This document shows, in pieces, positions 1 to 6,986 of a stretch of 6,986 nucleotides of DNA. Both the position numbers and the translations under genes were made by a program. Below the pieces are notes generated by a model. That model had not been told where the DNA came from, did no database searches, and worked only from the letters and a program-made list of their open reading frames with translations. This DNA is from Thermoproteota archaeon (GTDB taxonomy: Archaea; Korarchaeota; Korarchaeia; B14-G2), in assembly GCA_003661385.1 (NCBI GenBank), contig QMWA01000094.1:1-6986 (forward strand). Reading direction: 5' to 3'. The number at the start of each line of letters is the position of its first letter. The stretch's first letter is position 1.

Positions 1-15
1 CAGCCTCCGAGGCCA

Positions 16-30
16 GCCTTAGGCTAAGGC
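16..30. repeat. Perfect 7-bp palindrome with 1-nt centre
   Basis: GCCTTAG at 16-22 and CTAAGGC at 24-30 are exact reverse complements around a single G. The arms are too close to form an RNA hairpin at full length, so a protein-binding dyad is as likely as a chance palindrome. The word GCCTTAGG recurs at 145-152. Confidence 0.5.
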
Positions 31-38
31 CCGTCTGC

Positions 39-60
39 TGCATGCTCCAGCTGGCATGCA
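39..60. repeat. Imperfect palindrome TGCATG / CCAGCTGG / CATGCA
   Basis: TGCATG (39-44) and CATGCA (55-60) are reverse complements flanking the perfect 8-bp palindrome CCAGCTGG (47-54), with two extra bases on the left side. The 10-mer AGCTGGCATG (49-58) occurs again at 6125-6134 in the spacer after the ABC permease. Confidence 0.45.
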
Positions 61-179
61 GGCTGCTACAGCTTCAAGCAGAGGCGAGGCTGCTACACAT
101 GGTGCAGAGGCCATAGGCAGGTAAAAGCTGCTCGCGCCACTGGGGCCTTAGGCAGCATGTGCTGCTGGCTCTACCCCTG

Positions 180-233
180 CTCAAGCTGGATGGTGGTGGA
201 GTGGGCTAGCTTGTGCACATCTCCCAGCTTGAG
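180..233. repeat. Perfect 10-bp inverted repeat (hairpin)
   Basis: CTCAAGCTGG (180-189) and CCAGCTTGAG (224-233) are exact reverse complements separated by 34 bases. The loop contains a G-rich stretch (GGTGGTGGAGTGGG). It lies about 155 bp before the AOR start and no gene overlaps it. Its role is unknown. Confidence 0.55.
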
Positions 234-331
234 GCGGCAGCAGGGCTTTAGGAGGCGCTCTTGAGGCGCATCCAAGCGTCTATTGCCTTTGATCAGCTTT
301 CTTGTCATATGTAACTTGCCTTTTCATAAGG

Positions 332-339
332 AATTTAAG
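332..339 (+). promoter_or_regulatory. Possible TATA box of the AOR gene
   Basis: AATTTAAG resembles archaeal TATA boxes of the TTTAAA type and lies in the most AT-rich part of the spacer, after the purine-rich ATAAGG that could serve as BRE. Its centre is about 52 bp before the ATG, which predicts a start of transcription near 362 and a leader of about 26 nt that would contain the ribosome binding site. It is a weaker match than the boxes of the other three transcripts. Confidence 0.4.
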
Positions 340-376
340 CTGATTCACGCTGCTCTAAGGGGGCTGGAGTTGATTA

Positions 377-383
377 AAGGAGG
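377..383 (+). promoter_or_regulatory. Shine-Dalgarno site of the AOR gene
   Basis: AAGGAGG ends four bases before the ATG at 388, a strong archaeal ribosome binding site. It fixes the start at 388 rather than at the in-frame TTG at 283. Confidence 0.85.
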
Positions 384-387
384 ATAT

Positions 388-2238
388 ATGGGTAAGATCC
401 TTAGAGTAAACCTCACTGACATGGAGGTCAAGATAGAGGGGCTTCCCCACGAGGATGTGCTCAGGATGTACGTTGGGTGCTGGGGGCTTGGCTTAAGGAT
501 GCTATATGACAGGCTTCCACTTGGGATCTCTCCACTTGACCCTGAGAACCTCTTGATCTTCATGACTGGGCCCTTGACTGGCATAGCTCACGTCCCCTGC
601 TCGAACAACACAACCATAGCTACGCTCAACGCTGACACAGGGTTCACAGCTGGGAGATCCCACTCACATGGGTTCTTCGGCCCAAACCTGAAGTTCGCTG
701 GCTTCGACGGGATAGTGGTCGAGGGAGCAGCTGAGAAGCCTGTTTACCTGTGGATCCACGATGGTGAGGTTGAGATAAGGAGTGCAGAGAAGTTCTGGGG
801 TAGGGACACGCATGAGACAGAGGACCTCATAAAGAGGGATGTAGGAGAGGAGAAGGCTAGCGTAGCTGCCATAGGGCCTGCTGGAGAAAACTGCTGCGCT
901 GGCGCCCTCATAGAGAACGACAAGCACCACTCCTTCTCCCACTCTGGGGTGGGGGCTGTAATGGGCTCCAAGAAGCTCAAGGCTATAGCCGTGTACGGGA
1001 CTCAGAAGGTCCCGGTGTACAACGAGGAGAAGCTCAAGGAGGTGACCAAGGAGTGGAGAGACAACCTGTTCAAGAGCGATGTGGCGAGAGGGCTGGCTAA
1101 GGGAGGGATACCGAGAGACGAGTACAGGTATGCGAAGAACATGTCGATAACCACAGCCAAGAACATGCTGGAGGTCAGCCCACCAGAGTGGGGAGTTGGG
1201 ATGTCAAAGCACAAGATAACCCCAAAGGCGTGCTTCGCCTGCCCGATAGCATGCAGCTACGAGGTTGAGATAACCTCAGGGCCTAAGAAGGGCTATGTGG
1301 CGACTCCAGCTGGAGGAGGAGAGAACCTGGAGGGAGCAGCCTCCATCTCTGGAGTATACGACAGCGGCTGGGTATTCTACCTGATAGACCTCTTTGACAG
1401 AGTAGGCTTCGAGTCCAGCACGCTAGGCTGCACAATAGCACTCCTGATAGAGTGCTATGAGAAGGGGCTGATCACAAAGGAGGACACAGGCGGGATAGAG
1501 CTGAAGTGGGGTGACCCAGAGCTCGTTGAGAAGCTGGTCTGGATGGCAGCTAGGAAGGAGGGGTGGCTAGGCAAGCTGCTGGCCATGGGGCCAAAGAGAG
1601 CTGCTGAGGTCATAGGAGGAGATGCACCAGACTTCGCAATACACATCAAGGGAGCTGGAATGAACCTCCACGACTGGAGAGCAACCTGGGGCATAATGCT
1701 AGGGCAGATAGTGGGAGGAGGCTCAGGCTGGCCTGCCCCGGCAGCAGACGCATGGGCCACTGAGCCAGATGCAGGCTTCCCAGAGTACCAGGACCCGCTA
1801 GACCCGAAGATCAAGCCTATTGCTGTAGCTAAGACCTGGCCTAAGAAGTACTGGGACGACTGCAACGGGACATGCTGGTTCGCAACATGGGGGGTCCCAG
1901 GGAGCCTCAGGTTCACAGCAGAAGCAGTGTCAGCGGTGACAGGCTGGGACTTCACAGCAGAGGAGGCTCTGCTAGTGGGTGAGAGAGCAGTACACCTAGA
2001 GAGGGCATTCAACGTGAGGAGAGGCCTAACACCAGAAGACGACCTAAATGTGCCCAAGAGGATAGTTGAGGCCCCGCCAAGCGGGAAAGCTAAGGGCAGG
2101 GCCATGGAGCCATACCTCAAGGGCATGGTGATGGAAGTCTACAGGCTAATGGGATGGGATGAGAAGACTGGGAAGCCTCTGAGGAGCACCCTCAAGAGAG
2201 TCGGGTTGGAGGACGTGGCAAAGGATATCTGGGGCTAG
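388..2238 (+). CDS. Aldehyde:ferredoxin oxidoreductase family tungsten enzyme
   Basis: A 616-aa cytoplasmic oxidoreductase of the AOR family (AOR, FOR, GAPOR, WOR4/5, BamB), which bind a W/Mo-bis-pterin and one [4Fe-4S] cluster and usually oxidise aldehydes to acids with ferredoxin as acceptor. Length is normal for the family. The N-terminal pterin-binding domain runs to about residue 205, with the GRSHSHGFFGPNLKFAG stretch at 89-105. The cluster ligands are visible as C282-x2-C285-x3-C289 plus C496 in D491-C-N-G-T-C496, the second DxxG pterin motif. The first DxxG motif reads D337-R-V-G-F-E. Candidate active-site residues are E312 (GGGEN) and H428 (KGAGMNLHD). The C-terminal pattern FNVRRGLTPEDD (541-552) is typical. 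The start is set by the AAGGAGG site. Substrate class cannot be assigned: the HSHGFFGPNLKFAG region and length would also fit the BamB-like branch. No cofactor-synthesis or ferredoxin gene is in view. Confidence 0.95.
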   Translation: MGKILRVNLTDMEVKIEGLPHEDVLRMYVGCWGLGLRMLYDRLPLGISPLDPENLLIFMTGPLTGIAHVPCSNNTTIATLNADTGFTAGRSHSHGFFGPNLKFAGFDGIVVEGAAEKPVYLWIHDGEVEIRSAEKFWGRDTHETEDLIKRDVGEEKASVAAIGPAGENCCAGALIENDKHHSFSHSGVGAVMGSKKLKAIAVYGTQKVPVYNEEKLKEVTKEWRDNLFKSDVARGLAKGGIPRDEYRYAKNMSITTAKNMLEVSPPEWGVGMSKHKITPKACFACPIACSYEVEITSGPKKGYVATPAGGGENLEGAASISGVYDSGWVFYLIDLFDRVGFESSTLGCTIALLIECYEKGLITKEDTGGIELKWGDPELVEKLVWMAARKEGWLGKLLAMGPKRAAEVIGGDAPDFAIHIKGAGMNLHDWRATWGIMLGQIVGGGSGWPAPAADAWATEPDAGFPEYQDPLDPKIKPIAVAKTWPKKYWDDCNGTCWFATWGVPGSLRFTAEAVSAVTGWDFTAEEALLVGERAVHLERAFNVRRGLTPEDDLNVPKRIVEAPPSGKAKGRAMEPYLKGMVMEVYRLMGWDEKTGKPLRSTLKRVGLEDVAKDIWG

Positions 2239-2265
2239 AGCTCAGAGCTCGCTCTCTACCCCCAA

Positions 2266-2270
2266 TTTTT
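2266..2270 (+). terminator. U-tract terminator after the AOR gene
   Basis: CCCCCAATTTTTG follows the AOR stop by 27 bases. A T5 run in GC-rich surroundings is a typical archaeal intrinsic termination signal. The bases just after the stop are two GAGCTC units separated by one A, which cannot form a useful hairpin with each other at that spacing. Confidence 0.55.
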
Positions 2271-2291
2271 GCCTGCACTCCCGCCCTCAGG

Positions 2292-2332
2292 GCTCGCATG
2301 CTTAGCAGGGCTTGGCTAAGCTAGCTGCGAGC
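2292..2332 (+). repeat. Nested 14-bp hairpin between the AOR and kinase-like genes
   Basis: GCTCGCA (2292-2298) pairs with TGCGAGC (2326-2332), and directly inside GCTTAGC (2300-2306) pairs with GCTAAGC (2315-2321). The two perfect 7-bp helices are separated by one unpaired base on the left and four (TAGC) on the right, with an 8-nt loop. It sits after the AOR T-tract and about 40 bp before the next TATA box, so it may be a second terminator element, a small RNA or a regulator-binding dyad. Confidence 0.6.
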
Positions 2333-2370
2333 TGCTGGAGCCCGAGCTTCAGCTGGCAGCACAACAACCC

Positions 2371-2376
2371 TATAAA
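2371..2376 (+). promoter_or_regulatory. TATA box of the kinase-like gene
   Basis: CCCTATAAAGG is a strong archaeal TATA element. Its centre is about 34 bp before the TTG start, predicting transcription to begin near 2400 and a leader of about 8 nt. The gene is therefore likely transcribed independently of the AOR. Confidence 0.75.
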
Positions 2377-2398
2377 GGCGCTGGGATAGCATACCATA

Positions 2399-2405
2399 GG
2401 TGAGG
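2399..2405 (+). promoter_or_regulatory. Shine-Dalgarno site of the kinase-like gene
   Basis: GGTGAGG ends two bases before the TTG at 2408. It closely matches the sequence complementary to the archaeal 16S rRNA 3' end and supports TTG as the true start, since no in-frame ATG lies nearby upstream. Confidence 0.65.
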
Positions 2406-2407
2406 TT

Positions 2408-3352
2408 TTGAGGTATAGAGTTGAGCTGATAAGCTTAGACGAGAAGGATGAGCTAGTTGAAAGACACTCCAGCAAGGTGCTCTATGAGGTCAAAGCTGAC
2501 ATATACGGGGTCTGCATCAAGCTGCTCACTACCGAGAAGTGGGTTGCTGAGAAGTGGAGTGAGAACTTCTACCACTTCAATGAGAAGAACATAAGGAGCC
2601 ATGGCAGGCTCTATGTGCTGAGAGATGAGAGCATGGACAGGAACCTAGTGCTCTACAACAGCTACTCCAACACAGCATTCCTCTTCAACTTCACGTACTA
2701 CGGGTGGATCAAGTCCATAGCGCTTTCTGTTGCAGGAGACATCCTGGAAGACGACCACGGAATCTACTCAGTCCACGGAGCATGCCTAGACATAGATGGC
2801 AAGGGGGTAGCTATTGTTGCTCCAAGTGGCGTGGGGAAGACCACACACGCCTATGGGCTGATGAGGCTGCCTCAAACCAGGGTTATAGCAGATGACTTCT
2901 TCTACGTCAGGATACTACAGGACTTGCTGGCCTTCTCAACTGAGAAGAGCTTCTATGTCAGAGCTGACCTAGCCTCAATATGGCCTGAGTACGCTGAGAT
3001 AATGAAGCATGCTGAGGTAGATAGCGAGGGCAGGGCTGTAGTAGACATAAGGTGGGCTGTAGGCAAGGGGAGAGTGATACCGCAGACAACACTCAAGTCG
3101 ACGCTGATCCTCAAGAGAGACCCAGAGGACCCGAGAGAAGTCTACACGCCTAAGGTAGGAGAAGCCTTAGAGTACCTTAAGGAGCACAGCTACTGCAACC
3201 CACACTGGCTGGTGAGAGACCAGAGGAAGGAGAGGATAAGAGAAAGATTCTATAGGACACTCCTCGAGAAGACGAGGACTATAGTAGTGAACACGATGAC
3301 GCCACCTAAGAGGACACATGAGAACATAAGGAGAGCCTTAGGGCTCAAGTAG
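2408..3352 (+). CDS. HPr kinase/PEPCK-like P-loop protein
   Basis: A 314-aa soluble protein. Residues about 120-165 carry the signature of the HprK/PEPCK-type P-loop fold: a lead-in SVHGACLDIDGKG (121-133), the Walker A loop APSGVGKTT (138-146) and a DD pair (162-163) in RVIADDFFYV, matching the VADD of HPr kinases. By family this suggests ATP-dependent phosphorylation of a protein Ser or a small molecule. Archaea generally lack HPr, so the substrate is unlikely to be HPr. Residues 1-115 form an unrecognised N-terminal domain without membrane segments, and the basic C-terminal part (about 270-314) is probably helical. The TTG start is supported by GGTGAGG and by the TATA box at a normal distance. 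The gene follows the AOR in the same direction by 169 bp but has its own promoter. A functional link to the AOR is inference. The fold assignment is fairly sure, the reaction is not. Confidence 0.85.
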   Translation: MRYRVELISLDEKDELVERHSSKVLYEVKADIYGVCIKLLTTEKWVAEKWSENFYHFNEKNIRSHGRLYVLRDESMDRNLVLYNSYSNTAFLFNFTYYGWIKSIALSVAGDILEDDHGIYSVHGACLDIDGKGVAIVAPSGVGKTTHAYGLMRLPQTRVIADDFFYVRILQDLLAFSTEKSFYVRADLASIWPEYAEIMKHAEVDSEGRAVVDIRWAVGKGRVIPQTTLKSTLILKRDPEDPREVYTPKVGEALEYLKEHSYCNPHWLVRDQRKERIRERFYRTLLEKTRTIVVNTMTPPKRTHENIRRALGLK

Positions 3353-3375
3353 GTACCTAAGTACTGTGGGGCAGC

Positions 3376-3464
3376 ATGGAAGCCAAGAGGCAGCTAAGGC
3401 AGCTGAAGGCATAGCTGGCTTCAGCTAGCCTCCAGCATGCACTGAGCAGCCTCCTGGCTTCCAT
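3376..3464. repeat. 89-nt nested inverted repeat (possible structured RNA)
   Basis: The outer arms 3376-3395 (beginning ATGGAAGCCA) and 3445-3464 (ending TGGCTTCCAT) pair over 20 positions with two mismatches. In a minus-strand transcript one of these becomes a G-U pair. Inside, GGC-AGCTGAAG (3398-3408) pairs with CTTCAGCT-A-GCC (3419-3430) over 11 bp with one bulged A and a 10-nt loop. Two unpaired bases on the left and 14 on the right separate the helices. This could be a small non-coding RNA, a regulatory dyad or the remnant of a small mobile element. ACA follows at 3469-3471, but no H/ACA pseudouridylation pocket is apparent. Confidence 0.65.
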
Positions 3465-3502
3465 AGATACACTTCGCCATCCTAAGCCCTCCAGAGCGTC
3501 AT

Positions 3503-3555
3503 CTCGGTCATATAGCCCGCTAGGTGGCAGCCCAGATTCCCCACCATGCACCGAG
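3503..3555. repeat. Weaker nested hairpin
   Basis: CTCGGT (3503-3508) pairs with ACCGAG (3550-3555), and inside GGTGG (3523-3527) pairs with CCACC (3541-3545). The helices are short and separated by internal loops of 14 and 4 nt, so this could be chance. It is listed because it lies between two stronger hairpins in the same spacer. Confidence 0.35.
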
Positions 3556-3663
3556 GGCTCCCTCCCCCTCCCCACCTCCTTGAGCACCTTGCTAGAGCAG
3601 GTATGTCACGCTGAAACCATGAACTCCTGAAGCTCACGCCTTAGCACATGGCCTACATCATGC

Positions 3664-3697
3664 CACTTAGGTGGCTTGATGCCAGCCACCCTAAGTG
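3664..3697. repeat. 12-bp hairpin with one bulge
   Basis: CACTTAGGTGGC (3664-3675) pairs with GCCACCCTAAGTG (3685-3697) at every position except one bulged C on the right arm, with a 9-nt loop. It lies about 145 bp upstream of the ATPase start and about 106 bp upstream of its TATA box. CTTTT follows at 3701-3705. It could be an operator-like dyad, or a terminator for an RNA read from the preceding spacer. Confidence 0.55.
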
Positions 3698-3802
3698 AGG
3701 CTTTTGAGGAAGAGCTCCACAGTAAGCATCCACGTTGGACTTCAGGTGGAGCTTAATTGCTGTGGACAGGGTTTAGCGTGCAGCTTCAGCTCTGAAGCGC
3801 TG

Positions 3803-3810
3803 TTTATAAG
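3803..3810 (+). promoter_or_regulatory. TATA box of the ABC operon
   Basis: TTTATAAG is a canonical crenarchaeal TATA element. Its centre is about 35 bp before the ATG at 3842, predicting a leader of roughly 9 nt that just covers the GGTGG site. A second candidate, CTATAAGT at 3816-3823, would give a leaderless mRNA starting at or near the ATG. Confidence 0.7.
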
Positions 3811-3832
3811 CGCCGCTATAAGTGGACTTATA

Positions 3833-3837
3833 GGTGG
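3833..3837 (+). promoter_or_regulatory. Shine-Dalgarno site of the ABC ATPase
   Basis: GGTGG ends four bases before the ATG at 3842. This and the TATA box place the start at 3842. The 49-residue in-frame extension from the TTG at 3695 would run through the promoter and is not typical of ABC ATPases. Confidence 0.6.
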
Positions 3838-3841
3838 CTGC

Positions 3842-4600
3842 ATGCTAAAGTACATTGATGTCACCAAGAGGTATGGGGATGTAGCTGCTGTCAATGGCGT
3901 CAGCCTAGAGGTCGAGGGAGGCAGGGTCACCGCGCTCCTCGGCCCAAATGGCTCTGGGAAGTCTACTCTGATGAAGATGGCTATAGGAGTCGTGAAGCCT
4001 GACTCAGGTATGGTAGAGGTCGATGGAGTCAACCCAGCTGAAGACCCATGTGAAGCCAGAAGGCTCATCGGGTACTCTCCTGAGGATGTCGTCTTGTATG
4101 AGAGCTTGACTCCAGCTGAAGTCTTCTCCTTCCTCGGTGAAGTCTATGAGGTCCCTGGCAGCGAGCTGGAGAGGAGGGTCAGGAGGTACGTTAGGCTCTT
4201 CAAGCTCGGTGAGGAGATGGGTAAGCTCTGCGGCGAGCTTAGCCGAGGCAATAGGAGGAAGGTCTCCTTGGTCTCCGCCCTGCTGCACGAGCCCAGGATC
4301 CTGGTGCTAGATGAGCCGTTCACAGGCCTAGACCCTAAGTCAGCTAGGGTGCTGAAGGAGCTCATGAGGAAGATGGCATACGAGGGCAGGGTGGTCTTGT
4401 TCTCCACGCACATACTTGAGCTGGCTGAGGCTGTAGCTGAGAGGGTCGTGATAATGCATAGGGGCAGAGTTGCAGCAGAGGGGGAGCCAAGCGAGCTCAG
4501 AGAGGAGCTCAAAGCCTCAGACCTAGAGGACGTGTTCATGAGGGCAACTGGGCTGTCGGAGGAGCTTGAAGAGCTGGTTAAGAGCCTATGGGGAGAGTAA
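3842..4600 (+). CDS. ABC transporter ATP-binding protein (ABC-2 exporter type)
   Basis: A 252-aa cytoplasmic ATPase that would power the permease encoded next to it. All nucleotide-binding motifs are present in order: Walker A GPNGSGKST (34-42), a Q-loop position occupied by Glu in IGYSPE (76-81), signature LSRGNRRK (133-140) in place of LSGGQ, Walker B ILVLDEP (153-159), D-loop GLDP (162-165) and the H-loop His190 in FSTH. Glu at the Q-loop and an LSRGxxxK signature are common in ATPases of the ABC-2 (drug, polysaccharide or Na+ export) group, so both look like family variation rather than damage. The Glu-rich C-terminal tail after residue 215 is typical of the group. The start at 3842 follows GGTGG and a TATA box. 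The stop codon overlaps the permease start by one base (TAATG), so the two are translationally coupled. The transported substrate cannot be inferred. Confidence 0.95.
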   Translation: MLKYIDVTKRYGDVAAVNGVSLEVEGGRVTALLGPNGSGKSTLMKMAIGVVKPDSGMVEVDGVNPAEDPCEARRLIGYSPEDVVLYESLTPAEVFSFLGEVYEVPGSELERRVRRYVRLFKLGEEMGKLCGELSRGNRRKVSLVSALLHEPRILVLDEPFTGLDPKSARVLKELMRKMAYEGRVVLFSTHILELAEAVAERVVIMHRGRVAAEGEPSELREELKASDLEDVFMRATGLSEELEELVKSLWGE

Positions 4601-6108
4601 TGTGGCTGACTTTAGCTAGGGTGCTGGCTAAGGAAGCTCAGTACAGGGCTAGAAGGAGGTATGGTAGGAGAGCATACAGGCTAGCTAGGAGCATGCTCCT
4701 AAGCAGCCTCCTCAGCATATTTATGTTCACAGCAATATCCCTAGGCTTATCCTCTGCAGTAGCTGCAGTCCCAGCTGAAGCTAGGGTGGAGGCTTCAATC
4801 TGGGTGCTTGGCGTCCTCGGTGTCTTCGAGATGTTCATTGGAGGGTTCACCATGGCTAGCACTCTTCAAGTTCTGCTAGCAGATAGGCTACTAGACTTCA
4901 TAACGCCACTACCAGTTAGAGAAAGCGATGTGAGGAAGGCTCTGCTTGCTCTAGTAGTGATCTGGGGTGGAGTAGCTATGCTCTTCCTCGTGGTTCCAGG
5001 TGCTGCTCTAGCAGGGTACCTAGCAGGCTCCATAGGGGTTTTCGCTGGAGGTGTAGCTGAGGCAGCTTTCTGCCTGCTCATGGCAGCTGGCTTAGGCTAC
5101 CTAGCTGGCTCCGTGTCTCCTAAGGCGACTAGGAGGCCTCTGATCAGAGCTGCATCCACCCTAGTGTGGCTGCTAGTCTTCTTCTCTGGGTTCATGTTCA
5201 ACTTCGTAAGCAGGCTAGCAGAGAGGCTTGAGCTAGAGCCTCTAGGCCCCCTGCTCCAGCTTACTCCACCATTCTGCATTGTTGCAGCTGGAGCCTCAGG
5301 AGGGTATGCTGCCCTCTCATCTGCATGCTGGATGCTGGCATCACTTCTAGTGTTTAAGGCTGGTGCAAGGAGGTTCTGGAGAGCTGTTGCAGCAGGTGAA
5401 GCTCTGCTTGCAGCTGAAGCTAAGGTATCTGGCTGGAGGCTGTGGAGAGGGCTTCTCCCAGCTAGCTTAAGGAAGGACCTAACCCTACTCTCCAGGACTC
5501 CGAGGGTGCTAGCTAGCACAATAGGGTACATGGCCTTCCCAGCACTCTACATCATGATGTCCCTCACTGAAGCTGGAGCAGCCTCAAGGTTCATGGCAGC
5601 TATCCTGTTCTTCTTCGGAGGCTTAACTGGGCTCTCCGCTCAATACCTGTATTCACTTGAGGGGGAGGGAGCTAAGCTCCTCTACCACCTGCCAGTCAGG
5701 AGAGGAGGCTTAGCCTTCAGGAAGGCATGCACCACCATGCTGCTCCTAGCTCCACTCTCCCTCATGGTGCTCGCTGCCATAGGGTACTTCAGTGGAGCTG
5801 CAGCTGGGCTGCTCGCCTTCCTGTCCTACATGCTTTCATCCTCCTCCTCAGCTCTGCTCACATCATATCTCGCAGCCAAGGAGATGCCAGATGAGCCTAC
5901 AGCATGGACCCCACAGACGATAAGCGCAGCAACCAGGGTAGTGGTCATGATAGGGATGCTAGTGCTCTATGGTGGGCTAGCTGCAGCTCTAGCAGCCATA
6001 GGCTTCTTCATCTCATGGCTTGCAGCATCTGCTACAGCAGCCTTAGCTGGGCTACTCCTCCTAGCCATCGGGGTCAAGGCCATCAAGGGGCTCTCCACCC
6101 CCCTATAG
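4600..6108 (+). CDS. ABC-2-like permease with two homologous halves
   Basis: A 502-aa membrane protein, predicted partner of the preceding ATPase. I count about 12 hydrophobic segments, six in each half: about 34-56, 66-86, 114-142, 150-170, 184-203 and 238-254, then 306-320, 332-350, 378-397, 399-425, 446-475 and 477-492. The halves share a cytoplasmic-loop motif: LLDFITPLPVRESDVRKA (97-114) and LLYHLPVRRGGLAFRKA (360-376), both LPVR plus RKA, about 260 residues apart. The Arg-rich N-terminus (RARRRYGRR) fits a cytoplasmic start. One chain may thus form the whole pore, or a homodimer may form. I prefer the ATG at 4600 because it overlaps the ATPase stop (TAATG) and GGGGAG (4590-4595) lies four bases upstream. 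The in-frame ATG at 4588 would add four residues. No substrate-binding protein is nearby, which together with the fold suggests export. Confidence 0.92.
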   Translation: MWLTLARVLAKEAQYRARRRYGRRAYRLARSMLLSSLLSIFMFTAISLGLSSAVAAVPAEARVEASIWVLGVLGVFEMFIGGFTMASTLQVLLADRLLDFITPLPVRESDVRKALLALVVIWGGVAMLFLVVPGAALAGYLAGSIGVFAGGVAEAAFCLLMAAGLGYLAGSVSPKATRRPLIRAASTLVWLLVFFSGFMFNFVSRLAERLELEPLGPLLQLTPPFCIVAAGASGGYAALSSACWMLASLLVFKAGARRFWRAVAAGEALLAAEAKVSGWRLWRGLLPASLRKDLTLLSRTPRVLASTIGYMAFPALYIMMSLTEAGAASRFMAAILFFFGGLTGLSAQYLYSLEGEGAKLLYHLPVRRGGLAFRKACTTMLLLAPLSLMVLAAIGYFSGAAAGLLAFLSYMLSSSSSALLTSYLAAKEMPDEPTAWTPQTISAATRVVVMIGMLVLYGGLAAALAAIGFFISWLAASATAALAGLLLLAIGVKAIKGLSTPL

Positions 6109-6143
6109 AGCTGCTAGAGGCGTGAGCTGGCATGTAGCAGCTC
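6108..6143. repeat. Perfect 9-bp hairpin at the end of the permease gene
   Basis: GAGCTGCTA (6108-6116) starts with the last base of the permease stop codon and is the exact reverse complement of TAGCAGCTC (6135-6143), with an 18-nt loop. It lies between convergent genes, so it could shape the 3' ends of both transcripts. No T-tract follows on either strand, so it is not a classical intrinsic terminator. Confidence 0.55.
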
Positions 6144-6171
6144 CAGAGCTTCAGCATCCTCTGCCATGAAG

Positions 6172-6843
6172 TCAGTGGCGTAGGGTGTGGAGGCCTATGT
6201 AGAGGAGGCCTACTGCTGCTAGAGCTATGGTAAGCAAGAGGACGTGAGCCCCCTGGCCAGCTTGTGGAGCAGGCTTCCTGGCCTCACAGGATATGCAGTA
6301 GATGCTGTTGAGCTCAGCTCTAAACTCGACCACCACATGCTCCTGAAGGCGCTTTACCCTGGCTTGGCTTGCGCGCAGGCTAAGCGAGCTAGCACTGGTG
6401 CTCCCTCAACCATCAAGTGTATGCTCACAGCTTCTCCAACTCTCACACGCTTGGAGCTCAAGCTGAGGGGCACAGAGGGCTCGCTGACCCTCCCAGTGTA
6501 CAGCAGGTAGTCTGCTGAGGTAGCTGCGTTGACTATCAGCTTGAGCTCCCCCTCCTCCCCGTAAAGTGATCCCTTAGCCTCCAGGATCACGCCAGCATCG
6601 TAAGCTGGAGGAGCCTGGGTGCTTACGAGGGAGACCATGTCGCCAGGCTTGACCTCAGAGCCCTCTATGACCTTGAGGACTAGAGCATGCCCCCTGTAGA
6701 GGCGGCCTCCACAGGTAGCGCAGTAGAGAAGCCTCTCGACAAGCACAGCCTCAACCCACAGCCTCCCCAAGGAGCGCCTGCGACGAGGCTAGCGCAGCTG
6801 GGGAAGCTGCTAAAGCAAGCAGGCATAGTGCACTGAGCCTCAA
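6172..6843 (-). pseudogene. Secreted, membrane-anchored CxxC protein interrupted by two frameshifts
   Basis: Three overlapping frames add up to one protein. Frame A (TTG at 6843, stop at 6751-6753) encodes a textbook signal peptide: MRLSALCLLALAASPAALA, then SSQAL. Frame B (open to a TAA at 6354-6356) starts inside A's 3' end and encodes a probable beta-rich domain with a CATC motif and a VKPGDMVSL strand pattern. Frame C (open from 6405 to a TGA at 6172-6174) continues with RVKRLQEHVVVEF, a CISC motif and a hydrophobic C-terminal helix (VLLLTIALAAVGLLYIGL) ending in LRH. Losing one G from GGGG at 6765-6768 and gaining one base near 6357 would give 223 aa with CxxC at 41-44 and 183-186 and a helix at about 201-219. 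A TATA box and GGGGAG precede the TTG. The CxxC pairs could bind metal or form disulfides. An OB-like fold is a guess. It may be a decaying gene, sequencing error or programmed frameshifting. Confidence 0.7.
6354..6770 (-). CDS. Middle segment of the interrupted secreted protein (138 codons)
   Basis: This is the only long intact open frame at this locus, and a gene caller would probably report it alone as a hypothetical protein starting with TTG at 6770. That start has no ribosome binding site, lies inside the signal-peptide frame and gives a product without export signal or anchor. I therefore read it as the central part of the 6172-6843 gene. Residues to note are CATC at 17-20, the IEGSEVKPGDMVSLVST strand pair at 35-51, and SKRVRVGEAVSIHLMVEG near 105-122, which resembles a strand of an extracellular beta-sandwich. 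I recognise no family. Confidence 0.5.
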   Translation of the reverse strand: MGRLWVEAVLVERLLYCATCGGRLYRGHALVLKVIEGSEVKPGDMVSLVSTQAPPAYDAGVILEAKGSLYGEEGELKLIVNAATSADYLLYTGRVSEPSVPLSLSSKRVRVGEAVSIHLMVEGAPVLARLACAQAKPG

Positions 6844-6847
6844 CCAG

Positions 6848-6853
6848 CTCCCC
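6848..6853 (-). promoter_or_regulatory. Shine-Dalgarno site of the minus-strand secreted protein gene
   Basis: On the minus strand GGGGAG ends four bases before the TTG at 6843. It supports initiation at the signal-peptide frame rather than at the TTG of the longer open frame at 6770. Confidence 0.5.
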
Positions 6854-6871
6854 AACAGCTGACGCCCCAGC

Positions 6872-6879
6872 TATATTAA
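6872..6879 (-). promoter_or_regulatory. TATA box of the minus-strand secreted protein gene
   Basis: TTAATATA on the minus strand stands out in GC-rich sequence. Its centre is about 32 bp before the TTG at 6843, the same geometry as the boxes before 2408 and 3842. A preserved promoter argues that the gene is expressed or was inactivated recently. Confidence 0.65.
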
Positions 6880-6913
6880 GCCTTCCCCAGAGTAGAGGAT
6901 AGCAGTGTGCTTG

Positions 6914-6985
6914 TTAGAATGGCACCTGTAGGCTAGCTGCCTCCTCTCTCATCCAGCTTACCTTCCCTCCTATCAGCCTCACCAT
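6914..6985 (-). CDS. Probable C-terminus of a gene running in from the right edge
   Basis: A minus-strand frame is open from the window edge to a TAA at 6914-6916. It encodes the 23-residue tail MVRLIGGKVSWMREEAASLQVPF, with AGG/AGA arginine and purine-rich codons like the neighbouring genes. Its Met is more likely internal than a start, because the stop follows so soon. A 70-bp gap with a TATA box separates it from the next minus-strand gene. The length is too short to name a family. Confidence 0.35.
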   Translation of the reverse strand: MVRLIGGKVSWMREEAASLQVPF

Positions 6986-6986
6986 G

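Follow-up and report, generated by a model that had tools for sequence, protein, structure and literature searches.

Three reading frames of one locus

The window analysed here is the entire contig C94 (6,986 nucleotides), one of 206 contigs in a 1.74-Mb assembly that is archaeal to judge from its genes. On its plus strand lie four genes, each in a single frame, encoding an aldehyde:ferredoxin oxidoreductase, an HPr-kinase-like protein, an ABC ATPase and a 12-TM permease. A further locus (6172-6843), convergent to these genes and thus on the other strand, lies within about 810 bases of the contig end and shows three frames in succession, with the following features:

6872-6880, minus strand: TATA-box-like CTTAATATA, by its sequence a putative promoter with a predicted transcription start near 6850
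6754-6843, minus strand: signal-peptide frame by translation, 30 codons from TTG 6843, its hydrophobic region aligning with a paralogue's signal peptide
6770-6788, minus strand: most likely interval of the first frame change, limited 5' by a frame-0 stop (6791-6789) and 3' by the onset of paralogue homology at 6770
6357-6770, minus strand: middle frame, an N-terminal beta-rich domain and the first Ig-like strands, whose homology to the paralogue covers residues 22-144 and probably extends to about 155
6354-6405, minus strand: obligatory interval of the second frame change, codon use and a KPG/PSG match favouring its 3' end
6175-6363, minus strand: C-terminal frame, from translation, codon use, helix and alignment likely the last Ig-like strands and a transmembrane helix, with the stop at 6174-6172

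Minus-strand translation confirmed this succession of signal, middle and helix-ending frames, which had been predicted from the DNA letters. The signal-peptide frame is preceded by GGGGAG at 6852-6847. From TTG 6843, minus frame 2 encodes MRLSALCLLALAASPAALASSQALLGEAVG up to a TGA at 6753-6751. An open stretch of minus frame 0 runs from 6788 to 6357 and is closed by TAA 6356-6354; counted from 6770 it has 138 codons. Minus frame 2 reopens at about 6405 and runs to 6175, its last residues being ...HVLLLTIALAAVGLLYIGLHTLRH. The two shifts are opposite in sign, and signal and anchor share one frame.

Codon use in the middle frame scores 0.20 per codon; own frames have a median of 0.27, and wrong frames reach -0.22 at their 99th percentile. 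For the signal-peptide piece codon use gives no discrimination; signal peptides were assessed by hydropathy and alignment.

Directly before the TATA-like box, positions 6915-6986 of the minus strand hold what appear to be the last codons of an upstream gene (...SWMREEAASLQVPF, stop at about 6915). On the plus strand the HPr-kinase-like P-loop protein (2408-3352) adjoins the aldehyde:ferredoxin oxidoreductase gene and matches PF07475 weakly, under the cut-off. Rfam and tRNA searches returned no match.

An intact paralogue in the same genome

Searching the pieces against their own genome led to an uninterrupted paralogue of 569 aa on contig C125 (C125:2520-4226; L005:1483-3192), which comprises a signal peptide, a shared N-terminal domain, a PEGA domain (PF08308 match) and a C-terminal helix. 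The middle frame aligns with residues 22-144 of this protein at 34% identity over 125 aa (E 5e-19), and the same homology was also recovered with single-protein searches. With this homology and its gene-like codon use, the middle frame bears out the original prediction that the locus is more than a set of chance frames. In a frame-aware alignment the match begins at window base 6770, which corresponds to paralogue residue 22, right after the paralogue signal peptide. The signal regions align in frame (LSALCLLA and LAAVLLLA), a resemblance to be read with the caveat that hydrophobic stretches align easily. Because the homology starts directly after the paralogue's signal peptide, at the point where the middle frame takes over, the derivation of the first two pieces from one former gene is well supported by the sequence comparison.

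An orthologue of the C125 paralogue is encoded in genome G021 (596 aa, L008:691-2481), again uninterrupted and with the same order of parts, and the same GTPase gene adjoins both. These two proteins share with the window gene a signal peptide that leads straight into the same N-terminal and Ig-like domains, and a C-terminal helix. They differ from it in being single intact frames, in being much longer, in carrying PEGA and further beta domains and in having other gene neighbours. The window pieces gave no match to Pfam, the PEGA domain included. Being a short paralogue, the window gene does not count as a full-length member of this PEGA/Ig-type surface protein family.

Across 297 genomes a profile search found matches in the own genome, in G021 and weakly in G005 only, which makes the window gene a lineage-restricted extra copy. 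Homologues of the middle frame were absent from viral contigs and GTDB genomes, and those of the C125 paralogue from GTDB genomes. A second copy or close relative of the window gene was not found in these searches, and relatives of the permease within the phylum have no similar gene in their 1.5-kb flanks.

A profile search of the PDB gave no significant match. The fold predicted for the middle frame was not used (pLDDT 40), and that of the C125 paralogue (pLDDT 47 overall) reaches reasonable confidence only in parts of the Ig-like and PEGA domains. With the paralogue model Foldseek retrieved generic beta-sandwich stacks, the best match being an archaeal S-layer assembly (8qox_B) at a TM score of 0.16, which we do not take as evidence of kinship. 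Another surface protein of the same genome (L010:601-2238, G000:C10) has PKD and PEGA/CarboxypepD_reg domains and a helix at its C-terminus; its gene lies upstream of one for an ABC ATPase.

The two frame changes

At the stretch that corresponds to the window's four-G run (6765-6768) the paralogue DNA reads CTGGGGAGG where the window reads TTGGGGAGG. The first shift had been pinpointed to this run; this position is not upheld, since the run is present in the paralogue too. A shift inside the run was rejected: the run is conserved and already lies in the middle frame, and the first shift is therefore most likely located 5' of it, between 6788 and 6770. Homology continues across the junction, with position and hydrophobic similarity as the basis for the signal-peptide part. 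Codon use did not localise this junction.

Comparison with the paralogue and its model shows the middle frame breaking off within the Ig-like domain. KPG, its final three residues, lines up with PSG in the paralogue, whose model continues with three further strands beyond that point. In the C-terminal frame, EHVVVEFRA and SIYCISCEA are suitably positioned to supply the remaining Ig-like strands. The codon use of this frame is fairly coding-like: it scores 0.06 over the 64 codons past the junction, a chosen sub-range, and so ranks near the 97th percentile among 543 open shadow frames; over the full open frame the value is -0.01. Among 779 open frames of 60-100 codons, 7 (<1%) have a C-terminal helix of equal hydrophobicity. 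An anchored alignment of this frame, with end points picked by eye, gave a weak match: 0.6% of shuffles did as well when the paralogue was the partner, and 5.4% when it was the G021 protein; free alignment of the segment to the C125 paralogue gave no significant similarity. The third piece likely belongs to the same gene. The proposal that the pieces form one signal-ectodomain-anchor protein is upheld in its topology, which the C125 and G021 homologues share; that the third frame belonged to it is plausible, though homology does not prove this.

Origin of the breaks

Our preferred reading, which we hold to be probable, is that the locus is a recently inactivated gene, either a pseudogene or a strain variant, in which a short and lineage-specific paralogue was split by two small indels. 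In its original form the gene would have specified a membrane-anchored archaeal surface protein built from a signal peptide, an N-terminal beta domain, a single Ig-like domain and a helix at the C-terminus. Translation from the putative promoter would now yield a peptide of 30 residues, essentially the signal sequence. Arguments for a broken gene come from the intact C125 paralogue, whose signal peptide sits just ahead of the homologous stretch, and from the orthologue of that paralogue in G021; the nearby contig end, the lack of a close relative and the absence of a significant free alignment for the C-terminal segment speak against it. We infer that the breaks are real mutations. If real they are recent, because the middle frame is gene-like in codon use and has no stop in 138 codons.

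The strongest competitor is that the DNA was misread or misassembled locally, close to where the contig ends; the real gene would then be intact and would encode an ordinary signal-ectodomain-anchor protein. We regard this as a serious possibility of somewhat below even likelihood. It would fit with a gene close to the end of a contig that is itself the whole window in a 206-contig assembly, with a middle frame that is normal in its codon usage and otherwise undamaged, and with the fact that two opposite indels restore the signal frame for the anchor. Against it stands a survey of a 274-kb sample of the same assembly, containing about 248 kb of predicted coding sequence and including the other genes of C94, for places where adjacent coding stretches on one strand differ in frame. 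This survey brought up nine direct changes, each with a start codon near the overlap. A looser list held 110 pairs, about a dozen of them lacking a nearby start codon, and Pfam tests of the five best start-less suspects revealed no family split over two frames. The sample thus contained no verified frameshift, in agreement with the earlier claim that the surrounding genes show none, and general sequencing error is therefore an unlikely cause.

Antonov et al. (2013, PMC3711429) regard an indel mutation or an error in sequencing as the probable cause of singleton frameshifted genes. The frameshifted genes of that study resemble our locus in having a homology-supported transition without a recoding motif and without conservation in relatives; unlike those singletons, the locus combines two opposite transitions in one short gene, of which one copy is known.

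The middle frame could also be read as an independent cytosolic protein starting at the in-frame TTG 6770, with the signal and anchor frames arising by chance, and the lack of significant homology for the C-terminal segment would suit this reading. We consider it very improbable: no ribosome binding site was seen before TTG 6770, the homologues are predicted to be exported and have their signal peptide immediately ahead of this very point, and the frame ends in the middle of an Ig-like domain. There is a caution for annotation here, as without the intact paralogue the locus would pass as a cytosolic orphan of 138 aa.

Least likely, and in our view very improbable, is programmed recoding, in which two ribosomal shifts, one in each direction, would produce the full-length protein: the summed topology is indeed complete, but reading by eye found an X-XXY-YYZ slippery heptamer in neither interval, and the uninterrupted C125 paralogue and G021 homologue need no shift. 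We know of no precedent for two opposite programmed shifts within about 430 bases. A full-length anchored surface protein made through two such recoding events, or switched on and off in phase variation by reversible indels, has an equally slight chance of being correct; if the breaks were real and such a protein were still made, this would represent a novel type of frameshifting in archaea, and nothing here points that way. The one -1 programmed frameshift reported for a cellular gene in archaea is that of fucA1 of Saccharolobus solfataricus (PMC8211752), where an A-rich slippery heptamer is accompanied by rare codons and a putative stem-loop. Like our locus, fucA1 is an archaeal gene with overlapping frames and intact homologues, but it has a heptamer and one shift where the window locus has two opposite shifts and no heptamer.

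As a separate observation, one relative of the window's permease, at G009:C7:14238-15682, was matched in two adjacent overlapping pieces (489 and 160 aa) and is possibly a split gene.
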